64,000 nt of DNA, taken from the NCBI GenBank assembly GCA_030749725.1, contig JASMJM010000014.1:1-64000 (forward strand), in the 5' to 3' direction. The notes below the pieces were generated by a model. It made no database searches, had not been told where the DNA came from, and saw only the letters and a list, made by a program, of their open reading frames with translations. Numbering within the stretch: the first letter of the stretch is position 1; each line of letters begins with the position of its first letter. This document shows positions 1-64,000 of the stretch, piece after piece. This DNA comes from Pseudomonadales bacterium. Lineage in GTDB: Bacteria > Pseudomonadota > Gammaproteobacteria > Pseudomonadales > Azotimanducaceae. The translations under genes were made by a program, and so were the position numbers.

Positions 1-486
1 GCGACCATCACTGATCTGGATGCGTCTATCCTCAAATACGGCCACTAATTTGTCGAGATCGTCGAGCCGCGATATCTCTTGTATCTTATCCGCTTTCAGG
101 CCGCGCATCTTGACGATGTAGGTGCCCTCATCATTGCTGTAGAAGAGTTCAGTTCCATGGGCGCCGCAGGGGCTGGGGAACGTGCGACCGCTGTATTCCA
201 GCATGGTATTGGCATTGCCATCCCATTCCTCGTCGTCGCTGACTTCCTCTTTGCGGGTGTGGGGCATGTCGGAGAGATTCATTCCGGACAGACCGGTCGC
301 TGCAATGCAAAGCATCGCTTCCTCCTCTGCAGAGAGGGGAATCGGGTCCTGTTCCGATTTGAATGCATTGGGACCGTGTGCAATCTCCATACCCAGGCCA
401 AAGCGGCGCGAGCGGCGGGTGAACAGAGCATCCATCAGGGGAACATTCCAAGTTTCCTCCATCTGTTCTCGGGTATCGGGATCCAT
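1..486 (-). CDS. Nitroreductase-like protein, N-terminal part (runs off left edge)
   Basis: Reading the minus strand from an ATG at 486 gives an open frame to the window edge (162 codons, no stop). The start is preceded by AGGAG at a good distance. The first residues carry an FTRRSRRFG segment, which resembles the RRSxR motif that opens FMN-dependent nitroreductases, followed by an acidic stretch and a PLSAEEEAML segment. The FMN-binding C-terminal half lies outside the window, so the assignment is tentative. It would be a flavoprotein acting on an unknown substrate. It is divergent from the hydrolase gene that starts at 786. The plus-strand frames over this region are shadows. Confidence 0.6.
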   Translation of the reverse strand, partial: MDPDTREQMEETWNVPLMDALFTRRSRRFGLGMEIAHGPNAFKSEQDPIPLSAEEEAMLCIAATGLSGMNLSDMPHTRKEEVSDDEEWDGNANTMLEYSGRTFPSPCGAHGTELFYSNDEGTYIVKMRGLKADKIQEISRLDDLDKLVAVFEDRRIQISDGR

Positions 487-785
487 CTGAAATCTCCTGT
501 TTCTTGCGTCGCAGTTCGCTTGTCTGGTTTGATCCGGTAGAGGCGTTAGTTTGCATCTTGTCCGAACCATTTACCAGTGACGCTAGGTCAGGTCATGGGA
601 TACTTGTTCTGCTATGATTGGCCTCCCCGAGGCGCTGGCAGAATTCATGACGGGCGCGTACTCGAACGGGGTTGACAGGGCTGAATCCGATGAGGATCAT
701 CTATTGTGTGCCGGGATTTGAGTTCCTCTGACCAGTACATCTGGCCCGGAGGGTTGAAATCATCTGATGACGGGAGGGAGTAGAC
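487..785. other. Intergenic region between divergent genes
   Basis: About 300 bases between the leftward nitroreductase-like gene and the rightward hydrolase gene. It must hold both promoters. I see no strong inverted repeat, no recognisable -35/-10 pair and no convincing small gene. A GGGAGGGAG ribosome binding site for the hydrolase lies at its right end. Confidence 0.5.
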
Positions 786-1427
786 ATGCTGGATAAAATA
801 CACTGGCTGGGTCACGACAGTTTTCGTATCGACGGCGAGAAAACAATCTACATAGATCCGTGGCAGTTGTCCGCCGATCAACCCATTGCCGACCTGATTC
901 TGGTCACCCACGATCACTTCGATCACTGTTCACCGGAAGACATTGCTACTCTGTGCGATGAGGATACCATCGTCGTGGCGAACGAGTCGGCCGCCGAGTT
1001 GCTGGGTGGTAAGGTGGCCGGTGAAGTCCGCGCGGTAGAACCGGGTGATCGTCTGATGGCCGCAGGTATCGACATCGAGACGCTGCCTGCATACAACACC
1101 AACAAGTTCAGAGAGCCGGGAACACCATTTCATCCCAAGGAAGCCAAACATGTCGGCTACATCATCAACGTGGGTAACCAGCGCATTTACCATTGCGGAG
1201 ATGCGGATGATATTCCGGAGATGGAGAGTCTCGAGGTTGATATCGCCATGATACCAGTGAGCGGAACCTATGTAATGACGGCCGAAGAGGCAGTTAAGGC
1301 TGCCGAGAAGATAAAGCCGAATCTGGTGATACCCATGCACTATGGTACCATCGTGGGTGATCGCGGCGATGCAGAAAAATTCGCTGAACAGTACTCAGGT
1401 GAGACCGTCATCATGGAGAAGGAATAG
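786..1427 (+). CDS. Metallo-beta-lactamase-fold metal-dependent hydrolase
   Basis: A 213-residue MBL-fold protein of the UPF0173/UlaG-like kind. The zinc motif THDHFDH lies near residues 41-47, a second ligand region (HCGDADD) near residue 137, and a late histidine (PMHYGT) near residue 186. The early WLGHDSFRI segment is typical of this branch. No signal peptide is present, so it should be a cytoplasmic hydrolase; the substrate cannot be read from sequence. A purine-rich ribosome binding site (GGGAGGGAG) sits just before the ATG. The gene is alone, with the DUF4956 gene downstream in the same direction. Confidence 0.85.
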   Translation: MLDKIHWLGHDSFRIDGEKTIYIDPWQLSADQPIADLILVTHDHFDHCSPEDIATLCDEDTIVVANESAAELLGGKVAGEVRAVEPGDRLMAAGIDIETLPAYNTNKFREPGTPFHPKEAKHVGYIINVGNQRIYHCGDADDIPEMESLEVDIAMIPVSGTYVMTAEEAVKAAEKIKPNLVIPMHYGTIVGDRGDAEKFAEQYSGETVIMEKE

Positions 1428-1473
1428 CCGGTCGGCGGCTGCGCAATGGGACCATCAATGGAAGAGGCAGGTC

Positions 1474-2138
1474 ATGTTTAGCGGATCAAGGTCATCCTCC
1501 TATTCAAAATCACCGTCTATTATGCATGCATATTCGTTGCGCTCATCCTGATACATAAGTTAACTCCGCAATGGCTGCCATATCTCCCCTTAGGCGAGTT
1601 GGAGAATCTCGGAGGGACGCCTGGTATGGGGTTCATCGAAAGTCTGGAAGAGGTGGTGCAGACAACCAGACCCGTGAATCTGTTCGACGATACCATAAAA
1701 CTGCTGACCACCATGCTCGGCACCTTTGTGCTCATGTTACCGCTACGCTGGGTGTATATGGGCGTTGGGCTTCGCCAGAGCTATAACCACGCGGTCGCCT
1801 CCAGTTTGATTATCCTGCCCATCATCGTTACCGGCATCGTTCTGATCGTGCAATACCGGATCGCGTTGGCTTTTGCTTTGGCCGGAATCGTCGCCGGCGT
1901 GAGGTATCGCACCACGCTCAAGAACACGTCCGATGCCCTGTTCGTGTTTGCGGCCATCGGGGTTGGCTTGGCAGCAGGGTCCAACGCGTTGACCGTTGCC
2001 TTAGTGATGTCTCTCTTTTTCAGCTACACGGTGCTGCTGCTACCACCCATCACGCCCCGCGCCGAAGACAGTCCAAAGTCACCCTGGAAAGTGAAGAAAC
2101 CACTGGAACCGGAAGAGAACGGTACCTCGCAACTGTAA
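1474..2138 (+). pseudogene. DUF4956 membrane protein with damaged 5' end
   Basis: The long frame encodes a DUF4956-type membrane protein with three to four hydrophobic segments and a Glu/Pro-rich tail. Homology-like sequence (KITVYYACIFVALIL, then WLPYLPLGELENL) continues upstream of the first usable NTG, a TTG at 1599, back to a TAG at 1479, with no ATG, GTG or TTG between. An ATG at 1474 behind GAAGAGG is in another frame. Restoring one base near 1480 would join it to the conserved N-terminus. I read this as a one-base deletion or sequence error. Function in the family is unknown; some members occur beside polyphosphate-polymerase-like genes, which is not the case here. Confidence 0.6.
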
Positions 2139-2193
2139 GGAAACCCGTCACCATCAAATCGGCCAGGGCAGGGGAGAACTGTTCCCTTTCTCG

Positions 2194-3081
2194 CTACGTC
2201 TGTCGTCGTCTGCGCATGGCACTGCCTTCCTGGGCTTTGCTCATATCGAGGATTTTATCGCTGTTCTCGAGGAACTTCTCGTAACTGGCGTCAACGCCCA
2301 GATCCGCACCGTCATTGCTGAAAACTGCGGAGACCGAGAAGCGACCGCCGGATCCCTGAATCACCTTGCCGGTCGGTGCGTCTTCGCTGCACATGAACAG
2401 CACGCCCGGAGAAACCAGTGCGGGAGATCGTTCGGGTGGGGGATTGTCGATGTCCACCTTCGGTCTTCCCGGAACGGTAGCCGTCATCCTGGTTGCGGCG
2501 CCTGGCGCAAGGCAATTGACCTTGATATTGTGCGATGCACCTTCCAGGGACAGCACATTCATCAGACCCAGCATGCCCATCTTGGCGGCACCGTAATTGG
2601 ACTGACCGAAGTTCCCGTAGATGCCGGAACCGGAACTGGTGAAGATGATGCGACCGTAGTTTTTCTCATACATGATGGGCCAGGCGGCGTGAGTGACGTA
2701 GGCTGTACCGGTCAGATGTACCTGCAGGACCAGATCGAATTCATCCAGGGTCATGTTCTTGAAGGATTTGTCCCGCAGGATACCGGCGTTGTTCACCAGA
2801 ATATCGATGCCACCGAAGGCTTCCACAGCGTCAGTAATCATGCTTCGGGCACCCTCACGATCCGCTACGGATGCCTTGTTGGCGATCGCTACGCCACCGG
2901 CTGCGACAATTTCCGCCACGACCGCATCCGCCATATCACCGGCGCCGGATCCGTCGACACTGCCACCCAGGTCGTTTACCACGACTTTGGCACCGCGCGC
3001 TGCCAGTGCGATCGCGTGACATCGGCCCAGACCACCACCTGCGCCTGTGACAACGGCTACTCTACCTTCAAAGTCACTCAT
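2194..3081 (-). CDS. Short-chain dehydrogenase, 3-hydroxyacyl-CoA dehydrogenase type
   Basis: A 295-residue SDR. The N-terminus has the NAD(P)-binding TGAGGGLG motif (about residues 12-19) and VVNDLGG, a combination typical of the dehydrogenase domain of multifunctional beta-oxidation enzymes. NNAG lies near residue 95 and the catalytic Ser and YGAAK motif near residues 150-167. It probably oxidises a 3-hydroxyacyl-CoA or a similar secondary alcohol in the cytoplasm. GGAGGA lies about 5 bases before the ATG. The tail ends in a run of arginines. It is a single gene, in keeping with the acyl-CoA dehydrogenase and MaoC genes elsewhere in the window. Confidence 0.88.
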   Translation of the reverse strand: MSDFEGRVAVVTGAGGGLGRCHAIALAARGAKVVVNDLGGSVDGSGAGDMADAVVAEIVAAGGVAIANKASVADREGARSMITDAVEAFGGIDILVNNAGILRDKSFKNMTLDEFDLVLQVHLTGTAYVTHAAWPIMYEKNYGRIIFTSSGSGIYGNFGQSNYGAAKMGMLGLMNVLSLEGASHNIKVNCLAPGAATRMTATVPGRPKVDIDNPPPERSPALVSPGVLFMCSEDAPTGKVIQGSGGRFSVSAVFSNDGADLGVDASYEKFLENSDKILDMSKAQEGSAMRRRRQT

Positions 3082-3262
3082 ATCTTCCTCCGCTTACGTT
3101 CATTGTATTTTCGTGAACAAACTTAGCACATTGAAACTGGCAACAGAAGGATCTGTTTTCCACTATATAAGGTATTGAATTAATTGAAATTATTCTGTAT
3201 CGAAGCGACCTTCGAAGGGGTCGGCGTGAGCTAGTCGGGGCGTGTGGCGGGCAGTGCGCCGA

Positions 3263-3505
3263 TCAATAGCCGTCTTCGGAACTGGCGCAGGCGCCGAACT
3301 GATGATTACACTTGGTGCAACACCATTCCGGCGCTTTTTCGTAAATTTCACAGCAGCCACCTAGAACCGTCTGGTTGGACTCGAGATCCAGATTGATCTC
3401 TTCGGAACAGGCGGGATGACCATAGAGAATTGCAGCTACGTCGACAGAACCACAATTGGGGCACAGAGGCGCTTTTATGTCCAGAACAGGGGATTCAGTG
3501 CTCAT
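3263..3505 (-). CDS. Small cysteine-rich (zinc-ribbon-like) protein
   Basis: An 80-residue protein with a CPNC pair near residue 16, then a CC pair and a CCTKC motif toward the C-terminus, so one or more zinc-ribbon-like sites are likely. I chose the ATG at 3505, preceded by GAGGG, because the extra upstream residues of the longer frame are low in family-like character. No enzyme signature is visible. It is unlike the neighbouring SDR and is convergent with nothing. Function unknown. Confidence 0.6.
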   Translation of the reverse strand: MSTESPVLDIKAPLCPNCGSVDVAAILYGHPACSEEINLDLESNQTVLGGCCEIYEKAPEWCCTKCNHQFGACASSEDGY

Positions 3506-3740
3506 ATCCAGGCCCTCAGTATTATCATTTTTGGGTGAATATGTGCCGATTGTAACCAAAGCACCTGCTTGCGTCTGTAACAAATTGCCATTTATTGACC
3601 GCCCCGAATTCATAGACAATAGAATCATTCCAAGGCAGTATTCACGCTGACTTTGGCGCAAGATCCTTCAATCGGGGAGATCGCCTAAAGCGGGATGGCG
3701 GCGGGCAAGAAAGCACCCGCGTAATGCAGTTAAAGCCAAG

Positions 3741-4694
3741 ATGCATTCTATGAAACTGAAACTGCTACTATCCCCCCTCGCCAAGGCTGCCTATTTTGGC
3801 AACTACCTGGAGGTTGCCCACGCCGAGTTTCTGGCACACTACCCGGAATGTGACGTTCGACCTGAGAAGCTGGCTACCCTTGACTATTTGAATGTCGAGC
3901 TGTACGAAGAGGAACTGCAGCAGTTGTCCCGGCTCAGTTTTGTTCAGGGCATCTTCAAAGAGGAGGGGGACAAACTGATTGTCCTGAACCAGGAGCCGGG
4001 ATTCGTTCTCCCCGAAGAGCTGGTTTACGCTGCCAAGTATCAGGGCAAAACCAACGAGCTGGTCACTCAGCTAGCCATCAATATCGGGATTGTCTTTGCC
4101 TCTATCAGAGAAGGTGAAGTACCCCGCTTGCTGGATCCCATGGCCGGAAGAGGGACAACGATGCTGTGGGCGCTTAGATACGGAATGAATGCGAGCGGCA
4201 TTGAACAGGACCGCAAAGCCCTCGCCGGACTCCACCAACATTTGAAAAAGCAGACCAAGCTGCTTCGCATCAAGCATCAGCACAGCCAGGGCTTTATCGG
4301 CCGGAGCAACAAACAGCAGCGGGGCAAGTTTGATCAATTCCAGTTTGCTGACCGGACCTTGCGACTAACCATAGGAGACAGTCGCGAAGCCGGTAATCTG
4401 ACGCAGGGCAAACGCTTTCATCTGTTGGTTTGCGATCTACCCTACGGCATTCAACACGCCACCACCGAAGGGACCCGTAACCCGCTTCCGGTCGTCAGGG
4501 AGTGTGCCCCTGCCTGGGTCGATTGCCTGCGCAAGGGTGGCGTCCTGGTGCTGATATTCAACTCATATCAGCCGGCCCGCAGTGATCTCATGCAGCTCTT
4601 TGTAGAGCAAGGACTACAACCGCAGGACTTCAGTGCGCCTCATCGCATGAGTGAGTCGATTGTGCGTGATCTGATCATATTCAAGAAAATCTAA
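3741..4694 (+). CDS. SAM-dependent methyltransferase, RNA/DNA (UPF0020/TRM11-like)
   Basis: A 317-residue protein with a Rossmann methyltransferase core in its second half. The SAM-binding motif DPMAGRGT lies near residues 132-139, an acidic motif II (GIEQD) follows, and the catalytic loop CDLPYG near residue 230 resembles the [ND]PPY motif of base-N methyltransferases. The order of motifs fits the UPF0020/TRM11 group, which methylates guanines in RNA. The N-terminal 120 residues may be the substrate-binding part. The start could be the first ATG or the one three codons later. The stop codon lies 7 bases before a MITE, so the transcript's natural 3' end may be displaced. Confidence 0.75.
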   Translation: MHSMKLKLLLSPLAKAAYFGNYLEVAHAEFLAHYPECDVRPEKLATLDYLNVELYEEELQQLSRLSFVQGIFKEEGDKLIVLNQEPGFVLPEELVYAAKYQGKTNELVTQLAINIGIVFASIREGEVPRLLDPMAGRGTTMLWALRYGMNASGIEQDRKALAGLHQHLKKQTKLLRIKHQHSQGFIGRSNKQQRGKFDQFQFADRTLRLTIGDSREAGNLTQGKRFHLLVCDLPYGIQHATTEGTRNPLPVVRECAPAWVDCLRKGGVLVLIFNSYQPARSDLMQLFVEQGLQPQDFSAPHRMSESIVRDLIIFKKI

Positions 4695-4701
4695 TGCCAT
4701 C

Positions 4702-4880
4702 TAGTGTACTGTCCCGCAAATACGTGGCCTTATTCGCTGGCCTATTTTGTCCCTGGACTTCGTTACTCGTCCTTATCGGGGCGCCCGGCGAGGGTGCCCA
4801 ACCCACGGCGTCCTCTCGCCTTGCCAGGAACAAAATATGCCGACCGAATAATGACCACCTAATTGCGGGACAGTACACTA
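4702..4880. mobile_element. MITE copy 1 (179 bp, terminal inverted repeats)
   Basis: The left end TAGTGTACTGTCCCGCAA is the reverse complement of the right end, and the pairing continues imperfectly for about 55 bases on each side (4702-4756 with 4824-4880). The interior is GC-rich (GGGCGCCCGGCGAGGGTGCCC) and has no transposase. CTAG borders both ends. Closely similar copies lie at 15220-15397 and 55035-55226. The transcript could fold into one long hairpin. The frames through it are chance ORFs. It belongs to no transposon family that I can name with certainty. Confidence 0.85.
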
Positions 4881-4908
4881 GCTGGTCAACACCACGGCAA
4901 TCTAACGA

Positions 4909-7118
4909 TGGTTAAGCGTGCGGCAGTCAGGGTCGCGATGGTTGCCGCAATCGTATTGGTGCTGATATGGCTGGCGTTGCCCTATCTGGCCACCCAACTG
5001 CTCACGAACCAGTTCGCCTCCACTGGCTGGTTGTTGCATCGGCTTTCGCTGCAGCGGCCAACCATTGCCCGCTGGCGATGGCCGCTGCTGCAGTTCTCAT
5101 CCGCCGACCAGCGAACGGATGTCACCGCATCGAATATGCTGCTGCAGACGGACCTGGCAGATAGCATCGGTCTGGAGCTTGAGGTGGAACAGCTCACAAT
5201 CACCCTCGGCGTGAGCGAGCAGCGACAGGTTCTCGATCCCGCTGCCTGGCTGTCTTCATTCCATCGTTACCTGCCATTAGCTCCCGCCAAGGGGCAGATC
5301 GATCGGCTGGAATTCTGTCCGCCTGGCGAGTGCTTTGTGTTTCAGTTGTCTTGGTTTCGTCAGAGCGATGGCTTGGTTGTCACAGCAACCATGGGTGAGT
5401 CCGGTATCGATCAGATCCACATCCTCATCGATGAGGACGAACTGCAACTCGACATAATTCACGCTGGCGCCCGCCCGTCTTTTGTCACGCTGCGGGCCGG
5501 ATTCGAGGATGACGAGTCGATACAGGTGCGCGGCGAGATGCTGCTGGTTCGCGATGCCTGGTTCGAGCGACTCCAGCGAGAGCTCGCGCTGCCGCCTGAT
5601 CTCGATCTCGACTGGCAGACGCTCAGCATTCGATATGCGGGTGATCTGTTGCTGGATCCCGTCGACACGGCCTCCATGCTGCTGCAGAATATTCGCGGCG
5701 AAGCCGATCTCGGCTGATCAGGCGGCTGGCGATGGCAGGGCGAGGCGTTCGCGGTGCACTCCGACTTAGCACATTCCGCTGCTCTATCGCTCTCTGCGGA
5801 CTCCTGGAAGATGGACCTGCATCCCGCTTATGAAGTAACGCTGCAGCTCGGGAAGTTGCCGCCGCTGGTCGTGACCACCCTGGACAAAATGCGGTGCCAA
5901 TACCACCCCACGGCGAATTCGCTCGGCTGCTCCGGTAAGGAGATTGCAATCAGCGGACCCATTGGCATAGAGGATCTGTCTGTGGAACTGCTCGTCGATC
6001 AGTTTGAACTGAAGCATTGGCTGAGTACCACGCCCTCGGCTACCATGCATGTCCAACTGAAACTTTTCGACCCCGAGCGACAGTGGGCCAGCGGCAGGGT
6101 GAAAATCGATGTGGCGGACGCTGAAGTTGTGGCGGTTGCGGAGGAGCTGGTTGTCGCTGAAGTCCCTCTGAACAGCTTACAACTCAACCATTCGACCGTT
6201 ACCCGGCAGGGTAAGCTGATAGCCGACTACCAGGGAGGGGTCGCCCCTTTGAATGAGTGGCTGCCCGCAGACTTCAGCGGCTCCGTCGATCTACAGTTGG
6301 AGGCGGGCTGGCAGGGGCCACTGCCGGATGATTGGCTGACATGGCCGCTCAGCACTGAGGTGAGCATAGGTGCCAGCGATCTCGCCGCCCAGGTTTCAGA
6401 TAACCAGTTCAGTGGCGGCGAGCTGCAACTGAAGTTGGCAGGTTGGCCTCGCCTCAGCAATGCCGGACCCGCCCACATGAGCTGGCGCAACATCGATATC
6501 GGTGTTCCCGTCACGGCGCTGGAGATGGACTTCAACATCCATGGCGACGCCGGCAGCCGGCAGATTGACCTCGAGGGGATCTCTCTCAGCGCCAACACCC
6601 TCGGCGGCAGCATCGCCAGCGACGACTTTCAGTTTAATCTGAACGAGGCAAGCGGCAGCCTGGTGGTCGAGCTGCAGCAGCTCGAGTTGCTGCAGATCCT
6701 CTCCCTGGAAGATGAAGAGTTTTACAGTGAAGGAAAACTAATCGGCAGAATTCCTGTCACAATAGAGCAGGGGAACGTAATTGTGGAAAATGGCACGGTG
6801 GCGACCGTGGCCCCGGGGGGGCTGTTGCAGTACAACCCCAGTGAATCGGTATTGAAACTGGCTGAGTCCAGTGATCAGATGGCCACGGTTCTCACGACCT
6901 TGAAGAACTTCCATTATGATTCTCTGGATGCGGAACTGAATTTTGGCGGCGATGGCATGTTGCGGATGGACACCGCCCTCAAAGGACATAATCCCGATTA
7001 CGAAGATGGTCGGGACATACACTTCAATCTGACCATCGAGGAAGATATCGTCGCACTACTGAAAAGCCTGCAATTGAGTGATCGGCTCACGGATCAGATC
7101 GAAAATCGGATGCGATAA
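4909..7118 (+). pseudogene. ydbH: ydbH-like intermembrane lipid-transport protein, interrupted by in-frame TGA
   Basis: One continuous frame from ATG 4909 (736 codons) is broken only by a TGA at 5715-5717, after about 268 codons. The N-terminus has a membrane anchor (VAMVAAIVLVLIWLALPYLA). The C-terminal 150 residues match the YdbH 'dicarboxylate transport' domain: a SEGKLIGRIPV stretch, then VAPGGLLQYNP and NFHYDSL. In E. coli, YdbH with YnbE bridges the inner and outer membranes and moves phospholipids, redundantly with TamB and YhdP. ynbE and ydbL follow directly. The downstream part could only be made by readthrough or by starting again at a GTG (5754). E. coli YdbH is longer, about 880 residues. 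Confidence 0.75.
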
Positions 7119-7132
7119 GCGGAGGGAATTCC

Positions 7133-7333
7133 ATGGTGAAACTCATACGACGCTGCACGGTTGGCGTGTGGCTGCTGGCCATATCGGTCGTGTCCTGTAC
7201 GCCCACCATACAGGTCGCGCCACCTTCCGAGCCCATCACCATCAATCTGAACATAAAGATTGAACATGAGATCAAGATCAAGGTAGACAAGGAACTGGAT
7301 GACCTGTTCGAGTCTGAAAGTGATATTTTTTAG
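7133..7333 (+). CDS. ynbE: YnbE-family lipoprotein
   Basis: A 66-residue lipoprotein. The hydrophobic signal ends in a lipobox (SVVSC, Cys about residue 22), and the mature part is the short YnbE domain, rich in alternating residues (ITINLNIKIEHEIKIKV) that form a beta strand. In E. coli, YnbE is an outer-membrane lipoprotein that extends the YdbH beta-groove toward the outer membrane. GGAGGG precedes the ATG. It sits 14 bases after ydbH and just before ydbL, the standard order, so the operon is conserved although ydbH is interrupted. Confidence 0.85.
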   Translation: MVKLIRRCTVGVWLLAISVVSCTPTIQVAPPSEPITINLNIKIEHEIKIKVDKELDDLFESESDIF

Positions 7334-7341
7334 GAGGCAGC

Positions 7342-7635
7342 ATGCCAGTACCGGGTAAATTCAAGATGATCCGTTTGACCACCATGCTGGTTCTGTTGGT
7401 TGTTGCAGCGGATGGCTGGGCCAGCCCCTTATCAGATGCCAAAGCAGCGGGACTGGTGCTGGAATCAGCCGACGGATTCGTCGTCAGTGCAAAGAGTGCC
7501 CCAGTGAAGATCCAGAAGCTGGTTGCGGATATCAACAAGCGTCGACATGAAGCCTACAAAAAGATCGCTGACAAGAACGGTATCAGCGTCGAGCAAGTTG
7601 GCCGTGAATCCTATGTCAGACGACAAAAGAAGTAG
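7342..7635 (+). CDS. ydbL: YdbL-family (DUF1318) periplasmic protein
   Basis: A 97-residue exported protein. The signal peptide ends near GWAS (about residue 28), then come the DUF1318 features SPLSDAKAAGLVLE and INKRRHEAYKKIA, and GISVEQVG near the end. Family knowledge from E. coli suggests that YdbL keeps YnbE from forming aberrant multimers. A strong AGGAGG overlaps the ynbE stop codon, so the two are translationally close. It is the last gene of the operon; the next gene is convergent. Confidence 0.87.
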   Translation: MPVPGKFKMIRLTTMLVLLVVAADGWASPLSDAKAAGLVLESADGFVVSAKSAPVKIQKLVADINKRRHEAYKKIADKNGISVEQVGRESYVRRQKK

Positions 7636-7646
7636 CACTGCTCACT

Positions 7647-8057
7647 TCATTCTGACGAGCGAGCTCTGTCTGACTTAATCACCTCGTCCAGCAGGAACAG
7701 ATCTGTCAGCAACGCGCGCAGGTGAATCGATCCATTCAGATTATCGATCAGTTGCGAGCTGATCCGGCTTTGTGCCAGCACCAGTCCGATTGCGGCGTGT
7801 GCCTTGCTGCCATCTTCAGCCAACACCTTGAGAAAGTCCAAGCCGTGATCATCTTGGTCGGTATCGCCGCTGAAACTTTTGGCGGCCACTTCGACCAGTG
7901 TTTCCAGAGCGTCATGGAAGTTTTGCAGGAACTGGACAACTTCCGAGTTTTCCTCGTCCCCCTCCCTGCCCTGGGCAGCATAAGCCAACATAAACTCGTA
8001 GGCTTCCTCGATGCTGTCGATTCGCTCTGCCAAATCAGATTGAAAACTGTCGTTCAT
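7647..8057 (-). CDS. Small acidic helical protein, last gene of the Mo-hydroxylase operon
   Basis: A 136-residue acidic, probably all-helical protein without signal peptide, membrane segment or cysteine motif. I do not recognise a family. Its ATG overlaps the TGA of the cytochrome b gene (ATGA), which implies translational coupling. By position it may be an assembly or maturation factor for the exported molybdenum hydroxylase, as small helical chaperones serve other Tat-exported molybdoenzymes. That is inference from context only. Confidence 0.6.
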   Translation of the reverse strand: MNDSFQSDLAERIDSIEEAYEFMLAYAAQGREGDEENSEVVQFLQNFHDALETLVEVAAKSFSGDTDQDDHGLDFLKVLAEDGSKAHAAIGLVLAQSRISSQLIDNLNGSIHLRALLTDLFLLDEVIKSDRARSSE

Positions 8058-8731
8058 GTACCTGTCTCGTTGCCGGCGTTCGATTCATCGGGACGCCAAA
8101 GAGCCGGATCATGGTGTCCACTATACTCGTCTGCGCTGATCCAACCCAGGATCATGGAGCGGGTATAGAACAGCTTTTCCGGCCGAAATGCAAAATAGAT
8201 ATGCATCATGATCAGGCTGATGGAGAAAAGTGCCGATAATCCGTGCAGTACGTAGATGTATCCCCACACTTCCTGGGAGAGCAGATAGGGATTCCGCTGC
8301 CACAGGGGGGAATCGATCTTAACAAGCATGATCAAGCCCGTGCCGATTCCAAGCAGCACCACCAATAACATGGCCAGGTGGTAGAGTTTCTGGGGGGTCG
8401 AGTACTTGCCCGGTAGCGCGATCGGATTGGACGAGCCGGTTAGCTCGTCCTGCAGTGTCTTTGCTTGCCGACTGATCTCAGCCCAGCCGAGCCACATGTA
8501 CTTGATGCGTCTGTGCCAGATGACCCGGATAACATGCAGGAGCACGCCCGCGGTGAGCAGGATGCCGGTAACCCAATGGATCAGCACCCACTGGAACTTG
8601 ATTTCCAGGACGGGAAGCAGGCTGGTGGCTAACAAGATCAGCATGCAGCTTGACAGCAGCCAGTGCTGGAACCTATCCACCGGCGTGTGTCGTTGCAGGC
8701 GCATCGTGCCCGTCTTTGGTGCTGCCGTCAC
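8054..8731 (-). CDS. Membrane-bound b-type cytochrome (FdnI/cytochrome b561-like)
   Basis: A 225-residue protein with four predicted membrane segments and histidines placed for b-type haem: RFQHW near the start of helix 1, LIHWVTG and LLHVIRV in helix 2, YHLAM in helix 3, and YVLHG with MMHIYF in helix 4. This is the pattern of formate dehydrogenase gamma and related cytochromes. I chose the GTG at 8731 because it overlaps the TGA of the upstream gene (GTGA). It should pass electrons between the periplasmic molybdenum hydroxylase and the quinone pool. Confidence 0.8.
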   Translation of the reverse strand: MTAAPKTGTMRLQRHTPVDRFQHWLLSSCMLILLATSLLPVLEIKFQWVLIHWVTGILLTAGVLLHVIRVIWHRRIKYMWLGWAEISRQAKTLQDELTGSSNPIALPGKYSTPQKLYHLAMLLVVLLGIGTGLIMLVKIDSPLWQRNPYLLSQEVWGYIYVLHGLSALFSISLIMMHIYFAFRPEKLFYTRSMILGWISADEYSGHHDPALWRPDESNAGNETGT

Positions 8732-8919
8732 TTGGGATCTGTCTGCTGTGGTCCGTTGGGGCGCCAGCCGCCGGTGTGCCGTACGATGCGCAGGTAGATC
8801 AGATGCAGACAGATAAACGCCAGGCCGGCACCGAAGAACACCCACAGCAGATCCCAGGATACCCCTTCCAGAACCCGCTGACCCCAGGGATTGGTGCTGT
8901 ATCGAAAGAGGAGGTCCAA
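8728..8919 (-). CDS. Small single-span membrane protein of the Mo-hydroxylase operon
   Basis: A 63-residue protein with one membrane helix (about residues 24-45, LLWVFFGAGLAFICLHLIYL) and a basic/polar tail. The only usable start is a TTG six bases after the stop codon of the FAD subunit gene, and the ribosome binding site is weak, so translation probably depends on the upstream gene. It overlaps the next gene by GTGA. It may be an accessory subunit of the cytochrome b. No family recognised. Confidence 0.55.
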   Translation of the reverse strand: MDLLFRYSTNPWGQRVLEGVSWDLLWVFFGAGLAFICLHLIYLRIVRHTGGWRPNGPQQTDPK

Positions 8920-8925
8920 ATTCCC

Positions 8926-9915
8926 TTACGCCTCGCGAATCGCTCTTTTCACAAGGTTTTCCATTAGTGGAATCTTGAAGTGATTCTGGTTGAGGGGGAC
9001 TGCTCCCCTGCTGGCCGAACCGGCCGCTAGATTGGCAATCTCTTCATCCCGCTTATTGCCGCGAACCACATCCTCCACCACCGTGAGTCGGCGGGGTACA
9101 CACTCGACGCCACCACAGGCGATGCGTAGATCTTCGATGACGCCGCCTTTGATCTTCAGAGCTGCCGCAACATTCACCAGGGCAAAATCCCAGGTATTAC
9201 GATCGGCAACCTTTTCAAAGTAGAAGTTCGCCCCAGCCCAACTGCCCGGAATGCGAACCGAGGTGAGAATATCCCCTTCCTTTAGCACGGTCATCTTGAG
9301 GATATCGATATCGGGACCGATGAAAAAATCCTCTGCCTTGATCATCTCTACGCCACCGCCGTTAACCACTACCATTTGCGCATCGAGAGCGATCAGAGCG
9401 GGGGCGGTATCAGACGGTGACACGGCAACGCAGCGATCTGCGTTGAACAGACAGTGCTCCCGGTTCATTGCCTCCGGGGTGTCGGCATAGCAGGTGTTAC
9501 CGCCGGCCCGGTAGCAGTCCATTCCCGCCCGGTAATACCAGCAGCGGGTGTCCTGGCAGACATTGCCGCCGATGGTTCCCGAGTTTCGGATCTGCGGGCT
9601 GGCCACCTTACCGGCAGCAGCTGCCAGCAGATTGTATTGCTTCTGGATCACGGGATGGTTGGCGATCTCTGTCAGGGACGTGAGGGCCCCCACCTCGATA
9701 CCATCTCCCTTCTCCCGCACCCCTTTCATTTCAGCGACGCCATTTAGATCGATCACTGCCTTGGGTTGTTTGATCCTGTCCTTGAACCAGTCGAGGCTGT
9801 CGTTGCCGCCTGCGAGCATCCACCCATCCTCGCCAAAGCGCTTCGCCAGATCAAGTGCATTGCCAAGGTCGGCTGGCTGGTATAGCTCGAATGCGGTCAT
9901 CATATCTTTAGCCAT
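8926..9915 (-). CDS. FAD-binding subunit of xanthine dehydrogenase-family molybdenum hydroxylase, with cysteine-rich insertion
   Basis: A 329-residue subunit M (CoxM/HcrB-like). FAD-binding features are AGGNDSL near residue 35 and NSGTIGGN near residues 111-118. A cysteine-rich loop follows, with Cys at about 120, 125, 134, 142, 155 and 162. In 4-hydroxybenzoyl-CoA reductase an insertion at this place binds an extra 4Fe-4S cluster, so such a cluster is likely here. A strong AAGGAGG precedes the ATG. It lies 12 bases after the large-subunit gene. The subunit lacks its own signal peptide and would travel with the small subunit. Confidence 0.85.
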   Translation of the reverse strand: MAKDMMTAFELYQPADLGNALDLAKRFGEDGWMLAGGNDSLDWFKDRIKQPKAVIDLNGVAEMKGVREKGDGIEVGALTSLTEIANHPVIQKQYNLLAAAAGKVASPQIRNSGTIGGNVCQDTRCWYYRAGMDCYRAGGNTCYADTPEAMNREHCLFNADRCVAVSPSDTAPALIALDAQMVVVNGGGVEMIKAEDFFIGPDIDILKMTVLKEGDILTSVRIPGSWAGANFYFEKVADRNTWDFALVNVAAALKIKGGVIEDLRIACGGVECVPRRLTVVEDVVRGNKRDEEIANLAAGSASRGAVPLNQNHFKIPLMENLVKRAIREA

Positions 9916-9927
9916 TTTATCGCCTCC

Positions 9928-12327
9928 TTAGAATGTGTTGACCTGGAGTGGTTTATGGGATTGAGGCCTGCCGCTGGCTACGTTTAGGATCATATCGGTC
10001 GTCACCGGCGTCCGATTGAAGTAGTGGCCGCCTAAGGCATCGGATATGGCGCTGAGAAGAGCCGCCGCCGCACAACCCTGAACCGGCTCACCGATCCCCT
10101 TCGCGCCCATGGGGCTATATGGATCGGGCTTGTCGACAGTCATTGCGGTCATGTGGGAAGGGACATCCAGGTAGCTGGGTGGTTTGTGCTGGTGCAGCGC
10201 CACATTGGCGGGCAGGCCGATTTGTGGATCATATACATGTCGCTCCAGGGCGGCCATGCCGATCCCCATGACGGCCGCTCCCTTGATCTGATTGCTCGCA
10301 CCAAGGGGATGCATCACCGTGCCACAGTCCGCCACACCGACGTAATCGAGGATCTCGTACTTACCCGTCTCCAGATCGAGTTCGATCTGCATAAAGCCGA
10401 CCGTCAGTGCGGGGGGATCGCCGTCCCGCTCCAGGGTGTCTTTGGCAACGCCGATCAGACCGCTTCCGGCCAGACCGGCAACGGAACGTTTGGTCATGCC
10501 GTTGATATTATTGGGTGCTTCGTGGCCGTCGAATTTACCGCCCAGTTCAATCGCCCGCTGCGCCGCTGCTGCATAGGTCAACTGCTTGCTCTTGTCTTTC
10601 TTGTGGACCACCTTCTCTGCGGCGATCTCGTAGTCATCCGCCTTGCCGCCCAGATCCATAGCAGCGATCTCCAGCAACTTGCTGACGGCGTCCATGGCGG
10701 CAACGTAGTTGGTGCGACTGTGGGTAAAGGTGGTCAGACTGCCGAACTGACCCAGATTCCAGGGCAGGTGTTTGCGGCTGTCACCCATTTCTACGATGCA
10801 GTGCTCCCAGTCGCATTTCAGGACCTCCGCCGCTACTCTGGCGGTGGAGCTGTGGGAGTAGGTGCCAAGATTACCGACACCCGTGTGTATGTGCAGCGTA
10901 CCGTCCGGTGTCAGGCGCACCAGCCCGTCGAAGCCGCTGGCACCGGAAGTGTGGTGCGCCTGACCGATGCCGATACCGACCACTTTCGAGCCGTCGCGTT
11001 TGCCGCTCTGCTTTATCTTCTGCGCCCAGTCAAATTCAGCGGCACCCTTGGCAACCGCTTCGTTCAGGTAGGAGCTGCTGGCGGTCGTTTGCTGCCTGCC
11101 ATACTTGTGGCCTGTGTCGGGGTCGTTCATACGCCGTATAGCCACCCGGTCGATTCCCAGCTGCTGGGCTGCTTTATCGATAACAGGTGCCATCACCATG
11201 GCGATCTGGTTGTTGCCGGGTCCACGCTGTGCTCCGCGCGGTGGCGTGTTGGTGCCTATGCCGAGGCCGCGAAAGCGCATCGATTCAGGGGTATAGACCA
11301 GAGACAGGGAATCGGCCGCGGCCATCATGTCGCCGCCACCGGAATAAGGGCCGTTTTCCTGCAGGATAAAAAGGTCCACCGCGGTAATCAGGCCATCTGC
11401 CGTGAATCCGATCTTGATGCGCCCCTGAAAACCGGGTCGAGCGGAACCGATACAATACTCTTCGGTACGATTGATGCGCATCATCACAGGCCGGCCGGTC
11501 TTCTTGGCCATATGGGCTGGCACCGCCATGATCGGATAGGCTGCTCCTTTGGAGCCGAAGCCGCCGCCGCAGTATTCGGAGATGAATACCAGATCTTCCG
11601 GTTTGACACCGACATATCTGGCTACGTAGGGGTGCGCAAAGCTTTGGCTCTGACAGGAACCATGCATGTAGCACTTACCGTTCTGCCAGTAGGCCATGGC
11701 GGATCTGGATTCCATACAGAGATGCGAAAGGCTGGCAGTGACGAAGCTTTCGTCCAGGATCAACTTAGCATTCTTGAATCCAGCTTCGATATCGCCGTAG
11801 TCCCAGTCCACGGCATGCTGTCCCATGGGCAGTTTGTCTTCGCCTGCAGCGGCAAAGTCCCGGGCAGTCCACTTGACGTCCTTGACGCCTCCCCCGCCGA
11901 CGGAATTACCGTCGGAGCGGGCGTTCGGTCCCCCCGGGTAAAGGCTTTGCAGCGGGTCCACTGTGTAGGGCAGGGGTTCGTATTCCACTTTGATGGCATC
12001 CCGTGCATCAGCCGCCAGGGTCTCAGTCTCCGCCGCTATGGCGAGAATTGGATCACCGACGAACAGCGGCTCCGTCGTGAAAACCGGCTGGCCTGGAGCA
12101 GGAGGTGGAGGTACGTCCTCGGCAGTGAGTATCGCCACCACTCCCGGCATCTTCAGCGCCTCACCGGCGTCGATGTTGACTACGCGAGCGTGCGGCATGG
12201 GGCTCATCAGCAGCTTGCAGAACAGCATCCCCTCTGCGCGGAAGTCTTCCGCATACTTCGCTTTGCCGGTCACCTTGCCGAGTATGTCCGCTGGCGTGAA
12301 GTTCTTGCCGATCAATTTGTAACTCAT
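9928..12327 (-). CDS. Molybdopterin-binding large subunit of xanthine dehydrogenase-family enzyme
   Basis: A 799-residue catalytic subunit (CoxL/XdhB/HcrA family). The N-terminal domain begins with ILGKVTGKAKYAEDF. Molybdopterin loops include CGGGFGSKG and RGAQRGPGNNQ, and the C-terminal GAKGIGEP carries the catalytic glutamate. The enzyme would hydroxylate, or reductively dehydroxylate, an aldehyde, N-heterocycle or aromatic acyl compound; the substrate cannot be told from sequence. The ATG overlaps the stop codon of the small-subunit gene (ATGA). No signal peptide. A 738-codon antisense frame opposite this gene is a shadow. Confidence 0.9.
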   Translation of the reverse strand: MSYKLIGKNFTPADILGKVTGKAKYAEDFRAEGMLFCKLLMSPMPHARVVNIDAGEALKMPGVVAILTAEDVPPPPAPGQPVFTTEPLFVGDPILAIAAETETLAADARDAIKVEYEPLPYTVDPLQSLYPGGPNARSDGNSVGGGGVKDVKWTARDFAAAGEDKLPMGQHAVDWDYGDIEAGFKNAKLILDESFVTASLSHLCMESRSAMAYWQNGKCYMHGSCQSQSFAHPYVARYVGVKPEDLVFISEYCGGGFGSKGAAYPIMAVPAHMAKKTGRPVMMRINRTEEYCIGSARPGFQGRIKIGFTADGLITAVDLFILQENGPYSGGGDMMAAADSLSLVYTPESMRFRGLGIGTNTPPRGAQRGPGNNQIAMVMAPVIDKAAQQLGIDRVAIRRMNDPDTGHKYGRQQTTASSSYLNEAVAKGAAEFDWAQKIKQSGKRDGSKVVGIGIGQAHHTSGASGFDGLVRLTPDGTLHIHTGVGNLGTYSHSSTARVAAEVLKCDWEHCIVEMGDSRKHLPWNLGQFGSLTTFTHSRTNYVAAMDAVSKLLEIAAMDLGGKADDYEIAAEKVVHKKDKSKQLTYAAAAQRAIELGGKFDGHEAPNNINGMTKRSVAGLAGSGLIGVAKDTLERDGDPPALTVGFMQIELDLETGKYEILDYVGVADCGTVMHPLGASNQIKGAAVMGIGMAALERHVYDPQIGLPANVALHQHKPPSYLDVPSHMTAMTVDKPDPYSPMGAKGIGEPVQGCAAAALLSAISDALGGHYFNRTPVTTDMILNVASGRPQSHKPLQVNTF

Positions 12328-12992
12328 GTCAATCCCCCCTCGGCGGCACGCATCACCGAATTAAGATAGTGGTCATAGGCGCCGCATCTGCACAGATTGC
12401 CCGACAGGGCCAGTCGCGCTTCCTCTCTGCTGGGCTTCGGATTGGCCTTCAGCAAGGCAACGGCCGACATGATCTGCCCCGGCGTACAGAAACCGCACTG
12501 CGGCCCAAGTTCGTCTACAAAGGCCTGCTGCACCGGATGCAGATCACCGTTGGCTGCCTGTAACCCCTCGATGGTGGTGATCTTGCGTCCCCTCATCGTA
12601 TGGGTCAGGGTGGAACAGGAGTAGTTGGCGACGTCGTCGATCAACACGGTGCAGGCACCGCATTCACCACGGTCACAGCCAAACTTGGTACCGGTCAAAC
12701 CGAGCTTGTAGCGCAGCGTCATGGCCAGTGTTTCCTGAGGCAATACATCCACTCTGCGCACGGTACCGTTGATATTGAGGGAGATCAGACGCTCCACGGT
12801 TCCGGCAGCGGCGCTCTGGGCGTAACTGCTCATGGCAGGTAGCATTGAGCCTGCCGAGACGGTTGCCCCTGCGGCAATGATCCCCTTTATAAAATTCCGT
12901 CTGCTGGTGCCGGTGCGACCAAGATCAGCCAGAACGCTGCTGCTGTCCTGCGGGTCATATATGGTCACGGCTCCGGGGTCTTTGTTGGACAT
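12324..12992 (-). CDS. 2Fe-2S small subunit of molybdenum hydroxylase with Tat signal
   Basis: A 222-residue protein with two parts. Residues 1 to about 58 are an N-terminal extension with a twin-arginine motif (SRRNFIKG, Arg31-Arg32), a hydrophobic stretch and SYAQSAA, a Tat signal for folded export. The rest is the standard two-cluster 2Fe-2S subunit: CDRGECGAC plus a later Cys for the first cluster, and CGFCTPG with CRCG for the second. I chose ATG 12992 behind GAGGAG. It is the first gene of the operon and should carry the other subunits to the periplasm. Confidence 0.88.
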   Translation of the reverse strand: MSNKDPGAVTIYDPQDSSSVLADLGRTGTSRRNFIKGIIAAGATVSAGSMLPAMSSYAQSAAAGTVERLISLNINGTVRRVDVLPQETLAMTLRYKLGLTGTKFGCDRGECGACTVLIDDVANYSCSTLTHTMRGRKITTIEGLQAANGDLHPVQQAFVDELGPQCGFCTPGQIMSAVALLKANPKPSREEARLALSGNLCRCGAYDHYLNSVMRAAEGGLT

Positions 12993-13173
12993 CCGCGTCT
13001 CCTCCAAGCCTGTGGTTAATTGACAAATCATACAGCTATACTGTCCTTTTTCATACAGGCGAGTCCTACCCGAATCCGTCTACATTCTGAGGTCCGGTAT
13101 CGCCAACTTTGACGCCTGCCCCAGGTGATGAAATTGTATCTGACGCCGTGGCAGGGGGGCGGTGGACTGAATC

Positions 13174-14574
13174 ATGAGCGATCGATCGCAGCCTACAGGC
13201 GGTGGCAGATCCCCGGCTACCGGCTTTACCGAAGGGTCCGTGACCAGGCACCTGTTGAATCTGACGGGTTTCATGGTGATGGGGTTTCTGGCCATGAATA
13301 TCGCCCGGCTGGCCGAAGCTGCCTTCGTCGGGCTGCTCGGCACGGCGGAATTGGCTGCCATCGCTTACAACTTCCCCATTGTCATGGGATTAGGTGCGGC
13401 ATCCCGCGGTCTCGGCATCGGCGCGTCCTCGGTGGTGGCCCGCTCGATGGGCAGTGGCGATCGCGAGGGTTCTGCTGTGCTGGTTACCCACTGCCTTTGG
13501 CTGACCCTGACTTTCACCCTCATCTGTGTCGCTCTCGGCATCCCCTTTGCAGAACCGCTGTTCCGAGTGCTGGGTGCGCGCGATGAGGTACTGCTATTGA
13601 CGCTCGATTACTTCAACGTGTGGATTCTCGGGTTACCCATGTTTGCCCTCTCCATGGTGGGTACCAGCCTGCTGCGTGCCACCGGTGACGCCAAATCACC
13701 GGGATTTATATAGACCCTCGGATCCATACTGCAGATCGTGTTTGCACCACCGCTGATCTTCGGTTGGTTCGGCATCCCACCCCTCGGTGTTGTGGGGGCA
13801 GCCTTGTCTCACGTGCTGGCCCGCGTGATCAGTTTCGGCTTTACCATGTACCTGTTCGCCTTCCGTGATCGTCTCATCGTGCCAACCTTTGACGGTCTGC
13901 TGCCGGCATGGCGCAGCATTCTGCACGTGGGACTGCCGGCCACCATGACCAACCTGATCGGTCCGGTATCCAATGCGATCATCATCCGTCTACTGTCGAG
14001 CCATGGTGCCGCGGTGGTGGCCGGCTTCGGCATCGCCCAGCGAGTCGATTCCATCGTAGCGATGGTTGTCATATCCCTCGGTGGTGCCGCCGCCCCCTTT
14101 ATCGGTCAGAATTGGGGAGCCGGCCACTACGACCGGGTGCGAGAATCGCTGCGACTCGCCAATCGGTTCAGTCTGGCATGGGGAGTGTTCGCCGCCATTT
14201 TGATGGCAGCAATCGGTGGTCCATTGGTGAGTCTGATCAACGACGACGCTCAAGTGATCGAAACCGCCACGGTGTTCTTTCTCATCGTGCCGTTCAGTAT
14301 CGGATTCATGGGTCTCAACAATGTGGCCAGTGCCAGCTTTAACGCGTTGGGTCAGCCGATGCCGCCCCTGGTGCTCGCGCTCAGTCGCATGATCGTACTC
14401 TACGTTCCACTGGCGATCCTGGGCGACTATTTGTACGGTTATGCCGGCATCTTCGGCGCCACTGCGCTTGCCAACGTCATCAACGGACTGGCTGCCGCTT
14501 ACTGGAACCGAGTTTCCATCGACAACTCCGTGCAACGACTGCAGGCGGCTTCGGCGTCAGTGAACGGTTCCTGA
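13174..14574 (+). pseudogene. MATE-family efflux transporter, interrupted by in-frame TAG
   Basis: One frame of 467 codons encodes a full MATE transporter, but a TAG at 13711-13713 stops it after 179 codons. The protein continues in the same frame (TLGSILQIVFAPPLIFGWFG). The intact paralogue at 52584-53960 aligns across the site, where the stop replaces a proline in GLIPAIGASLQ. Both halves have normal family features, such as PFIGQNWGAG in the second half. MATE proteins export drugs or metabolites using Na+ or H+. Either the gene is recently dead or the base is a consensus error. The TGA-interrupted ydbH gene is a parallel case. Confidence 0.8.
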
Positions 14575-15213
14575 AGCGGCTGCCATTCTGCCGTCAAGGT
14601 CCGGAACGAGAAACTCGGCAGTGACGTAGCCTCCGCTGACCAGCTTCGGGCCGGCTCCCGTATCCAGCAGGACCACGGGCAAAGCGAACGCGCCGAGCTT
14701 CTTCGCTGATTCGAATGCAATCCGGGTGTTCTCGATCACCTCATTTGATTGCAGCATGCTGCCGAGGTCGGCAGGTCTTATACCAAACGGTTCCGCCAGC
14801 GTGCCCAATTCATCCACACTGTTCACATTGCGTGCCTGCAAGTAAAACGCTTCCTGAAGTCGCTCAAAGAATTCCCAGGGCGGTCGCTTCTGAAACGTCC
14901 GCATCGCCTCCACCGCCCGACAGGCTATCTCGCTGTGATAGATAAAGTCGGGATCGGCGGGCATTTGGCCCAGGAACTTCGCCCCGGTGGATTCTGCCAC
15001 TTGGCGCCACAGTTCCTGTAGCATTTCAACGTCCGCCGCCGCCGGGGGACGCCGATTACCAACCTGCAGTCCGCCCATGAGCAGGTCGAAATCCGCCCAT
15101 GCCGATAGTTGCGCGCGTACCGCCAGGAATTCGGGCAGCATGGCCCAACACCATGAACAGAGAGGATCGGTGACGAATATTATCCTCGGCTTAAGCATGC
15201 CCGATCGTTCCAT
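14557..15213 (-). CDS. DsbA-family thioredoxin-fold protein
   Basis: A 218-residue DsbA-like protein of the FrnE/2-hydroxychromene-2-carboxylate isomerase branch. The active-site motif is CSWCW near residue 19, directly after a beta strand (IIFVTDPL), followed by the helical insertion typical of the group and a cis-Pro region (GAFALPVVLL) near residue 175. There is no signal peptide, so it is likely a cytoplasmic oxidoreductase or GST-like enzyme. Its 3' end overlaps the MATE gene's 3' end by 18 bases on the opposite strand. Its start codon lies 7 bases from a MITE. Confidence 0.8.
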   Translation of the reverse strand: MERSGMLKPRIIFVTDPLCSWCWAMLPEFLAVRAQLSAWADFDLLMGGLQVGNRRPPAAADVEMLQELWRQVAESTGAKFLGQMPADPDFIYHSEIACRAVEAMRTFQKRPPWEFFERLQEAFYLQARNVNSVDELGTLAEPFGIRPADLGSMLQSNEVIENTRIAFESAKKLGAFALPVVLLDTGAGPKLVSGGYVTAEFLVPDLDGRMAAASGTVH

Positions 15214-15219
15214 CTACAT

Positions 15220-15397
15220 TAGTGTACTGTCCCACAATTACTTGGCCTTATTCGCTGGCCTATTTTGTCCCTGGACTTCGACTGGGCGTCCCCGTTGTTC
15301 GTCCTGATGGGTGCCCAACCCACAGCGTCCTCGCGCCTTGCCAGGAACAAAATATGCCGACCGAATAATGACCACCTAATTGCGGGACAGTACCCTA
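15220..15397. mobile_element. MITE copy 2 (178 bp)
   Basis: The same element as at 4702, with ends TAGTGTACTGTCCCAC and GCGGGACAGTACCCTA (one mismatch between the termini). The interior is a shorter variant that keeps GGGTGCCCAACCCACAGCGTCC. Its left end abuts the 5' region of the DsbA-like gene. Its right end overlaps the last codon of the next gene: the terminal CTA, read on the minus strand, is that gene's TAG stop codon. Confidence 0.83.
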
Positions 15398-15958
15398 GGG
15401 CAACTCGGGAAATGGGTCTTGCATGGCATCACTCACCGGGATTTCGAAGGTATTCAGGGTCAGTGAGACGATGCAGTAATAGCCGATCACGGTCACCAGC
15501 TCGATCATGCCGCTTTCGCCCCACAGTTCCACGCCCTGACGATAGGTGTCGTCATCGAGACGGTGTTGGTTGAGCAACTGACTGGCCATCCGGTGGCTTA
15601 GCTGGTGTTCATCGGTGGCGAAATCTGGCGGCTCTCCCTTCTGAATCGCCTCGGTCACCTCGGCCGATATGCCCGCACGCTGCGCCAGGTTTTTGTGTGC
15701 GGCCAACTCGAACTTGGCCTTGAAGTGGGCGCCAACGGTACAGATGGCGATCTCCTTGGTAGCTTCATCGAGGGATGTGGCAAAACGGGCAGCAGCGCCC
15801 AACTGCTGAATGGCGTTGCCGACGGCAGGCGCTCGCACCCAGACACCGAACGGGCCGGCGAGGCCCATGGCACCCCTCGGCCCGCTCTGAATGGCATCGT
15901 AGATAACACGTTGCTCGGCCGAAAGGTCATCGACTTCCAATAGGGATAGACGGCTCAT
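15395..15958 (-). CDS. Carboxymuconolactone decarboxylase/AhpD-family protein
   Basis: A 187-residue AhpD-fold protein with the family helix pattern (RFATSLDEATKEIAI, then AKFELAAHKNLAQRAG). The usual CxxC is not present; the AH in FELAAHKNLA keeps the histidine position, as in carboxymuconolactone decarboxylase-like members. A peroxidase-type redox role is therefore doubtful. I chose the ATG at 15958, where conservation begins. The TAG stop codon is formed by the end of MITE copy 2, so the natural C-terminus may have been altered. It is 14 bases after the GST gene and probably cotranscribed. Confidence 0.75.
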   Translation of the reverse strand: MSRLSLLEVDDLSAEQRVIYDAIQSGPRGAMGLAGPFGVWVRAPAVGNAIQQLGAAARFATSLDEATKEIAICTVGAHFKAKFELAAHKNLAQRAGISAEVTEAIQKGEPPDFATDEHQLSHRMASQLLNQHRLDDDTYRQGVELWGESGMIELVTVIGYYCIVSLTLNTFEIPVSDAMQDPFPELP

Positions 15959-15972
15959 AGTGATGACACCTG

Positions 15973-16590
15973 TTAGCGTTTCTGATCGGCGACAGCCTGC
16001 TTGACCGAATCCCGCGCAGCCACCGCATCGAACCACTCTTGGCTGCCTGGCAGTTGCTCGAACAGATCGAGATCGGCGTTGGCTTTGGCGGACAGGTTCG
16101 CCAGGGTGAACGTGAAGTATCCCACGAGATCGGCGTAGGTAAACTCTTCCCCAGCTATCCAGGGCGAGAACTTCATCAGGCGCTGCACCGCGGCAATCCC
16201 CTTGGGCAGGTCTGCTTTTATGCTTTCCACAACTTCGTCCGCGACCGGTTTGCCGCGCAGTGCCCCAAAACCGCGTCGTGCCACCAGTTCAACATATAGT
16301 TCAAGAGAGAGCATCAGTTCGCGCACCTTGGCACGCGCATAGGGATCGGCCGGAAGCAGCGCCGGTTGCGGCTGTATCTCATCAAGATACTCGATGATGG
16401 CGAGGGATTCTGCAACGAAGCCGTTGTCTGTTTCGAGGCATGGGATCTTGCCCATGGAACTCTTGGCAAGGAATTCTTCCTCCTGCGAGGGCGGTGCCAT
16501 CACCGCCTCATACTCAAGGCCCTTCTCTAGGAGGGCGGTCTTAACCATATTGTAATAATTACTGAGTGGCGCACCGTGAAGTTTGAGCAT
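15973..16590 (-). CDS. Glutathione S-transferase
   Basis: A 205-residue GST. The N-terminal thioredoxin-like domain has KLHGAPLSNYYNMVK and the cis-Pro and glutathione-binding region GKIPCLETDNGFVAESLAI near residues 48-66. A helical C-terminal domain follows with the conserved TYADLVGYF. It conjugates or isomerises small electrophiles in the cytoplasm. GGAGA lies just before ATG 16590, which decides the start against a longer upstream frame. It pairs with the AhpD-like gene downstream. Confidence 0.87.
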   Translation of the reverse strand: MLKLHGAPLSNYYNMVKTALLEKGLEYEAVMAPPSQEEEFLAKSSMGKIPCLETDNGFVAESLAIIEYLDEIQPQPALLPADPYARAKVRELMLSLELYVELVARRGFGALRGKPVADEVVESIKADLPKGIAAVQRLMKFSPWIAGEEFTYADLVGYFTFTLANLSAKANADLDLFEQLPGSQEWFDAVAARDSVKQAVADQKR

Positions 16591-16973
16591 CGTCAGTCTC
16601 CGTTCAGCGTGGGTGAGGTGGCAAGAATAAACCACAGTTTGTGCAGTTGCCAGGGAGCATGATTCAGCCAGTGCCCGGCACCGATGTCCTGGTGTACTGC
16701 CCCTCGTATTCTTACTCTCTGGCCTATTTTGTCGGAGACACATTGCTCTCTGTCGGTACGGCTCGAATTAAGGATGCTTTGGGATCAGTACGCTTAAGTG
16801 GGTGTCATTGGAGTCAAGATTAGATCGACTGACCATCAGTTTCCCAGTACCAACCAAACCCACCCCATGTCTCAGGGACCTGCAGATACGAGTTCAACGG
16901 ACATGTAAGCTACTCACACATGAGTTGCTCAAGACCATCTGGATCCATCCAGATTTCAGTCCGGATCAGCACA
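16591..16973. other. Intergenic region with a decayed MITE end
   Basis: About 380 bases without a credible gene. It contains the partial MITE-like piece at 16691-16734. The remaining sequence shows no clear promoter, terminator or coding pattern; the short frames here have no start signal or family likeness. Confidence 0.5.
16691..16734. repeat. Decayed left half of the MITE family
   Basis: The stretch shares TGTACTG near the left end and the 15-base CTGGCCTATTTTGTC with the left arms of the three full copies, at about the right spacing. The middle is diverged and no right arm is found nearby. Probably an old, truncated copy. Confidence 0.5.
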
Positions 16974-17867
16974 CTAGAACAGAGCTAACCCCGGCAGCTT
17001 GGTTCGGGTACACCAGAGTTTGTCGGACGCGGTCAGAAAGAACGTGCACAGGTCATCGTCACCCCAGGTAAAGTTGGCACAGAATGCCGGCGTGTGGATC
17101 ACGCCTAGGGTGGTCCCGTCAGATGGATGGTAAACGTGCACTCCGCCAGGACCGGCGCAGAAAACATGGCCGGTACTGTCGATCTTCATACCATCCGGGG
17201 CTCCCATCCCCTCGCCAGTTGACACGGCAAACACATCACCACCTGTGAGGGTGCCATCGTCATTGATGTCGAAGCGGCGGATGTGTCTGCGGTTGGTATC
17301 GTTGACGTATAGTCGTGATTGATCCAGCGTGAAGCAGAGACCGTTCGGTGAGTCGAAATCATCGGCGACCAAAGTGAGTTTTTCAGTATCCGGTTCGTAC
17401 AGATATACCCCCTGGAAATCCAGCTCCTGCTCCCGCTCGATACCGTGCCGGCCGAAGCGTCCGTAGGTGGGATCGGTGAAGTACACCTTGCCGTCCTTTC
17501 GCACCACGATGTCGTTGGGGCTGTTCAGTTCCTTGCCATCGTAGTGGGCGGCCAGCACGGTGACGGATCCGTCTGCCTCTGTACGGGTGACCCGGCTGGT
17601 GGCGTGCTCGCAGGTCAACATTCGGCCACTTAAGTCATAGGTGTTGCCATTGGCCATGTTGCTCGGCTCCCGCACCACCTCAAGGCCACTGCCTCGGACC
17701 TGCCAGCGATGGATACGGTTGCCGGGAATGTCGCTGAAGGTCAGGTGTTTCTCCGTGGGGTGCCAGATGGGTCCCTCGGTGAACCCCAGGCCATCGGCCA
17801 GCAGCTCCAATTCCAGCTCTTCGGATACAATGTCAAGAAAACGGGGATCGCGAGTTTCGATGGACAT
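16974..17867 (-). CDS. SMP-30/gluconolactonase-family protein
   Basis: A 297-residue six-bladed beta-propeller of the SMP-30/lactonase family. Features are LGFTEGPIWHPTE (metal-ligand Glu near residue 29), ELNSPNDIVVRKDG with FTDPTYG (about residues 112-135), and DSPNGLCFT and GAPDGMKIDSTG further on. These supply the Glu, Asn and Asp ligands of the divalent metal. It should hydrolyse a sugar lactone or an organophosphate-like ester. No signal peptide. AAGGAG lies 10 bases before ATG 17867. Two relatives are in this window (39545 and 51708). Confidence 0.88.
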   Translation of the reverse strand: MSIETRDPRFLDIVSEELELELLADGLGFTEGPIWHPTEKHLTFSDIPGNRIHRWQVRGSGLEVVREPSNMANGNTYDLSGRMLTCEHATSRVTRTEADGSVTVLAAHYDGKELNSPNDIVVRKDGKVYFTDPTYGRFGRHGIEREQELDFQGVYLYEPDTEKLTLVADDFDSPNGLCFTLDQSRLYVNDTNRRHIRRFDINDDGTLTGGDVFAVSTGEGMGAPDGMKIDSTGHVFCAGPGGVHVYHPSDGTTLGVIHTPAFCANFTWGDDDLCTFFLTASDKLWCTRTKLPGLALF

Positions 17868-18018
17868 GGATGAGTGCTCCTTCAAGTCGGTTTTGACTCG
17901 CGATTATACCGTCATTGTCGTGGTGTCTGGCAATCATGCAGTCAGTTCCGGCTGAACAACTGTCCTATCCATCGCCACCAACCCAATACTCCCTTATGAG
18001 ACAGGTATGAGAGGAATT

Positions 18019-18534
18019 ATGAAGCACTGCCTATTCGTTTTAACCGTCCTTCTAACAGCCGGTACCTCCCAAGCTGACGACAAATCTTCACCCCCATGCT
18101 TGAGCGACCGGAATTTCAGCGCCTTCGATTTCTGGGTGGGGGAGTGGACCGTAACCGATCGTAGCAGCGGGCGTGTTGCCGGTACCAACAGAATAATGAA
18201 GGTGCAAGGGGGATGTGCTCTTTCCGAGGACTGGAATGGCAAGTCGGGCGGTACCGGTATGAGCGTTAACTACTATAACCCCGTTACCGGTAAATGGCGG
18301 CAAGTGTGGGTAGCGGCCGGTAACTACGCCATCGATATCGAAGGAGGGCTGATCAAAGGCTCCATGGTATTGGAGGGTTGGATATACGATTACCGATCCG
18401 GTGAAAAGTCACCCTTCAAAGGTACCTGGACGCCCAACGAGGACGGTTCGGTGCGCCAGTATTTCCAGCAATACAACAGCGAAAGCAAGGCGTGGGATGG
18501 CTGGTTCGACGGGCTGTATGTAAAGAAGAGCTAA
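18019..18534 (+). CDS. Exported DUF1579-like protein
   Basis: A 171-residue exported protein. The signal peptide (HCLFVLTVLLTAGTSQA) is cleaved near residue 20. The mature part begins FDFWVGEWTVTDR, typical of DUF1579-type beta-barrel proteins, and includes GCALSEDW and SVNYYNPVTGKW. Function unknown; the family is lipocalin-like. GAGAGGA precedes ATG 18019. Its stop codon overlaps the 3' end of a convergent hydrolase fragment by 4 bases. Confidence 0.75.
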   Translation: MKHCLFVLTVLLTAGTSQADDKSSPPCLSDRNFSAFDFWVGEWTVTDRSSGRVAGTNRIMKVQGGCALSEDWNGKSGGTGMSVNYYNPVTGKWRQVWVAAGNYAIDIEGGLIKGSMVLEGWIYDYRSGEKSPFKGTWTPNEDGSVRQYFQQYNSESKAWDGWFDGLYVKKS

Positions 18535-18740
18535 AGCCTGCCGGCGAAGAGTACAAATAGATCCGTTAGCTCAGCCGGGATCTGTCCGTTGGGAAAGTGA
18601 CCCACGTCGTGAAAGATATGCATGCAGCGCTTGTCTTCGGGCAGCTTGTCGTAGATCGGCAGGGTCGACCCGAGGGGCACGACGGCGTCGCGATCGCCAC
18701 TCACTATCGTGCAAACGAACAACTTGCCAATCAGACACAT
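18531..18740 (-). pseudogene. C-terminal fragment of an alpha/beta hydrolase
   Basis: A 69-codon frame holding only the end of an alpha/beta hydrolase: the acid strand VSGDRDAVVPLG, and the histidine region HIFHDVGHFPNGQIP. The nucleophile elbow and the core are missing upstream, where the ATPase gene starts 45 bases away. This is a truncated relic and could not be a working hydrolase. Confidence 0.7.
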
Positions 18741-18784
18741 ATCTCATAATGTATACCGAGTAATATTAAACTCGATCTTTAATT

Positions 18785-20014
18785 ATGCACATGCTTGATA
18801 GAAGTTGTGAAATATCAATAGGTTATCTTCTCGAACGCTTCCCGGTAGTGGCTGTAATTGGTGCTCGACAGGTGGGGAAGTCCACGCTGATTCAGAAAAT
18901 CTGGCCTGCGGTCAGACAGTTCGATCTGGAAAATGTCCGCCATTTAGATCTCATTGAAGAGGATGTGGAATTCTTTCTAGCGCAGAATCCAGCACCAATC
19001 AGCCTGGATGAGGCACAGCTCTCCGATGCACTCTTTAAAGGGATCAGGGTGGCTGTGGACAGGAATCGCAGCCAAGCCGGGCAATATCTGATCAGTGGCA
19101 GCAGTTCACCCACCTTGTTAAAAAACATCAGCGAATCTCTGGCAGGACGGATCGCGATCTATGAACTCAACCCGTTGACCTTCGAAGATGCTCTCGGCTT
19201 GCAGCCCTCTCCCTTCTATTCATTGCTCATTGAACAGGATTTAGATGCCATCGCAGGTCTAAAGCCCAGATATACAAGAGCACAACTGTTTGATCTGTCA
19301 TTCAACGGCGGTTACCCGGAACACTACCTTAAGCGACAGGATGCAATCTTTCATCATCAGTGGATGGACAACTACATTCGCACTTACATCGACAGGGATA
19401 TCCGTGCGCTGTTTCCCAATCTGCAACTGGCTGTTTATCGCCGCTTTATTCGAATGCTGGCAACCAGCTCGGGGCAACTCATCAATGCCAGCCAATTCGC
19501 CAGATCCCTGGATGTTTCGCAGCCCACAATCAAGAAATACCTGGAGATTGCCGAGGGTACTTTCTTATGGCGATCGTTACCCAGTTTCCAGAGCAACAGG
19601 CGCAAACGTGTAATAAAGATGCCTAAGGGGCATTTTAGGGACAGCGGCTTGGTATGTGGTTTGCTCAATATTTACAGTCAGGATGCTTGGCTGAACCACC
19701 CTAACTTCGGGCAGATTTGGGAGAGTTTTATCATTGAGCAGGTGATCAACAGCTTAAAGATTCGCTTACAATCATTTCAATACTACTTCTATCGGACACA
19801 GCACCAAGCCGAGATTGACCTCGTGGTAGAGGGTGAATTTGGGCTCATCCCATTTGAAATCAAAACCGGCTTCAGGACCTCGGCCAAAAAACTGAGACAC
19901 CTAAACACCTTTATCAAGGAACATAATTGCCCTGTTGGTTTTGTCGTCAACAACTCAGAACGCGTCGAGAAGTTGGCGGACAAGATCATTCAATTGCCAG
20001 CAAGCTGCCTTTAA
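18785..20014 (+). CDS. AAA-type ATPase with DUF4143 domain
   Basis: A 409-residue protein. The N-terminal ATPase has Walker A GARQVGKST near residues 26-34, Walker B ISLDEAQ near residue 76 and a sensor-like LISGSSSPTLL. The C-terminal half is the DUF4143 type, which carries an EIDLVVEG nuclease-like segment and FEIKTG, reminiscent of PD-(D/E)XK folds. Such proteins are widespread solitary genes, sometimes moved horizontally; their role is unresolved. It interrupts a region with a hydrolase fragment on its left, so it may be an arrival. Confidence 0.83.
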   Translation: MHMLDRSCEISIGYLLERFPVVAVIGARQVGKSTLIQKIWPAVRQFDLENVRHLDLIEEDVEFFLAQNPAPISLDEAQLSDALFKGIRVAVDRNRSQAGQYLISGSSSPTLLKNISESLAGRIAIYELNPLTFEDALGLQPSPFYSLLIEQDLDAIAGLKPRYTRAQLFDLSFNGGYPEHYLKRQDAIFHHQWMDNYIRTYIDRDIRALFPNLQLAVYRRFIRMLATSSGQLINASQFARSLDVSQPTIKKYLEIAEGTFLWRSLPSFQSNRRKRVIKMPKGHFRDSGLVCGLLNIYSQDAWLNHPNFGQIWESFIIEQVINSLKIRLQSFQYYFYRTQHQAEIDLVVEGEFGLIPFEIKTGFRTSAKKLRHLNTFIKEHNCPVGFVVNNSERVEKLADKIIQLPASCL

Positions 20015-20069
20015 TGGCTGCCGCAGCCATCACTGAATTTCTTGTATTTCGTTTCTATTCCGTGATGAC

Positions 20070-20513
20070 TCAACCCACTGTAATATCTTTTTCACGGGTA
20101 GGCAGTACCACTGTGGCTGATCCCGGCGCAGTCACAGTTCCATCGTCCTTCTCAACCCAGCAATCAAGTTCGGCATAGTGATTTCGTTGGTCTTTCGTCA
20201 GTGACGTAATCCTGGCCTTACATGTAAGACGCTCACCCAACACGGCATAGGCTCGATTTGAATATTCCAGGCGCCTCAGCCAACCCGTTGTACCAAGCCA
20301 GCCCTGCAGTGTCTGTGACAGCATCTCGCCCTGCAGCGGCCCGTGAATCACCCGTTCCGGATAGCCTTCATGCAGTGCCCACTCCTTGTCGTAGTGGATC
20401 CTGTGGGGATTGTCCGTCACCGCTGATATCTGAAACAGCTGCGTGGCGCTGATATCCGCTTCGAGAGCGGGGATCTCGTCACCCACGTTTAAGTCTTCCC
20501 AGTAGACTGACAT
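20070..20513 (-). CDS. MaoC-like dehydratase, C-terminal-type subunit
   Basis: A 147-residue hot-dog protein. It starts VYWEDLNVGDEIPAL, typical of MaoC dehydratases, and has the hydratase motif region DNPHRIHYD (catalytic Asp and His) followed by HGPLQGEML. It probably hydrates or dehydrates an enoyl-CoA together with the protein encoded just upstream at 20523-21056, as two half-proteins of a double hot-dog enzyme. AGGAGA precedes the ATG. Convergent with the ATPase gene. Confidence 0.8.
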   Translation of the reverse strand: MSVYWEDLNVGDEIPALEADISATQLFQISAVTDNPHRIHYDKEWALHEGYPERVIHGPLQGEMLSQTLQGWLGTTGWLRRLEYSNRAYAVLGERLTCKARITSLTKDQRNHYAELDCWVEKDDGTVTAPGSATVVLPTREKDITVG

Positions 20514-20522
20514 TGGCTTCTC

Positions 20523-21056
20523 CTATCTGCTGATTCTTTTGGATCGTACGATAACGACCGCTTCACCCTTCGAGTCGCAATAGACAGTCTCGGTGGTGGT
20601 AAACACGAGGGGCCCCTGCCTGCCCTGTTTTTCCACGATATCCGCTAGCCGGGTTTGACTGGTGAGTTCCTCACCGGCCCTGATGGGACGCATGTATTCG
20701 ACCTCAGTGCCTCCCGCCATCGTTCGGGGTAATGGAATGGGGGGATTCAAGCTCGTGGATTCACTTTCACGCGTTCCCTTTCTGGGTCGGCCCAATCCAT
20801 CTTCACCAAGTTGTGTATGGTGCAGCATTCTGCTGAAAGGCACACTGTAAAAGTGAAACGGTGCGATCTTACCTTTGAAGGGTGAATTGTTCGCTACATC
20901 AGCGTCCACATATAGTGAATGGGGTTCTTCTAAGGCCACCGCCGTCGCATATCGCTCTGCCTCGATCTCGCTGACGACTCCTTTATGGATGGGTCCCTGC
21001 CGGCCAACATAAGACATGATTTCTGCAGTAAGGATTGTTTGCGATTCATCAGCCAC
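20523..21056 (-). CDS. MaoC-like dehydratase, N-terminal (FAS1-type) subunit
   Basis: A 177-residue protein of the N-terminal MaoC/FAS1 dehydratase type: IEAERYATAVALEEPHSLYVD, then IAPFHFYSVPFSR and EVEYMRPIRAGEELT. This half usually lacks the catalytic residues and pairs with a catalytic half, here the next gene 9 bases on. Starts at GTG 21056, 5 bases after the MscS gene's stop codon, so the three genes form an operon. It likely acts on a branched or steroid-like acyl-CoA, by family analogy only. Confidence 0.75.
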   Translation of the reverse strand: MADESQTILTAEIMSYVGRQGPIHKGVVSEIEAERYATAVALEEPHSLYVDADVANNSPFKGKIAPFHFYSVPFSRMLHHTQLGEDGLGRPRKGTRESESTSLNPPIPLPRTMAGGTEVEYMRPIRAGEELTSQTRLADIVEKQGRQGPLVFTTTETVYCDSKGEAVVIVRSKRISR

Positions 21057-21061
21057 GTTGT

Positions 21062-22345
21062 CTACTCCCTTGCCATTTGAGAATCGTGCGAAAGAAGAGC
21101 GCGAAAATCCGCCCCTGTGGGTACCTGGAAAACACTCAATTCGAACTCCTGAATTACCGACAGCAGGTGATCAAAAATGTCGGACATGATGTCCTCGTAG
21201 GCGACCCATTCGGTAGTATTGGTAAACACATAGATCTCTATCGGCAGGCCGTGCTCTCCCGGTGGCAACTGGCGTACCAGAAACGTCATACCCGGACGCT
21301 GTGTGAGATCCGGGTTTTCAGCAAGGTAAGCCTTTATATACTTGCGGAAGATACCGACGTTAGTCAGCCCCTTGGTATTGATCTTTACATCCGCGTCGAT
21401 GTCATATTCCGCGTTGTGCTCTCTCAGTTCCGCCCGTCTCTGTTTTACATAGCCGCCGATCAGACGAACCCGTTCGAATCTGTCCAGTAACTCCTCGGAG
21501 CAGACCTTTATGCTGAGCATATTGATCATGATGGCACGTTTGATGCGGCGTCCGTTCGAGTCGGTCATGCCTTGCCAGTTTTTGAAAGTCCCCGCGATCA
21601 GTGCATAGGTGGGGATGGTGGATATCGTCTTGTCCCAGTTCTGAACTTTAACGGTATTGAGGGTGATGTCGGTTACCTCACCGTCGGCACCGTAGCTGGG
21701 CATCTCGATCCAGTCATCCCGCTTGAGCATATTGTTGCTGATGAGCTGAACACTGGCTACAAAACCCATGATGGTGTCCTTGAAAACCAGCATGATAACT
21801 GCCGTCAGCGCACCCAATCCACTCAGGAAAGCCCAGGGAGACCGATCCAGCAGGGTTGCCAGTACCAATATCCCGGTGATTAGATAGACGATGAGCTTAC
21901 CCACCTGGATATAGGTTTTAATCGGTCTCGTCTTGGATATGTCCAGGGTCCGGTATATCTCTATCACACCGTCCAGCAAGGCATCCGTTACGGCTGCCGC
22001 CACCAGGATCATGTAGGCGATGGCGAAGCGTTCCACAAAGTCCTGCAGATTCTGCTGTTCCGGAAACGCAAATCCGGTACAGGCATAGATCACCAGTGCC
22101 GGAGCCAGGTGGGAGAATCGGTCGAATACGTGTTGCTCCAGTAATATGTCGTCCCATCGAGTCTCGGTTCTGGCGATCACTTCTGCAATCCCGGTCAGGA
22201 TGATCCGCTTGGCCACGAAATTCGCAGCAAAGCTCAACATTAATACCGCGATTATGATCAGTGATTGGGCAATCAATGCTGCAACCGTGGGATTCATACC
22301 CTCTGCGATGAGCGGATCCGTAATCCAGTTATACATTTGAGCCAC
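21062..22345 (-). CDS. MscS-family mechanosensitive channel (YbdG-like)
   Basis: A 427-residue membrane protein with about five N-terminal helices and an MscS pore and beta domain: GLGALTAVIMLVFKDTIMGFVASVQLI, then EMPSYGADGEVTDI and NTVKVQNWDKTISTIP. The long C-terminal part and length match the YbdG/YnaI group rather than MscS itself. It would open under membrane tension and protect against osmotic shock. Starts at GTG 22345. Its position ahead of the two MaoC genes is not obviously functional. Confidence 0.85.
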   Translation of the reverse strand: MAQMYNWITDPLIAEGMNPTVAALIAQSLIIIAVLMLSFAANFVAKRIILTGIAEVIARTETRWDDILLEQHVFDRFSHLAPALVIYACTGFAFPEQQNLQDFVERFAIAYMILVAAAVTDALLDGVIEIYRTLDISKTRPIKTYIQVGKLIVYLITGILVLATLLDRSPWAFLSGLGALTAVIMLVFKDTIMGFVASVQLISNNMLKRDDWIEMPSYGADGEVTDITLNTVKVQNWDKTISTIPTYALIAGTFKNWQGMTDSNGRRIKRAIMINMLSIKVCSEELLDRFERVRLIGGYVKQRRAELREHNAEYDIDADVKINTKGLTNVGIFRKYIKAYLAENPDLTQRPGMTFLVRQLPPGEHGLPIEIYVFTNTTEWVAYEDIMSDIFDHLLSVIQEFELSVFQVPTGADFRALLSHDSQMARE

Positions 22346-22477
22346 GCTGTGCTCCCCGATGGTGAAGAGAAAAGTGCCATCAATCTAAACTCCCTGCGGT
22401 TTTTTTTCCAGTACCCGGTTCCGCTCGTCAATTTTTCTGTATCATCCTTAGCTACGCCATCAGCAAGGGAACCAGCC

Positions 22478-23635
22478 ATGTCCGAAAGCAAAGAGATCCT
22501 TGAAATCAGGAGTTCGGTGAGACAGCTCTGTCAGAAATACGGTGAAGATTACTGGCTGGAATTGGATCGCACTCGTGGCTATCCCACTGAATTCGTTAAA
22601 GAGCTGACGACCTCAGGATTCCTCACCGTGCTGATCCCCGAGGAGTATGGCGGAGCAGGGCTGGGAGTTATCGAAGCCTCGGCAGTGATGGAGGAGGTGT
22701 GTCGATCCGGTGCCCATGCTGGGGCTTGCCACGCGCAGATGTATGTAATGGGTTCGGTTCTGCGCCATGGCAGTGAAGAGCAGAAAAAGACCTACCTGCC
22801 CAAAATTGCCTCTGGCGAACTGCGCCTGCAGAGCTTTGGTGTAACGGAACCCACCACGGGAACAGATACAACCAGCCTTAAAACATTCGCTGAGCGTGAT
22901 GGTGACAGCTACGTGATCAACGGTCAGAAAGTGTGGATCAGCCGCATCGAGCACACAGACTTAATGGTGTTGTTAGCCAGAACTACGCCGAAAGAGGAAG
23001 TGGCAAGAAAGACGGAAGGGTTGAGCGCGTTTATCGTCGACGTCAAGGCAGCGATGGCTAACGGCCTCACCATTTCGCCGATCGAAGCCATGATCAATCA
23101 TCATGCCTGCGAGCTGTTTTTTGATAATTTGCGCATACCTGCCGACAATCTGCTGGGGGAAGAGGGCAGGGGATTCAGAGTCATCCTGGACGGCATGAAC
23201 GCGGAGAGAATTCTGATTGGTGCGGAATGTGTCGGTGACGGCAAGTACTTCATCGACAAAGCCAGCACCTATGCTACTGAGCGTGTCGTGTTCGACCGAC
23301 CGATCGGTCAGAACCAGGGCATCCAGTTCCCCATCGCCCGCTGCTATGCTGAAGTCGAAGCGGCATCGCTGATGGTGGAAAAGGCGGCACAAATGTTCGA
23401 TGCGGGCGAGCCCTGCGGCGCCGAAGCCAACATGGCCAAGATGCTGGCGTCGGAAGCTTCCTGGCACGCGGGCGACGTCTGCATGCAAACCCATGGCGGC
23501 TTCGCATTCGCCAAGGAATACCACATCGAGAGGAAATTCAGGGAAACGCGCCTGTACCAGATCGCTCCCATCTCGACCAACCTGATATTGAGCTATATCG
23601 GTGAACATGTACTGAAAATGCCCAGGTCCTTTTGA
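22478..23635 (+). CDS. Acyl-CoA dehydrogenase
   Basis: A 385-residue flavoprotein. It has the FAD-binding QSFGVTEPTTGTDTTSLKT region (about residues 121-139), VINGQKVWISR, and a C-terminal CMQTHGGFAFAKEYHIERKFRE. The usual C-terminal catalytic Glu site reads QIAPISTN instead of YEGTS, but GMNAERILIG near residue 247 offers a glutamate at the helix position used by isovaleryl-CoA and long-chain acyl-CoA dehydrogenases. It should oxidise an acyl-CoA to the enoyl-CoA. I chose ATG 22478 because family similarity starts there. Confidence 0.88.
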   Translation: MSESKEILEIRSSVRQLCQKYGEDYWLELDRTRGYPTEFVKELTTSGFLTVLIPEEYGGAGLGVIEASAVMEEVCRSGAHAGACHAQMYVMGSVLRHGSEEQKKTYLPKIASGELRLQSFGVTEPTTGTDTTSLKTFAERDGDSYVINGQKVWISRIEHTDLMVLLARTTPKEEVARKTEGLSAFIVDVKAAMANGLTISPIEAMINHHACELFFDNLRIPADNLLGEEGRGFRVILDGMNAERILIGAECVGDGKYFIDKASTYATERVVFDRPIGQNQGIQFPIARCYAEVEAASLMVEKAAQMFDAGEPCGAEANMAKMLASEASWHAGDVCMQTHGGFAFAKEYHIERKFRETRLYQIAPISTNLILSYIGEHVLKMPRSF

Positions 23636-23675
23636 TGGCGCGATCGCGAAAGTGCACGCTTGCATTGATTCCTTA

Positions 23676-23694
23676 TATTCTTACAATAAGAATA
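23676..23694. promoter_or_regulatory. Palindrome upstream of the AbrB/PIN operon, likely operator
   Basis: TATTCTTA and TAAGAATA are perfect inverted repeats around a CAA spacer, 22 bases upstream of the antitoxin start. A wider ATTCC...GGAAT pair surrounds it. AbrB-fold antitoxins commonly repress their own promoter at such sites; here that is inference. Confidence 0.5.
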
Positions 23695-23716
23695 TACTAT
23701 TAAAAGGAATATCGAC

Positions 23717-23941
23717 GTGCTTGCAAAAAGAACCAGTAAGAATCAGATTACCCTTCCCAAAGCCATCATTTCGAAATTTCCGGGCATCGATTACTTTGAA
23801 ATTACCAGTCAAGATGGCCACATCATTCTCGACCCTGTGCGGACCAACCAGGCAGACAAAGTAAGGGCTAAGCTGGAATCCCTGGGTATCCAGGCAAGCG
23901 ACCTGGAGGATGCCATCAAACATGCCCGTGGAATTTCTTGA
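23717..23941 (+). CDS. AbrB/MazE-like antitoxin
   Basis: A 74-residue protein with the swapped-hairpin AbrB N-terminus (AKRTSKNQITLPKAII) and a C-terminal acidic/helical part that would bind the toxin. It neutralises the PIN protein encoded next and probably represses the operon at the palindrome upstream. Its TGA overlaps the toxin's ATG (TGATG). Confidence 0.82.
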   Translation: MLAKRTSKNQITLPKAIISKFPGIDYFEITSQDGHIILDPVRTNQADKVRAKLESLGIQASDLEDAIKHARGIS

Positions 23942-24351
23942 TGCGGGTCGTGTTCGACACGAATGTAGTGGTTTCAGCGCCACTTTTTTCAAAAGGCCGA
24001 CTAAGCTGGTTGCGCGTTCATTGGCAGAGCGGTGAAGTCACGCCATTGACCTCAAGAGAAACCGCCGATGAGATTATTCGTGTCCTGTCCTATGCCAAAT
24101 TTCGGCTGGAGTTGAGTGAAATCGAAGCCTTGCTGAGCGACTATTTGCCGTATACCGAACCCATTGCAGTGATACCCGGGAATGCTTCCCCGCAGTGCCA
24201 GGATAAAGACGATCAGAAATTCGTCGATCTGGCTTTACAGGGAACAGCTCAAGTGCTGGTCACGGGTGATCGTGATCTTCTGAGGGTGGATATGGGTGTA
24301 GCGATAGAGACGCCTGCTCAGTACCGAAACCGGGTGTTGAAGATGCCGTGA
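23941..24351 (+). CDS. PIN-domain toxin (COG1569-like)
   Basis: A 136-residue PIN-domain ribonuclease. It opens RVVFDTNVVVSA (first acidic ligand Asp), has Glu residues in TADEIIRV and a late VTGDRDLLRV. PIN toxins cut RNA with Mg2+/Mn2+. I chose the ATG at 23941, which overlaps the antitoxin stop, over a TTG one codon earlier. Together with the AbrB-like gene it forms a classic type II toxin-antitoxin pair. Confidence 0.82.
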   Translation: MRVVFDTNVVVSAPLFSKGRLSWLRVHWQSGEVTPLTSRETADEIIRVLSYAKFRLELSEIEALLSDYLPYTEPIAVIPGNASPQCQDKDDQKFVDLALQGTAQVLVTGDRDLLRVDMGVAIETPAQYRNRVLKMP

Positions 24352-24416
24352 TCTTTCTGATGCGTGATTAACCGGAGGAATATTCGGTCGAGGAATCCGG
24401 TCATATCCAGAAGAAC

Positions 24417-24434
24417 CAAAGGTTTAAACCTTTG
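24417..24434. promoter_or_regulatory. Perfect 18-base palindrome before a secreted-protein gene
   Basis: CAAAGGTTTAAACCTTTG is its own reverse complement and lies 35 bases before the GTG start of the next gene. It could be an operator or part of a promoter; no poly-T follows, so a terminator is less likely. Confidence 0.4.
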
Positions 24435-24469
24435 TCAACAAAGGGTTATTTTCCCAGAGGAGATCTTCG

Positions 24470-24850
24470 GTGGGCACCAAAACAATTCTCGGATCCTTGC
24501 TTTTACTCTCTGCCCTCGCAAATATCGGAACTGTGTTTGCTGACGACAGCGCGGTCACAACCATGGCAAATATCGTCATGAAGCTGAATCATTATCCGTC
24601 GGATGACGACAAAATCAAACTTGAGCAGATCGCCAAATCCACTGACAGCGATGCAGCAGAACAGGTGATCGCCAGTGCAGTTCTGAACATCAAGCACCAG
24701 CCGACCTCGAGCGATAAACAGAAACTGACCGAGATGAGTAAAGACACCGCATTGCCGGAGTCGATACGGACACTCGCCGGGGTCGTCAGCAGAATCAATC
24801 ACAAAGCCAGCGCTGCTGACAATCAGAAACTGAAGGGACTAACGCCCTGA
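24470..24850 (+). CDS. Exported protein with three short internal repeats
   Basis: A 126-residue protein starting at GTG behind AGAGGAG. The signal peptide (ILGSLLLLSALANIGTVFA) ends near residue 24. The mature part is three diverged repeats of about 30 residues, each with a hydrophobic stretch, a basic/His turn and a D-K-x-KL ending (KLNHYPSDDDKIKLEQ; NIKHQPTSSDKQKLTE; RINHKASAADNQKLKG). I do not recognise the family. It is likely a small helical periplasmic protein of unknown role. Confidence 0.6.
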   Translation: MGTKTILGSLLLLSALANIGTVFADDSAVTTMANIVMKLNHYPSDDDKIKLEQIAKSTDSDAAEQVIASAVLNIKHQPTSSDKQKLTEMSKDTALPESIRTLAGVVSRINHKASAADNQKLKGLTP

Positions 24851-24890
24851 CTCGAGGCCTTTTCGTTGCATTCGATCCAGGTATCTAGGT

Positions 24891-25919
24891 CTACCTAAAC
24901 AACTCCTGACAACCGGTCCCGGCGAGGATCTCATCCACCACACTGCGCTCTTCATCCTCGAGGGCTGCATACTCTTGGCGAACCCACTGCAGGCACTTGC
25001 CCTGGTAGGGAAAGGCCGGTTGAATCCAGGGCTTGCCGTCGATGCTGGTTTCCATCTGATTGCGACCCGCCATCAATGCCTCGGCGTTGGCGATCATGGC
25101 CGGTACATAAACCCGTCCCACTTCCGCCAGAAGGTCACCCAGCACACTCTTCGCCTGTTCCCTCGTCAGCCAGCCATCTTCACTCGCGGCGTTACCCGAC
25201 AGGTCATCCACTACATCGGTCCAGGCATAGATTCTGGGCGCTTTCTCGAGACAGATTTGAGCGGGCGTGGGGTCGAATTTCGCAAGTTGAGTGAGTTGAG
25301 CGTAGAAGGCGAAATCCGCTGATCCCGGTCGTTGGCCCATCAGGAACGGTTGCTTCTGGATCACTCTATCGAAGATGGCCAGAAAACGGTGGTAGCTGTC
25401 CTCGATCACCGGCGCGGTAATGTCGTTAGATCCCACCACGTAAAGGCGCGCGATCTGCCGCTCGGAAACCATCTTGCTCATGGCAACCAGGCTTTCATCG
25501 GGCGTGGACAAATTGCGCCATCGCGGCAGGATCTTGCCTGCCTTGTCGATATCGTCATCGTAATACCAGCGGTAGTGAAACATCGCCTTGGTCAGCCACT
25601 CATCACCGTAGTCTTCCAGTAGATAATTCAGAAACGTCATCACCGGGTCCTGCGGGATGACCGATCTTTCGCTGAACTCCGCCTCGAAGCGACGAATTAG
25701 CGGAGTTGAATCCACGACCGCTTCGACCTCACCTTTATCGTTAGGCAGGTAGAAGGTGGGCAGCAGGCTCACCTTCGGTTTGGGCAGGCCGATCTGCACG
25801 GACTGATCTCCGATCAACAGTTGATAGGGAATGTGCCTGAATCTGAGTAGCGACAACATCTTGCGGGTGTAGGGCGATCCCGGCGCGCCCATGAATCTAA
25901 GTGGCGTTGGCAGTGTCAT
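24891..25919 (-). CDS. Glutathione S-transferase-like protein (long form)
   Basis: A 342-residue protein with an N-terminal GST fold (RFMGAPGSPYTRKMLSLLRF, then PTFYLPNDKG and DSTPLIRRFE) and a long C-terminal helical part with SADFAFYAQLTQL. The length exceeds typical GSTs (about 210), so it has an extra C-terminal region of about 100 residues. The thiol-type active site is not clear. Likely cytoplasmic. A REP-like hairpin lies upstream of its start. Confidence 0.7.
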   Translation of the reverse strand: MTLPTPLRFMGAPGSPYTRKMLSLLRFRHIPYQLLIGDQSVQIGLPKPKVSLLPTFYLPNDKGEVEAVVDSTPLIRRFEAEFSERSVIPQDPVMTFLNYLLEDYGDEWLTKAMFHYRWYYDDDIDKAGKILPRWRNLSTPDESLVAMSKMVSERQIARLYVVGSNDITAPVIEDSYHRFLAIFDRVIQKQPFLMGQRPGSADFAFYAQLTQLAKFDPTPAQICLEKAPRIYAWTDVVDDLSGNAASEDGWLTREQAKSVLGDLLAEVGRVYVPAMIANAEALMAGRNQMETSIDGKPWIQPAFPYQGKCLQWVRQEYAALEDEERSVVDEILAGTGCQELFR

Positions 25920-25947
25920 GTCTCTTATCCTGGTTGATCAAACATGG

Positions 25948-26008
25948 GGGATTTGGGGACAGTTTACTTAATTCCTCCTGAGAATTAGGTAAACTGTCCC
26001 CAAATCCC
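25948..26008. repeat. REP-like inverted repeat (26-base arms, 9-base loop)
   Basis: Two 26-base arms (25948-25973 and 25983-26008) are complementary with one mismatch, centred on a CCTCCTGAG loop. Each arm contains GGGGACAGTTTAC. The pattern resembles the palindromic ends of small REP or IS200-type elements found dispersed in proteobacteria. It lies between the stop of the PIN gene and the start of the GST-like gene, both on the minus strand, so it may also end the vapBC transcript. Confidence 0.7.
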
Positions 26009-26048
26009 CAAATCCCCTTACACGTGCCTCTGTGTCGCTTTCTTTTTC

Positions 26049-26441
26049 TCAGTTCAGCACTGATGTGACATCGGTTTTGCTGAAATCGTCACCTTTAAAC
26101 AGCAGAGGCAAGCCCTTGGCTTTGGCCAACGCGTAGGCGAAACAGTCGCCGAAATTGAGTCCAGCCGGATGATTGCCTTTGCCAAAATCGAGATAAGCCT
26201 GACGAGCAATATCTGCCTGTTCTCGCGTCACGGCCTCCACTCCAATGCTAGCCCGAGACATCAACGCGTCCAATTGTCTACCTGCTGCCGCACCCCGTTG
26301 GCTGTCAACAACGATTCCGGCCTCCAAATAATTCGCAGCTGACATCAATCGCTGTTCGGATGCTGCCAGTGCTTCTGCAAAGCGCTCTGCATCTTCCTCC
26401 ACATACAGAATGGCCAACAGGGCAGAGGTATCCAGGATCAT
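26049..26441 (-). CDS. vapC: VapC-like PIN-domain toxin
   Basis: A 130-residue PIN protein. It starts ILDTSALLAIL with the first acidic ligand; NYLEA supplies a second, and NFGDCFAYALAK, the hallmark of the family, gives the third Asp. LPLLFKGDDFSKTDV ends the protein. It would be a site-specific ribonuclease. Its ATG overlaps the stop of the antitoxin gene (ATGA). It is distinct from the PIN protein at 23941. Confidence 0.88.
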   Translation of the reverse strand: MILDTSALLAILYVEEDAERFAEALAASEQRLMSAANYLEAGIVVDSQRGAAAGRQLDALMSRASIGVEAVTREQADIARQAYLDFGKGNHPAGLNFGDCFAYALAKAKGLPLLFKGDDFSKTDVTSVLN

Positions 26442-26689
26442 CGTGGCATTCCCTTTTCGTCATACAACAATGCCCCGTGCTCAGTTGCGTCGCGTCGAGC
26501 ATGGGCAGCGCATTTCTGTCCGATCGCCATCAGGTCAGCGGCGAGTACCTTCCTGTCGCGCACCTGCTTCTCACGCTCAAGGCGTTGACGAAGCGACTCA
26601 ATTACCGCCTGAGTCTTGCTCTCCCCAGTCAACTTGGCCACTGCCTCGACAAGGCGGTCCGCCTCGCTGCTCTTGATATTGAGTGACAT
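26438..26689 (-). CDS. vapB: VapB-like antitoxin
   Basis: An 83-residue protein of the Rv0623-like/PSK type (PF07704-like). It opens SLNIKSSEADRLVEAVAKLTGESKTQAVIESLRQRLE, a ribbon-helix-helix-like DNA-binding part, and ends in a toxin-binding tail (LLYDEKGMPR). GAGGA precedes ATG 26689, which I prefer to the longer frame. It should repress the operon and block the VapC toxin. Confidence 0.85.
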   Translation of the reverse strand: MSLNIKSSEADRLVEAVAKLTGESKTQAVIESLRQRLEREKQVRDRKVLAADLMAIGQKCAAHARRDATEHGALLYDEKGMPR

Positions 26690-26846
26690 GCTGATCCTCA
26701 ATGGTAGAAGAAAGTTCTGTCTTTCTACCCCGTTACGGATCACTCGTCAACGCCCGGTTTCAAAGTCTTTCATGGCTTTGTATTTACAAGGCCACAGATT
26801 TGCGTTATAAACGCGTTACATTGTATAGGTAGCGTGTCAGCATCTG

Positions 26847-27044
26847 ATGTCGCCCAAAAAGACCACCACCATGAATCTCCGAGTCGATCCGTTTGTCAAA
26901 GCGGCGATTCGTGAGGCCGCCGATCGCGAACATCGAAGCATCGCTAACATGATTGAAATGTTGATCCGACAACACTGCAAGCAAGTGGGAATCTCAATTC
27001 CCGAGCAGCAGGGCTTGCCGTTCAATGGGGATGCTAATGAATAA
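26847..27044 (+). CDS. Ribbon-helix-helix DNA-binding protein
   Basis: A 65-residue Arc/CopG-like protein (TTTMNLRVDPFVKAAIREAADREHRSIANMIEMLI): a beta strand, then two helices. It is probably a repressor or antitoxin-like regulator of its own operon. It faces vapBC across a 157-base divergent region. Its stop codon overlaps the start of the next gene. Confidence 0.75.
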   Translation: MSPKKTTTMNLRVDPFVKAAIREAADREHRSIANMIEMLIRQHCKQVGISIPEQQGLPFNGDANE

Positions 27045-27294
27045 AAAGATGGTCCAGATCCTTGTTGAAGCCGGCGCTGTAAAAAAGGTAAGGATCGTTG
27101 CCGACGGTGCAGCAATACACGTCGAAATCGTTACCAACACGGGTGCAAATACAGCTACCACGCTGGCAGGGTCAATTAAGTCCTGGGCAACCATTGACGC
27201 TGCTGCGAAGTGGGTTCGTGCACTGGGTCTGGGAACGGCCCAACTCGAACTGGCAAATTGGCAGCCAGGGCAGAAGGGGTTGAATTTATCATAG
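27037..27294 (+). CDS. Unknown small protein partnered with an RHH regulator
   Basis: An 85-residue protein (start ATG 27037, overlapping the upstream TAA; ATG 27049 is an alternative). It has a beta-rich first half (VRIVADGAAIHVEIVTNTGA), a SIKSWATIDAAAKWVRALG helix, and ends QLELANWQPGQKGL. It recalls uncharacterised small proteins that follow RHH genes in proteobacteria, but I cannot name a family. The tight coupling suggests a two-gene regulator or toxin-antitoxin-like module. Confidence 0.6.
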   Translation: MNKKMVQILVEAGAVKKVRIVADGAAIHVEIVTNTGANTATTLAGSIKSWATIDAAAKWVRALGLGTAQLELANWQPGQKGLNLS

Positions 27295-27332
27295 CCAACT
27301 CAGATGGAGAGCTAAAGGGAGGACAAGTCAAC

Positions 27333-28344
27333 TTATTGGGGAAAAGTTGGATGAGCTTGATGAAGACGAACGTGCTTCATCGATGAACAACACGTCAACG
27401 GTCGCCTCCTTCCTCTATTAGAGACATGAGCATTAACATCAAGGATCCTGAGACCGACCGCGATGCGCGAAAACGTCTCCGCGGAGTCGTTTTTTTGGTT
27501 TGGACTTGCCAGTCCTGCGTCTGGTCCCGATTCGGAATCATCCGCACGACTCCGCGGAGTCGTTTCCAGCACGGGCTCTGCATGGGTGGCCGTTTCCAGG
27601 TCCACAAAGGAGTGATGGCTCTCATCAGCCGTGTACTCGTAAACCACGGCCCATTCTTCTCCCTCATCTTCCGGGTGCGTTTCCTCTGCCGGCGGAATTT
27701 CCTTACTCAATCGCTCAGCCACTTTCTCTGGCCCTATTGATCTGTTATGTACCGCTTCGAAGGCGGCCTGCAAAGCCTTGACGACAATAGCACCCGATTC
27801 CGCCGGCAGCTTGCCATGGAAAATAACCATGCCGTCGTCGTCGTGATACCATCTGAAACTTCTCTCCTCCTGCTGTGTCTCTGCCTTATTGTCACTGTTG
27901 AGTCGTTCAACCCATTGGTATTTTCTCACCAGTTTTTCCATATGGCTGGCGGTGCCATAGCGCGCAATCTGTAACAGAAAACTCTCGTTTTCGGGTGTGG
28001 CCACCCGCACCATGGCGCGCACCTTGGAGTAACTCAATGCGCCTGACTTGAATGCATTGTCGATCAAAGGCAATGTATCCAACTTCTCGGCCACGCGGAC
28101 CTTTTCCCGCTGCCCCGAGGGTGATGCCGCAGCGATAGTTGAGCCAATGTGCCGGGGATTTGACTTCATCGCCACCGACCCAGGTTCCACGTCGAATCTG
28201 TTCCGCCAGCAGTTTTAGAAATCGGTAAGTTGCGGCGTTGATATGGCCTGCCAGACGGGTGATTTCGTTGTTGAGATCGTCGTCATCTTCCGGGATTGGC
28301 AGGTCGTAATCGGCGCTGGGGAAGTAGCGTTCTTCAGTGATCAT
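27333..28344 (-). pseudogene. HNH endonuclease (DUF222) relic with frameshift
   Basis: The gene starts at ATG 28344 and encodes the DUF222 N-terminus (HWLNYRCGITLGAA). After that, the natural continuation (EKVRVAEKLDTLPLIDNAFKSG) is in the next frame; one missing base near 28108 explains it. A second break occurs near 27420, where GGDR and VLFIDEA-like pieces lie in different frames, and the HNH nuclease domain is absent. Such DUF222-HNH genes are repetitive, mobile-like genes. This copy cannot make a working protein. Confidence 0.75.
27477..27565. repeat. Direct repeat of a 16-base sequence with palindromic core
   Basis: CTCCGCGGAGTCGTTT occurs at 27477-27492 and again at 27550-27565, inside the endonuclease relic. 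The core ACTCCGCGGAGT is self-complementary in the second copy. It may be chance, or a result of slippage in the relic. Confidence 0.45.
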
Positions 28345-28616
28345 GAGGCTGTCCTGAATATATATACAGTATGGTTATATAACCAGTATTATACTTGTAA
28401 GTATATGAAAATGAAAGAAATAAGATCCAGTGTAAGTTCATTTTTTCAATTCATGACAGGCGCTTGGATGCGATTTTATCGGTTGCCTGGACCAGGGCCA
28501 GGCTGACTGGGTGATGGCCCCAGGGGCGATCCATATGCCGGATCTTTGGTCCCTGGATTCAGGGAAGGCTGGTGCTCTTGGTGGCGTGTTTCTGTTTCAG
28601 GTGGTCCTGCGGAACA

Positions 28617-29267
28617 TCACTCCCGTTTCACGCTCTGCTTGGTAAGGAATTTGTCAACTTTTTTCTTCGGTGTTCGTGACAGTTTTCGCACAAGCTCAAC
28701 ACTGATTCCATCGAATCCATATTCGTCCTTGATTTCCGCAAGCATCCCCAGCCACAGGAGGGCAGTCATCTCGGCATCGGCCAGCGCCCGGTGAAACACC
28801 CCCTCATTGCTGATATTCTTATACGCGACCAGTGTGCCCAGTCGGTGATTGGGTGCGTCCTGATATACACGCCTGGCTGTCAGCATGGAACAGATGAATT
28901 CCCCACGATACTCTCGTTGGATAAGACTCATTTCTGATTCCAGAAAACGCCGGTCGAATGAAGCATTGTGTGCGACCACGTCGGTTTCTCCCAGGAAGTT
29001 CATGAATCCATTCATCACTTCTTTACAGGAAGGTGCATCAGCCAGCATTTCATTGGAGATGCCCGTGAATGATTCAATGAATGAGCTTATCGGTATGCCC
29101 GGGTTCATCAGGCTTTGGAACTTGTCTGTGATCTGTCCGTTTTTCAGCCGAACTGCACCGATTTCAATTGTGCGATCGCCAAGATTGGGCGAGAGGCCGG
29201 TAGTTTCAAAGTCAAGGACAACGACTGAGTCGGCCTGTCTCGTACTGAGCGCTAACGGAATAGACAC
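28617..29267 (-). CDS. DEDDh 3'-5' exonuclease (DnaQ-like)
   Basis: A 216-residue exonuclease. Exo I is VVLDFETTGLSP (Asp and Glu near residues 19-21), Exo II is VVAHNASFDRRFLE, and Exo III is HRALADAEMT with the His and final Asp. This is the epsilon/PolC-like or RNase T-like fold with two metal ions. The gene starts at GTG 29267 and lies alone, away from polymerase genes, so its exact role in DNA or RNA processing is open. Confidence 0.88.
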   Translation of the reverse strand: MSIPLALSTRQADSVVVLDFETTGLSPNLGDRTIEIGAVRLKNGQITDKFQSLMNPGIPISSFIESFTGISNEMLADAPSCKEVMNGFMNFLGETDVVAHNASFDRRFLESEMSLIQREYRGEFICSMLTARRVYQDAPNHRLGTLVAYKNISNEGVFHRALADAEMTALLWLGMLAEIKDEYGFDGISVELVRKLSRTPKKKVDKFLTKQSVKRE

Positions 29268-29303
29268 GGCGTTGACTAAGCGGGGTGGTCCAGACGGGGT
29301 TGC

Positions 29304-30029
29304 TTAGACACTTTCAATGAATCTGCGTATCGCCTCTGCACTGACACTATTCGATATCGCCATCGCGGCAATGTGGTCTCCTTTGACTTCACTGAGTGTT
29401 GAGCCGGGGATCTTCGCAGACAACTTCTTTAAGGGTTCGAAACAGAGGTCTTCGTTGCCTGTCCACAGATGAACCGGTAGTTTGCAGTTAATCAGCGTGT
29501 CTACTTCGATTTCTGCGACTCTCAGTGCTGCCAGACAACCGGCTAATCCCACTTTGACATCCGGGGTGACCCACTCGACGAGTTCCGGCGCGACGCTTCG
29601 TGCCATCTCGATAAACTGGTCGATGTCGACGCTTAGCGGCCTATCTGCCTGTTCGTCCGGATCCCATCCGCCAATGGTGATGGACAGTAAACGTTGTGGA
29701 TGGTGAGCCAGAAAGCCCATGCCCAACCAGCCTCCCATGGAGTAGCCGACATAATGGGCTCTGTCGATCGATTCCGCATTCAGTACGGCAGCGATATCAT
29801 TTGCTCGTTGCTCGCGTGTATAGCATTCAGCATCAGAGGGTTTGTCGCTATCACCATGACCGAGAGAGTCGATCGTAATTACGGTAAATTTGTACACCAG
29901 CGCAGCCACATATCCTAAAGCTTGCCAGGATCGGCGGTTGTCGAGGAAACCGTGTTGCAGCACCACGGCAGGGCCCTGCCCAGTTAGGTCATAAGCGATC
30001 CGTTGGTTGCGATTGCTGGCGTATTTCAT
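29304..30029 (-). CDS. Alpha/beta hydrolase
   Basis: A 241-residue hydrolase with the oxyanion region LQHGFLDNRRSW, nucleophile elbow GYSMGGWLG (Ser near residue 97), an acid after VHLWTGNED, and the catalytic His in KGDHIAAM. I chose ATG 30029, which starts the typical N-terminal strand (ASNRNQRIAYDLTGQG). It is cytoplasmic and the substrate is unknown. Confidence 0.85.
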   Translation of the reverse strand: MKYASNRNQRIAYDLTGQGPAVVLQHGFLDNRRSWQALGYVAALVYKFTVITIDSLGHGDSDKPSDAECYTREQRANDIAAVLNAESIDRAHYVGYSMGGWLGMGFLAHHPQRLLSITIGGWDPDEQADRPLSVDIDQFIEMARSVAPELVEWVTPDVKVGLAGCLAALRVAEIEVDTLINCKLPVHLWTGNEDLCFEPLKKLSAKIPGSTLSEVKGDHIAAMAISNSVSAEAIRRFIESV

Positions 30030-30298
30030 GTCTGGGATCTTGTTGCTGTAAACAGAAGCGTGTGCAGAATAATAGACCACACTTCTTGCGGTTGTGCAAT
30101 GTGGTGGCGGTTGCGCACGCCATTGTGATTTTGGCATGCATCAGTACCCGGCCTTACGAGTTAATGTGATCTGCCGGTGGATTGGCGACCCCAAGTTCAG
30201 GTCAATGACATGTTCGACTCACTCCCCGGACGATAATCCGAGCCAACCGCCTAGTTGATCCCAGCAATGATGGGGTGGTTAAGGCCTTTGCGGATATG

Positions 30299-30859
30299 TC
30301 ATGGCGATGGTGTCTTCACTGATTCTGCACTGACTTCCTCTATGGCCGTCACCGTATAAAGGTTATCTTTCATGCTCATGTCAAGCGTCCTGCGCATCAT
30401 ATCCTTTGGAAAACTTGCGTAATTCTCCGGATAGCGACCAAAAATACTGGGCAAGTTCTTATGATTCCTCACCTCAGGACTTACCGCCGGAACGGATCCT
30501 TCAAATTTGTTCCGGTCTTCAGCGAAGTATTGTAAAGAACTAACGACATACTCCCGGCACGCTGCCGTGTATTCTTCCAGGTCCATCCGCTCCATCTTTT
30601 CACAATAGGCATGGGCCGCTATGCGCAGGGTTCTTGATTTCTGCTTGTGGGGAGTGTCTTGTCCTTCTGCAGTCTCAGGGACAAGAATGTCCGCCTCCTT
30701 GGTGGTAACGATGATGTCATCAAAATCCAGAAAACGATCTCCCTTGAGGGTTGACTCTTTTTCCTGGGCGTCAGCTTGGCGACCACCTAACGCCAAGGCA
30801 GCGCAGGTCAAGACCAGTGCCGCCACCAGGAAATTCTTGTTTCTGGCTTTTTCAAACAT
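30299..30859 (-). CDS. Exported protein of unknown function
   Basis: A 186-residue protein. A signal peptide (NFLVAALVLTCAALALGGRQADA) ends near residue 31. The mature part has two cysteines in a helical region (HAYCEKMERMDLEEYTAACREYV) that may form a disulfide. No family recognised. GGGAGG precedes the ATG. It is divergent from metY. Confidence 0.6.
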   Translation of the reverse strand: MFEKARNKNFLVAALVLTCAALALGGRQADAQEKESTLKGDRFLDFDDIIVTTKEADILVPETAEGQDTPHKQKSRTLRIAAHAYCEKMERMDLEEYTAACREYVVSSLQYFAEDRNKFEGSVPAVSPEVRNHKNLPSIFGRYPENYASFPKDMMRRTLDMSMKDNLYTVTAIEEVSAESVKTPSP

Positions 30860-31064
30860 GTAAATCCTCCCTTGGGATACTTTTCCAACGTTGCCCCTAG
30901 TGTGGCAACGATGTCATCGCCATCGCTGCTCGCAGGCCGACCGCGGAACATAATAGCGCATCGGGCAATATTATTCGCGGGCGGTAATACTGACACGGGA
31001 ATGACTCAGCAGGTATACTCCCTCGCTTCTAAACGCAACCCACAAGATGAAAAGAGAGGTCTCC

Positions 31065-32336
31065 ATGCGCGACGAGACAAAATTAGTTCACTCCGGTTAT
31101 ACCACTGATCCCACCACTCATGCCGTGGCTACACCGATCTATCAAACGGTGTCGTATGAGTTCGACAATGCTCAGCATGGTGCTGATCTGTTTAACCTGG
31201 CGGTGCCCGGGAACATCTACACCAGAATAATGAACCCGACCAATGACGTGCTCGAAAAACGCTGTGCGGATCTGGAGGGTGGCGTTGGCGCCCTGGCGTT
31301 GAGTTCCGGTAGTGCCGCCGTGACCTACTCCATCATCAACATCGCCGAAGCGGGCACCAACATCGTCACTACGCCGCAGCTCTATGGCGGCACCTATACG
31401 TTGTTCAAGCACATGTTTCCCAAACAGGGGATTGAGGTGCGATTTGCGGAAGGAGACGGTGGCGCGGATATTCAAAAAGAGATCGACGGCAAGACGCGTG
31501 CCGTCTTCTGCGAAACCATCGGCAATCCGGCCGGTAATATCGTAGACGTCGAAGCGTTGGCTACGGTGGCTCACAAGAACGGCGTACCCCTGATTGTCGA
31601 CAATACCGTGGCAACTCCCATCCTGATCAAGCCCATCGATTACGGCGCGGATATCATCGCCCACTCGCTCACCAAATACATGGGGGGGCACGGCAACTCC
31701 CTTGGCGGCGTGCTCGTCGATGGCGGCAATTTCCCGTGGGCCGACTATGCCGATAAGTATCCCATGTTGACTACACCCGAACCCTCCTACCATGGAGTGG
31801 TCTATACGGACGCGTTGGGTCCCGCTGCATACATCGGCAGAGTCAGGACAGTGCCGCTTCGCAATACCGGCTCTGCACTCTCCCCCTTCAACGCCTTTCT
31901 GATCTTACAGGGCATTGAAACGCTGGCCTTGCGTATGGAGCGTCACTGTAATAACGCGGTGGCGGTGGCACAGTACCTCCAGCAGCACGCGAAAATAGAA
32001 TCCGTTAGCTATGGGGGTCTGCCGGACGATCCATACCACGCATTGGCACAGAAGTATTGTGGCGGTAAACCCGCATCCCTGCTCACGTTTGAAATAGACG
32101 GGGGATTCGAGCGGGCGGTGAAATTCTACGATAGTCTAGAGCTGTTCAAGCGCCTGGTGAACATCGGTGATGCCAAGTCCCTTGCCTGTCATCCCGCATC
32201 CACGACTCACCGCCAATTGTCAGAGGAAGAGCAAACCAAAGCTGGGGTTACTCCCGGTATGATACGGCTCTGCGTGGGCATAGAACATTTGGACGACATT
32301 ATCGAGGATCTCGAGCAGGCTCTGGGGAAAGCTTAA
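31065..32336 (+). CDS. metY: O-acetylhomoserine sulfhydrylase (MetY-type)
   Basis: A 423-residue Cys/Met-metabolism PLP enzyme. It starts DETKLVHSGYTTDPTTHAVA and has LSSGSAA near residue 84, DNTVATPILIKP, and IIAHSLTKYMGGHGN, where the Lys binds PLP. The length and the insert near the C-terminus match O-acetylhomoserine sulfhydrylases, which form homocysteine from O-acetylhomoserine and sulfide. I chose ATG 31065 behind AAGAGAGG; a longer start at 31047 is possible. No SAM-riboswitch pattern is obvious upstream. Confidence 0.88.
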   Translation: MRDETKLVHSGYTTDPTTHAVATPIYQTVSYEFDNAQHGADLFNLAVPGNIYTRIMNPTNDVLEKRCADLEGGVGALALSSGSAAVTYSIINIAEAGTNIVTTPQLYGGTYTLFKHMFPKQGIEVRFAEGDGGADIQKEIDGKTRAVFCETIGNPAGNIVDVEALATVAHKNGVPLIVDNTVATPILIKPIDYGADIIAHSLTKYMGGHGNSLGGVLVDGGNFPWADYADKYPMLTTPEPSYHGVVYTDALGPAAYIGRVRTVPLRNTGSALSPFNAFLILQGIETLALRMERHCNNAVAVAQYLQQHAKIESVSYGGLPDDPYHALAQKYCGGKPASLLTFEIDGGFERAVKFYDSLELFKRLVNIGDAKSLACHPASTTHRQLSEEEQTKAGVTPGMIRLCVGIEHLDDIIEDLEQALGKA

Positions 32337-32342
32337 GGCTGA

Positions 32343-33140
32343 ACCGGGTCGGAAGTAGCCTACGCGGGAATAGACGTCGCCTTTGCGAAAAACAAAAAGC
32401 TACCCGTTTGTGTGTGCACTGCAGATGCTGACCGGTTAAGGCCTGTTCCACTCGCTGCTGCGAAGTTTCCGCTGCCACCGATGGGACGCGGTAATGCGGC
32501 AACGATCGACAACAGACTTGTGCGGGCCTTTGCGCGACAGACCCTTGAATACCTGCGCAGTGTAGAGAAGCTGGCGAATGTGGAGATATCGGTGGTTGCC
32601 ATCGATGCATCCCGGAGCTATCGGGTTGGTCCGCGTCGTGCCTGTGAGCAGGCGATGGACCGCATGGGCATCCACTGTTTTGCCACCCCGTCGCGACAGG
32701 AATTCGATGAGATTCGTGTCAAGGTGCGACACCACCTTAACAGAGGGGGTGCACTCAACCGTCTGCCTCATTCACATCAACTCTGGATGCTGGTTGGATT
32801 TGCCCTGTTCGAAGTTCTGTCCGGGCACTATGAGTGTCTGGAGGTGTTCCCGCAGGCCATCACAAGCGTCTTGGGGGCAGCGGGCATACACAAATCCAGG
32901 GCGCAGGGATATGAACGCCAATTATCTGCATTGGCATCGAATACCGGTTGGGATGCAGAAGAATTGAGTCGGCAGCTTGGTGCCTGCGCCTATGGCCCCG
33001 GGCATGATCGGCTGGATGCATATATGTGTGCCTGGGTGGCAAGCCTTTATCCCGATAGGGTAATAGCCTGCGGTGATCCGCCGGATGATGTGATCTGGGT
33101 GCCGGACGTGGAGAAGTTCCCGGTACATGGTCAAAACTAA
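32343..33140 (+). CDS. DUF429 (RNase H-fold) protein without a canonical start
   Basis: The frame encodes a DUF429 protein: YAGIDVAFAKNKKLPVCVC at the start (conserved Asp), PMGRGNAATID, VVAIDASRS, and PHSHQLWMLVGF, CLEVFPQA and HDRLDAYMCAWVASLYPD later. The N-terminal conserved part lies upstream of the first NTG (GTG 32412). Back to a TGA at 32340 there is no ATG, GTG or TTG, so the start codon may be lost or unusual. A GGAAG sits just before GTAGCCTAC. It follows metY by 6 bases and could be co-transcribed. Confidence 0.7.
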   Translation, partial: TGSEVAYAGIDVAFAKNKKLPVCVCTADADRLRPVPLAAAKFPLPPMGRGNAATIDNRLVRAFARQTLEYLRSVEKLANVEISVVAIDASRSYRVGPRRACEQAMDRMGIHCFATPSRQEFDEIRVKVRHHLNRGGALNRLPHSHQLWMLVGFALFEVLSGHYECLEVFPQAITSVLGAAGIHKSRAQGYERQLSALASNTGWDAEELSRQLGACAYGPGHDRLDAYMCAWVASLYPDRVIACGDPPDDVIWVPDVEKFPVHGQN

Positions 33141-33224
33141 TGCCCATCCGTATCGATACGGATGCAAACCTTAATGGCGTTTGCTGCGTCATATAGTAAA
33201 CCGCTGAACTGTGGGAGCTGACCT

Positions 33225-34136
33225 ATGCGAATCCAACCAATCCATACGACAAGAATGAACCGAACAGTAATTCCGGCTTTGATCTTCCTGGCTTTGCTAC
33301 AATCAGGTATGGCCGAAGCCCGATCAATGAATGAATCTCTAGACGCAGAGCCTGGACAAAGGCTTCTGCTACGCTCGGATGTCGGCACGGTGGAGGTCAT
33401 GGGTCATAGCAAATCTACCGTGGACGTGGATGTGGAAATCACCGGTCTGGATGAAGATGACTTTACGGTAGCCATAGGTAAGGACTCAGAGGGGGTGCGG
33501 ATCAAAGGAGAATTCACCAGGCCCTGGCATCGACGTTGGGGGCACAAGCGGGTCATGTTCACCATTCGTGTGCCGGACGAGTTTGACATCGATGTGAAGA
33601 CAAGCGGCGGCTCGATCACGGTTGAAAGTATAGCCGGCAAGGTTAGGGCAAACACCTCCGGTGGCAGCATGAGATTTGACGATATTGCGGGGAATATTAA
33701 GGCTCACACGTCCGGCGGTTCAGTGTCAGCAGATCAAATCGAAGGGGATCTGGACATGAGTACCTCCGGTGGGGGATTTAACATTGCTGGTGTGGTAGGG
33801 GATGTGGATCTCAATACCTCCAGTGGCAGCATACGAGTGGACGAAGTGTCGGGCTCAATGAGAGCTTCTACATCCGGTGGCAGTATTTCGGCTCGCTTCA
33901 GCCAACCGTTCAATAAGTCGAGCAGAATGAAGACCTCGGGGGGTTCACTGACGGTTTATCTGGTCGAGGGATCGGGGGCCGATGTGGATGCTCACTCCAG
34001 TGGCGGACGGGTGAGAAGTGAATTCGCCATCGAAGGAAGGGTGCGCAAAAACAGTGCCTTCGGTTCCATCAACGGCGGCGGTGCCAGCTTGGATCTCAAT
34101 ACTTCCGGCGGTGGTATCCGCATCAAGAGAATCTAG
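33225..34136 (+). CDS. Exported DUF4097 beta-helix protein
   Basis: A 303-residue exported protein. A signal peptide (VIPALIFLALLQSGMAEA) is followed by a DUF4097-type right-handed beta-helix made of repeats of about 20 residues with SGGS turns (KTSGGSITVESIAG, NTSGGSMRFDDIAG, HTSGGSVSADQIEG, and so on, about nine in all). Members of this family are thought to be envelope or surface proteins; the function is not known. The repeats are regular, so the gene appears intact. Confidence 0.82.
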   Translation: MRIQPIHTTRMNRTVIPALIFLALLQSGMAEARSMNESLDAEPGQRLLLRSDVGTVEVMGHSKSTVDVDVEITGLDEDDFTVAIGKDSEGVRIKGEFTRPWHRRWGHKRVMFTIRVPDEFDIDVKTSGGSITVESIAGKVRANTSGGSMRFDDIAGNIKAHTSGGSVSADQIEGDLDMSTSGGGFNIAGVVGDVDLNTSSGSIRVDEVSGSMRASTSGGSISARFSQPFNKSSRMKTSGGSLTVYLVEGSGADVDAHSSGGRVRSEFAIEGRVRKNSAFGSINGGGASLDLNTSGGGIRIKRI

Positions 34137-34968
34137 TCCGCCCACTCCTGCCTGAACGCTTTCGCCCGCCGCCACAGGGCCGCGGTTTCCTCTGCCATGG
34201 CGCGACCTTCGAGGTCCTGAGCCGTAATGGCGTAGGCGACGGCAAGGAACAGTGATCGATCCTGCATGGTGCCCATCTCCTCGAGCCACGTCTCCTCGTA
34301 GGTCCGAATGAACTCATCCGAGGCGCCACTCGAGTCTCGCATCGTCAGAAAGTCGAGGAGTGCCATCGTTCGTGCAAAGTCGACGCGCACATCACCCCTG
34401 CCCGCGTTGACCCAGTCGATCACACCCGTGATCTGCCCACCATCCACCAGCACGTTCTGAAGATGATAGTCCAGATGCACGAGTCGCGTGTCGTCGTCTG
34501 TTGCCGCGACAAACGCAGCGGCGAGGGAGGGGTCCCGTTCGCTCAGATTGCTGGCGGCCTCACGGTTGAAATCGGGAAACGTCGGGGGATGCGAATGCTA
34601 TTCAAACGGGCCTGTATCTGCCCGAATTGTCGTCCGAGGTCTGCGGCACACGAAGGGTTGCTGTAGATCACTTTCTGCAGCGTGGTGCCCGTAATCCAGG
34701 ACAGCACCAGCACCGGATGTCCCTGCCACATTTCTGCTGCTAGTACTTCGGGCACGGGAATCGTATCGCCAACTGTCCTGTGGATCGTCACCAGACGATC
34801 CACCATGTGTCGTTCGCGTTCCTCAAATACGCGAAGCGTCGCCCTTTCGCCTGCAGCGGTTTTGATCGTCCACACAGGTGTACCGGAATGTCCTTCCTCG
34901 AGGGGCGCTTCGATTCGCGCCGCCAAACCGATGTCGGCAAGGATAATTTCGGGGTCGTAGGCAGGCAT
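34133..34968 (-). pseudogene. Aminoglycoside phosphotransferase-family protein, frameshifted
   Basis: The first part (from ATG 34968) has a kinase-like N-lobe (PVWTIKTAAGERATLRVFEERE, then HPVLVLSWITGTTL). The second part, in another frame, has the catalytic loop HLDYHLQNVLV and DFG-like VIDWVNAGRGDVRVDFA. Reading across TTTCCC near 34578 with one added base joins the two, via PDFNREAASNL. A single-base deletion or sequence error is the best explanation. The family phosphorylates antibiotics, choline or homoserine; the substrate is unknown. Its stop overlaps the end of the DUF4097 gene. Confidence 0.7.
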
Positions 34969-35055
34969 TTCGTTCACGGTATGCCGTCTCGCATCAACGC
35001 AGCATGCTCCTGCAACATCGCCCCTGGTTTGTGTATTCAATCGCTCGGTAACGAA

Positions 35056-36201
35056 CTACAGCCTTCCCTTTATCCAACGAAACGCTCTGTCTCGCATCAA
35101 TGCAGCATCCTCCTCTAACATCACCCCTTCCGCAATCGATACATCGATGGCTTGCTCGTACTCAGCCTTGAATGCCTTTTCGTTCTTATAGCGCGCCTTC
35201 AATTCCTCGCTGGTGAAATCTCGAGCGAAACCGTATAGAAAACTGAAACGATTGCCGCCAGGTGTTCTGGTGCCTCTACCCCTGTGTTCAGCTATTGGCA
35301 CGGCAAAGTCGGGCAGTCGAATGCCGCCGAGGGCATTGCCGTATTTGTCCGTTTTGATTCTTGGCCCATTGTCTTGTATGACGTTGATCCTTTCTGCAAT
35401 TGGGGGTGGGGTCCCATCCTTTAACCAGATGTGCATGTGGCGAAGCGCTGCATCATAGGCTGAAGTGTATGAGTGCCAGTTGGGATTCTCCAAACCGGTT
35501 TGTAGTGATGCTTCACTACCAGGCAAAACCCGTGGAACGGTCACGTGGGAGCTGCCGCTTATCTCCCGTTCCACCTGTAGACCCGCCATAGGATCGTTGC
35601 TGCGTTTCGTTCTATCGGCTGCGACTACCCGCGCCGCCTGCGTGTACATGTCGTAGGAGTAGGCATCGCCCGGGTGGACCAGGCTGCCGTAACGCTCCGG
35701 GTCCCACTGACGCAGACCGGCGGCGGTGGGACCGGGAACGCCGTCGACGCCAATCTTCTGGGCGGAGACACCTACCCAGGTATAGCCGCGCAGGTATTCA
35801 CCGCTCCCGACAGATCCCAGTTCGTAACCGGCGGTAACGTTTTGCCAGTGTAGAACCACGGTTCCATTGAAATCATCCTGCTCGATGGGGCGTACCACAA
35901 GAATTCGTGTCTTGTAGGGGATTTCTTCGCCTTTGCTGCGCACCTGCCAGCGACCATCCGGCGTCTTCTCGGTGCCCGGTTTGAACTCAAAACCACTGGC
36001 TTTGCCTTCGATGAAGTACTCCGCCATACGGTAGCCGTATTCGGCGAGATCAAGAGTCGGTGCACTGAATGGCTTGCCCTGCTTTCCACCGGTGATCGGT
36101 CCGGTAACGACAGGATTCTGCCGCGGATCGGCGTCGCAGTAGCTGTGTACGGCCAGAAGAATAAGGGTGGTGATAAGGGTGGTTTTCAATTGGCTGGTCA
36201 T
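35056..36201 (-). CDS. Exported alpha/beta hydrolase-domain protein lacking its nucleophile region
   Basis: A 381-residue protein with a signal peptide (TLITTLILLAVHSYCDA). It shows the start of the large alpha/beta hydrolase domain family (ILVVRPIEQDDFNGTVVLHWQNVTAGYELG, then YDMYTQAARVVAADR) and its end (GSSHVTVPRVLPG, GGIRLPDFAVP). Between MAGLQVERE and ISGSSHV the family normally has about 100 residues with the GxSQSA nucleophile elbow, which is absent here. The frame stays open, so it is an in-frame deletion. It should be catalytically dead. Start ATG 36201 was chosen by the signal peptide. Confidence 0.6.
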   Translation of the reverse strand: MTSQLKTTLITTLILLAVHSYCDADPRQNPVVTGPITGGKQGKPFSAPTLDLAEYGYRMAEYFIEGKASGFEFKPGTEKTPDGRWQVRSKGEEIPYKTRILVVRPIEQDDFNGTVVLHWQNVTAGYELGSVGSGEYLRGYTWVGVSAQKIGVDGVPGPTAAGLRQWDPERYGSLVHPGDAYSYDMYTQAARVVAADRTKRSNDPMAGLQVEREISGSSHVTVPRVLPGSEASLQTGLENPNWHSYTSAYDAALRHMHIWLKDGTPPPIAERINVIQDNGPRIKTDKYGNALGGIRLPDFAVPIAEHRGRGTRTPGGNRFSFLYGFARDFTSEELKARYKNEKAFKAEYEQAIDVSIAEGVMLEEDAALMRDRAFRWIKGRL

Positions 36202-36382
36202 GTTGCATCTCTCCGTGCAATGGCGTGACCGAGTGTACATTGAATTGCCCCGTATAAGTATTGCCCTGGCAACTAATCGACGCCTCCGACCGCTGCCGCA
36301 TCCTCGTAACGATAGCCCGTATATGTTACTGTCGAAGCCAAAAGAACCGTACGCACCTGCTGCCAGTGAGAGGAATAAAACG

Positions 36383-37111
36383 ATGACGGACGCAACGACG
36401 GTGATCGCCGGCAAAGAAGGTCGCAAGAAGCTCGATCCTAAATCCTTCCGCAAAAAGACCCCCGCTGTAATCCCCGAGGGCAGCCCATGGAACGTGATCG
36501 AAGAAGCGTTCTTGAAGCGACGCAGCGTGCGCAAGTACAAGCGTAAACAGGTGCCGGAACACTATATCAAGCGGATTCTGGAGGTGGGACGGTTTGCCCC
36601 CTCCCAGGGCAACTGCCAACCGTGGAAATTCCTAGTGGTGCGAGACCGGGATATGATCGAGGAAATGGAGCAATTCGTGCTAGGGCAGTTCAAGGCGCTC
36701 GCCTCTATTCCAAAGGGAACTGACATTCCCGGCATGCATCCAGTTCCAAGGAAGCTGCTTACCGAGTCACCAGCCGGGGAGGGAATCCGGATCTTCCACG
36801 GCGCACCAACGTTGATCTTCCCGCTGATGGATAGCCGCGGTATTGGTCATCCTGAGATCGATCTCGGCATCGTCGGCACCAATATCATCATGGCAGCCTG
36901 CAGTCTGGGACTGGGTACCTGCTGGGTGGGATTTGCCGAGTCCCTCAATGCCAGCGACTGGCCGCAACGTCTCGGGGTGGGCGAACCTTACCGGCTGATC
37001 GAAGCGATCACAGTCGGTTATGAGGTGGGTAACGCCCAGGGTAATTTCGTGCACCGGGAAACCCATAAGACCACCTGGTTCGAGGGTGGGGAAAAACGGT
37101 ACATCTATTAG
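36383..37111 (+). CDS. Nitroreductase-family protein
   Basis: A 242-residue FMN-dependent nitroreductase: AFLKRRSVRKYKRKQVP near residue 43, then RFAPSQGNCQPWKFLVV, GTNIIMAACSLGLGTCWVG near residue 172 and AITVGYEVG. AGGA precedes ATG 36383. It starts a three-gene cluster with a ferredoxin (11 bases on) and a flavodoxin-like protein. It could receive electrons from these and reduce a nitro-, quinone- or halogenated compound, which is an inference. Confidence 0.85.
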   Translation: MTDATTVIAGKEGRKKLDPKSFRKKTPAVIPEGSPWNVIEEAFLKRRSVRKYKRKQVPEHYIKRILEVGRFAPSQGNCQPWKFLVVRDRDMIEEMEQFVLGQFKALASIPKGTDIPGMHPVPRKLLTESPAGEGIRIFHGAPTLIFPLMDSRGIGHPEIDLGIVGTNIIMAACSLGLGTCWVGFAESLNASDWPQRLGVGEPYRLIEAITVGYEVGNAQGNFVHRETHKTTWFEGGEKRYIY

Positions 37112-37122
37112 GGGGAGTAACC

Positions 37123-37449
37123 ATGTCAACAGAAGCCTTTGGAGAGTTGGATTTTGCCCCGAAAACGGAGCGCACGGAATTCGGTCCGGGCCATGTGGAG
37201 GTGGACGAAGCGTTGTGCGATGGCTGCATTCTCTGTTCGGTCATCTGCGCCGCCGGTATCCTCGAAATCGTCGGTAAAGGCAAGGACAAGAAAGTGCGTA
37301 AGCGCCCCGGGCAGGATAACTGCATGGCCTGCGCCTGTTGCGAAGCGATCTGCCAGCTCGACGCCGTTCGCGTGGTGCACGGGTATGACTTCGGCGGCGA
37401 CTGGAAACAGTATGATCGAGGGGAGCTGTCTCCGCCGCGCCCGTTCTAG
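37123..37449 (+). CDS. Two-cluster 4Fe-4S ferredoxin-like protein
   Basis: A 108-residue protein with two 4Fe-4S motifs, CDGCILCSVIC near residue 32 and CMACACCEAIC near residue 66, and an unusual CC pair in the second. Residues before the clusters (TEFGPGHVEVDEALC) and the tail (DFGGDWKQYDRGELSPPRPF) are extra to simple ferredoxins. It should pass electrons to or from the nitroreductase encoded just before it. GGGGGAG precedes the ATG. Confidence 0.82.
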   Translation: MSTEAFGELDFAPKTERTEFGPGHVEVDEALCDGCILCSVICAAGILEIVGKGKDKKVRKRPGQDNCMACACCEAICQLDAVRVVHGYDFGGDWKQYDRGELSPPRPF

Positions 37450-37455
37450 GCCGTC

Positions 37456-37917
37456 ATGGCCAATCTGCTTATCAATGTTCATTGTCCGTCGAGCAATACC
37501 AAACGATTGAGGGATGCGCTGGTCAACGGCGCGGCCCATCCCGACCTTGCCAACATTACAGTGCGAGTCACCGAGCCGCTCAAGGCAACCGCGGATGACG
37601 TCTTCTGGGCGGATGCCGTCATTCTAGGGACGACGGTCAATTTCGGGTACATGAGCGGAGCCATGAAGGATTTCTTCGATCGAAGCTACGAAACCTGCCT
37701 TGAGAAGACCGAAGGCTTGCCCTACGCAATTGCGCTTCGCGGCAGGTCGGATGCCACCGGGGCGAAGGCAAGCATGGAGAAGATCGTCACCGGACTCAAG
37801 TGGCGAGCCGTTCAGGAACCGTTGCTGTGCATCGGAGATTTCAAGGAGTCCTTTGTGATCGAGTGGCAGGAACTCGGCCTGACGGTGGCCGCGGGGCTTG
37901 ATAGCGGGATTTACTAG
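37456..37917 (+). CDS. Flavodoxin-like FMN protein
   Basis: A 153-residue flavodoxin-fold protein: NLLINVHCPSSNTKRL (phosphate loop for FMN) at the start, AVILGTTVNFGYMSGAMKDFFDRSYE in the middle (the WrbA-like FMN-contact loop), and LTVAAGLDSG at the end. It lies 6 bases after the ferredoxin gene. With the nitroreductase it forms an electron-transfer module. The direction of flow is not certain. Confidence 0.8.
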   Translation: MANLLINVHCPSSNTKRLRDALVNGAAHPDLANITVRVTEPLKATADDVFWADAVILGTTVNFGYMSGAMKDFFDRSYETCLEKTEGLPYAIALRGRSDATGAKASMEKIVTGLKWRAVQEPLLCIGDFKESFVIEWQELGLTVAAGLDSGIY

Positions 37918-37951
37918 GATGGTTTTTCTACCCTGACCCATCGCGGCGCGG

Positions 37952-38160
37952 TTATCTCGTTGGGACCATTCGCTCCAGCTCATCGAACCAATTCAGGACC
38001 ACCACAGCCTTCGGATCCATCTTGGTTACGGGCTTGACCATCAAAAACCGATTACCATCGGGAGCTATGTCGTAATTGCGCAGTATAAAGTCAGTGTATT
38101 CAGCAGTGTCGAAAAGCGTCCGAGGGGTGCCCAGTGTGACCGAATCGTGCTGCGTGTTCC
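37952..38160 (-). pseudogene. C-terminal relic of a TolB/protein-kinase-type beta-propeller protein
   Basis: On the minus strand a frame of about 65 codons encodes LGTPRTLFDTAEYTDF, then YDIAPDGNRFLMVKP and VVVLNWFDELERMVP before a TAA at 37954. This is the typical end of large WD40-like or eukaryotic-type Ser/Thr kinase proteins (the YDVAPDGxRFLM and VVLNWxEELKRLVP signatures). Upstream, an in-frame TAG closes the reading. It is a short relic of a gene now lost. Confidence 0.65.
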
Positions 38161-38290
38161 ATGGCTATATCCTTGGGATTGACCCGGACCATAGTACTCA
38201 GATGGTCCCAAAATAGCAAAACGGATAGAGCTTGATATCGTTCTCATGAATGACAGCTATCGATATATAGCGGATGTTATCTCAACACTC

Positions 38291-39265
38291 TTAGAGTGCG
38301 TCGTAAAACGCTTCCATGCGTTTGCGCAGGCCTGCGTCAGGAAGTTGCCCCGTCGCAGCACCAAGATTGTCGGTCAGATATTTCATCTTTGCCGTGCCGG
38401 GAATCGCACAGGTCACGGCCGGGTGGGAAACGATATACTTCAGGAATACCTGGCCCCAACTACGGCATCCGATTTCTGTTGCCCAGTCCGGGAGGGGCCG
38501 TTCCCCGACCGCCTGGAAAAGGCGGCCCCTGCCGTAGGGCAGATTTACCAGCACAGCCATGCCACGATCTGCTGCCAGCGGAAGGATCGTCTCGGCCGAT
38601 GTGCGGGACGCCAGTGAGTAGTTTACCTGAATGAAATCCAGGTCCTCCTTGCGCATCATGGCGATGAAGTCGTCGTATTGACGCGGGCTTGACGTGGTCG
38701 CACCCACATACCGAAAACGTCCGCCCGCCTTCCACTCCCGGATTACCGGCAGCATTTCCTGCCACCCGGCGAGATTGTGTACTTCCATCAGATCGATGAC
38801 TTTCGTCTTCAATCGCGTGAAGGACTGCTCCATCTGGGCAATTCCTGCTTCCACGCTGCGTGCCCGCACTTTGGTGGCAAGAAAGAGATCTTTACGATTG
38901 CCAATCTCATCCACCAGGTCACCCACGACGATCTCTACAGTGCCGTAGGACGGTGCGGTGTCCACAAGACGGCCGCCGATCTGTGGCAACGCACGTAACA
39001 CGTTCCGCAGTGGATCACGTTCTTCAGCACCCGTACCTACATTGTAGCGACGAGCTGTGCCGATCCCTACAACAGGTATCTCCTCTCCTGTCGATGGTAT
39101 TGGTCTGGTCCTCAGTTTTTGTGTCGTAATGCGAGATGTGCCGACACTGGCCGACTCGCCGGCAGCCGCCAGTGACCTGTACGGGCCGACAGCCATTCCG
39201 ATTCCAAGTCCTGCACCCAGTTTCAGCGCTTTGCGCCGCGTGATCTTGTTGTCTTCGCCTTTCAT
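38291..39265 (-). CDS. Tat-exported aldo/keto reductase
   Basis: A 324-residue protein. The N-terminus is a Tat signal (ITRRKALKLGAGLGIGMAVG). The rest is an AKR TIM barrel: PVVGIGTARRYN, then DTAPSYGTVE near residue 100 (Asp and Tyr of the active site) and ATKVRARS with the Lys; the histidine lies in LMEVHNLAGW. The Tat signal implies that it is folded, probably with NADPH, before export. It should reduce or oxidise a carbonyl compound in the periplasm. Confidence 0.82.
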   Translation of the reverse strand: MKGEDNKITRRKALKLGAGLGIGMAVGPYRSLAAAGESASVGTSRITTQKLRTRPIPSTGEEIPVVGIGTARRYNVGTGAEERDPLRNVLRALPQIGGRLVDTAPSYGTVEIVVGDLVDEIGNRKDLFLATKVRARSVEAGIAQMEQSFTRLKTKVIDLMEVHNLAGWQEMLPVIREWKAGGRFRYVGATTSSPRQYDDFIAMMRKEDLDFIQVNYSLASRTSAETILPLAADRGMAVLVNLPYGRGRLFQAVGERPLPDWATEIGCRSWGQVFLKYIVSHPAVTCAIPGTAKMKYLTDNLGAATGQLPDAGLRKRMEAFYDAL

Positions 39266-39544
39266 CCTGCTGCCTCCGATTGGTTCTGACTACCTTGGTC
39301 AACCTAATTCCCACGGCCTTTGAGATCAACCATTTTCTGTTCATTTGACTTGCCCAGAAGATAGGAGACAAGAGCTCGGTTCCGAAAGCGGTACTGCCAC
39401 GAACGACCGGACATGGCACATCGCCGTATAGGACACATGGTACCGTGCGTTTATTTTCGCTGTCTTCGATAGCAAGGAACCCACTTCCACTTCTATGCTA
39501 TGGTTGCTCAGTCTGATGACTACACACTTGGAGGATCAAAAGCA

Positions 39545-41194
39545 ATGAGACTCATAAACAACGCCACCTATATTTTGCTAATACTGGCACTTCTCGGCTG
39601 TAGTCCAACACAGGACTCCGCAGGAACTGAAGCAAAAAGCACTGTTGCGCCAAGCGCCGGCAAGCCAGAGGTCACAGCAATCGCCGAGGGCGCTCAGACA
39701 GCCGGCGGAGCAAACGGCATGCACTTCGGTCCGGATGGTCTGCTCTACATGGCATCGGTAGCCGCTTCAGAGCTGATCGCTTTGGATCCCGAGACTGGAG
39801 ACGTGAAGAGACGTCTTGGTGCTGGCGATGGCGTCGTTGGTCCGGATGATGTCGCCTTTGCACCGGATGGGGCGTTCTACTGGACTTCGATCATGACCGG
39901 CGAAGTGGCAGGTTTCAAAGCTGATGGCAGCCTGGTGACAGCGGCGCAGCTTACCCCGGGTGTGAATCCGATTACCTTTTCCGATGATGGCCGCCTGTTT
40001 GTGTCCCAATGCTTTTTTGATGACAAACTCTATGAACTGGATCCTGCCGGCGTAAAGGAACCACGCCTGATAAGCGATCAACTGGGACCGGGTTGCGGTC
40101 TAAATGGCATGGACTGGGGACCGGATGGCCGGCTGTACGGCCCTCGCTGGTATGTGGGTGAGGTGGTGAGCTTCGATGTGGATAAGAATACCATGCGAAC
40201 GGAAGCCACCGGCATTGCGATTCCGGCAGCGGTGAAATTCGACTCGAAAGGCCGACTGCACGTGTTGGATACCGGTTTGGGTCAGATTATTCGCATTGAG
40301 GGTGACACTCGCACAATCGTTGTACAGATCCAACCCGGGCTGGATAATTTTGCCTTTGATGACCAGGATCAGATTTTTGTGTCGAGTTTTGTCGATGGTT
40401 TTGTTAAGCGCGTCGAGGCCGATGGCAGCCTAACCACTTTACTGGAGGGGGGTATGACCGGTCCGGCGGGTCTTACCATCCATGGTGACGACATTATCGT
40501 GGCGGATGGTATGGCTGTCCGAGGATTTGATCGTAACACCGGTGCACCCGTTCCTGACAAGAGTGCCATTGCATTGGTGGATGACATGGGCGGTGCTATC
40601 AATATCACGGCAGACGGTGACAACCTGATCTTGACCTCCTGGCAATTTGGCGGAGTTCGGGTATGGGATCCAGTCAAGCGCGAGGTCATAACAAGCTTCA
40701 CTGACTATGTGCAACCGGTCAGTGCCGTCAGGTTCGCAGGTGAAATCGTAGTTGCTGAGCACGGCAAACAACGGGTTGTGTCCAGCGGAGATAACCCCAC
40801 CACATATGCAGCCAATCTACCTGCCCCAACAGGTTTGGTAGTGTCGGGTGAACGACTCTTTGTCACCGATCGATCCAGGGGTGAGATCCTGCAGATCGCC
40901 GAACAAGGGAAACCCCTGACTGATCCCATCGTGGTCGTATCCGGTCTGGATTCCCCCGAAGGGTTCGCCGTGTTGGGTGATGGATTTGTAGTGGTGGAGG
41001 CAGCATTGGGCCACGTCACACAGATCGCCGCAGATGGCAGTCGGACACAACTTGCTGCCTTGCCGCCCAATACTGAAGAAGCAGGTCCTCAGCAGCCGCC
41101 GTCAATGCAGTTCGATGGGGTGATTGCTGATGGACGTGATGTCTTTGTTACCAACCACAGTGAGAGGAAACTGTATCGCATTCGGTTGCAGTAG
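39545..41194 (+). CDS. Propeller lipoprotein (SMP-30/NHL-like)
   Basis: A 549-residue lipoprotein with a lipobox (LALLGC, Cys near residue 16). The mature part is a long NHL/SMP-30-like beta-propeller with repeated FGPDGLLYMA, FAPDGAFYW, WGPDGRLYGP and AADGSRTQ motifs. The length would hold two six-bladed propellers. It is likely periplasmic or outer-membrane bound, possibly a lactonase or a sugar-binding protein. TTGGAGG precedes the ATG. Its last 15 codons are repeated 1.2 kb downstream (see 42373). Confidence 0.75.
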   Translation: MRLINNATYILLILALLGCSPTQDSAGTEAKSTVAPSAGKPEVTAIAEGAQTAGGANGMHFGPDGLLYMASVAASELIALDPETGDVKRRLGAGDGVVGPDDVAFAPDGAFYWTSIMTGEVAGFKADGSLVTAAQLTPGVNPITFSDDGRLFVSQCFFDDKLYELDPAGVKEPRLISDQLGPGCGLNGMDWGPDGRLYGPRWYVGEVVSFDVDKNTMRTEATGIAIPAAVKFDSKGRLHVLDTGLGQIIRIEGDTRTIVVQIQPGLDNFAFDDQDQIFVSSFVDGFVKRVEADGSLTTLLEGGMTGPAGLTIHGDDIIVADGMAVRGFDRNTGAPVPDKSAIALVDDMGGAINITADGDNLILTSWQFGGVRVWDPVKREVITSFTDYVQPVSAVRFAGEIVVAEHGKQRVVSSGDNPTTYAANLPAPTGLVVSGERLFVTDRSRGEILQIAEQGKPLTDPIVVVSGLDSPEGFAVLGDGFVVVEAALGHVTQIAADGSRTQLAALPPNTEEAGPQQPPSMQFDGVIADGRDVFVTNHSERKLYRIRLQ

Positions 41195-41209
41195 GACTAC
41201 TCAACCAGC

Positions 41210-42319
41210 CTAGTTGGGACCGCTGCCGATGGCAACGGGAGTGAAACTACGGGCGCTTAGCGCGTCCAACGCGCCGCTGTAGCGGAATTCATCGTCGAAG
41301 TAACAGCTCAAGGTCTTGATGTGGCTCCTGGCAGAACGACTTCGGCGACAGTTCACCCGGTTGGCGTCGGCACCATATCTGGCAATGTAGCTACTGACCA
41401 CTTCCTCTGCGTGAGGCATAAGCTCCTCGGGAATCTGTTCACGGACGTTGTTCCAGTATCTGCTGATTTCGGGCATGGTCGTTGCGGATGCCGCCACTCC
41501 CAACCAGCCAATTGCTGTTTCGTTATCTTGTGGCACGTCACCTCGACCCGTCAGATAGAGGTACCCCACACGTGCCTGGGCGTACTTGAAACCGTGTCTG
41601 GCGGCATTGAGCAGGTAGGGGAATGCTTCCTTTAGCTTGCCGATCCGGTAGAAGTACGAGCCCTTCCGGCGGTCTTCATAGATATCCATAATGGTCATTA
41701 TCGGTATCCTGAAGTTCTTGGGTCTGGTCCCATAGACGGTGATCTCCTCAATAGGCCGATCGTCTTCGTCACGAAGCTCCACGCCCGACTGAGCCTGATC
41801 GGTTCCCGTCTCGATGTTGTCGATCCCATCTGGTGACGGATCCGCGCCCTCTGCCAGCAGATATTCCTCCACTCGCGTATTGCCTTCAGATGCCGCCGCG
41901 AGGAAAGGCGTGGACAAGCCGGAATTCGCGTCGATATCTGCTCCTTGTCTGAGCAGAAAGACCACCATTGCCACGTCGTCAAACGGGGACTGGGCCGCAG
42001 CGTGCAGTGGAATTTCCTCAGACCAGTTTCTGGCGTTGACGTCTGATCCACTCTCAATCAGGTAAAGGGTGATATCCCGGTGACCGAGGAACGCCGCCCA
42101 ATGAAGCGGCAGATTCCCCTTTGAATCCCTCGCCTCCAGGAGCATGGCATCGGCCTCAACCAGCTGCCGCACCCTACCGAGATCGTGAGTCTTGACCGCA
42201 TCATGGATCTCAATCATGGGATCGAGTGGTCTGTGAACGCATGCCACGATCAGTAGCAGCGCGGCAACGGCACAGAAATGGCGCCCAATAGTCGAATTGC
42301 TCCCAACCTTTGCAGCCAT
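41210..42319 (-). CDS. Ankyrin-repeat/Sel1-like lipoprotein
   Basis: A 369-residue lipoprotein with a hydrophobic signal (FCAVAALLLIVAC, lipobox Cys near residue 25). Three to four ankyrin repeats lie at about residues 35-150 (LLEARDSKGNLPLHWAAFLGHRD, VNARNWSEEIPLHAAAQ, IDANSGLSTPFLAAASEGN). A later Sel1-like region has YAQARVGYLYLTGRGDVPQ. The start is ATG 42319, by signal peptide. It would be a protein-binding envelope lipoprotein. It lies between the propeller gene and the relic of its duplicate, on the opposite strand. Confidence 0.75.
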   Translation of the reverse strand: MAAKVGSNSTIGRHFCAVAALLLIVACVHRPLDPMIEIHDAVKTHDLGRVRQLVEADAMLLEARDSKGNLPLHWAAFLGHRDITLYLIESGSDVNARNWSEEIPLHAAAQSPFDDVAMVVFLLRQGADIDANSGLSTPFLAAASEGNTRVEEYLLAEGADPSPDGIDNIETGTDQAQSGVELRDEDDRPIEEITVYGTRPKNFRIPIMTIMDIYEDRRKGSYFYRIGKLKEAFPYLLNAARHGFKYAQARVGYLYLTGRGDVPQDNETAIGWLGVAASATTMPEISRYWNNVREQIPEELMPHAEEVVSSYIARYGADANRVNCRRSRSARSHIKTLSCYFDDEFRYSGALDALSARSFTPVAIGSGPN

Positions 42320-42372
42320 TCCTGACGCCGACTTGCGTTTCTCCTCTCCTCTTGACGCACAGGGCTGGTAAT

Positions 42373-42420
42373 GTGACCGAACACACTGAGAGGAAACTGT
42401 ACCGCGTTCGGTTGCCATAG
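42373..42420 (+). pseudogene. 3'-end relic of a duplicated propeller-lipoprotein gene
   Basis: The 16 codons ending in TAG at 42420 read VTEHTERKLYRVRLP, matching VTNHSERKLYRIRLQ at the end of the gene at 39545-41194; the DNA is also similar (AGAGGAAACTGTA). No upstream part of the second copy remains; the ankyrin lipoprotein gene occupies the space. This is the tail of a former tandem duplicate. Confidence 0.7.
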
Positions 42421-42502
42421 TACCCTTACATGTCTGACACACAGTGTGTGCCTGGGCCAAACCCCACGGAATCGTTAGACAAATTGCGTCGTGACCGATT
42501 TG

Positions 42503-43792
42503 TTATTCGTCTTTAGCCTTCATGGCCATGTCCAGCGCCAGATCCCGGGCGGTCTTCGTGGTCAGCAATTGAATCATCTCCTGTGCCGCATTGGCCCCTG
42601 CTGCTTGCGCATTCCCCGCGCCCATGGTTAGCTCCGGAACCCACTTCTGTTTGCCGAATTCTTCGGCGTATTTGGCATTGACCTCTTCAAACGTGGCCAG
42701 CTTCTGGGCCAGCGCGCCATCAGCGTTTATCATCTTGCTTCTTGCTTCGGCCTCCGCGCTGGAGCGCAACTCAATGGCTTCTGCTTCCTGTCCGGCCGCC
42801 TTAACGTCTTCAACTTGCGCCAGATAGTTCTGATGATTAACTTCAACCTGACGTTGCGCATTGATTACGGCAACTTCCTTTTCTCTCTCGGCGACCACAA
42901 CGGCCTTCTCCTTCTCGACCTCTTGCTCATACTTAGCCACAGCCACGTCACGTTTGCCTTCGGCTACCGCCTGCTGTTCCTGCTGTTTCGCCTTTTCGGC
43001 CTGGGCTCGTGAAGTGATGATTGCCATTTCGGCCTCTCGTTTGGTCTGAATCTGGTCAAGCGTTTTCTGTTCAAACGACCAATCATTGATGGCAAAACCG
43101 GACACGCCAAATGAATACTGGGCTATGTCGGGTGCGTTGTGTTGTGCTTGACCGGTTGACATATCGATGACCGGTACGTCTTTTTCGCGCGTCACTGCCG
43201 GCCTAGTTGTACTCCCGTCAGGGTCAACCTGGGCGGGTTCGACTTCCACCTCGGTCTTTGTCAAGACTGTACGGTATGTGCCAAATTCAAATTGATCCTC
43301 AGCCCATGAAGCAAAATCCGATCTCTTTGCTGTATAGGCTTCTTCCGATGTCATGAGCCCTGCCGTTAGATTCATGGCTTCTTTCAGGGTCGGGCGGAAT
43401 ATCTTGGCCCGTATGCCCTCAGGAGAGCGAAATTCTTTGTGAACCTTGAGCATCGACGTTTCATCGTTAGGCAACGCCAGACGGGCAACACCGTGGATAT
43501 GGCCCTTGCCACCGTCCTGATATCTAACGGAAATAGGCACCCCGGCTTCGTCAGATGTGAACTGTTCAGTCAGGACATCCGGATATTCCCACGTTCTGCC
43601 AAACAGACTCCAGTAAAGGCCCGGCTCAAATTTGATAAACGTGTTCCCCGTCGGCCACTGAACCACCGTACGATAGCCATTGTCATTGATGCCAAACGTC
43701 ATCAAGACAATTCCGATTAGCACGAATACAACAACGATTCCTGAATATTTGATTGCTACTGACAAGGACTCACTTAGTTTTTGGTTAGGCAT
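42503..43792 (-). CDS. SPFH/band 7 membrane protein
   Basis: A 429-residue protein with one membrane helix (IVVVFVLIGIVLMTFG, about residues 18-34), an SPFH domain (about 40-240) and a long charged coiled coil (QAEKAKQQEQQAVAEGKRDVA, then EKEKAVVVAEREKEVAV). The C-terminus has small-residue sequences as in flotillins. It likely forms large membrane assemblies and influences membrane quality control. A strong AGGAGG precedes the ATG. No protease or NfeD partner lies beside it. Confidence 0.85.
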   Translation of the reverse strand: MPNQKLSESLSVAIKYSGIVVVFVLIGIVLMTFGINDNGYRTVVQWPTGNTFIKFEPGLYWSLFGRTWEYPDVLTEQFTSDEAGVPISVRYQDGGKGHIHGVARLALPNDETSMLKVHKEFRSPEGIRAKIFRPTLKEAMNLTAGLMTSEEAYTAKRSDFASWAEDQFEFGTYRTVLTKTEVEVEPAQVDPDGSTTRPAVTREKDVPVIDMSTGQAQHNAPDIAQYSFGVSGFAINDWSFEQKTLDQIQTKREAEMAIITSRAQAEKAKQQEQQAVAEGKRDVAVAKYEQEVEKEKAVVVAEREKEVAVINAQRQVEVNHQNYLAQVEDVKAAGQEAEAIELRSSAEAEARSKMINADGALAQKLATFEEVNAKYAEEFGKQKWVPELTMGAGNAQAAGANAAQEMIQLLTTKTARDLALDMAMKAKDE

Positions 43793-44304
43793 GCTTATCC
43801 TCCTGTTTGGAATGTGATTTCACGCTTCGCCTTTGTATGCAGGAAATGGCCACTCCATGCCTATCCCTTATTATCCGTAGCCGGTCCATATTAGCCTAGC
43901 GATAGCGCTATTCAAAGTACCATGTGCCTGGCGGATTCTGTTCGCATATCGAAAACGAAGCTGATTGGAGTCCCAGACCTGGCTGAGACGTTGCCGTCCA
44001 CTCCGGCAGAAGTAGTTCGAAGTCTCCTAGTGACGGCGGCTTCTGGCATAAAGTGCCGCCGACACAGATGAGCCGGATCGGTCAAGAGAGCAGACGTTCT
44101 GAAGTCGGCAGCGACGACCATCGACGTCATCGAGAGCAACCACTTCACCTGCATTCACGCGAGGCACACATAGGGCGTTCTGTTCGGGCCCCGCAAAAGG
44201 GATCGCTCACCGGCCCGCACGAGCATATAATCCGCAAGACCAGGAACATGCTTTGGGACCTCAAAGCGGTTAGACGATTTCGTTGTCGATCAGAGGAGTA
44301 ACCT
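43793..44304. other. Intergenic region
   Basis: About 510 bases between the leftward SPFH gene and the rightward ADP-ribosylglycohydrolase gene. It should hold both promoters. I see no gene with a start signal or family likeness, no strong hairpin and no MITE copy. Short open frames on both strands look like chance. Confidence 0.5.
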
Positions 44305-45402
44305 ATGTCTGACGAACTCTACTCCCGAGTCCTCGGGTGCATGGTTGGGAATACGATTGGCGATGCCTTCGGAGGCGTGGTGGAGTTTGCCAATGCAGAG
44401 AGACTTAAGAGGATCACCGGCAAGCACTGGGCCGATGAGTTCTTACCCTATGAGAAAAGCCACGCTACGCATCCCCTGGGCGTTTGGGAGGCGGGCCCGC
44501 CGAGGGGGACCGGGACGGACGATACCCGTAACAATCAGATTTTCGTGGAGTGTGTCATCCGTAACGGTGGAATCATCAACTCCCAGTTTCTCGCCATCGA
44601 ATATATACAGCGCTACCGAGATCGGCACACATTCTATCCCAGACATGCGGATCTGGCCGAAAGGCACTACGGTGGAATCTATCGCACTTCCTGTGCGTAT
44701 CTGGGCATGACCGAGGCGTTGTCTGCAGATCCGCTCTGGGTGGCGCTGGCGAAGGGCAACGCCATTCCGTCCCTGTGGGGGCTGATATCCCTCGGCCTGG
44801 CCGGTCTACTGTACCAGAACCAGCCTGAGGAGGCGTATCGGAAGACGTTTGAGGTGGACTTCATGGATATTGGTTATGCCCGCGATGCGACGGCAATGAT
44901 GGCCGCCATGATCAGCGTGGCTCTGGGTGGCGGCATCAGTGGCAGAGAGATGGTAGAAGTTGGTCTCGACACCGATCCGTTCGGCTACGGTGAGGGCAGG
45001 TTGATGGCGGACCGAATCCGCGGGTTCTGCCGGATCGCCGACGACGCGGAGAGCGATGAGGCGCTCATTGATGCCCTTGCCCCAGAGGTCATGCATCTGC
45101 ATCCGTATGATCCCATCGACGTGCTGGGTGTTCCCCTGGCAGCCCTACACTACAGCGATGGCGACCCGATACGCACCATAGTAATGGCTGCGAATGACCG
45201 GAATCTGGACGCAGACGGTAATTTGAAGGGGCTTCGGGATGTAGATTGCACCGCCGGCGTCGCCGGTGCATTGGTGGGTGCTCTTGGCGGGATTGAGTCC
45301 TTCCCGGACGATTGGGTCAAGGATACGGTCGAGGCCAACAAGGCAGTTTATGGGATCGATCTGGAGGCAAACGCGCGGAGTTTTTGCGAATCGGTCTACT
45401 GA
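44305..45402 (+). CDS. ADP-ribosylglycohydrolase-family protein
   Basis: A 365-residue ARH-fold protein. VLGCMVGNTIGDAFGG opens it; GTGTDDTRNNQ near residue 69 provides the first Mg-binding Thr-Asp-Asp; RDVDCTAGVAGALVGALGG near residue 313 provides the second set. The family removes ADP-ribose from proteins or splits related N-glycosidic bonds. GAGGAG precedes the ATG. The TIM-barrel gene 58 bases on suggests a metabolic, sugar-related role rather than protein de-modification. Confidence 0.85.
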   Translation: MSDELYSRVLGCMVGNTIGDAFGGVVEFANAERLKRITGKHWADEFLPYEKSHATHPLGVWEAGPPRGTGTDDTRNNQIFVECVIRNGGIINSQFLAIEYIQRYRDRHTFYPRHADLAERHYGGIYRTSCAYLGMTEALSADPLWVALAKGNAIPSLWGLISLGLAGLLYQNQPEEAYRKTFEVDFMDIGYARDATAMMAAMISVALGGGISGREMVEVGLDTDPFGYGEGRLMADRIRGFCRIADDAESDEALIDALAPEVMHLHPYDPIDVLGVPLAALHYSDGDPIRTIVMAANDRNLDADGNLKGLRDVDCTAGVAGALVGALGGIESFPDDWVKDTVEANKAVYGIDLEANARSFCESVY

Positions 45403-45460
45403 AATTCGGCTCACTGCATGCCTGGCTGAGATGGAGCACATAACCTAAGGAGATCACAGC

Positions 45461-46348
45461 ATGATTCGATTCGGCGGACCCGTTTTCATGGGCACTTCCA
45501 AGGGAGCCGGCGCGGGCGAAAGCCACGGTGCTCGGGCTGACGATCCGGCCGCATTGGCCAAAGCCCACAAAGCCAAGGGGTTTCGAGCTGCGTATGCGCC
45601 GAGGGTGGCACTGGCGGACACGGACCGAATCAGAGAGATCCGCCAGGCATTCGCGGCTGAGGACATTATGATTGCCGAGGTCGGTTATTGGGAGAATCTG
45701 TTGGATACTGAACCGGACGAGAGGGAAAAGACGCGTCAGGCGATGGTCGACGCACTGGTGCTGGCAGAAGAGCTGGGTGCACGCTGCGCCGTCAATATCC
45801 TCGGTTCCTATTGTCATGGCAACGGCAATTTCAGCCATGCACCGGAGAATTTTTCCGAGAATGCGTTTGATGACGCCGTGGAAATCGCAAGAACCACGAT
45901 CGACAGCGTCAAACCCAAGTCCGCATTCTTTAGTTACGAGATCTTTCCCTTCAATGTAGTCGACTCACCGGAGCAGATCGAAAAACTGCTGAGGGCCGTT
46001 GATCGACAGCAGTTCGGGGTGCATCTGGATCTGGTCAATCTCATCAATTGCCCGCGGGCGTACTGGACCAGTGGGGATATCATGCGAGAGTGCATTGAAC
46101 GCTTCGGCGACCGCATCGTTTCAGCCCACGCCAAGGACGTGGCCATGCGGGAGCCCGCAATCAGTGTTATTCTGAGAGAAGTCCTGGTCGGAGAAGGCAA
46201 TCTGGATATCGCGGCTAATCTGCGTGAACTCGACAAGCTGCCTCAAGAGGTCCCTTACATGATGGAGCACCTTCCTGACGAAGCAACCTACGATCTGGCT
46301 GCTAAACATATCCGCAAAGTTGCAGCAGAGGAGGGCATCACGATCTAA
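45461..46348 (+). CDS. Sugar phosphate isomerase/epimerase-like TIM barrel
   Basis: A 295-residue xylose-isomerase-like TIM barrel: FRAAYAPRVAL and IAEVGYWENLLD early, FSYEIFPFN (Glu ligand) near residue 155, FGVHLDLVNL (His and Asp ligands) near residue 187 and VSAHAKDVAM near residue 224, then YMMEHLPDE with the last Glu. AAGGAGA precedes the ATG. It probably isomerises or epimerises a sugar, in the same pathway as the glycohydrolase upstream. Confidence 0.82.
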   Translation: MIRFGGPVFMGTSKGAGAGESHGARADDPAALAKAHKAKGFRAAYAPRVALADTDRIREIRQAFAAEDIMIAEVGYWENLLDTEPDEREKTRQAMVDALVLAEELGARCAVNILGSYCHGNGNFSHAPENFSENAFDDAVEIARTTIDSVKPKSAFFSYEIFPFNVVDSPEQIEKLLRAVDRQQFGVHLDLVNLINCPRAYWTSGDIMRECIERFGDRIVSAHAKDVAMREPAISVILREVLVGEGNLDIAANLRELDKLPQEVPYMMEHLPDEATYDLAAKHIRKVAAEEGITI

Positions 46349-46496
46349 ATGCGGAGTCACCCATTTCTTCGAAGCTCACCACGGTGCGCTTTTCAGCGTC
46401 CCTGGTCGGTCTGGACGAAGGGCTAGCTGTGATCTCTGACATGCAATGTCTCCTTGCTACCAGCAACCAGCTGGCATAATCAAAGCGCCTATCTCG

Positions 46497-47342
46497 CTAA
46501 CTTGAAGACAGAAACTCTCTGGTGGCGTCAATGAAACGTTGCGGCTGATCGACGGTGACCACGTGCCCGGCCTCAGCAACATCTACCGACAGTAGCTCTT
46601 GTCCGCGTCTTTTCATTTCACTTAGCACTGCATCCGAGACCAACGGGCTTGCTGCGCCGCGCACCTCGAGAATGGGACAGGGTATGGATTCAATGGCCTG
46701 CCAGTATCGATTCAGCAGATCCGGGTCCGTCATGTCCCGAAGAGGGGTGTTGAATAGTTTCGGATCGGCCTTCCAGGTCCACTTGCCATCCTGCCGTTGT
46801 TTGAGTCGGTCCGATACGTCCAGGCGCAGCCTGTCGTCAGTGACCCAAGGGTTGGCCTGACGCAACATCCCTACGGCCGAGTCGATCGAATCGAACTCCA
46901 TTGGGGTCGGTGGTCTCTTCCCCATCATCGCTTTGGATTCCTGACTGGCTTCAGGTCCGATATCGACCATCACGATTCGCTCTACTCTGGCAGGATTGGC
47001 GGCCGTGTAGAGCAGTGAATTCCAGCCACCCATCGACAGGCCGGCCAATACGAAGGAATCGATTTTCAACTCATCCACCAATGCAGCCAGATCCTCGACA
47101 AATCTGTTCCGTTCATAGCCGTCTTCAGCCCAATCGCTGCCGCCGTGACCCCTCTGGTCCAGTGCCAATACGTGATAATCGGCTGACATCGCCTCGGCAA
47201 ATTCATCCCAAATGTGAGCTTGCCCGGTGTGACCGTGCAGACAGACTAGTGGTGTCTTGCCGTCTGTTCCCCAGTCGAAGTAACGTAACCGTACGTTATT
47301 GACCGTGATATGAAGTTCTTTACCCCGTTTTTGATGCGCCAC
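46497..47342 (-). CDS. Alpha/beta hydrolase
   Basis: A 281-residue hydrolase: VCLHGHTGQAHIW (oxyanion loop), LDQRGHGGSDW, nucleophile elbow GLSMGGWNS near residue 103, and the catalytic His in AEAGHVVTVDQP. It starts at GTG 47342 behind AGAGGGGG. The substrate is unknown; the gene is a single unit next to an MFS fragment. Confidence 0.85.
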   Translation of the reverse strand: MAHQKRGKELHITVNNVRLRYFDWGTDGKTPLVCLHGHTGQAHIWDEFAEAMSADYHVLALDQRGHGGSDWAEDGYERNRFVEDLAALVDELKIDSFVLAGLSMGGWNSLLYTAANPARVERIVMVDIGPEASQESKAMMGKRPPTPMEFDSIDSAVGMLRQANPWVTDDRLRLDVSDRLKQRQDGKWTWKADPKLFNTPLRDMTDPDLLNRYWQAIESIPCPILEVRGAASPLVSDAVLSEMKRRGQELLSVDVAEAGHVVTVDQPQRFIDATREFLSSS

Positions 47343-47394
47343 TTTGCCCCCTCTTCGTTGTTCTAACGGACTATCGCCAAACTTGATTGTGTAG

Positions 47395-47682
47395 TCAAGG
47401 TCTAGCCACTTCCCGAAAACCGAATACGATCCCTGCGGCTATCACATACAGCAGCAGGAAGAACATGAAGGCTGGCGCGTAGCTTCCGGTGGTGTCATAT
47501 ACCCAACCGGCCAGGGGTATGCCGATGATCTGGACGGGAAACATGGCCGGTCGCATCATGCCGAGCGCTCTGCCGAAATGGGCGCGACCGAATACCTTGC
47601 CAACGATTGCGCTCTGTAGCGGTACCACGCCTCCCATGCCGTAACCGAAAGTCTCTCTACTCGGCACGCTCTTGCCAGTCAC
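47395..47682 (-). pseudogene. C-terminal fragment of an MFS transporter
   Basis: A 95-codon frame that holds only the last three or so membrane segments of an MFS transporter (FGYGMGGVVPLQSAIVGKVFGRAHFGRALG, then PVQIIGIPLAGWVYDTTGSYAPAFMFFL). The rest is missing; the LLM oxidoreductase gene lies 18 bases away at the truncated end. A relic of deletion or rearrangement. Confidence 0.75.
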
Positions 47683-47699
47683 TTCAATCCAAGGCTTGG

Positions 47700-48566
47700 C
47701 TACGCCGCGACAGCCACCAGTTTCTCCAACTCGCCGAACCGCTTCGCAATAGAGTCCGGTCGTTGGCCACCCAGTTGCACCACCAGCCTGTCGACGCCGA
47801 GATCCCGGTATTGGCGTACCATGTCTTCGGATACTCTGAAGGGCGGCGTCATGATGATTTCAAAGTTGTCGCGGGAACGGCTCCTGGCAGCGAGGGCCTG
47901 ATCCAACTGCTCGAGCACTGCTGCGGTCGTTTGTGGATCGGTGCCGAAGCCGTACCAGCCGTTTCCAAAGCGGGCCGCTCGCCTGAGCGCTGCACGACTG
48001 TGGCCGCCGATGATAATGGGGATGTGGGGTTTCTGCAGTGGCTTGGGGTCCATGCGGCACGGTTGCAGGGTGAAGTGGTCACCCGCATAGGATGCGATGG
48101 GTTCTGTCCACAGAGTCTGCAGCAGTTCCAGAAATTCATCGCAACGAGCGCCCCGATCCTGCCAGCTGTAACCGCAGGCGATGACCTCCTCCTTGCACCA
48201 GCCCACTCCCACTCCAAAGTCGATGCGGCCGCCCGACAGCCAGTCGAGGGTGGTAAACTCTTTGGCAGTGTAGATGGGATTGCGCTGCGGCAGCAGGGTA
48301 ATTCCCGTACCCAACCGCAGAGCCTTGGTATTGCCGGCCAGAAACGCCAGGGTCGCCACCGTATCCAGCAGACCACCGTTCTCCGGCATGGGGATCTTGC
48401 CATCGCGGGAGCCGGGGTAAGGAAACTCCATCGTGTCGAACAGCACCACGTGCTCCCCCACCCACACGGAATCGAGGCCCAGGTCTTCCGCGCCCCTGCC
48501 GAAATCTTCAATAATCTCAGGTGTTGCCTGGGGTGACGAGAAGGCTGCGAACGTGCCGATCTTCAT
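47700..48566 (-). CDS. LLM-class flavin-dependent oxidoreductase
   Basis: A 288-residue TIM barrel of the luciferase-like monooxygenase class, F420/FMN type: DFGRGAEDLGLDSVWVGEHVV at the start, LRLGTGITLLPQRNPIYTAKEF, SGGRIDFGVGVGWCKEE, then HIPIIIGGHSRAALRRAARFGNGWYG. It would oxidise or reduce a small organic compound with F420 or FMN. Another member at 54086 is only distantly similar, so this is not a recent tandem copy. Confidence 0.85.
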   Translation of the reverse strand: MKIGTFAAFSSPQATPEIIEDFGRGAEDLGLDSVWVGEHVVLFDTMEFPYPGSRDGKIPMPENGGLLDTVATLAFLAGNTKALRLGTGITLLPQRNPIYTAKEFTTLDWLSGGRIDFGVGVGWCKEEVIACGYSWQDRGARCDEFLELLQTLWTEPIASYAGDHFTLQPCRMDPKPLQKPHIPIIIGGHSRAALRRAARFGNGWYGFGTDPQTTAAVLEQLDQALAARSRSRDNFEIIMTPPFRVSEDMVRQYRDLGVDRLVVQLGGQRPDSIAKRFGELEKLVAVAA

Positions 48567-48598
48567 TGCTGTTGCTCCGTTGTGCTGTGCTGATTGTG

Positions 48599-49813
48599 TC
48601 AGTCCGTGGATGGTAGGGCAGTGATTCCCGGATTGGCAGGATGCGTATCGGCGACGCGTTGTGTTTGCTGGTGAAGCCGGTAGAGATCGAGGAAGTCAAA
48701 AATCAGATCGTTGACCCGGGCCGGCTCGGAATTGGTCAGAAACACGAGCCCAATCTGCAGGTCCCGATTGACCATCATTTCACTGCGCATTCCTCTAACG
48801 TAACCTCCATGGTGCGCGAAGTTTTCGTGACCGTCATAATCGAAGACACGCCAGCCAAGACCGTAATAGACGTCACCCAGCCGTCTGCGATAGCCGTAGT
48901 GGGCCTGGCGCACGGTCGTCTTCACGGCTCCCCTGTGCATCGCGTCCAGCGCCGCCGGCGGAAGCACCCGCGGCTTTTGGCCCAGTTGGGCCAACAACCA
49001 TTCCTTCATGTCATCGATACTGGCGTTCATCCCTGCTGCGGGCGGAACGCGATAGTAATGATGGGTAGTGCGTACCGGCACCCAATCGTTTCGGTCGCGC
49101 AGGTGGGGCTCGGCGTGATCGTCATCCTCTATGAATGCATCCAGCCCAAACGACGCCCGATTCATTTGCAGTGGCTCAAAGATCTTCTTGGTCACGTAGC
49201 TGGGGTAGTTCATATCGGTCAGTTCCTGGATGACATCGCCGACCAGGCTGAATACGACATTCTGATAACCGTAGCACTCTCCTGGAGCGCAGACAAAATC
49301 GACCTTGTGCAGTCGTTTAATGATGCGTTGGTAAGGCATATTGTCTTCGATCAGATTGGTGTAGGCGTGTGGCATGAGGCCGCTCGACTGGGACATCAGG
49401 TGGTGCAGGGTAATCCGGTTGCCATAGTCCGCCCGTTTGAAGTGAAGGTCTTGCAGCTGTGAAACAAGCGGTGTCTGCCAACTGATGGGTTCTTCCTCGA
49501 TGAGGATTGCTGCCGCGGCTGAGGCAAACGTCTTGGAAATGGAAGCGATGCGAAACAGGGTCTTGTTGGTAACCGGAGCGCTCCGGTGCTGCTGCCGGAC
49601 TCCGTAGGCTTTCTGCAGCGCGACCCTGCCGTCGAGCACCACCACCAGGGCGGATCCTGGCGTGTCCTCTACGATCGGCACGATCACACTGTTTTCAAAC
49701 GCTCTGACAAAGTCTCTTCGATCCGTGTCAGCGGCCATGGCAGTGGCCATGCAGAGACCGGCGAACGGTAGCATACGGCACAGCAGACGAATGGGGCTTG
49801 AGAGAAGATGCAT
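48599..49813 (-). CDS. Exported serine hydrolase, beta-lactamase family
   Basis: A 404-residue class C-like serine hydrolase. The signal peptide (LLCRMLPFAGLCMATAMAA) ends near residue 28. The catalytic SxxK is SISK at residues 91-94, YQN follows in CYGYQNVV, and the third motif position has HHGG (near the end). Such proteins act on D-amino-acid peptides or esters in the periplasm. It overlaps no neighbour; a 31-codon open frame lies upstream. Confidence 0.83.
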   Translation of the reverse strand: MHLLSSPIRLLCRMLPFAGLCMATAMAADTDRRDFVRAFENSVIVPIVEDTPGSALVVVLDGRVALQKAYGVRQQHRSAPVTNKTLFRIASISKTFASAAAAILIEEEPISWQTPLVSQLQDLHFKRADYGNRITLHHLMSQSSGLMPHAYTNLIEDNMPYQRIIKRLHKVDFVCAPGECYGYQNVVFSLVGDVIQELTDMNYPSYVTKKIFEPLQMNRASFGLDAFIEDDDHAEPHLRDRNDWVPVRTTHHYYRVPPAAGMNASIDDMKEWLLAQLGQKPRVLPPAALDAMHRGAVKTTVRQAHYGYRRRLGDVYYGLGWRVFDYDGHENFAHHGGYVRGMRSEMMVNRDLQIGLVFLTNSEPARVNDLIFDFLDLYRLHQQTQRVADTHPANPGITALPSTD

Positions 49814-49822
49814 GGCTTGGTG

Positions 49823-49918
49823 CTACTCAGTCAGCTCGTCAACGCATGCGATCGCCATCCTGGCGTCAGAATAATCGATCTGTTGCCGGAGCCGCTGGCG
49901 GAATTCATCTCTCTCCAT
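49823..49918 (-). CDS. Possible 31-residue protein
   Basis: ATG 49918 opens a 31-codon frame (MERDEFRQRLRQQID...) ending 9 bases before the serine hydrolase start codon, with AAGGGAAGAG upstream. No family is recognised; it could be chance. I list it because spacing and ribosome binding site fit a short leader or small protein. Confidence 0.2.
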   Translation of the reverse strand: MERDEFRQRLRQQIDYSDARMAIACVDELTE

Positions 49919-50046
49919 TCTCTTCCCTTGTATCTGTTGTTGGGCGCTCTGCATCGTCGCGGAGGTGGCGTCGGCAGCGAGTATAACGATTCGCGTCAAC
50001 TCCGTCGATGACGCTAAACAATGCCGGATTCGTGATGTAGGCCGTT

Positions 50047-51417
50047 TCAGGCCATGGGTGGCGGCTGATAGCCGCCGCACAGCTTCGCCAGATGGGCCGC
50101 CAGTCGTATGGTTGTAAGGTCGGCGCCGTATGGACCCACCACCTGAATACCGATGGGCAGGCCCGAACTTCCCAATCCGATCGGGGGAACTGTTACTGGC
50201 AGATAAGCCATTCCGGTCAGGATGGTCCAGCGGACAACATCTGCGTAGGGGCGCACCTCGCCATTGCAGGTGAGCGTGCGCGTGGCGAAGGTACCCTCCT
50301 GGTTGTGGGGAAAAGGCGGCACGAATGCTACCGGCATCAGCACAGCGTCGAATCTGGCGAAGAATTCTGACCATCTATCGCGTATGGCTTCTCGCGTTAT
50401 ATGCGCATCGAGCCACTCCCGGTGGGTGGCGTCGTTGGATGAGTCCGGTTCTAACGACTGGGCTATGGCGGCGCCGACCAGCCACATGCCAAGCCCGGTG
50501 GCAGTTGCCGGATCTATATCGGGTCGTGCGCTTCGGTCCACAGCGATGCCGGAAGCTTGCAGGGCATCTGTGGCTGCCGTAATCACCTCGAGGACCTCTT
50601 TGTCGATCGGGCAGAACGGATCGTCCAGCCAGGCGGCCACGTGCAATGTCTTTGGGTCAGGTGCGGGTGCCAGGTCGGCAACCAGCGGCCCCTCCGTGCG
50701 CTGCATGATGCCGAGCAGCAGTTCAAGATCCTCGGCGGAGCGGGCAATGGGGCCGATGACATTGATATCCGCTTCCGAAGTGCCGCCTTTTTCATGATCG
50801 ATATAGCCCGTGCTCGGAACGATGCCGAAACTGGGCTTGTGTCCAAAAACTCCACAAAAGGCGGATGGAAAGCGAATGGAACCACCGATGTCCGTGCCGA
50901 TCTCGAATGCGGTCAGACCGGTTGCCACCGCCGCTGCCGCGCCACCAGATGAGCCGCCCGGCACTCTGTCTGCGTTCCACGGATTGACGGTGGTGCCGAA
51001 CATCTCGTTGAACGCCTGAATGTCTCCGGACCAGCGGGGAAGGTTGGTCTTGCCGATGACGATCGCTCCGGCATCCTTGACGGCACGCACCGTTGGAGCG
51101 TCCCTCGCAGGGATATTCTGCATAAGCTCTGCGGCGCCGCCGGTAGATCGAATTCCCTCTGTTTGCAGTGCATCCTTGATGGTCACCAGCAGACCGTGCA
51201 GGGGTCCGACCTCATCACCCCGTGCCAGAGTTTCATCTGCAGCATCAGCAGCGGCGCGTGCTTTATCGAAGTCTTTGGTGACGACAGCATTAAGCGACGG
51301 ATTGATCCGCTCGATTCTGGCGACGATCGACTCGAGCAAGTCGCGGCTGCTCATCTCACCAGTACGTATCGCCTTCGCCTGACGGCTGGCGGACCACAGT
51401 GACGGTTCATCGCTCAT
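50047..51417 (-). CDS. Amidase (amidase-signature family)
   Basis: A 456-residue amidase-signature enzyme. The catalytic Lys is in TIKDAL, the cis-Ser in GGSSGGAAAAVATG and the nucleophile in GTDIGGSIRFP. It hydrolyses an amide, ester or carbamate in the cytoplasm; the substrate is unknown. The start ATG 51417 (or the one codon earlier) lies behind AAGGGAGTGAG. A MITE right-end remnant is 23 bases upstream. Confidence 0.87.
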   Translation of the reverse strand: MSDEPSLWSASRQAKAIRTGEMSSRDLLESIVARIERINPSLNAVVTKDFDKARAAADAADETLARGDEVGPLHGLLVTIKDALQTEGIRSTGGAAELMQNIPARDAPTVRAVKDAGAIVIGKTNLPRWSGDIQAFNEMFGTTVNPWNADRVPGGSSGGAAAAVATGLTAFEIGTDIGGSIRFPSAFCGVFGHKPSFGIVPSTGYIDHEKGGTSEADINVIGPIARSAEDLELLLGIMQRTEGPLVADLAPAPDPKTLHVAAWLDDPFCPIDKEVLEVITAATDALQASGIAVDRSARPDIDPATATGLGMWLVGAAIAQSLEPDSSNDATHREWLDAHITREAIRDRWSEFFARFDAVLMPVAFVPPFPHNQEGTFATRTLTCNGEVRPYADVVRWTILTGMAYLPVTVPPIGLGSSGLPIGIQVVGPYGADLTTIRLAAHLAKLCGGYQPPPMA

Positions 51418-51440
51418 CATCTCACTCCCTTTGCATCGTT

Positions 51441-51454
51441 GGGACAGTACACTA
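51441..51454. repeat. Remnant of a MITE right terminus
   Basis: GGGACAGTACACTA is identical to the last 14 bases of MITE copy 1. No partner arm is found nearby. It lies just upstream of the amidase start codon and may be a trace of a past insertion or excision. Confidence 0.45.
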
Positions 51455-51707
51455 GTATAGGCCTTTGTCGTACACCGATCATGCGTTGCCGACCTGGGCT
51501 CCATGTGGGCTGATACCTCTGGGGTTCACGCATAGAGCAAGCGGGGGTTCTCCATCGAGGTGTGGTGTGTAATCCCAATTGTGAGGCCTGGCATGACCTT
51601 CCGGAAAATCGATTATCCAATCATGGGACAAAGATGGCTATAGTAACTGCTGTTTGGACCAGATACAGTAAGGCTCGATTCTGTCTACAGGCATGAAGGA
51701 GCGGACG

Positions 51708-52571
51708 ATGGAAAAACTGGCGGAAGGTTACAGTCTGATCGAAGGTCCGGTGTGGTACCCCCAAAAGGGACTGGTATTCAGCGATGTGCTTAGAGGGGGT
51801 GTCTTCTGTCTCGGCTCGGACGGTAGAGTTAGCACCGTGTTTGAACACCGTCGCGGCATAGGTGGCATGGTGCTGCACGCCAACGATGGGTTGGTGGTGA
51901 GCGGCCGCAACATCTCCTTTAAACCGTTCAGCGGTAGCGACACGGTGTTATTGTTGGACCGGGACGAGGCCAACAACAATGTCGGCTACAACGACATCAC
52001 AACGGATGGACAAGGAAGGATATACGCCGGTTCTCTCGGATCTAGTCCGGTGTTCGACGACGGCCGCGAACCCCAGGCGGGTGATCTGTATCTGATCGAG
52101 TTGGATGGCAGTGCCCGGGTGGTAGCCAAAGACATCCAACTGACCAACGGACTGGGTTTTTCACCGGATGGCGGAACCCTGTATCACTCCGATTCACGCC
52201 GGCAGACGGTATTCTGCTACAGCGTCGAATCGGATGGTACCCTCGGCGAAAAGCGCCCCTTCGTTAGCCCCGACACGGGCGGGCCGGATGGACTTGTAGT
52301 TTCTGAAGATGGCGCTGTCTGGGTTGCTCTTGCCGGGGGTAATGGGGTCGGTGTGTACAACGCCGATGGTGCGCTCCAAGAGCATGTCGAGATTCCGCTA
52401 CCGATGTGTACCAGTGTTTGTTTTGGCGGGCAGGACCTGAAGGATCTCTACATCGTGTCGGGTTCGGACGGGGCGGGCTCCGATACAGCAGGTGCAGTGT
52501 TCAGGTGTCGAACCGAGGTTGCTGGGCTGCCGGTTCCAGTTGCGAACGTGGCACTCAAAAGTGGGAGTTGA
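51708..52571 (+). CDS. SMP-30/gluconolactonase-family protein
   Basis: A 287-residue beta-propeller of the SMP-30 family: YSLIEGPVWYPQKG (Glu ligand near residue 13), then YNDITTDGQGRIYAGS near residue 90, LTNGLGFSPDGGTLYHSDS near residue 145, and GGPDGLVVSEDGAVWVA near residue 192. It would hydrolyse a lactone with a divalent metal. GAAGGAGCGG lies upstream of ATG 51708. The MATE gene starts 12 bases after its stop codon. Confidence 0.87.
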   Translation: MEKLAEGYSLIEGPVWYPQKGLVFSDVLRGGVFCLGSDGRVSTVFEHRRGIGGMVLHANDGLVVSGRNISFKPFSGSDTVLLLDRDEANNNVGYNDITTDGQGRIYAGSLGSSPVFDDGREPQAGDLYLIELDGSARVVAKDIQLTNGLGFSPDGGTLYHSDSRRQTVFCYSVESDGTLGEKRPFVSPDTGGPDGLVVSEDGAVWVALAGGNGVGVYNADGALQEHVEIPLPMCTSVCFGGQDLKDLYIVSGSDGAGSDTAGAVFRCRTEVAGLPVPVANVALKSGS

Positions 52572-52583
52572 CAGCGCCGTTCG

Positions 52584-53960
52584 ATGACCGATGTAACAAC
52601 CACAAAACCAGTTGCTGCGGGTGCCAACTTCACAGAGGGGCCGGTCCACCTGCATATCATCAGACTGAGCGGTTTCATGTTCGTGGGCATGTCCGCCTCG
52701 ATCCTCGCCAGCCTGTTCGAAACCGTCTTTATCGGGATCCTAGGGACGGCCGAGTTAGCCGCCGTGAGCTTCACGTTTCCGGTAGTCATGCTGGTAACCG
52801 GTCTTGCCATGGGGCTCGGCACCGGTGCATCTTCCATAATTGCCAGAACCATGGGTGCGGGTGATCGTGACAAAGTCAGAAGACTGGCCAGTCACTGCCT
52901 GATTCTGGTGATCGCTGTCATTCTAACGATGGCCATTGTCTGCAGGAGTTATTCCGAACCCATATTCAAGTTGCTGGGAGCCCAACCTGAGATACTGCCG
53001 TTGATCGTTGCGTACATGGATGTCTGGTTCCTGGGGCTGACTCTTTACGTGACCTCGATCGTGGGTACGTTTTTGATCCGGGCAACCGGCAGCGTGGTGA
53101 TGCCGGGACTCATTCCTGCCATCGGTGCGTCGCTGCAAGTGATCATAACGCCGCTTTTGATTTTTGGTATGGGTCCTTTACCGGAGCTGGGGCTGGTGGG
53201 GGCAGCCTGGGCGTTTGTAATTGCCAGGACGATCAGCTTCAGCGTCACGTTGTTCGTAATCACCGTCAGAGAGAAGTTGATCAGCTTGAGTCTTGACGGG
53301 TTGATCACTTCCTGGCGGCAGATTCTCCACGTTGGACTTCCGGCAACGGCGACCAGTCTCATCATGCCCGTTTCCATGGGCATTATCACGCGCCTGCTGG
53401 CGAGCCACGGACCGGAAGTGGTGGCAGGCTTTGGCGTCGGTTCGCGCGTCGATGCCCTCGTTACCATGGTCGTTATGGCAGTTTCGATGACGACCGGGCC
53501 ATTTATCGGACAGAACTGGGGTGCCGGTAAATTCGACCGCGTCCATAATGCCTTAAGTCTGACCTATCGATTTTCGATACTGTGGGGACTGTTTGCATTC
53601 GTGTTCATGCTGGTGGCAGGTGAGTATCTGGTCACGCTTATCAACGACGATCCAACGGTGGTGGAAACCGCCTCCAGTTTTCTCATCATCATTCCTCTCA
53701 GTATCGGTTTCATGGGAATCACGGCGATCGCCAGTACCTGCTTCAATGCCCTCGGAAAGCCGCTGCCGCCTTTGATACTCTCTATCTGCCGCATGTTTGT
53801 GGTGTACATACCGCTGGCGCTCCTCGGCGATTATCTATGGGGTTACATCGGCATATTCATCGCTACGTCAGCCACCACGATCTTGATGGGTATCGTCGCC
53901 TGGTACTGGAACAAGGTAATCATTGGCAGGGAGATACGGCTGGTGCAAGCCAGTGTCTGA
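52584..53960 (+). CDS. MATE-family efflux transporter (intact)
   Basis: A 458-residue MATE transporter with twelve membrane segments and the typical GAGDRDKVRRL loop and PFIGQNWGAGKFDRV region at the start of the second half. It exports a metabolite or toxin using an ion gradient. The short spacing to the lactonase gene suggests a coupled hydrolysis/export unit. It is the intact paralogue of the interrupted MATE gene at 13174. Confidence 0.88.
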   Translation: MTDVTTTKPVAAGANFTEGPVHLHIIRLSGFMFVGMSASILASLFETVFIGILGTAELAAVSFTFPVVMLVTGLAMGLGTGASSIIARTMGAGDRDKVRRLASHCLILVIAVILTMAIVCRSYSEPIFKLLGAQPEILPLIVAYMDVWFLGLTLYVTSIVGTFLIRATGSVVMPGLIPAIGASLQVIITPLLIFGMGPLPELGLVGAAWAFVIARTISFSVTLFVITVREKLISLSLDGLITSWRQILHVGLPATATSLIMPVSMGIITRLLASHGPEVVAGFGVGSRVDALVTMVVMAVSMTTGPFIGQNWGAGKFDRVHNALSLTYRFSILWGLFAFVFMLVAGEYLVTLINDDPTVVETASSFLIIIPLSIGFMGITAIASTCFNALGKPLPPLILSICRMFVVYIPLALLGDYLWGYIGIFIATSATTILMGIVAWYWNKVIIGREIRLVQASV

Positions 53961-54085
53961 CTTGCCAAATTGATCTGGACATCAAGGTACTTCGCTAGAC
54001 GTCTGAACCAGTTGTGGCGGTTCGCTAGCTGCTTCAGATCCGGATGCAGCCGGATTCACTCACAAGGCCACGGATTTTCCATCAG

Positions 54086-55003
54086 CTATAGCAAACTCGC
54101 CAGCAAGTCATTGGTTCTTTGAAACGATTCCCGGCCGCTTGCTCCTGCCGGGTAGACGCTGGCGATCACCTCGGTAGCGCCCGCTGAGAAATAAGCCTTC
54201 AACTGGTCCGTTACTTCCTGTTCATTGCCGACGACGGCGATTTCGCCCGCTTGGTCCAATCCTTCGGCATCCAGTTGACGACGATAGTTGAACGTCTGGC
54301 TGTACCCCTGAAAGATCTGCACGGCACGTGCTGTCGCTTCCTCTTTGTCATCATGCACGCAGACAGGTAAACCGACGATGATACGCGGTTCGCCGCGTCC
54401 TGCATCCGCTGCTGCCTTGCGAATTCTGGGGGAGGTGTTGGTCTCGACAGTCTTTTGGCCGACCATCCAGGTTACGGTTCCATCAGCTACCTCGCCCGCT
54501 GCCTTAAGCATTAGCGGTGCAAGGGCAGATATGACGACGGGGAAGGGTTGCGCGTCCGGCACCATGAAGCCCGTTCTCACCTGGTACATATCTCCCTGGA
54601 AGTCCACCCTGCCTTCATCTGCCAACGACTTAATGATGCTGACGTACTCGCGCATATGCAGAGCAGGGCGATCGTATTTCAATCCCAAGCTGTTCTCGAT
54701 CCCCGGTCGATGTGACGGGCCCACACCAAGCACCAGTCTGCCGCCCGTTAGCACGTTGGCTGTGGCAGCCTGCTGGGCGACCGTGCTGGGGTGGCGCGGG
54801 TAAGATGGCACCACCGCGGTACCCAGTTCAATGCTGCTGGTCTTCTCGCCCGCCAGGGCAATGATGGTCAACGCATCGAAGGTAGCCACTTGGGGAAACC
54901 AGTAGCTGTGAAATCCCCTGCCTTCGAGGTCGACTATTTCGTCAATGACGCTGGTCAGGGGCGCGCCGCGACGGACATTGCCGCCATAGATTCCGATCTT
55001 CAT
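54086..55003 (-). CDS. LLM-class F420-dependent oxidoreductase
   Basis: A 305-residue TIM barrel of the F420/luciferase-like class: GRGFHSYWFPQVA, then IELGTAVVPSYPRHPSTVAQQA (N-terminal substrate-side loop), GRLVLGVGPSHRPG and FPVVISALAPLMLKAAGEVADG. It lacks a signal peptide. The start ATG 55003 lies behind GAGGAG. MITE copy 3 sits 31 bases upstream, between this gene and the iron-sulfur reductase on the other strand. Confidence 0.83.
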   Translation of the reverse strand: MKIGIYGGNVRRGAPLTSVIDEIVDLEGRGFHSYWFPQVATFDALTIIALAGEKTSSIELGTAVVPSYPRHPSTVAQQAATANVLTGGRLVLGVGPSHRPGIENSLGLKYDRPALHMREYVSIIKSLADEGRVDFQGDMYQVRTGFMVPDAQPFPVVISALAPLMLKAAGEVADGTVTWMVGQKTVETNTSPRIRKAAADAGRGEPRIIVGLPVCVHDDKEEATARAVQIFQGYSQTFNYRRQLDAEGLDQAGEIAVVGNEQEVTDQLKAYFSAGATEVIASVYPAGASGRESFQRTNDLLASLL

Positions 55004-55034
55004 GGTAGGGTCTCCTCAAATGAAGGAAATATCT

Positions 55035-55226
55035 TAGTGTACTGTCCCACAATTAAGTAGCCTTATTCGCTGGCCTATTTTATCCCTGGACTTCGACTGG
55101 GCGTCCCCGTTGTTCGTCCTTATCGGGGCGCCCGGCGAGGGTGCCCAACCCACGGCGTCCTCGCGCCTTGCCAGGAACAAAATATGCCGACCGAACAATG
55201 ACCACTTAATTGCGGGACAGTACACT
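55035..55226. mobile_element. MITE copy 3 (192 bp)
   Basis: The longest copy. Left end TAGTGTACTGTCCCACAA, right end TTGCGGGACAGTACACT. The interior has an extra GACTGGGCGTCCCCGTTGTTC compared with copy 1, then the same GGCGCCCGGCGAGGGTGCCC core. It lies between two divergent genes and could affect either promoter. Confidence 0.85.
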
Positions 55227-55379
55227 GGCACCTTTTTGGGCTGCCGCAGTCAGGCGTCATGCACCGTGCAACGGCAGGTTATTGCGCCGTGATGTTTTGC
55301 CGGCCGATCGCGGCACGGAGAATCACTTCTTTCACTTTAGCCGTCCATAACGTAAGCTCGTCGGTATCGGATATGCGCA

Positions 55380-55386
55380 GAGGAGA
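55380..55386 (+). promoter_or_regulatory. Ribosome binding site before a likely ATC start
   Basis: GAGGAGAGG (about 55379-55388) lies a few bases before ATC at 55393, where family-like sequence begins. Its strength supports translation from this position despite the lack of an ATG. Confidence 0.4.
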
Positions 55387-55392
55387 GGCAAC

Positions 55393-56268
55393 ATCGAAGG
55401 TTTTGAAGAGTGGATCACGGGTGAGATCAAGCAGATTGTTCAGAATGACCCAGACAATCGCCTGAAGCGCCTGGATGACAGCGCCATCTTTGATGAACCG
55501 CTGGTCGGCTTCGTATCAGGCGGCGATGCGATCTTCCTGCAACTGAAGCAGGTCATCGGAGCATTTCATCTGACGCCGGAAGAGGCGTTGGCCAAATACG
55601 CCGAGCGTAATGGTCATGCCCACACTGAAGCCGATGGTCTGGGGGTTATCTCCTATGTACTGCCCATTTCGGAGCAAACCCGAAAGGAAAATGGCCGCTC
55701 GAAAGAGCGACCATCCGAACGCTGGGCAAATACTCGGTTGTTCGGTGAAGAATTCAGTCGCAAACTGCAATCCCAGATCGTGGCTCTACTCGAGGCCCGG
55801 GGATTTCAGGCGGTCGCGCCGGAACTGGACGATGAACTTTTTCGCGTCTTCCTGGATGAGAAGGTTGGTTGGACCTCTGTCTGGTCACAACGTCACATAG
55901 CGTTTTCAGCCGGGCTCGGCACTTTCGGTCTTTCTGACGGTTTGATTACGTCAGTTGGCAAGGCGCACCGGGTGGGCAGCGTGGTGGTCAATCATCCGCT
56001 TGAGTCATCGGAACGACCCGATGACATCCATCGTGACTGCCTGTTCTACCGGGGTATCGATTGCAGAACCTGCAAGAAACGCTGCCCCGTGGGTGCGATC
56101 GATGACAACGGCCACGATAAGAAAGCCTGTTCTGAGTTCGTCTTTCAGCAGATCCCCATCATCAAGGAAAACTACGGCATCGACATCTATGGATGCGGTC
56201 TGTGTCAGACCAATGTCCCCTGTGGCAAGGGAATTCCCAAGAGCGCTAAAGGGTTTGCGGCCAACTGA
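55393..56268 (+). CDS. 4Fe-4S reductase, epoxyqueuosine reductase/dehalogenase-like, with ATC start
   Basis: The frame is open from a TAA at 55349. Residues IEGFEEWITGEIKQIV lead into GFVSGGDAIFLQLKQVIG and later GWTSVWSQRHIAFSAGLGTFGLSDGLI, typical of QueG/reductive-dehalogenase-like iron-sulfur proteins, and end in two cluster motifs (CRTCKKRCPVGAI and CGLCQTNVPCGKGIP). No ATG, GTG or TTG lies before 55588, which would cut off about 65 residues. A strong ribosome binding site stands before ATC 55393. Either an ATG was mutated to ATC or the start is truly unusual. Confidence 0.7.
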   Translation: MEGFEEWITGEIKQIVQNDPDNRLKRLDDSAIFDEPLVGFVSGGDAIFLQLKQVIGAFHLTPEEALAKYAERNGHAHTEADGLGVISYVLPISEQTRKENGRSKERPSERWANTRLFGEEFSRKLQSQIVALLEARGFQAVAPELDDELFRVFLDEKVGWTSVWSQRHIAFSAGLGTFGLSDGLITSVGKAHRVGSVVVNHPLESSERPDDIHRDCLFYRGIDCRTCKKRCPVGAIDDNGHDKKACSEFVFQQIPIIKENYGIDIYGCGLCQTNVPCGKGIPKSAKGFAAN

Positions 56269-56382
56269 CGGCTCGGGCAATGCAGATCAAAGCCCGCACT
56301 ATTCGCGACCGGATGGTAAGGGCGGCCACCCACAAGTGGCCGTGATCCAGCGCCAGAGCGTTCTGTCCGGGCGACTGCACCT

Positions 56383-57693
56383 TTGAGAAAACGGCTTACA
56401 GTATCTGCGATCCTGGCGTTGTTGGTGGTTCTCTTCGTGCTGGTGTCGGCCGACGAAGAACTGGTGCCGGAAGTAGCTGCATGGTTGGCAAGCCCACCCG
56501 AAAGACCAATGGACGTAGACAACGGCTACATCTATTTCATCGGCATACTTGCCAGGGAACAGGATGATCCTCTTCAGGTTGGCCTGCAGGCCATTGGTTC
56601 ATTAGCTGAGCGTCGCCGGGAACCGGTCTTTTTCATCTCGTCAGAATCCGAGGAGTATCCGCCCTCCCGCCGGCTGGACCTCCCCCGAGGCGATCCGTTG
56701 TGTGTGATAGGGAGCCCGGGTTGTCTGGAGCATATGCTGCTCCAATCCGACAAACTAGAAACGTTGATTGACAGCAACCTGGTATTGCTTGACCGGTATC
56801 GATCCTTCCTTCGCCATTCGCACTATACGACCTTAACTGAATCGTCGGCAGATGATATCGACATACCATACAACGCAATAACAAGAGTCAATAGATTGCT
56901 CCATGTAAGTGCGGTCAAGCAACTCATTGATGGAAATCATAGAAAATTTGCAGCAACCTTAATCGATGACATTACCGCTAAGAGATCTTTGCTTGGTAAA
57001 GCGGACGATTTCATTCTGAAGATGACCTTAATCTCGGCGTTAGCGGAAGATTTCAGACTGATTTCTCAGCTCTATAGCAAGGGCCTCTATGGACAGGGCC
57101 TGATCGACCCGGATGACAAGATCTTTGCCGACTTTTCCAAAAGCGAAAGATCCTGGGAGCTGGCCATGAAGAGACGGTTCAATCGGCATGCCGACAAGGT
57201 GTATAAGTTCTTTGACGGATTGGATCTGTCAGAAGACGGCATAAATCCCCTGGCGTGGCCGGTGGCTCTACTACACAAACCCAATAAGACGCTGAATGAC
57301 ATCTACCCGAAATTTCACAGAAATTATCAACTGTCGATCATGTCGCCCAGTCAGTTTATGGACAGCAGCAGGAATCCCGCCGATGAAAGTAACATCTTCA
57401 CCCGCAGCAATATCATCGGCTCGATCCTGAACAGAAAGGCAATGGTCAGCTACCAGGGATATATCGTCGTGATGAAGGACATCGAGTGCTTTATTAAGCT
57501 GGTCAAGATCAGGCTCTCGCTACCTGCTGAGATTACCGGCAACAGCATCGACTTTGATCAACTGGCCAACTCGGTAGATATACGCAATCCCTATAACGGA
57601 AAACGACCCTTCATTGCCGCGCAGTCTGACAGATTCTGTTTTTCGTCCAGACCGTCCCGAAACGGGCTCGATCGGCTCTGCGTTGACATTTGA
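56383..57693 (+). CDS. Unknown protein with N-terminal membrane anchor
   Basis: A 436-residue protein. A hydrophobic N-terminal segment (AILALLVVLFVLVSA, residues 9-23) acts as anchor or signal. The rest is soluble, mostly helical and has no motif I can name. One segment, DNGYIYFIGILARE, occurs just after the anchor. The start is a TTG. It follows the iron-sulfur reductase by about 115 bases and precedes the MFS gene. Not recognised. Confidence 0.6.
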   Translation: MRKRLTVSAILALLVVLFVLVSADEELVPEVAAWLASPPERPMDVDNGYIYFIGILAREQDDPLQVGLQAIGSLAERRREPVFFISSESEEYPPSRRLDLPRGDPLCVIGSPGCLEHMLLQSDKLETLIDSNLVLLDRYRSFLRHSHYTTLTESSADDIDIPYNAITRVNRLLHVSAVKQLIDGNHRKFAATLIDDITAKRSLLGKADDFILKMTLISALAEDFRLISQLYSKGLYGQGLIDPDDKIFADFSKSERSWELAMKRRFNRHADKVYKFFDGLDLSEDGINPLAWPVALLHKPNKTLNDIYPKFHRNYQLSIMSPSQFMDSSRNPADESNIFTRSNIIGSILNRKAMVSYQGYIVVMKDIECFIKLVKIRLSLPAEITGNSIDFDQLANSVDIRNPYNGKRPFIAAQSDRFCFSSRPSRNGLDRLCVDI

Positions 57694-57736
57694 GTTTTAG
57701 CCCCATTTCGTTGGCTATCGCGTATCATGGGGCGCC

Positions 57737-59038
57737 ATGAAGTCGCAGTGGGACAGGTTCGATAAGATGATACGCCCCGAGGGGCGTATTTTTTATGGCT
57801 GGCGTATCGTGCTCGCCAGTGCCGGCATTCAGCTCCTTGCCGGTGTCTTGTGGATGCAGTCATTCGGGGCCTATACGGTGCTGCTGCAAAGGGAGTTTGG
57901 CTGGAGCAAGGCGGTTGTATCAGGTGCCTTTGCCCTGACGCGGGTGGAGAGCGGCTTGCTTGGCCCGTTGCAGGGCTGGTTGGTGGACCACTTCGGGCCG
58001 CGCGCGATTCTGCGCATCGGCCTCATCCTGTTTGGTGTGGGTTTTATGCTGTTCAGTCAGGTGAATTCCATTTTGTCTTTCTATCTCACCTTTGCCTTGA
58101 TTGCAGTTGGCTCGAGCCTGGGGGGATTCGCCACCATCATGGTGTCGATCGTCAACTGGTTCAGTCGTCACAGGGCAAAGGCAGTATCCATTTCTCAGCT
58201 TGGCTTTTCCATGGGGGGACTGTCGGTGCCCATCGTGATCCTCTCACTGGAGTTATTCGGCTGGCGTGCCACGGCTTTTGGCTCCGGCGTCATCGTCATG
58301 CTTGTTGGGTTGCCCTTGGTACAGGTGGTTCGCCACAAACCCGAGGACCGCGATGAAGTACCGGATGGTATTCGATCTAATGATGAACCCACTAACGATA
58401 CAGATCGACCGCGCGTCCAGGCCGACAGGGACTTTACGGCGCGAGAAGCGATGCGCACCAGAGCATTCTGGCTGCTCTCCCTCGGTCACGCCTCTGCGTT
58501 ACTGACTGTGTCTGCTGTAATGGTGCATCTGGTACCCCACCTGACAGAGGGGCTTAACTTCTCGCTGGCTGAGGCGGGCGCGGTCGTTGCACTGATGACC
58601 GCCTTCCAGATGTTGGGCCAGATTTGTGGGGGGTATCTGGGAGATCGCTTTGATAAAAGGTACATCTGCATCGGTTGTATGATCGGGCACAGCTCCGGGC
58701 TACTGCTGGTGGCCTTTGCCGGCTCAACCATGATGGTGATGACCTTTGCCCTGCTGCACGGTTTAGCCTGGGGTATGCGTGGCCCTCTGATGGTGGCACT
58801 GCGCGCTGACTACTTCGGACCGTCCTCGTTCGGCACCATCATGGGTTTCTCCTCCCTGATCGTGATGTTCGGCATGTCCAGCGGCCCCATCATCGCGGGC
58901 TATATGGCGGATGTTACCGGAAATTACCAGGGTGGCTTGGCGCTCTTGGCGTGTTTAGCTTTTTCCGGATCTTTCTGTTTTCTGCTGGCAAAGCCGCCTC
59001 AACATCGAACGGTAGTCAAGACTTCAGACCACCCTTAG
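57737..59038 (+). CDS. MFS transporter, monocarboxylate/OFA-like
   Basis: A 433-residue major facilitator with twelve membrane segments. FYGWRIVLASAGIQLLAG at the N-terminus, FSQVNSILSFYLTFALIAVG, SRHRAKAVSISQLGFSMGG between halves of the first bundle, then a central cytoplasmic loop (EDRDEVPDGIRSNDEPTNDTD) and a second bundle with GDRFDKRYICIG. This matches the monocarboxylate/OFA group, which moves organic acids. Alone in its unit. Confidence 0.85.
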   Translation: MKSQWDRFDKMIRPEGRIFYGWRIVLASAGIQLLAGVLWMQSFGAYTVLLQREFGWSKAVVSGAFALTRVESGLLGPLQGWLVDHFGPRAILRIGLILFGVGFMLFSQVNSILSFYLTFALIAVGSSLGGFATIMVSIVNWFSRHRAKAVSISQLGFSMGGLSVPIVILSLELFGWRATAFGSGVIVMLVGLPLVQVVRHKPEDRDEVPDGIRSNDEPTNDTDRPRVQADRDFTAREAMRTRAFWLLSLGHASALLTVSAVMVHLVPHLTEGLNFSLAEAGAVVALMTAFQMLGQICGGYLGDRFDKRYICIGCMIGHSSGLLLVAFAGSTMMVMTFALLHGLAWGMRGPLMVALRADYFGPSSFGTIMGFSSLIVMFGMSSGPIIAGYMADVTGNYQGGLALLACLAFSGSFCFLLAKPPQHRTVVKTSDHP

Positions 59039-59177
59039 ATCCGCACGCCTGTTCGATGTCGTTCTCCCTTGGGATATCTGATGTACAGCGTCTGCACGTG
59101 CACCTATAATACGTGACGGCAACACATCACCATCAATTAGCTACTAGATATTTCCTGCCAGGAAATGAGGAAAGACT

Positions 59178-61760
59178 ATGCATCTAAAATCAGGAACGCT
59201 TCTATCAGTTGCGTTTGCAGTCTCGACTTCGGCAACATTGCTACCATCCATTGTGCTGTCAGAAGACAGCGGCGTGATGGAAGAGATCGTGGTCACAGGT
59301 ACCCGCAAAGAGGGCTTGTCCCCGACCGAAACGCTGTCACCGGTTGACGTTATCGGCGGCGAAAGCCTTGCCAACCAGGCTGCCTTTGACCTTACTGATG
59401 GATTGACCAAAATCGTGCCGACGATCAATACTCAACGATTCCCGATCGCGGATGGAACGGCATTCATCAGACCCGTCACACTGCGAAACCTGTCACCAGA
59501 CCAAACACTGGTCCTCGTTAACGGCACCCGCCGACATCGGTCGCCACTGGTCAATCTGCAGTTGGCACCACTCGGCACGGTAAACCAGGGATCGCAAGGT
59601 GTCGATTATTCGGCGTTGCCCGCCGCGGCGATCGAACGGGTTGAGATCTTACGGGATGGCGCATCGGCACAATACGGGTCGGATGCCATCGCAGGTGTGA
59701 TTAACGTCATCCTCAAAGATGCCAGTGAGGGTTTTTCTGTTTCTGTCCAGACGGGCGAGTACTATGAAGGCGATGGTGAGAGAACCACCTACGGCTTCAA
59801 TGGTGGTATCGCACTTGGGGACAGCGGTTTCTTGAATGCTACCGTTGAGCGGTCAACTTCCGACACGACCTCCCGGGGAATTGCCAGACCGGATGCAGCA
59901 TTTGTGGCCAGCGTCGTCGGAGCAAGCCAGGTTCCCCTCGGCGGACTCGGTCAGCGCTGGGGAGACCCGGATGTGGAAACGACAAAGTTGTTCGTCAATA
60001 GCGCGTTTCGCCTCTCAGATGCGATCGAGCTATATGCAAACGTCAGCTACTCGGACAATGAAACCGTCTCGGATTTCTTCTATCGTGGACCGGTGCTCGA
60101 TCCTTCCCAGGAATTCGATGCACGAACGACCCTGCAAATCGATACAGATGGCGATTTCCTGCCAGACGCGGCTCCCCAATCACTGATTGACAGTATTAAT
60201 GCTGCCGGACTGACTCCGAGTAACTATGTCACCGCTGATGCAACCAGTGCCAGCGGATTTGTGCTGCGTAATCCGATTTATACCTTGTTCCCCGGCGGTT
60301 ACAATCCAAACTTTGGTGCCGACATTAGGGATTACGCCTACGTTATTGGTGCCCGTGGTGAATTTGCCGGCGGCATGAGCTGGGATGTCACGTTTCATAG
60401 GGCTGAAGGTGAAGCAGAATACAAGATCTCAGAGACCATCAATCCCAGCCTGGGTAGTTTGTCGCCGACGAGTTTTGGTCCCGGGGAGCTGACACAGGAG
60501 GAGTACAGTCTGAATATCGACCTGGTCAAGCCATTGGACCTGGGCGATCTCGCTTCACCCCTCAACGTGGCATTTGGATTCGAATGGAGAGATGAGACCT
60601 ACGATATTGGTGCCGGTGAACTGGCATCCATTGAAGCGGGTCCAACGGCCGCATTCTTCGGCGTAGGATCAGATGGTTTCCAGGGATTTCCGGTCGAGTC
60701 AGCGGGCAGTTTTGTAAGTGAGAGTTTTGCACTTTACCTGGACCTGGAAGCCGATGTCACTGACAATTTCTCAGCCGGTGTCGCGGTTCGCTACGAAGAC
60801 TTTGACGAGTTCGATTCCACGTTTGACTGGAAAATATCCGGTCGTCTGCGTGTCAACGAGAACTTTGCAATTCGTGCAACCGCCAATACCGGATTTCGCG
60901 TCCCCACCCCGGGCCAGGTGCATACCCTTAATATTACGACTACGTCAGACATTAACGGTAACCTGATCCCCAATGGGACTTACCCGGTTGATCACCCTGT
61001 TGCATTGTCGTTAGGTTCAAAATCTCTGGATCCGGAAGAATCCACCAGTTTCACTTTGGGTGCAATCTGGGTACCCATGGATAATGTCAGCATCACGCTC
61101 GACTACTACAACATTACCATCGATGATCGACTGGCACTCCTAAACAATACAATAGGTGCCGCTCAAGTAGCTGCCCTGACTGCATCGGGCGTCGCCAACG
61201 CCAACCTGCTCCTGGGAAGCAGCGCCAACTTTTTCGTCAATGGATTTGAATCTAAAGTGACGGGCGTTGACCTGGCTGTCAGTGCTGACTTTGAAGTATT
61301 CGGTGGCGAGCTTACTGCGGCCCTGCGTCATAGTTATAACGAACAGGAAGTCAGCGATATTGCCGCCGGTACTATCAATCAGTCCCGCGTCTTTGATCTG
61401 GAGAATCAGGTTCCACAGAATCGCACAATTCTGAGCTTCGACTATCGAACCGGCGGCCTGTTCAGTGCAGTAGTCCGCATCAATCGCTATGGCGACTGGG
61501 ATTCGACCGGCGGACTGTTCAGCCCAGGTGATGCCTCAGACGCATCGTCCTACGATGCTGCGACGCTGGTTGATGTTGAAGCGACCCTCACATTCAACCA
61601 GAACTACAGACTCACAATAGGCGCAGAGAATGTCTTCGATGAAGAGCCCGGTAGGGAAAAGGATGGCGTTCTGCAGTTCCTCGGGATCACTAATTCACTG
61701 ACATCTCCCTATGGATTTAATGGTGGGTTCTGGTACGTGAGACTTTCCGCCGACTTCTAG
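59178..61760 (+). CDS. TonB-dependent receptor
   Basis: An 860-residue outer-membrane receptor. After a signal peptide (about residues 1-29) comes a TonB box-like GVMEEIVVTGTRK, the plug domain (LTDGLTKIVPTINTQ, then TLVLVNGTRRHRSPL and IERVEILRDGASAQYGSDAIAGVINVILK), and a beta-barrel ending WYVRLSADF with a C-terminal Phe. It should take up a siderophore, a glycan fragment or another large nutrient. It stands alone after an MFS gene. A hairpin terminator follows. Confidence 0.88.
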   Translation: MHLKSGTLLSVAFAVSTSATLLPSIVLSEDSGVMEEIVVTGTRKEGLSPTETLSPVDVIGGESLANQAAFDLTDGLTKIVPTINTQRFPIADGTAFIRPVTLRNLSPDQTLVLVNGTRRHRSPLVNLQLAPLGTVNQGSQGVDYSALPAAAIERVEILRDGASAQYGSDAIAGVINVILKDASEGFSVSVQTGEYYEGDGERTTYGFNGGIALGDSGFLNATVERSTSDTTSRGIARPDAAFVASVVGASQVPLGGLGQRWGDPDVETTKLFVNSAFRLSDAIELYANVSYSDNETVSDFFYRGPVLDPSQEFDARTTLQIDTDGDFLPDAAPQSLIDSINAAGLTPSNYVTADATSASGFVLRNPIYTLFPGGYNPNFGADIRDYAYVIGARGEFAGGMSWDVTFHRAEGEAEYKISETINPSLGSLSPTSFGPGELTQEEYSLNIDLVKPLDLGDLASPLNVAFGFEWRDETYDIGAGELASIEAGPTAAFFGVGSDGFQGFPVESAGSFVSESFALYLDLEADVTDNFSAGVAVRYEDFDEFDSTFDWKISGRLRVNENFAIRATANTGFRVPTPGQVHTLNITTTSDINGNLIPNGTYPVDHPVALSLGSKSLDPEESTSFTLGAIWVPMDNVSITLDYYNITIDDRLALLNNTIGAAQVAALTASGVANANLLLGSSANFFVNGFESKVTGVDLAVSADFEVFGGELTAALRHSYNEQEVSDIAAGTINQSRVFDLENQVPQNRTILSFDYRTGGLFSAVVRINRYGDWDSTGGLFSPGDASDASSYDAATLVDVEATLTFNQNYRLTIGAENVFDEEPGREKDGVLQFLGITNSLTSPYGFNGGFWYVRLSADF

Positions 61761-61778
61761 ACCTGTCAATGGAATCAA

Positions 61779-61799
61779 ACCGGCGCCTTCGGCGCCGGT
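61779..61799 (+). terminator. Rho-independent terminator-like hairpin
   Basis: ACCGGCGCC and GGCGCCGGT form a perfect 9-bp stem with a TTC loop, 19 bases after the TonB-receptor stop. The following T run is short (TCTTCC), so termination may be partial. Confidence 0.65.
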
Positions 61800-61960
61800 C
61801 TTCCATTCGGACGATTGTTGAAAACCCTGAGGGACACGCTTGACCTAGCCGACGACTTGACACAGCAGATGTTGAGTCGTAGGGAGATAGTTGTGCTAAC
61901 CTGCTTATAACAAGGATAATGGCCGGTCTAGACGGAAGTTCAATACTGAGACTTAGTCAG

Positions 61961-64000
61961 ATGTATCTATGCCCTGGTCAATATGCGTCCAGAATCAGAT
62001 GGCCCTTCGGCCTCAGCTTGTTATTGTTTGCCTCATCACTGTCTCCTCTTGCCAGTGAATCCGCTCCTTCCAGGGTCACCATTGGACCGTTCAGCAGTCA
62101 GGAATCAATGGCACAGGTCCATCCAGTCCTGCAACGTAATCGCATCCCATTTGAAACAAGACTGACCTCGAAGCGCGAATCGCTTGGATTCATCGTTGTT
62201 ACCCCTGTTCAGCAAAATGCACAAGACGGTCAAGAATTGACCCGTGAATTGTCAGAGGCACGAGAATTGGTGGACGCAGAGAGCGCTGCGAGAGTCGACA
62301 CCGAATCCAAAGTAGAGCAATTAACATCAGAACTCGGGCAAGCAGAGGAGCGGCTGCAATTTGAAGCAGATACACGTGCAGCAATGGAAGCTGAGGCAAA
62401 AGTCAAAGCAGAAGAACGTGCAGCAGATCTCGAACGCACCGAACGGGCGGCGACAGTGGAAGCAAGTATCCGTCAGCAAATTGAAAAGAATACACGAGAT
62501 AGAATCCAAATCTTGTCAGCAAAGTTAGCAGAAGCCGAATCACAAATTCAGTCGGAGTCTGAGAAAAAAGCCCAGCCGGTACCCGAGGAGATTGAAACAC
62601 TCAAATCAGAACTGAGCCTGGCCGCTCAGAAACTGGAATCGCAAAGTGCTGTAAGAATTGAATTGGAAGCCTCGACCACCAGCAGATTGAAGAGCCTGTC
62701 TGAGGAGCTTGTACAGGCAGAAGAGCTGGCTGAAAAGGAAGTGGGCATAAGACATGAAGTGGAAGCCGAGCTCAAATCGCGCATAGCATCTCAATCCGCT
62801 GAGTTGGCTGAAGCCAAAGACAGACTCGAAACTGAAACTGAAGCGAGAATTCAGAGCGATGCTGAACTACAAGTACAAACCAGATCCTTGGCTGAAGAGT
62901 TGGCTCAGGAAAGGGAACGAGCGGATTCTGCAGCCGAAGCAAAAGACCGGATCGGAGAACAGGCAAAAGTACAGGTTGAGGAACTGGCTGGTCAGATCGA
63001 GTCCTTAAAACAGCAAGCACTTGAAGGGGCGTCCGACAATCATCAAAGAGAACAAGACGCCCAGGCAAGAATTGAGGCATTGACGACCCAACTTGCACAA
63101 GCAGAGACCAAGATTGCCGAAGAGAATCAGCAGTACGTGGAGCATGACGGCGAGGTCCATGCCGAGGTGGCACAAGCAAAAGAGCAGATTGCTTCTCTTG
63201 GTAACGAACTTGCGGAGATTAAGGAGGAACTGGCGAAGCAAGCTGATGCTCTTGTAAACGATCTGGCAAAGGCGATGCGCCAGGTTCAAATGCAAGAACG
63301 ATTGAGAGTGCAGGCAGAAGAGCTCGCTGAGGAGAAGACAAACGCACTGGCGAGCGCTTTGATTGATCTTGAGAAACACTCACAGGCAAATGACAGCGCA
63401 CAGCAACAGGTGAAAGAGCTGCGACGACAACTGGCAGAATCGAAACGTCTTGCCTCTCTCGCTTCAGATCAAACGGACCCGGACCCGGAACCTACAGAGC
63501 CAGGTTTCCAGCCATTGCTCAATGACGTTGCAGACGTACCGGCAGAACTCAGAGAGCCCATCCGGTCTAGCGAAACGACTGGCAATCCGGTAATGCGAAG
63601 TATGCTTGAACGTTTTGTGACTAATCTGAACCAACAGCTAATCACCATTGAGGCCGCACATGAACGACAGGACTATGCTGAAGTGGCAAGCTCATGTCGT
63701 TTGTTAAAGGGAGTAGTTCACTCGATGGGATTCAAGGATTTAGTCGATCCGGTGAACCAACTAGACAACTTGCTGCGTGATAAACAGTATGGTCATTTGT
63801 CTGCAAAGATCGATGAATTATCGCAGTATGCACTGCGGATCATGATGGATGATGACGCCAATATTGAGCCGAGCGCGGGCAGTGAACCCGTTGTCGGAGA
63901 AAAGGCAGAACAACCCGGCAGAGAACCCATCCTATTCAAGGTGCCGGCTGATAATCAGAGAAAAGAGGAACTGTCAGAGAATTTCATATTCAAGTTAGGC
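61961..64000 (+). CDS. Exported SPOR-like/coiled-coil/HPt-like protein (runs off right edge)
   Basis: An open frame of 680 codons from ATG 61961 reaches the window end with no stop. Domains in order: signal peptide (FGLSLLLFASSLSPLAS, to about residue 31); a SPOR-like segment (VTIGPFSSQESMAQVHPVLQ, then LGFIVVTPV) to about residue 85; a coiled coil of about 400 residues rich in Glu, Ala and Gln; a Pro/Asp-rich linker (DQTDPDPEPTEPG); and an HPt-like four-helix region (MRSMLERFVTNLNQQL, SSCRLLKGVVHSMGF) in which the phospho-accepting His position is Arg. The SPOR domain binds denuded septal glycan, so a cell-division link is possible. Minus-strand ORFs here are shadows. Confidence 0.65.
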   Translation, partial: MYLCPGQYASRIRWPFGLSLLLFASSLSPLASESAPSRVTIGPFSSQESMAQVHPVLQRNRIPFETRLTSKRESLGFIVVTPVQQNAQDGQELTRELSEARELVDAESAARVDTESKVEQLTSELGQAEERLQFEADTRAAMEAEAKVKAEERAADLERTERAATVEASIRQQIEKNTRDRIQILSAKLAEAESQIQSESEKKAQPVPEEIETLKSELSLAAQKLESQSAVRIELEASTTSRLKSLSEELVQAEELAEKEVGIRHEVEAELKSRIASQSAELAEAKDRLETETEARIQSDAELQVQTRSLAEELAQERERADSAAEAKDRIGEQAKVQVEELAGQIESLKQQALEGASDNHQREQDAQARIEALTTQLAQAETKIAEENQQYVEHDGEVHAEVAQAKEQIASLGNELAEIKEELAKQADALVNDLAKAMRQVQMQERLRVQAEELAEEKTNALASALIDLEKHSQANDSAQQQVKELRRQLAESKRLASLASDQTDPDPEPTEPGFQPLLNDVADVPAELREPIRSSETTGNPVMRSMLERFVTNLNQQLITIEAAHERQDYAEVASSCRLLKGVVHSMGFKDLVDPVNQLDNLLRDKQYGHLSAKIDELSQYALRIMMDDDANIEPSAGSEPVVGEKAEQPGREPILFKVPADNQRKEELSENFIFKLG

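Follow-up and report, generated by a model that had tools for sequence, protein, structure and literature searches.

Background

HcrABC is a cytoplasmic, ferredoxin-driven enzyme whose HcrB subunit carries a [4Fe-4S] cluster. FdnGHI, the formate dehydrogenase-N of E. coli with FdnI as its cytochrome subunit, moves charge across the membrane. The MCD-dependent acetaldehyde dehydrogenase of acetic acid bacteria has a cytochrome c and no FAD subunit, and it reportedly reduces ubiquinone. In a published scheme this dehydrogenase is drawn with the respiratory chain (PMC9171043). Among the closest systems to the locus described here is E. coli PaoABC, which crosses the membrane as an assembled trimer, guided by the Tat signal of PaoA, with the signal on the 2Fe-2S subunit only (PMC4273604). 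Its terminal acceptor was not identified as of 2014 (PMC3958847).

An earlier note on this DNA, which we call the original prediction, held that xanthine dehydrogenase-family enzymes with a separate FAD subunit are mostly cytoplasmic and that export together with quinone-linked electron exchange through a cytochrome would be uncommon for the three-subunit form. That statement has to be qualified, since PaoABC, which it missed, is an exported three-subunit precedent (PMC4273604, PMC3958847). Export itself is thus not the new part. The components of the locus are of known kinds; what is new is a cytochrome module and a protein without known family, U, beside a probably exported hydroxylase.

The operon and its proposed function

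The window (the whole stretch of DNA analysed, 64,000 nucleotides) holds six tightly packed genes, S-L-F-T-B-U, which run on the minus strand from 12992 to 7647. S (12324..12992, minus strand, ATG at 12992, 222 amino acids) is a small subunit with two [2Fe-2S] domains and an N-terminal Tat signal, L (9928..12327, minus, 799 amino acids) is the large molybdopterin subunit and F (8926..9915, minus, 329 amino acids) is the FAD subunit. They are followed by T (8728..8919, minus, TTG start, 63 amino acids), a one-helix membrane protein predicted to lie N-out/C-in, by B (8054..8731, minus, GTG start, 225 amino acids), a four-helix, FdnI-like b-type cytochrome, and by U (7647..8057, minus, 136 amino acids), an acidic all-helical protein. 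S and L overlap by ATGA, T and B by GTGA, and B and U again by ATGA; L and F are 12 bp apart, with an AAGGAGG site, and F and T are 6 bp apart, so that no spacing exceeds 12 bp. Hydropathy gives one transmembrane helix for T, four for B and none for U; T matched no Pfam family. All six reading frames, their Pfam domains and the junctions agree with the overlapping six-gene operon originally predicted at this position, and the component list, as judged by Pfam and hydropathy, holds in all points.

We consider it likely that the operon encodes a Tat-exported, PaoABC-like hydroxylase that docks on an FdnI-like cytochrome and reduces quinone. S, L and F would be assembled with their cofactors in the cytoplasm and co-exported by the Tat signal of S, after which L would hydroxylate its substrate at molybdenum in the periplasm. 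Electrons would pass from two [2Fe-2S] clusters to FAD, from there to a [4Fe-4S] cluster of F and on to T/B, the docking of F or S on T/B being the contact that we propose. T and B would form a five-helix module, the analogue of FdnI plus the FdnH anchor helix, whose two b hemes would carry electrons across the membrane, so that quinone would be reduced near the cytoplasmic face. U would be a cytoplasmic helper tied to the cytochrome, following B rather than S-L-F.

As to the surroundings of the operon, positions 4863-7635 hold a YdbH-like region in two frames, of which only the second matches the family, a small lipoprotein-like reading frame and a DUF1318 (YdbL) gene; the break in the YdbH-like frame may come from a misassembly or show that the gene is broken. 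At 13174-14574 a MATE transporter gene is split over two reading frames by a frame break. What looks like a MITE, a repeat of 180 bp whose ends are inverted (TAGTGTACTGTCCCGCAA...TTGCGGGACAGTACACTAG), occurs at 4702-4881, 15220-15398 and 55035-55226; across the genome 38 matches to it score 140 bits or more. Two of its copies flank a 10-kb stretch containing the operon.

Conservation of the locus and co-occurrence of its parts

With F as bait, a search of GTDB genome contigs yielded 130 relatives, and the best 80 loci were analysed further. By their record names they come from Gammaproteobacteria, Alphaproteobacteria, Gemmatimonadota, Acidobacteriota, Latescibacterota and others, all 80 being labelled as MAGs, for which bin names can be wrong. 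The six-gene set does recur in other genomes: 27 of these best 80 loci hold it in full, in several bacterial phyla, and some of the others are cut by contig ends. Among the 27 complete loci T and B form one frame in four, B and U are divergent in four and L precedes S in two; L020, L044, L046 and L050 have the divergent B-U pair with T still behind F. L019 (= L105) and L021 have S-F-T-B-U without L between, and L was not found beside them in the stretch of DNA covered.

B was found 34 times in the 80 loci, with F within 6 kb in 34/34 and T in 34/34; since F was the bait, the nearness of B to F is partly circular. Of the 33 U genes in these loci, 32 have B no more than 1.5 kb away; L030 closes with a second U-like stretch that lacks an adjoining B, at a point where the contig ends. 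A fairer test comes from 27 loci of one phylum retrieved with U as bait (L141-L167, about 1.5 kb on each side, from genomes that partly overlap the 20 regions described below). Here B is present in 26/27 and F in 24/27, and of the three loci without F (L148, L154 and L166) L148 and L166 are short. The conservation of the cytochrome genes beside the Mo-hydroxylase genes, on which the original prediction had staked its case, is therefore seen with either bait.

In 48 of the 80 loci no U stands beside S-L-F in the DNA covered, some of them being cut by contig ends. U was sought in 29 of these 48 genomes, a set that includes contig-end loci (e.g. L027 and L086) where U may sit on the next contig. 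It is present in 26, although G563, one of these, has no more than a short piece of it where a contig stops, and was not found in the other three, perhaps because of incompleteness; L049, also among the 29, has T-B with no U adjoining. In the regions around 20 of the 26 U genes, U adjoins B in 20/20 and F lies no further than 6 kb from B in 18/20, while the two regions without F near B (L117 and L133) lie at contig ends. We therefore rejected the idea that S-L-F sets without T-B-U neighbours use another partner, as U occurs elsewhere in most of the genomes searched, and beside B in every region inspected.

At the level of whole genomes, L (at E 1e-100) was found in 67 and U in 66 of 298 genomes of one phylum, that of G576, the genome of locus L075. 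Both are present in 65, only L in two (G851, G579), only U in one (G828) and neither in 230; Fisher's p of 3.4e-62 takes no account of shared ancestry, and since per genome at most three candidates were scored for L and at most 14 for U, misses are possible in both. In a sample of the window's own class, U is present in 2 of 369 genomes, the window's own and that of L019 (G522 and L019 are the same record and not independent). In a sample of its own order L is present in 8 of 194 genomes, its own included, and the other seven all have U. Four of these seven, from one genus, carry T-B/U as a separate two-gene unit unlinked from S-L-F (for G110, one of the four, the U-B adjacency comes from the U-bait loci only). 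This genus and the 48 loci without adjoining U make a stable one-to-one complex less certain. The window's own genome has Mo-hydroxylase domains at five other places, in short loci without T, B or U. In Gemmatimonadota (e.g. G576) 29 of the 67 L-bearing genomes have an L 60-69% identical to that of the window and another of about 44-52%. Among the loci inspected, the closer kind has no adjoining T-B-U, and the more distant one stands with a fused T-B and U.

The U protein

U contains 28 Asp and Glu residues against 10 Lys and Arg. It matched no family in Pfam (best E 0.17) or NCBIfam (best 0.069) and is possibly a new protein family. The structure model (pLDDT 89.8) is helical, and by this model U is describable as a helical bundle only. 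Assignments to known structures were tried and rejected: the best profile match in the PDB had E 0.043, to unrelated helical proteins, the best Foldseek match reached 0.02, and the helical bundles found by VIA, at Z up to 12.4, are unrelated proteins, such scores being common for bundles according to the tool's own warning.

On balance we lean towards U being a cytoplasmic assembly or proofreading factor tied to the cytochrome. Alternatively, and with a somewhat smaller though real chance, U is a permanent cytoplasmic subunit or a cap over the quinone site of the cytochrome, which would be compatible with the function proposed above. U keeps its place next to B in genomes that carry T-B/U apart from S-L-F, and its gene overlaps that of B in the window, as a subunit of the cytochrome would lead one to expect; the fold searches gave no evidence for either role. 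In favour of an assembly factor, many Tat substrates are known to have a proofreading chaperone of their own (PMC4273604).

The cytochrome module

B matches PF01292 (E 4.4e-14, 53.1 against a cut-off of 30.1) and falls below the cut-off of TIGR01583, the equivalog for the gamma subunit of formate dehydrogenase (40.4 against 115.85). Searched against the PDB, its profile finds FdnI (1kqf_C) at E 3.5e-10, with hydrogenase-1 cytochrome as a weak match (0.0057). Structure was modelled on the natural T-B fusion of L092, with a mean pLDDT of 77.9 and a poor T part (about 47-65). At E of 0.001 or better, Foldseek gave for this model 1kqf_C alone (E 9.4e-07, TM 0.70 by target length), and VIA aligned 196 residues of it with 1kqf_C (Z 16.7, rmsd 3.6). 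B thus combines a PF01292 score above the cut-off with the FdnI fold.

Five histidines in or beside helices (His23, 52, 66, 163 and 177) are each invariant in 31/31 B proteins, as are His15, 118 and 207; here and in the counts for S, L and F below, proteins shorter than 90% of the query were left out. In helix 2 and in helix 4 the histidines are 14 residues apart, which would suit two hemes, with these residues as putative ligands. B also has in common with FdnI a GKY-xxx-QK loop, which we take to border the quinone site of the latter.

Among the 34 B genes found in the 80 loci, four (L058, L092, L093 and L095) form a single frame with T. Of the 20 regions around U from genomes without U at the S-L-F locus, 18 have the fusion; it is also seen in two of the four B-holding regions among another six that were fetched (L105, among the four, repeats L019). 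As T is fused to B in relatives, T and B appear to be one five-helix module. T has more Lys and Arg after its helix than before it in 24 of 31 proteins, an equal number in seven and fewer in none (the four fused T were left out), which places the C-terminus of T and the N-terminus of B both in the cytoplasm and agrees with the fusion. A plasmid search with B gave no match, and in the window's own genome the B profile has a single further hit, a distant one (2.8e-12).

The original prediction proposed electron exchange with the quinone pool through the cytochrome, in either direction. The match of B to FdnI, the shared loop and the linkage of the genes support the exchange, and flow into the pool is favoured over flow out of it. 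It could be argued instead that the exported enzyme uses a soluble acceptor, the cytochrome being merely co-regulated with it and having another task such as superoxide oxidation. Indeed, the second VIA match of the model is E. coli superoxide oxidase (Z 13.2), so this fold has other uses; many S-L-F sets stand alone, and no cytochrome gene is annotated within the 9-kb region of paoABC. However, the structure fits FdnI better, L and U occur together in nearly every genome of the surveyed phylum that has either, and F stands beside U and B in most of the loci found with U as bait. In our opinion these observations make a soluble acceptor unlikely.

Cofactor sites, substrate and direction of electron flow

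S matches Fer2_2 (1.2e-30) and Fer2 (2.7e-06), and its Cys106, 111, 114, 126, 166, 169, 201 and 203 are each kept in at least 71 of the 72 aligned proteins. L belongs to the xanthine oxidase family: MoCoBD_1 (4.3e-57), MoCoBD_2 and Ald_Xan_dh_C all score above their cut-offs, and Glu747 aligns with the catalytic Glu692 of PaoC. PaoC Arg440, to which we ascribe an active-site role, aligns with His459 of L, which is kept in 70/71; hence the substrate may differ from that of PaoABC. It is possibly an aldehyde or an N-heterocycle. The gene neighbours gave no clue, being mixed among the matches listed for the relatives and likewise in the window.

F matches FAD_binding_5 (8.9e-46) and CO_deh_flav_C (3.8e-13). 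Alignment with PaoB and conservation point to a [4Fe-4S] loop, absent from the original description, at Cys125, 134, 142 and 162 of F (9430..9543, minus strand). Each of these is invariant in 81/81 F proteins, and they align with Cys119, 129, 138 and 157 of PaoB, presumably its [4Fe-4S] ligands. The cluster may therefore be the electron exit.

A reverse flow, in which the enzyme would be a quinol-driven reductase like a membrane-run 4-hydroxybenzoyl-CoA reductase, seems to us very unlikely. HcrABC models are among the closest NCBIfam matches, gamma and beta each being the best for its protein, and HcrB has a Cys-rich loop at the same place as F. Yet all the scores lie below the curated equivalog cut-offs (gamma 178.6 against 257.8, alpha 321.1 against 994.55, beta 183.5 against 404.55), and the cysteine pattern of F is that of PaoB rather than of HcrB. 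HcrB Cys146, which we assume to be a cluster ligand, aligns with a residue of F other than Cys. Moreover, such reductions demand a stronger donor than a quinol, and the periplasm is not where CoA esters would be expected. We keep to a hydroxylase that would reduce quinone.

Export

The Tat motif SRRNFIKG occupies residues 30-37 of S (12882..12905, minus strand) and is followed by a hydrophobic stretch and, as read by eye, a signal-peptidase-I-like SYA-QS site; no lipobox Cys follows the motif in the S of the window. Its Tat score is marginal, 18.7 against the Pfam cut-off of 22.7 and thus below it, and a tie at 16.7 with the NCBIfam cut-off. Among relatives, 73 S rows less six with truncated or misread frames leave 67 readable N-termini, and 66 of these keep a motif of the SRRxFI kind, in line with the Tat motif first read on the small subunit. 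A lipobox is found by pattern in 34 of the 67, with that of L019 as one more by eye. By hand count it is present in 24 of 26 S that have a separate T adjoining (L019 counted by eye, the window without, L039 masked), in 0 of 3 readable S with a fused T-B and in 11 of 37 rows without an adjoining B. TatC and one XdhC-type protein are encoded in the window's own genome.

S thus carries what looks like an export signal, and S-L-F is probably exported via Tat. That the motif is unused and the enzyme cytoplasmic, as the marginal scores in the window might suggest, is the least probable alternative, given the motif in 66 of 67 S and the lipobox in 34, the predicted N-out orientation of T and the experimental precedent of PaoA export (PMC4273604).

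Implications of the hypothesis

No description of an S-L-F-T-B-U operon was found in open-licence PMC titles and abstracts, a scope outside which many journals lie. Given its recurrence in several phyla, the locus looks like a real, little-described respiratory complex. We go further with no more than an even expectation: this would be a new proton-motive respiratory complex, with a xanthine oxidase-family enzyme outside, a [4Fe-4S] exit, quinone reduced inside via a two-heme FdnI-like cytochrome, a module that several hydroxylases of one genome may share, and a new assembly protein, U. If true, its turnover would displace charge across the membrane in the manner of FdnGHI, and the extra [4Fe-4S] cluster would gain a role. 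It would join molybdenum hydroxylases with redox loops of the formate dehydrogenase type, in bacteria represented here by MAGs. Since the operon itself codes for the probable acceptor, the question of the acceptor becomes testable.

Comparison with known systems

HcrABC has S, F and L as relatives and, in its FAD subunit, a Cys-rich loop. The MCD-dependent acetaldehyde dehydrogenase is likewise a membrane-binding molybdenum hydroxylase, and 8gy3 chains are among the PDB matches of L and S; the present locus differs from it in its b cytochrome and in having an FAD subunit for which a [4Fe-4S] site is predicted.

With PaoABC the locus shares three subunits, the Tat signal on the 2Fe-2S subunit (with marginal scores in the window), four aligned cysteines of the PaoB type in the FAD subunit and an aligned catalytic Glu. 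Identity is 41.0% for S, 31.9% for F and 28.3% for L, and the NCBIfam models of PaoA (152.1 against 322) and PaoC (263.4 against 1180) score below their cut-offs. The E. coli genes differ in their order: they run S-F-L and close with that for the Moco chaperone PaoD, and the annotation shows no cytochrome gene nearby. None of the six proteins here matches a PaoD-type (XdhC) protein, and the one PF02625 match of the window's own genome lies on another contig.

The catalytic part of the FdnI system belongs to a different family of Mo-enzymes, and B differs from FdnI in its five invariant histidines in or beside helices and in that T can be fused to it. T, as a separate helix, resembles the anchor helix of FdnH, and B shares with FdnI (1kqf_C) a four-helix b cytochrome, the GKY-xxx-QK loop and, at TM 0.70, the fold.
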